DNA of 7,662 bases from a bacterium. Its GTDB lineage: Bacteria > CSSED10-310 > JAJRTK01. The stretch is from positions 1 to 7,662 of the forward strand of contig JAJRTK010000403.1 of assembly GCA_024278345.1 (NCBI GenBank), given 5' to 3'. The notes beneath the pieces are model-generated. The model saw only the letters and a list, made by a program, of their open reading frames with translations. It was not told where the DNA came from and did no database searches. The first letter of the stretch is position 1. Every line of letters starts with the position of its first letter. Positions 1-7,662 of this stretch are shown piece after piece. The translations under genes were made by a program, and so were the position numbers.

Positions 1-445
1 CGTAGGAATAGAACGGGTTCTCGAAGTAATATCGAAGCCCGGCCCTCTGGGTCCGTGGAAAAGGCTGGAGACTGGAATGGCGGGAGATCGCCTCGAATCT
101 TTCCAGTTGAGACTCCAGGTTCAGATCGATCCCCAAAGGCGGATTCAACGGGACAGAGAAGATCCGGTCCTCCCGCTCCCTGATCCGTCGGAGATCCGGG
201 AGGGGCGAGTAGAAGCTCCCCGGATCGTTGAAGGCGAACTGCCGCCGGAGCTCCTGGTTTTCCCGCTCTAATCCATGGACAAGAAGGCGCAGTCGTTCGG
301 CGGAGCGCCGCTGCTGCTCCGCTTCTTCCCGCAATGGGGCCAACTGGGAGTCAAAGGCCGAATCCGCCCCGCCACCTCCATCGCTGGTGGCATCAAAGCC
401 GAGACGGCGAATCCGTCTCCATATCTTTCCCAGCGACCTACCCAT
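1..445 (-). CDS. N-terminal part of a probable class I SAM-dependent methyltransferase (gene continues past the left edge)
   Basis: The first 148 residues of a gene whose 3' part lies outside the window. The ATG at 445-443 overlaps the end of the preceding large gene by 8 bases. No other start codon lies between it and the in-frame stop at 484-482. A GGAG sits at 448-451, only two bases from the ATG, so initiation probably relies on translational coupling. Residues 1-15 are basic (GRSLGKIWRRIRR). A Gly-rich turn at 23-26 follows, then a Glu/Gln/Arg-rich coiled-coil-like helix at about 30-70. From about 100 the pattern GIDLNLESQLERFEAI and then GLRYYFENPFYSY at the cut edge resembles the segment that, from memory, precedes the SAM-binding Rossmann domain in a family of surface-glycan-associated class I methyltransferases. 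The SAM-binding motifs themselves are not visible, so the assignment rests on this lead-in and on the operon context. It could instead be another glycan-modifying enzyme. Confidence 0.6.
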   Translation of the reverse strand, partial: MGRSLGKIWRRIRRLGFDATSDGGGGADSAFDSQLAPLREEAEQQRRSAERLRLLVHGLERENQELRRQFAFNDPGSFYSPLPDLRRIREREDRIFSVPLNPPLGIDLNLESQLERFEAISRHSSLQPFPRTQRAGLRYYFENPFYSY

Positions 446-3400
446 GGCTCCGTCCCGCCTGGATCGGAAGTGCCTTCTTCCCTAGGAAAATCGGATAAGT
501 CTGAAGATAGCCATATTCCCTGGACCAGGGAAACCAGGCGGCCACTTCCTGGAAACCGATCTCCCGCATTTCGTCCAAGAGATCCCAGCCGAAGTGGCGA
601 TAAACCAGGGAACCCTCGTCGCTCAAGGGGTTGCCATGGTATTCGGGGTCCAGCAGGTGGCGCAACGTTCCATCCTCTTCCTCAACGGCGCGGACAAGAT
701 GATCGCGACGGCCCAGGTCGAACGGGACGGACAGGAGCAGGCTTCCTCCCGGCGCCGTGACGCGGAGTAGTTCTTCCAGTGCCCGCCGGTAGTCGGAGAC
801 GTGCTCCAGGACGTCCAGGCATAGAACAAGATCGAACCGGGAAGAAGAAAAGGTCAGGTTTCGGAGATCCTCGTTCCGAATTCCCCGGAGTGAGCAGGTT
901 CCCCGGGGAACCTGGGTTCCCAGGTATTCGCTTCCCTGGACCCGGCGGTAGTTGGAGGCGTACCAGCGATAGAGCGGCGTGACCTGCTCCGTGAGGTAAA
1001 TGGCCGTTTCACGCAAGGGCTTGGCCAACCGGTTGGCCAGGTGGATCGCTGCCCGAGTCCGGTTGTTGAGGTGGCAGGAGGGGCAGATGAGGTGTTCTCT
1101 CCAATTGGGCCGGGGCCGGCCGTCGATTTCATGGCTATAGGTCCAATCGACGGCGAAGTCGGCCGCGGCCTGACAGACAAAGCAATGGCCGGTGACGAAA
1201 AAGGGGTGCCCTTCCACCGTCAATTCCCTTTCCAGGGTTCTCCGCCTTTGGAGCAGCGGAGCGTTGGCCTCCCGGAACCGCCGATACTCCGCCAGGGAAG
1301 CGGCAGACTGGAGCCAGCCTTCCCCGCGGTGGGCAAGCGGCTGGGTAGACACGTGATTTTCGCCGGCCTTTGGCGTAGGTTTCTTCTTCAGGGCTGGGCT
1401 TTCGGGAACGAGATCCCCAAGGATCTCTTTCAGCCGGGCCTTGGCCACGCCGGGAGAAAACGAACGCTCGATAACCTTCATCCCGGCTTCCGATAGCCGG
1501 CACCACAACTCTTCGTCCCGGTAAAGGCGAACCACCGCCGCCGCGAAGCCGGCGGGATCGTCGGCAATCAAGAGTTCCCGTTCGTGGGCCAGATCCATTC
1601 CTTCGGCGGCCACCGTGGTGGCCACGCAAGGAAGTCCCAAAGCTAGGCTGTGTCCCACCTTCCCTTTCACTCCGGCACCGTACCGGAGCGGCGCCACCGA
1701 AAGACGGCATTCCGCGAAGAAGGGATCCACGTCAGGCACGAAGCCCCAGACCCTCACTCGTTCCGATCCCAGAGCACGGACCTCCTCAGTGGCACGGCTT
1801 CCCACCAGATGAAGCACGATTTGAGGCAACTCCCGAGCAACCAAGGGTAGGATCTCCCTGGCGAACCAGCAGACTCCGTCCAGATTGGGCGGATGCTCGA
1901 AACCTCCGATGAAAAGGAGATCCTTCCTGGCACCAAACGCCGCGCCGGGCTTGCGCGGGGAATGGATGTTCGACAGGATGTGGACTTCCAGGTTGGGATC
2001 GGCCTCCAGTAGAAGGGCTTTCTCCACCGGGCTCACCACCAGTGTCGCGTCGGCGAGGCCGGCGATCTCCAGCTCCCGGCGCATGGTTTCCATGGCCTCC
2101 GCGGCAAGCTTCTCGTCGCCTTCGAGCTCGGATCGCCGCGTTTCCCGCAGGAAATGGAGATCCACAGTGTCGAAAAAGAGCTTGGCATTTTTGCAGCTCC
2201 GGCGAACCTGGTGGAAGACATCCCGGGCCGTGGAAAGGCGGCTGATGAAGACCGCGTCGTACAGGGGGCCGCTCCGTTGCAGGAAATCGTTCACTGATGT
2301 GACGAAGGGCGCGTAGAGTACTTCGACCCCCACTCTCTGAAGCTCGGAGCAGTAGGGTTCGTGCCGCCAGAGGTTGAGAGGCAGGAAAGTGACCTTGAAT
2401 CCCAGCTCCCGGAGTGCCCGGAAGATGGCGGTCATCCTCACCGATCCAGCGTCCTGGTCCGGCGTCGGGAGCCGGTGGTCCAGCACAAGGATCCGCCGGC
2501 GCACCGCCCTTTCCTTCTCAAGCTCAGGCGCCGCTCCGCTGGGCCGATGCCTTCTCAGCCGTTCTTGCCAACGCTCCAGGAAACGGTGACGGTTCCTTTC
2601 CTGGTACTTCTTGCTCCCCCGCGCCGGATCGGTGCCGCAAGTGGCCCCCTCCTCGTGATGAACGCGAACCTCGGGCTGGACATAGACCTTGTACCCCGCT
2701 TCCCGGATCTTGAAAGCCAGGTCAGTGTCTTCATAGTAGGCCGGAGCGTAACGCTCGTCGAACCTCCCCACATCCACAAAGAGCTGGTAAGGAACCATGA
2801 TACAAGCGGCGGAACAATAATCGACTTCCCGAGCGTAGCCGATCTCCGGATCGCCTGGGTCCCGATCCCGACCGTAATTCCAAGCCGTTCCATCCCTCCA
2901 GACCAGGCCGCCGGACTCCTGGACACGACCATCGCCACCCAATAGCATCGCCCCCACAAGCCCGGCCCGAGGCAGCTCGGAAAAGCTTTGAACCAGCCCG
3001 TCGAGCCAGCCACCCGTCACCCGCGTGTCATTGTTCAAAAGAACCAGGTACTCTCCTTGCGCCGAACAGCTCCCCAAATTCACCGCCCGCAAGAAACCCA
3101 GGTTTTCCGGACATCGAACGATCCGCAAGTTCTCGATCTCCGATAGAACCCCAAACGTCTCGTCGGTGGAAGCATCATCCACGATCAGGACTTCGAAGGG
3201 AACCTTCGTGGGGGCGCTGGCAATCGATTCCAGGCACCGAAGAGTCAGGTCGATCTGGTTGTAGACGGGGATGAGGACGGTCACCCGCGGCTCGGAGCAG
3301 GCTTCGAGCTTCACGGCCGCCAAACAAAACGCTCCCGTTGACATGGCAGCGGAGATCACCTCTTCCAGCACCGCCTGGCGTTGATGGCCCCCGATTCCAC

Positions 3401-5159
3401 GCCTCTTGATGCTCTTGCCGCCTTCGGGAGGGCCTCGCCTCCCGCCGCCACCCCGCGGGATCCCTCGGAACCGATCCCGAAAACCACGAAGAAAACCCAC
3501 GAGCCACCTGGCTTGCCCGGGAGCTATCAACCCTACGCGATGCCGAATCTGCCCCAGGAACCGCGCCCGATACTCTACTTTGGCCAGCCGCGCCGCGTGA
3601 TCCGCAAGCTGCGTGGCCACGGAACGGAGCCACCAATTTTGCTCCCGGAGTCCCTGCTGGTGGCGCAAGATCTCTTGGCCATGTCCATCCAGTCTCTCCC
3701 CCTGGAGTTGGAGCCACAGGGTTCGCTCCTGAAGAAGTCCCGTAATCCCACAAAGCTGATGGTTCGTTTCTTTCCCTTGGCGCTCCACAAGGCCAAGCCA
3801 CCGTCGAAGCTCTGCCCCTTCTTCCGCCGCGGCCGCCACCAGGCCAGCCAGTTCTTCCTCCTTGTTTTCCAGGGACTTGACCCGCTCCCGCTCCCGCCGG
3901 AGCTGCTCTCGAAGGGCCTGGCTCGTCTCCGCCTCTCCCTGAAGCCGCTGCCGCAACAGCCCATGGCCGTCCATCAATTTTTCGATCTGCTCCTGAAAAC
4001 CGCGGTTGACCTCCAGTTGGCGGCCAAGCTGCTCCTGAAAACCGCGGTTGACCTCCAGTTGGCGGCCAAGCTGCTCCTGAAGAGCCAGGTTCATCTCCAC
4101 CTGGCGGCCAAGCTGTGTCTGCAATTTCTCGTTGACCCGCGCCTGGGAGCCAAGCCGCCTCTGAAAAGCCCGGTTGGCCTCCACCTGCTTGTCAAGCTGG
4201 ACCCAGAACCCCTTCTCCACCAACATGCCCGGACTCACCCACGCCCTCCCGATTGCGGGGAGAGTGCCGCTCGTCTCTTCCGCGAGTTCAACCGCATGCT
4301 CCCCGGCAAAGGGGTCGATGCGGGCCATCACGGCATGCAACTCCGTGCGAAGCGCATCATACCAATCTCCTGCCTGGGAAAAAGTCTCCCAACGAACCTT
4401 GCCAAGGGCACGATAGAGCCTTTTCACCAGGGAATCGACCCGTCCGAAATAGCTTTCCGGCCCGCGAGGAACGGCCCGGTGGTGACGAAGCCCGGGATCG
4501 AGGAAATCTCGAAGCTCCTCCTCCGCATCCGCCACCGACCGAGGCCACCGCAGCTCCAGACTTTCCTCCACCCCACGCAAAACCCCCACGGGATCCACCA
4601 AAAGATCTTCAAAGGCCACGGCGGCCCGAAACCGCCCACGGGAATAGAGCTCGGCGGAAAGATTGTGCTCCGCCCACAAAAGACCGGATTTCTCCGGTGT
4701 GAACCCATCGCGCCGACCCAGGGAATCCGCCACCTCCGCCGGGTGCCGGTAGACCAAAAGAAGCCGCGGTTCCACGCCACGCTCCTCCAACATCTCAAGC
4801 CACAGTGGCAACAGCCGGCAAAGCCGAGGATCCTTCACTCCCCAGGGCCGACCCCAACCAAGCCGCTCCTCTAGCCAGGTCGCAAGCTCCTCTCCCAGCT
4901 CTCCGGCGAGCCCGTCTCGCAACCGCCCCACCCCCGGCCCCCAAAGATCGTCCCAACGGCCTCCCGCAACGCAAAACAGCTTCCGGTGAATCTCGTAAAC
5001 CACCAAATCTTCGAAGAAACCCCGATCATTCTCCCCACTTCGCGGCGCCATGAGCCGAGCCCCGAAATCGACCCCCAAAATCTGGAGAGCCCCGGCCAGA
5101 GCCGATGTCCCGCTCCGGTGCATCCCCGCGACCAACCAACACTCTTCAGCCTTCTTCAT
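438..5159 (-). CDS. Five-part fusion: sulfotransferase, coiled coil, GT2 glycosyltransferase, GT4 glycosyltransferase, methyltransferase-like domain
   Basis: A 1573-residue protein, probably cytoplasmic or membrane-peripheral, that builds and modifies the exported glycan. Residues 1-250 look like a PAPS-dependent sulfotransferase: P-loop GMHRSGTSALAGAL at 12-25 and a 3'-phosphate-binding-type motif YRHPAEVADSL at 137-147. Residues about 318-545 are Gln/Glu/Arg-rich coiled coil with five 14-residue repeats at 322-391. A basic amphipathic stretch (546-566) and a Gly/Arg-rich linker (567-592) follow. Residues 625-865 are a GT-A, GT2-type domain: VTVLIPVYN at 626-634, DDAS at 661-664, NND at 709-711 (DXD position), and EDTD at 810-813 near the expected catalytic acid. 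Residues 887-1250 are GT-B, GT4-like, with a GAGVKGK motif at 1161-1167. Residues about 1313-1560 are methyltransferase-like, with CxxC pairs at 1326/1329 and 1359/1362 and FDLVLCLDVLEHV at 1442-1454. The ATG at 5159 has GGAGG six bases upstream and overlaps the ATPase gene by 14 bases. The architecture is clear. Sugar donors and acceptors cannot be read from sequence. Confidence 0.9.
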   Translation of the reverse strand: MKKAEECWLVAGMHRSGTSALAGALQILGVDFGARLMAPRSGENDRGFFEDLVVYEIHRKLFCVAGGRWDDLWGPGVGRLRDGLAGELGEELATWLEERLGWGRPWGVKDPRLCRLLPLWLEMLEERGVEPRLLLVYRHPAEVADSLGRRDGFTPEKSGLLWAEHNLSAELYSRGRFRAAVAFEDLLVDPVGVLRGVEESLELRWPRSVADAEEELRDFLDPGLRHHRAVPRGPESYFGRVDSLVKRLYRALGKVRWETFSQAGDWYDALRTELHAVMARIDPFAGEHAVELAEETSGTLPAIGRAWVSPGMLVEKGFWVQLDKQVEANRAFQRRLGSQARVNEKLQTQLGRQVEMNLALQEQLGRQLEVNRGFQEQLGRQLEVNRGFQEQIEKLMDGHGLLRQRLQGEAETSQALREQLRRERERVKSLENKEEELAGLVAAAAEEGAELRRWLGLVERQGKETNHQLCGITGLLQERTLWLQLQGERLDGHGQEILRHQQGLREQNWWLRSVATQLADHAARLAKVEYRARFLGQIRHRVGLIAPGQARWLVGFLRGFRDRFRGIPRGGGGRRGPPEGGKSIKRRGIGGHQRQAVLEEVISAAMSTGAFCLAAVKLEACSEPRVTVLIPVYNQIDLTLRCLESIASAPTKVPFEVLIVDDASTDETFGVLSEIENLRIVRCPENLGFLRAVNLGSCSAQGEYLVLLNNDTRVTGGWLDGLVQSFSELPRAGLVGAMLLGGDGRVQESGGLVWRDGTAWNYGRDRDPGDPEIGYAREVDYCSAACIMVPYQLFVDVGRFDERYAPAYYEDTDLAFKIREAGYKVYVQPEVRVHHEEGATCGTDPARGSKKYQERNRHRFLERWQERLRRHRPSGAAPELEKERAVRRRILVLDHRLPTPDQDAGSVRMTAIFRALRELGFKVTFLPLNLWRHEPYCSELQRVGVEVLYAPFVTSVNDFLQRSGPLYDAVFISRLSTARDVFHQVRRSCKNAKLFFDTVDLHFLRETRRSELEGDEKLAAEAMETMRRELEIAGLADATLVVSPVEKALLLEADPNLEVHILSNIHSPRKPGAAFGARKDLLFIGGFEHPPNLDGVCWFAREILPLVARELPQIVLHLVGSRATEEVRALGSERVRVWGFVPDVDPFFAECRLSVAPLRYGAGVKGKVGHSLALGLPCVATTVAAEGMDLAHERELLIADDPAGFAAAVVRLYRDEELWCRLSEAGMKVIERSFSPGVAKARLKEILGDLVPESPALKKKPTPKAGENHVSTQPLAHRGEGWLQSAASLAEYRRFREANAPLLQRRRTLERELTVEGHPFFVTGHCFVCQAAADFAVDWTYSHEIDGRPRPNWREHLICPSCHLNNRTRAAIHLANRLAKPLRETAIYLTEQVTPLYRWYASNYRRVQGSEYLGTQVPRGTCSLRGIRNEDLRNLTFSSSRFDLVLCLDVLEHVSDYRRALEELLRVTAPGGSLLLSVPFDLGRRDHLVRAVEEEDGTLRHLLDPEYHGNPLSDEGSLVYRHFGWDLLDEMREIGFQEVAAWFPWSREYGYLQTYPIFLGKKALPIQAGRSHG
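3987..4196. repeat. Five tandem 42-bp units encoding a 14-residue coiled-coil repeat
   Basis: Five in-frame units of exactly 42 bases: 3987-4028, 4029-4070, 4071-4112, 4113-4154 and 4155-4196. The first two are identical at every base; the others diverge progressively. On the coding (minus) strand they give, in protein order, LDKQVEANRAFQRR, LGSQARVNEKLQTQ, LGRQVEMNLALQEQ, then LGRQLEVNRGFQEQ twice (residues 322-391). Fourteen residues equal two heptads, so adding or losing a unit keeps both the reading frame and the coiled-coil register. The two identical copies indicate a recent duplication. Confidence 0.95.
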
Positions 5160-6684
5160 CCACCGCCTCCACCCGCCGAACAGCCTCCGCGATCATCGCT
5201 CCACGGCCCGCTTTTTCCTCTCCCGCCTCTTTCAGCACCGTCCGAACAGTACAGCGGCCACCCAACGAAAGGTCAAAGTACCCGAAACTCTTCTTGGAAG
5301 CGCCGGGCAGGATCCGGAACATCGTGGCATCCAAAATGCGGTGAAGATGCCGCTCCTCCCCATCGATCCAGGCGACGATCCCTGCGTTAAGCAAATAGAT
5401 GCCTTCCCCGAAAAACGTGTAGAGATCGCATTCGACCGTCACGATTCCTCCCTTCCTTACAAGCTCAAGCCCCTTCCCCAACAAGTGAGTCGTCACCCCC
5501 CCAAGCTCAATCCCCGTCGCGCTCTTGAGCGTCGTGCCGCCTCTGACTCCCGTCGCCGACTCCAGGAACCGAACCTCGTAAGCATAGAGATAGCGATGGC
5601 CCGCCTCCAAAACATTCACGCGGTTTCCCCTGCCATCCTCGATCCGGACATCGAAAATCTCGGCGCCGCCAGTGCCGTAACCGGTGGTGCTCTTCGGCAC
5701 AAGATTCGGATCGAGCTGCCCCGATCCCCACGCGATTCCACCCCAACCCCCAGCCGTGTCTCCCCGGGAACACCAAGAAGATCCAGGATGTTCATTCTTT
5801 GTGCTGCGTTCCGCTCCCATCGGGCGCCGTCCGGCGCCCACTACTCGCCTATCATCCCGTCCGGCCACCACCACGGCCCCCGGATCCTCTCCGCCGTCAA
5901 GAAGGGCGATCTGGCGAAGCACCTCTTCCCGCTGGCTCTCCGAAGCATACATGAGCCGCTGGTACTGGTGGATGACTGCCGCCGGAGCCGCCGTGAGCAG
6001 ACGGCGGCCCTTGTCCAGGAGCACCGCACGGTGGCAAAGCTCCACAATCCGGACGCCCCAGTGGGAGACAAAGAGGATCGTCTTCCCACTGCGCCGAAAC
6101 TCTTCCAGCCGGGCAAAGCATTTCCGCTGGAAGGCTTCATCGCCCACGGCCAGGGCTTCGTCAATCACCAGGATATCGGGATCGACGTTGAAGGCAACGG
6201 CGATGGCCAACCGCAGGAACATGCCGCTGGAGTAGAGCTTCACCGGCTGCAAGATGAATTCGCCGATATCGGCAAACTCCACGATATCCTCGTACCGTTC
6301 CCGGATCTCCCAATCGGAAAGCCCCAGGATCGACCCGTTCATAAAGACGTTTTCCCGACCGGTGAACTCGGGATTAAAGCCCGCCCCAAGCTCCAGAAGG
6401 GCCGCCACGCGCCCACGGATCTCCACCGATCCGCGAGTCGGTTCCAGGATTCCGCAAACCAGTTGGAGCAGCGTCGATTTCCCGGCGCCATTCCTGCCCA
6501 CAATCCCCACCGTCTCGCCGCGCCGCACCTCGAGATCCAGATCCCGCAGTGCCCAAAAATCATTGTAAAATTTTTTCCGGCCACGCCATAACATCTGCCA
6601 CAACCGGTCGGCGGGGCTGTGGTAGATCGCATACGACTTGCCCACGCCTCGAAGCTCGATGGCAATGTCGGATTCAGAGGACAT
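5146..6684 (-). CDS. wzt: Polysaccharide ABC transporter ATP-binding protein, Wzt-like, with C-terminal glycan-recognition-type domain
   Basis: A 512-residue ATPase predicted to energise export of an undecaprenyl-linked polysaccharide through the permease encoded just upstream. Residues about 7-245 form the nucleotide-binding domain: Walker A GRNGAGKST at 63-71, signature YSSGM at 151-155, Walker B ILVIDE at 171-176 and switch histidine H208 in ILFVSH. The YSSGM form of the signature is typical of the polysaccharide and teichoic-acid export subgroup. A long variable linker (about 250-325) leads to DPNLVPKST at 325-333 and GTGGAEIFDVRI at 337-348, followed by a beta-rich region to about 480 that matches the Wzt C-terminal domain pattern. 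In characterised O8/O9a systems that domain binds the modified chain end. The frame is open back to 6804, but the ATG at 6684 is preferred: it has GGAAGGG eight bases upstream, begins directly before the conserved domain, and gives only an 11-base overlap with the permease. The 3' end overlaps the next gene by 14 bases. Confidence 0.92.
   Translation of the reverse strand: MSSESDIAIELRGVGKSYAIYHSPADRLWQMLWRGRKKFYNDFWALRDLDLEVRRGETVGIVGRNGAGKSTLLQLVCGILEPTRGSVEIRGRVAALLELGAGFNPEFTGRENVFMNGSILGLSDWEIRERYEDIVEFADIGEFILQPVKLYSSGMFLRLAIAVAFNVDPDILVIDEALAVGDEAFQRKCFARLEEFRRSGKTILFVSHWGVRIVELCHRAVLLDKGRRLLTAAPAAVIHQYQRLMYASESQREEVLRQIALLDGGEDPGAVVVAGRDDRRVVGAGRRPMGAERSTKNEHPGSSWCSRGDTAGGWGGIAWGSGQLDPNLVPKSTTGYGTGGAEIFDVRIEDGRGNRVNVLEAGHRYLYAYEVRFLESATGVRGGTTLKSATGIELGGVTTHLLGKGLELVRKGGIVTVECDLYTFFGEGIYLLNAGIVAWIDGEERHLHRILDATMFRILPGASKKSFGYFDLSLGGRCTVRTVLKEAGEEKAGRGAMIAEAVRRVEAVDEEG
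5166..5170 (-). promoter_or_regulatory. Ribosome binding site of the large fusion gene
   Basis: GGAGG on the minus strand, six bases before the ATG at 5159. It lies inside the 3' end of the ATPase gene and supports this start for the large protein. Confidence 0.75.
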
Positions 6685-7498
6685 CGGCGAAGCCCTTCCG
6701 GGTCTTATGGAACCAGGCCAGCCCCAATCCGGCCGCCACAACCGCCAGAATCCAGCCAAAACCCAGCACATCCCACCGCGGAAAATTCCCCTGGAGCAAA
6801 ACACGCCGTGTCTCTTCCACCGCGGTGGTCACCGGATTGAGATAGAGCCACGGCCGGTAGGCTTTCGGCACAAGCGACAGAGGGTAGAAAACCGGACAAA
6901 TAAATAGAAGAGCAGCCGTGACACTGGTGATCAAATGGGAAATATCCCTAAGAAAGACGCCAAGAGATGCCAGGAACCAGGAAAACCCCATGATTAGCAG
7001 AAGATAGGGAACCCAGATCAGCGGTAGAAAAAGAGCCGTCCAGGGGATCGTCCGGTACGCCGCTCCATAAAAGATAAACCAAACCGCCAGACTCGCCAGA
7101 GCGTGGAAAAGCGCCGTGCCTACCGCCATCACCGGGAGGATCTCCAGGGGAAATACCACCTTCTTGACATAGGCGGGCTGTTCCAGAATCAGACTGGGAG
7201 CACGGTTGAGCGATTCGGAAAAAAGGTTGAAGACAATGAGCCCCGCAAACAGAGTCGTGGCGTACTGAAAGCGGTTCGTTCCGGTCCCCCAACGCATCTC
7301 AAAGACCACGCTGAAAACGAACGTGTAAATCCCCAGCATCACCAGTGGCGTCGCCAAAGACCAGGTCAGCCCCAGGGCCGAGCCCCGGTAGCGGCCCATG
7401 ACATCCCGTTTGACCAGTCTCCAAAGCAGCCGCCGGTGACCAACAAGAGAAGCGATATCCAAAGGAACAACCGAAAGGAACCTATTCAATCGTTTCAC
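6674..7498 (-). CDS. wzm: Polysaccharide ABC transporter permease, Wzm-like (ABC-2 family)
   Basis: A 274-residue inner-membrane protein, the normal length for this family, forming the channel half of the exporter with the ATPase encoded next to it. The cytoplasmic N-terminus carries LLWRLVKRDVMGRYRGSALG (24-43), the lead-in typical of polysaccharide ABC-2 permeases. Hydrophobic segments lie at about 43-67, 78-98, 116-146, 151-180, 188-209 and 244-264, which fits six membrane spans. The region LEQPAYVKKVVFPLEILPV (105-123) and the last-loop NPVTTAVEETRRVLLQG (221-237) are also as expected. The start is GTG at 7498: an in-frame TGA at 7513-7511 excludes anything longer, and GAGG lies ten bases upstream. 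The 3' end overlaps the ATPase start by 11 bases, indicating coupled translation. It is the first visible gene of the operon. Export of O-antigen is more likely than of teichoic acid, but the substrate is inferred. Confidence 0.93.
   Translation of the reverse strand: MKRLNRFLSVVPLDIASLVGHRRLLWRLVKRDVMGRYRGSALGLTWSLATPLVMLGIYTFVFSVVFEMRWGTGTNRFQYATTLFAGLIVFNLFSESLNRAPSLILEQPAYVKKVVFPLEILPVMAVGTALFHALASLAVWFIFYGAAYRTIPWTALFLPLIWVPYLLLIMGFSWFLASLGVFLRDISHLITSVTAALLFICPVFYPLSLVPKAYRPWLYLNPVTTAVEETRRVLLQGNFPRWDVLGFGWILAVVAAGLGLAWFHKTRKGFADVL
6693..6699 (-). promoter_or_regulatory. Ribosome binding site of the Wzt-like gene
   Basis: GGAAGGG on the minus strand, eight bases before the ATG at 6684. 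It decides between this start and the longer open frame reaching 6804, which would add 40 residues without family support inside the permease gene. Confidence 0.7.
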
Positions 7499-7531
7499 GG
7501 CACTTGTGCCTCAATCAGGGCGGGACCTATC

Positions 7532-7559
7532 AAATTGTCGTGTTTTTGCTTTACAATTT
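7532..7559. promoter_or_regulatory. Inverted repeat AAATTGT-N14-ACAATTT, possible operator
   Basis: Two perfect 7-bp arms, 7532-7538 and 7553-7559, with 14 bases between. They lie about 35-60 bases before the GTG start of the permease, in a locally AT-rich island. Position and symmetry would suit a regulator binding site overlapping the operon promoter. AT-rich arms of 7 bp can arise by chance, so this is tentative. Confidence 0.25.
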
Positions 7560-7577
7560 TCTTCGCCGAAATGGTGG

Positions 7578-7596
7578 CACCGGCATCTTGCCGGTG
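7578..7596. repeat. Perfect 8-bp hairpin, resembling a dispersed palindromic intergenic repeat
   Basis: CACCGGCA at 7578-7585, loop TCT, and TGCCGGTG at 7589-7596 form a perfect stem. A second weaker stem follows, CTCCG at 7604-7608 with CGGAG at 7616-7620. Neither strand shows a T-run after the stem, so it is not a typical intrinsic terminator. The first stem with its TCT loop resembles GC-rich palindromic repeats I recall scattered between genes in several bacterial phyla. Family membership cannot be tested from one copy. Confidence 0.5.
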
Positions 7597-7662
7597 TAGC
7601 GCCCTCCGGACTGCACGGAGCCGGGAAGGAGGCCCGCCCCAGCGGTGATGTTGTCAACCAGA

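What the first reader, a model, noticed from the sequence alone, without database searches (positions are those of the whole stretch)
438..5159. Sulfotransferase, coiled coil, two glycosyltransferases and a methyltransferase-like domain in one polypeptide beside Wzm/Wzt
The sequence shows one uninterrupted 1573-codon frame carrying motifs of four catalytic folds plus a long coiled coil. ABC-exporter O-antigen systems normally spread these jobs over several proteins. In E. coli O8/O9a, WbdD combines chain-capping enzymes with a coiled-coil ruler and Wzt recognises the cap. Here a potential sulfating and methylating module sits on the same chain as the polymerising or adapting transferases, next to a Wzt with a C-terminal domain. 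Inference: a self-contained extend, cap and export machine for a sulfated and/or methylated glycan.
Basis: partly seen in the sequence, partly recalled or inferred. Interest (0 to 1): 0.75.

Follow-up and report, generated by a model that had tools for sequence, protein, structure and literature searches.

The report
Sulfate-capping, self-measuring glycan assembly protein
One very long bacterial protein appears to build a surface sugar chain, measure its length and cap its end with sulfate, and a matching export pump next door probably recognises that cap; sulfate would be a new kind of stop-and-ship signal for such chains.

Summary
A 1573-codon minus-strand frame (438-5159) encodes a sulfotransferase, a heptad-repeat coil with a basic amphipathic helix, a GT2 and a GT4 glycosyltransferase, and a divergent methyltransferase-fold domain. 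It overlaps wzt, which carries a C-terminal carbohydrate-binding module (CBM). It is not an assembly chimera: wzm-wzt-[sulfotransferase-GT2-GT4] recurs in another phylum, and a cyanobacterial wzm-wzt-linked protein has the order sulfotransferase-coil-GT2-GT2-GT4-methyltransferase. The layout is that of known single-chain 'terminator-ruler-polymerase' proteins (Klebsiella O12 WbbB, O7 ORF6), with a sulfotransferase as terminator. The strongest new evidence is covariation. The window's Wzt CBM belongs to a subfamily found in 27 of 291 cyanobacterial genomes; 22 of those loci carry a sulfotransferase gene near wzt, against 1 of 20 loci whose Wzt has another C-terminus. Its only plasmid relative, in E. 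coli, sits beside a protein with an unrelated sulfotransferase, a coil and GTs, plus cysDNC for PAPS. Best explanation (0.65): a sulfate-terminated, ABC-exported glycan whose sulfate cap is the export signal. Methylation is unproven: the usual SAM-binding glycine loop is absent. I found no sulfate terminator in the papers searched, but the main review was not available. New variant of a known kind.

The parts
438..5159 (-). Single 1573-aa protein: sulfotransferase - coiled coil - amphipathic helix - GT2 - GT4 - methyltransferase-like
   Evidence: even codon-position GC
4260..5159 (-). Sulfotransferase domain (residues 1-300), proposed chain terminator
   Evidence: 17 of 21 aligned relatives match Sulfotransfer_3; profile hits sulfotransferases in the PDB; AlphaFold model pLDDT 86 with only sulfotransferases as top fold matches
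5103..5126 (-). 5'-phosphosulfate-binding loop GMHRSGTS (residues 12-19)
   Evidence: R15, G17, S19 invariant in 21 sequences; residues 12-19 invariant with 27 viral homologues; coordinates
4719..4751 (-). 3'-phosphate-binding motif with R138 and S146 eight residues apart, as in SULT enzymes
   Evidence: R138 and S146 invariant; comparison with SULT from established knowledge
3540..4208 (-). Heptad-repeat region (residues 318-540; strongest 371-455), with exact tandem 14-residue repeat QEQLGRQLEVNRGF at 361-388; proposed molecular ruler
3462..3512 (-). Basic amphipathic helix ARWLVGFLRGFRDRFRG (550-566) after the coil; proposed membrane contact
   Evidence: among the highest helical moments in the chain; membrane role inferred
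2550..3296 (-). GT2 glycosyltransferase (residues 622-870) with NND (709-711) and ED motifs
1410..2507 (-). GT4 glycosyltransferase (residues 885-1250)
465..1205 (-). Class-I methyltransferase-fold domain (1319-1565) with Cx2C...Cx2C (1326/1329, 1359/1362); glycine-rich SAM motif I replaced by IYLTEQVTPLY
5146..6684 (-). Wzt: ABC ATPase with C-terminal CBM; probable start ATG at 6684, overlapping wzm
5269..5685 (-). Wzt C-terminal carbohydrate-binding module of the sulfotransferase-linked subfamily
   Evidence: Wzt_C 1.6e-23; covariation; tree
6674..7498 (-). Wzm: ABC-2 permease
   Evidence: PF01061 1.3e-26
2..445 (-). Start of the next gene, 148 aa, cut by the contig end; overlaps the end of the large gene; identity unknown

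Best explanation
The large protein is a terminator-ruler-polymerase for an ABC-transporter-exported glycan. GT2 and GT4 extend a polyprenol-linked chain at the membrane. The coil holds the N-terminal sulfotransferase away from them, so only chains long enough to reach it are sulfated from PAPS at the non-reducing end. Sulfation stops growth, and the Wzt carbohydrate-binding module recognises the sulfated end and licenses export through Wzm/Wzt. Shown computationally: the domains and folds, the operon, recurrence of the architecture, and linkage of this CBM subfamily to sulfotransferases. Inferred: that sulfate is the terminal cap, that the coil sets length, and that the CBM binds the cap. The methyltransferase-like domain is an accessory module of uncertain activity.
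For: (a) Fold: the N-terminal domain model (pLDDT 86) has only sulfotransferases among the top PDB matches, many with PAP bound. PAPS-site residues are invariant. The host has two APS-kinase genes. (b) Order: N-terminal cap enzyme, coil, C-terminal GTs next to wzm/wzt is that of K. pneumoniae O12 WbbB and O7 ORF6; in all terminated systems of that paper Wzt carries a CBM that reads the cap (PMC11231755). (c) Covariation: the window's CBM hits 27 of 291 cyanobacterial genomes. 20 of 25 newly fetched loci have a sulfotransferase near wzt, plus the 2 already known. Only 1 of 20 other-C-terminus Wzt loci from the same phylum does, and that one was already known from the sulfotransferase search. 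Fisher p about 1e-7, without phylogenetic correction. In the tree the window falls in a 100/99 clade with 23 sulfotransferase-linked rows and no control row. (d) Independent case: the only plasmid relative of the CBM (E. coli KTa005) adjoins a 1787-aa Sulfotransfer_2-coil-WbsX-GT2-GT4 protein, with cysD, cysN, cysC and an SLC13 permease in the cluster: a different sulfotransferase family with the same layout. (e) A wzm-wzt-linked cyanobacterial protein has ST-coil-GT2-GT2-GT4-MT in one chain (L218); G073 in another phylum has wzm-wzt-[ST-GT2-GT4].
Against: No biochemistry or glycan structure. G073's Wzt has no C-terminal domain (294 aa), so there the product cannot be CBM-selected. Five CBM-subfamily loci lack a sulfotransferase: three are orphan wzm-wzt pairs, but L225 and L226 lie among other glycan genes. 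Several linked sulfotransferases have no long coil (L202, L208, L211). The cyanobacterial loci are related to each other. The covariation does not tell a terminal sulfate from internal ones.
Confidence: 0.65

Rival explanations
1. The sulfotransferase decorates internal residues of a sulfated glycan as the chain grows. It is not the terminator; the methyltransferase-like domain or chain-export coupling ends the chain.
For: Internally sulfated bacterial glycans exist (general knowledge). G073 keeps ST-GT2-GT4 with a Wzt that lacks a CBM. Several linked sulfotransferases lack a long coil.
Against: The enzyme sits at the far end of the coil from the GTs, the position of every characterised terminator in PMC11231755. 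The CBM subfamily follows the sulfotransferase rather than any methyltransferase: L093, L209 and L210 have a sulfotransferase and GTs but no methyltransferase domain in that protein.
Confidence: 0.2
2. The cap is methylated, or sulfated and methylated: the C-terminal domain is an active O-methyltransferase and the terminus carries both groups, like the two-step phosphate-then-methyl cap of WbdD.
For: Class I methyltransferase fold. A close relative is a separate gene next to a GT2-GT4 fusion in G271 (43 percent). L091 pairs an N-terminal canonical methyltransferase with the sulfotransferase, and L218 ends in a canonical one.
Against: Motif I, the SAM glycine loop, is replaced by IYLTEQVTPLY here and is not glycine-rich in close relatives. 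The domain sits at the polymerase end, not the terminator end. The module is not constant across the CBM-linked loci.
Confidence: 0.12
3. Assembly join: separate genes fused in this metagenome assembly.
For: The window is a short contig of a 550-contig assembly; read coverage is not available.
Against: Same order in unrelated genomes; even codon-position GC and overlapping genes.
Confidence: 0.02

Closest known systems
Klebsiella pneumoniae O7 ORF6 (PMC11231755)
   Same: Single chain with N-terminal terminator, central coiled coil and two C-terminal GTs, beside wzm/wzt
   Different: Terminator is a methyltransferase-kinase making methyl-phosphate, with a CBM in the terminator; here it is a sulfotransferase, and a methyltransferase-fold domain is added at the C-terminus
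WbbB of K. pneumoniae O12 (as described in PMC11231755)
   Same: Polymerisation, length control and termination in one protein; Wzt CBM reads the cap
   Different: Terminator is a Kdo glycosyltransferase
WbdD of E. coli O8/O9a with WbdA
   Same: Cap enzyme plus coiled-coil ruler; Wzt reads the cap
   Different: Polymerase is a separate protein; cap is methyl or methyl-phosphate
WsaE of Geobacillus stearothermophilus S-layer glycan (PMC2943079)
   Same: Trifunctional: modifying enzyme plus two GTs in one chain, with wzm, wzt and wsaE genes overlapping
   Different: Methyl cap from an N-terminal methyltransferase; no sulfotransferase; the review says an additional length-determining factor is possibly required
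E. coli KTa005 pKTa005_1 1787-aa protein (found here, not characterised)
   Same: Sulfotransferase-coil-GTs beside a Wzt with the same CBM subfamily
   Different: Sulfotransfer_2 family, added WbsX domain, PAPS-supply genes in the cluster, no methyltransferase domain

Membership tests
ABC-transporter-dependent glycan pathway with Wzm/Wzt | Wzm permease and Wzt ATPase genes together with the GT gene | tested here: met
Terminated ABC pathway | CBM on the Wzt C-terminus | tested here: met
   Wzt_C 1.6e-23
Coiled-coil terminator proteins | Cap enzyme separated from polymerase by an extended coiled coil | tested here: met
   heptad register about 346-540, between sulfotransferase and GT2; no structure of the coil itself
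Coiled-coil terminator proteins | Modification at the non-reducing end that is required for export | not testable with these tools
   needs glycan structure and mutants
PAPS-dependent sulfotransferases | Sulfotransferase fold with 5'- and 3'-phosphate-binding motifs | tested here: met
PAPS-dependent sulfotransferases | PAPS supply in the host | tested here: met
   two APS-kinase genes in the own genome
Class I SAM-dependent methyltransferases | Rossmann-like methyltransferase fold | tested here: inconclusive
   fold matches at pLDDT 72 from a 3-row alignment
Class I SAM-dependent methyltransferases | Glycine-rich SAM-binding motif I | tested here: not met
   I therefore call it methyltransferase-like, not a methyltransferase
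WbdD family | Kinase and/or methyltransferase as terminator | tested here: not met
   no kinase domain; N-terminal domain is a sulfotransferase

The most novel reading that the evidence does not exclude
Sulfate is a previously undescribed class of chain-terminating and export-licensing cap for ABC-exported bacterial glycans, widespread in cyanobacteria and also seen in a rare small phylum and on an E. coli plasmid. It was recruited at least twice from unrelated sulfotransferase families onto coiled-coil rulers, and is read by one dedicated Wzt CBM subfamily.
Probability: 0.5. Interest if true: 0.8.

Novelty: new variant of a known kind. Interest (0 to 1): 0.66.

Why it matters
Known terminators in this pathway install methyl, methyl-phosphate or Kdo caps. 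A sulfate cap would add a new chemistry, couple glycan export to sulfur metabolism, and explain why long sulfotransferase-GT fusions sit beside wzm/wzt in cyanobacteria and elsewhere. It also gives a sequence predictor: this Wzt CBM subfamily would forecast a sulfated chain end, which is testable in cultured cyanobacteria.

Tried and rejected
GT4 residue H1167 looked like a lost catalytic residue, but the position varies freely in relatives: rejected. Assembly chimera: rejected on recurrence of the architecture and even codon-position GC. The long antisense frames (3381-4874 and 5050-6591, plus strand) are taken as shadow frames of GC-rich coding DNA. P0004 found no Pfam family, no plasmid match and no match in the loci held. 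A phylum search centred on a named locus was not accepted. The likely key review (doi 10.1074/jbc.REV120.009402) and the WbbB paper are not held, so earlier mention of sulfotransferase terminators there cannot be excluded. Searches of the held library found none.
Full report
What is there. The window is the whole of contig C339 (7,662 bases) of a 6.06-Mb, 550-contig metagenome-assembled genome; only seven other genomes of its phylum turned up in the relatives searches. Four genes run on the minus strand with overlapping ends: wzm (7498-6674), wzt (6684-5146), the large gene (5159-438) and a gene cut off by the contig end (445-2). The large frame has 1573 codons. Codon-position GC keeps the same pattern throughout.

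Domains. Pfam gives GT2 at 627-747, GT4 at 1079-1215 and the second half of methyltransferase models at 1427-1489. The sulfotransferase is below threshold for this sequence alone, but 17 of 21 aligned relatives match Sulfotransfer_3. A profile of the 21 finds tyrosylprotein, aryl and polyketide-pathway sulfotransferases in the PDB at 1e-5 to 1e-2. R15, G17, S19, K109, D110, P111, R138 and S146 are invariant; the 5'-loop GMHRSGTS and R138/S146 fit the known PAPS-site pattern (comparison with SULT from general knowledge). The AlphaFold model (28 sequences, pLDDT 86, pTM 0.86) has only sulfotransferases among its top matches. TM-scores are modest (about 0.5), so the substrate cannot be read from it.

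Coil. Hydrophobic residues keep one a/d register from about 346 to 540, strongest at 371-455, with an exact tandem 14-residue repeat at 361-388. Two 84-residue windows within the sulfotransferase region score at least as high on the power test, so that test alone is not specific; the register and the repeat carry the argument. After the coil comes a basic amphipathic helix (550-566), among the highest helical moments in the chain. WbdD has a membrane-associated amphipathic helix after its coil (PMC11231755), so a membrane role is inferred.

Methyltransferase-like domain. The model (3 sequences, pLDDT 72) matches class I methyltransferases, CgnL among them. Motif I is missing: where a glycine loop is expected the sequence reads IYLTEQVTPLY, followed by GSEYLG. 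Two Cx2C pairs precede it. A close relative is a separate gene next to a GT2-GT4 fusion in G271, which links the module to this kind of GT. Activity is open.

Relatives. GT2-GT4 fusions are common and often lie beside wzm/wzt in Clostridia and on alphaproteobacterial plasmids. Sulfotransferase relatives are rarer: 10 of 386 genomes, the window's own included, have a hit. G073, in another phylum, has wzm-wzt-[ST-GT2-GT4], 41 percent identical in the sulfotransferase and 51 percent in the GTs. Its phylum also has ST-GT2-GT2 proteins. G332, G054 and G198 have wzm, wzt and sulfotransferase genes close together.

Covariation test. I searched with the Wzt CBM alone. In 386 genomes it hit only two besides the window: G054 and G332, the same two wzm-wzt-sulfotransferase loci. 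In their phylum, cyanobacteria (PsaA/PsaB present in the five tested), it hit 27 of 291 genomes in 19 genera. I fetched 25 new neighbourhoods: 20 have a sulfotransferase near wzt. With the two known ones this makes 22 of 27. As control I took 20 Wzt loci from the same phylum whose C-terminus is not of this subfamily: 1 has a sulfotransferase, G198, already known from the sulfotransferase search. Fisher p is 1e-7 for all loci and 3e-8 without those first found by sulfotransferase; neither corrects for kinship. The CBM tree puts the window in a 28-row clade (support 100/99) with 23 sulfotransferase-linked rows, 4 without, and no control row. Some branches are long and the exact place of the window is unsure. 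Of the five negatives, L204, L207 and L213 are wzm-wzt pairs without glycan genes next to them; L225 and L226 are in glycan loci without a recognised sulfotransferase. L226 is the weakest CBM hit and falls outside the clade.

Same order elsewhere. L218 (G540) has, just downstream of wzt, a 2144-aa protein with sulfotransferase 14-183, coil 276-486, two GT2, GT4 and a canonical methyltransferase 1908-2016. This is the window's order with one extra GT2. L210 is ST-coil-GT2-GT2-GT4; L205 is ST-GT2x3-methyltransferase-like. L220 and L221 are of the same size class and have coils but were not Pfam-scanned.

Independent recruitment. The only plasmid hit of the CBM (37 percent) is on E. coli KTa005 pKTa005_1, seen in one of 5,426 complete E. 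coli genomes. Its cluster has rmlBDAC, wzm, wzt and a 1787-aa protein with Sulfotransfer_2 (24-252, 1.1e-22), a very regular coil (264-495), WbsX, GT2 and GT4; further along come cysD, cysN, an SLC13 permease and cysC. A different sulfotransferase family in the same slot, the same CBM subfamily and dedicated PAPS genes together argue that sulfate is what the system is about. The window's host has two APS-kinase genes elsewhere.

Mechanism and precedent. In K. pneumoniae O12 and O7 one protein joins terminator, coiled-coil ruler and GTs; the terminator is always at the far end of the coil, and Wzt CBMs admit only terminated chains (PMC11231755). WsaE joins a cap methyltransferase to two GTs next to overlapping wzm-wzt (PMC2943079). 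The window fits this plan with a sulfotransferase as terminator. Shown by computation: domains, folds, operon, recurrence and covariation. Inferred: terminal position of the sulfate, length control and CBM binding. Of the papers searched, one reports a separate sulfotransferase gene in an ABC O-antigen cluster (Aeromonas salmonicida ORF19) with no sulfate known in the glycan (PMC4483657). None describes a sulfate terminator; the main review is not held.

Verdict. Real, not an artefact, and a new variant of a known kind.

Noticed in passing
L176 (NZ_CP147085.1 44000-75000): An E. coli river-water IncF plasmid carries a complete-looking ABC-transporter glycan cluster with cysD, cysN, cysC and an SLC13 permease, seen in 1 of 5,426 complete E. 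coli genomes.
   Followed up: partly
L097-L169 (viral contigs): At least 73 viral contigs encode relatives of the GMHRSGTS sulfotransferase domain, many as short stand-alone proteins of about 215-230 aa; role unknown.
   Followed up: no
window 2-445, minus strand: Next gene of the operon, cut by the contig end, with no Pfam family and no plasmid relative.
   Followed up: partly
L080 7923-11564: Desulfolutivibrio plasmid protein with an N-terminal sulfotransferase and a coil of about 370 residues, close to a cysC gene and without recognised GTs: possibly a separate terminator-ruler like WbdD.
   Followed up: partly
L204, L207, L213: Orphan wzm-wzt pairs with the sulfotransferase-linked CBM but no glycan genes beside them (one next to a transposase).
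   Followed up: partly
L091 7506-9863: Cyanobacterial protein with a canonical methyltransferase, a sulfotransferase and a coil, directly after wzt: a possible methyl-plus-sulfate terminator.
   Followed up: partly
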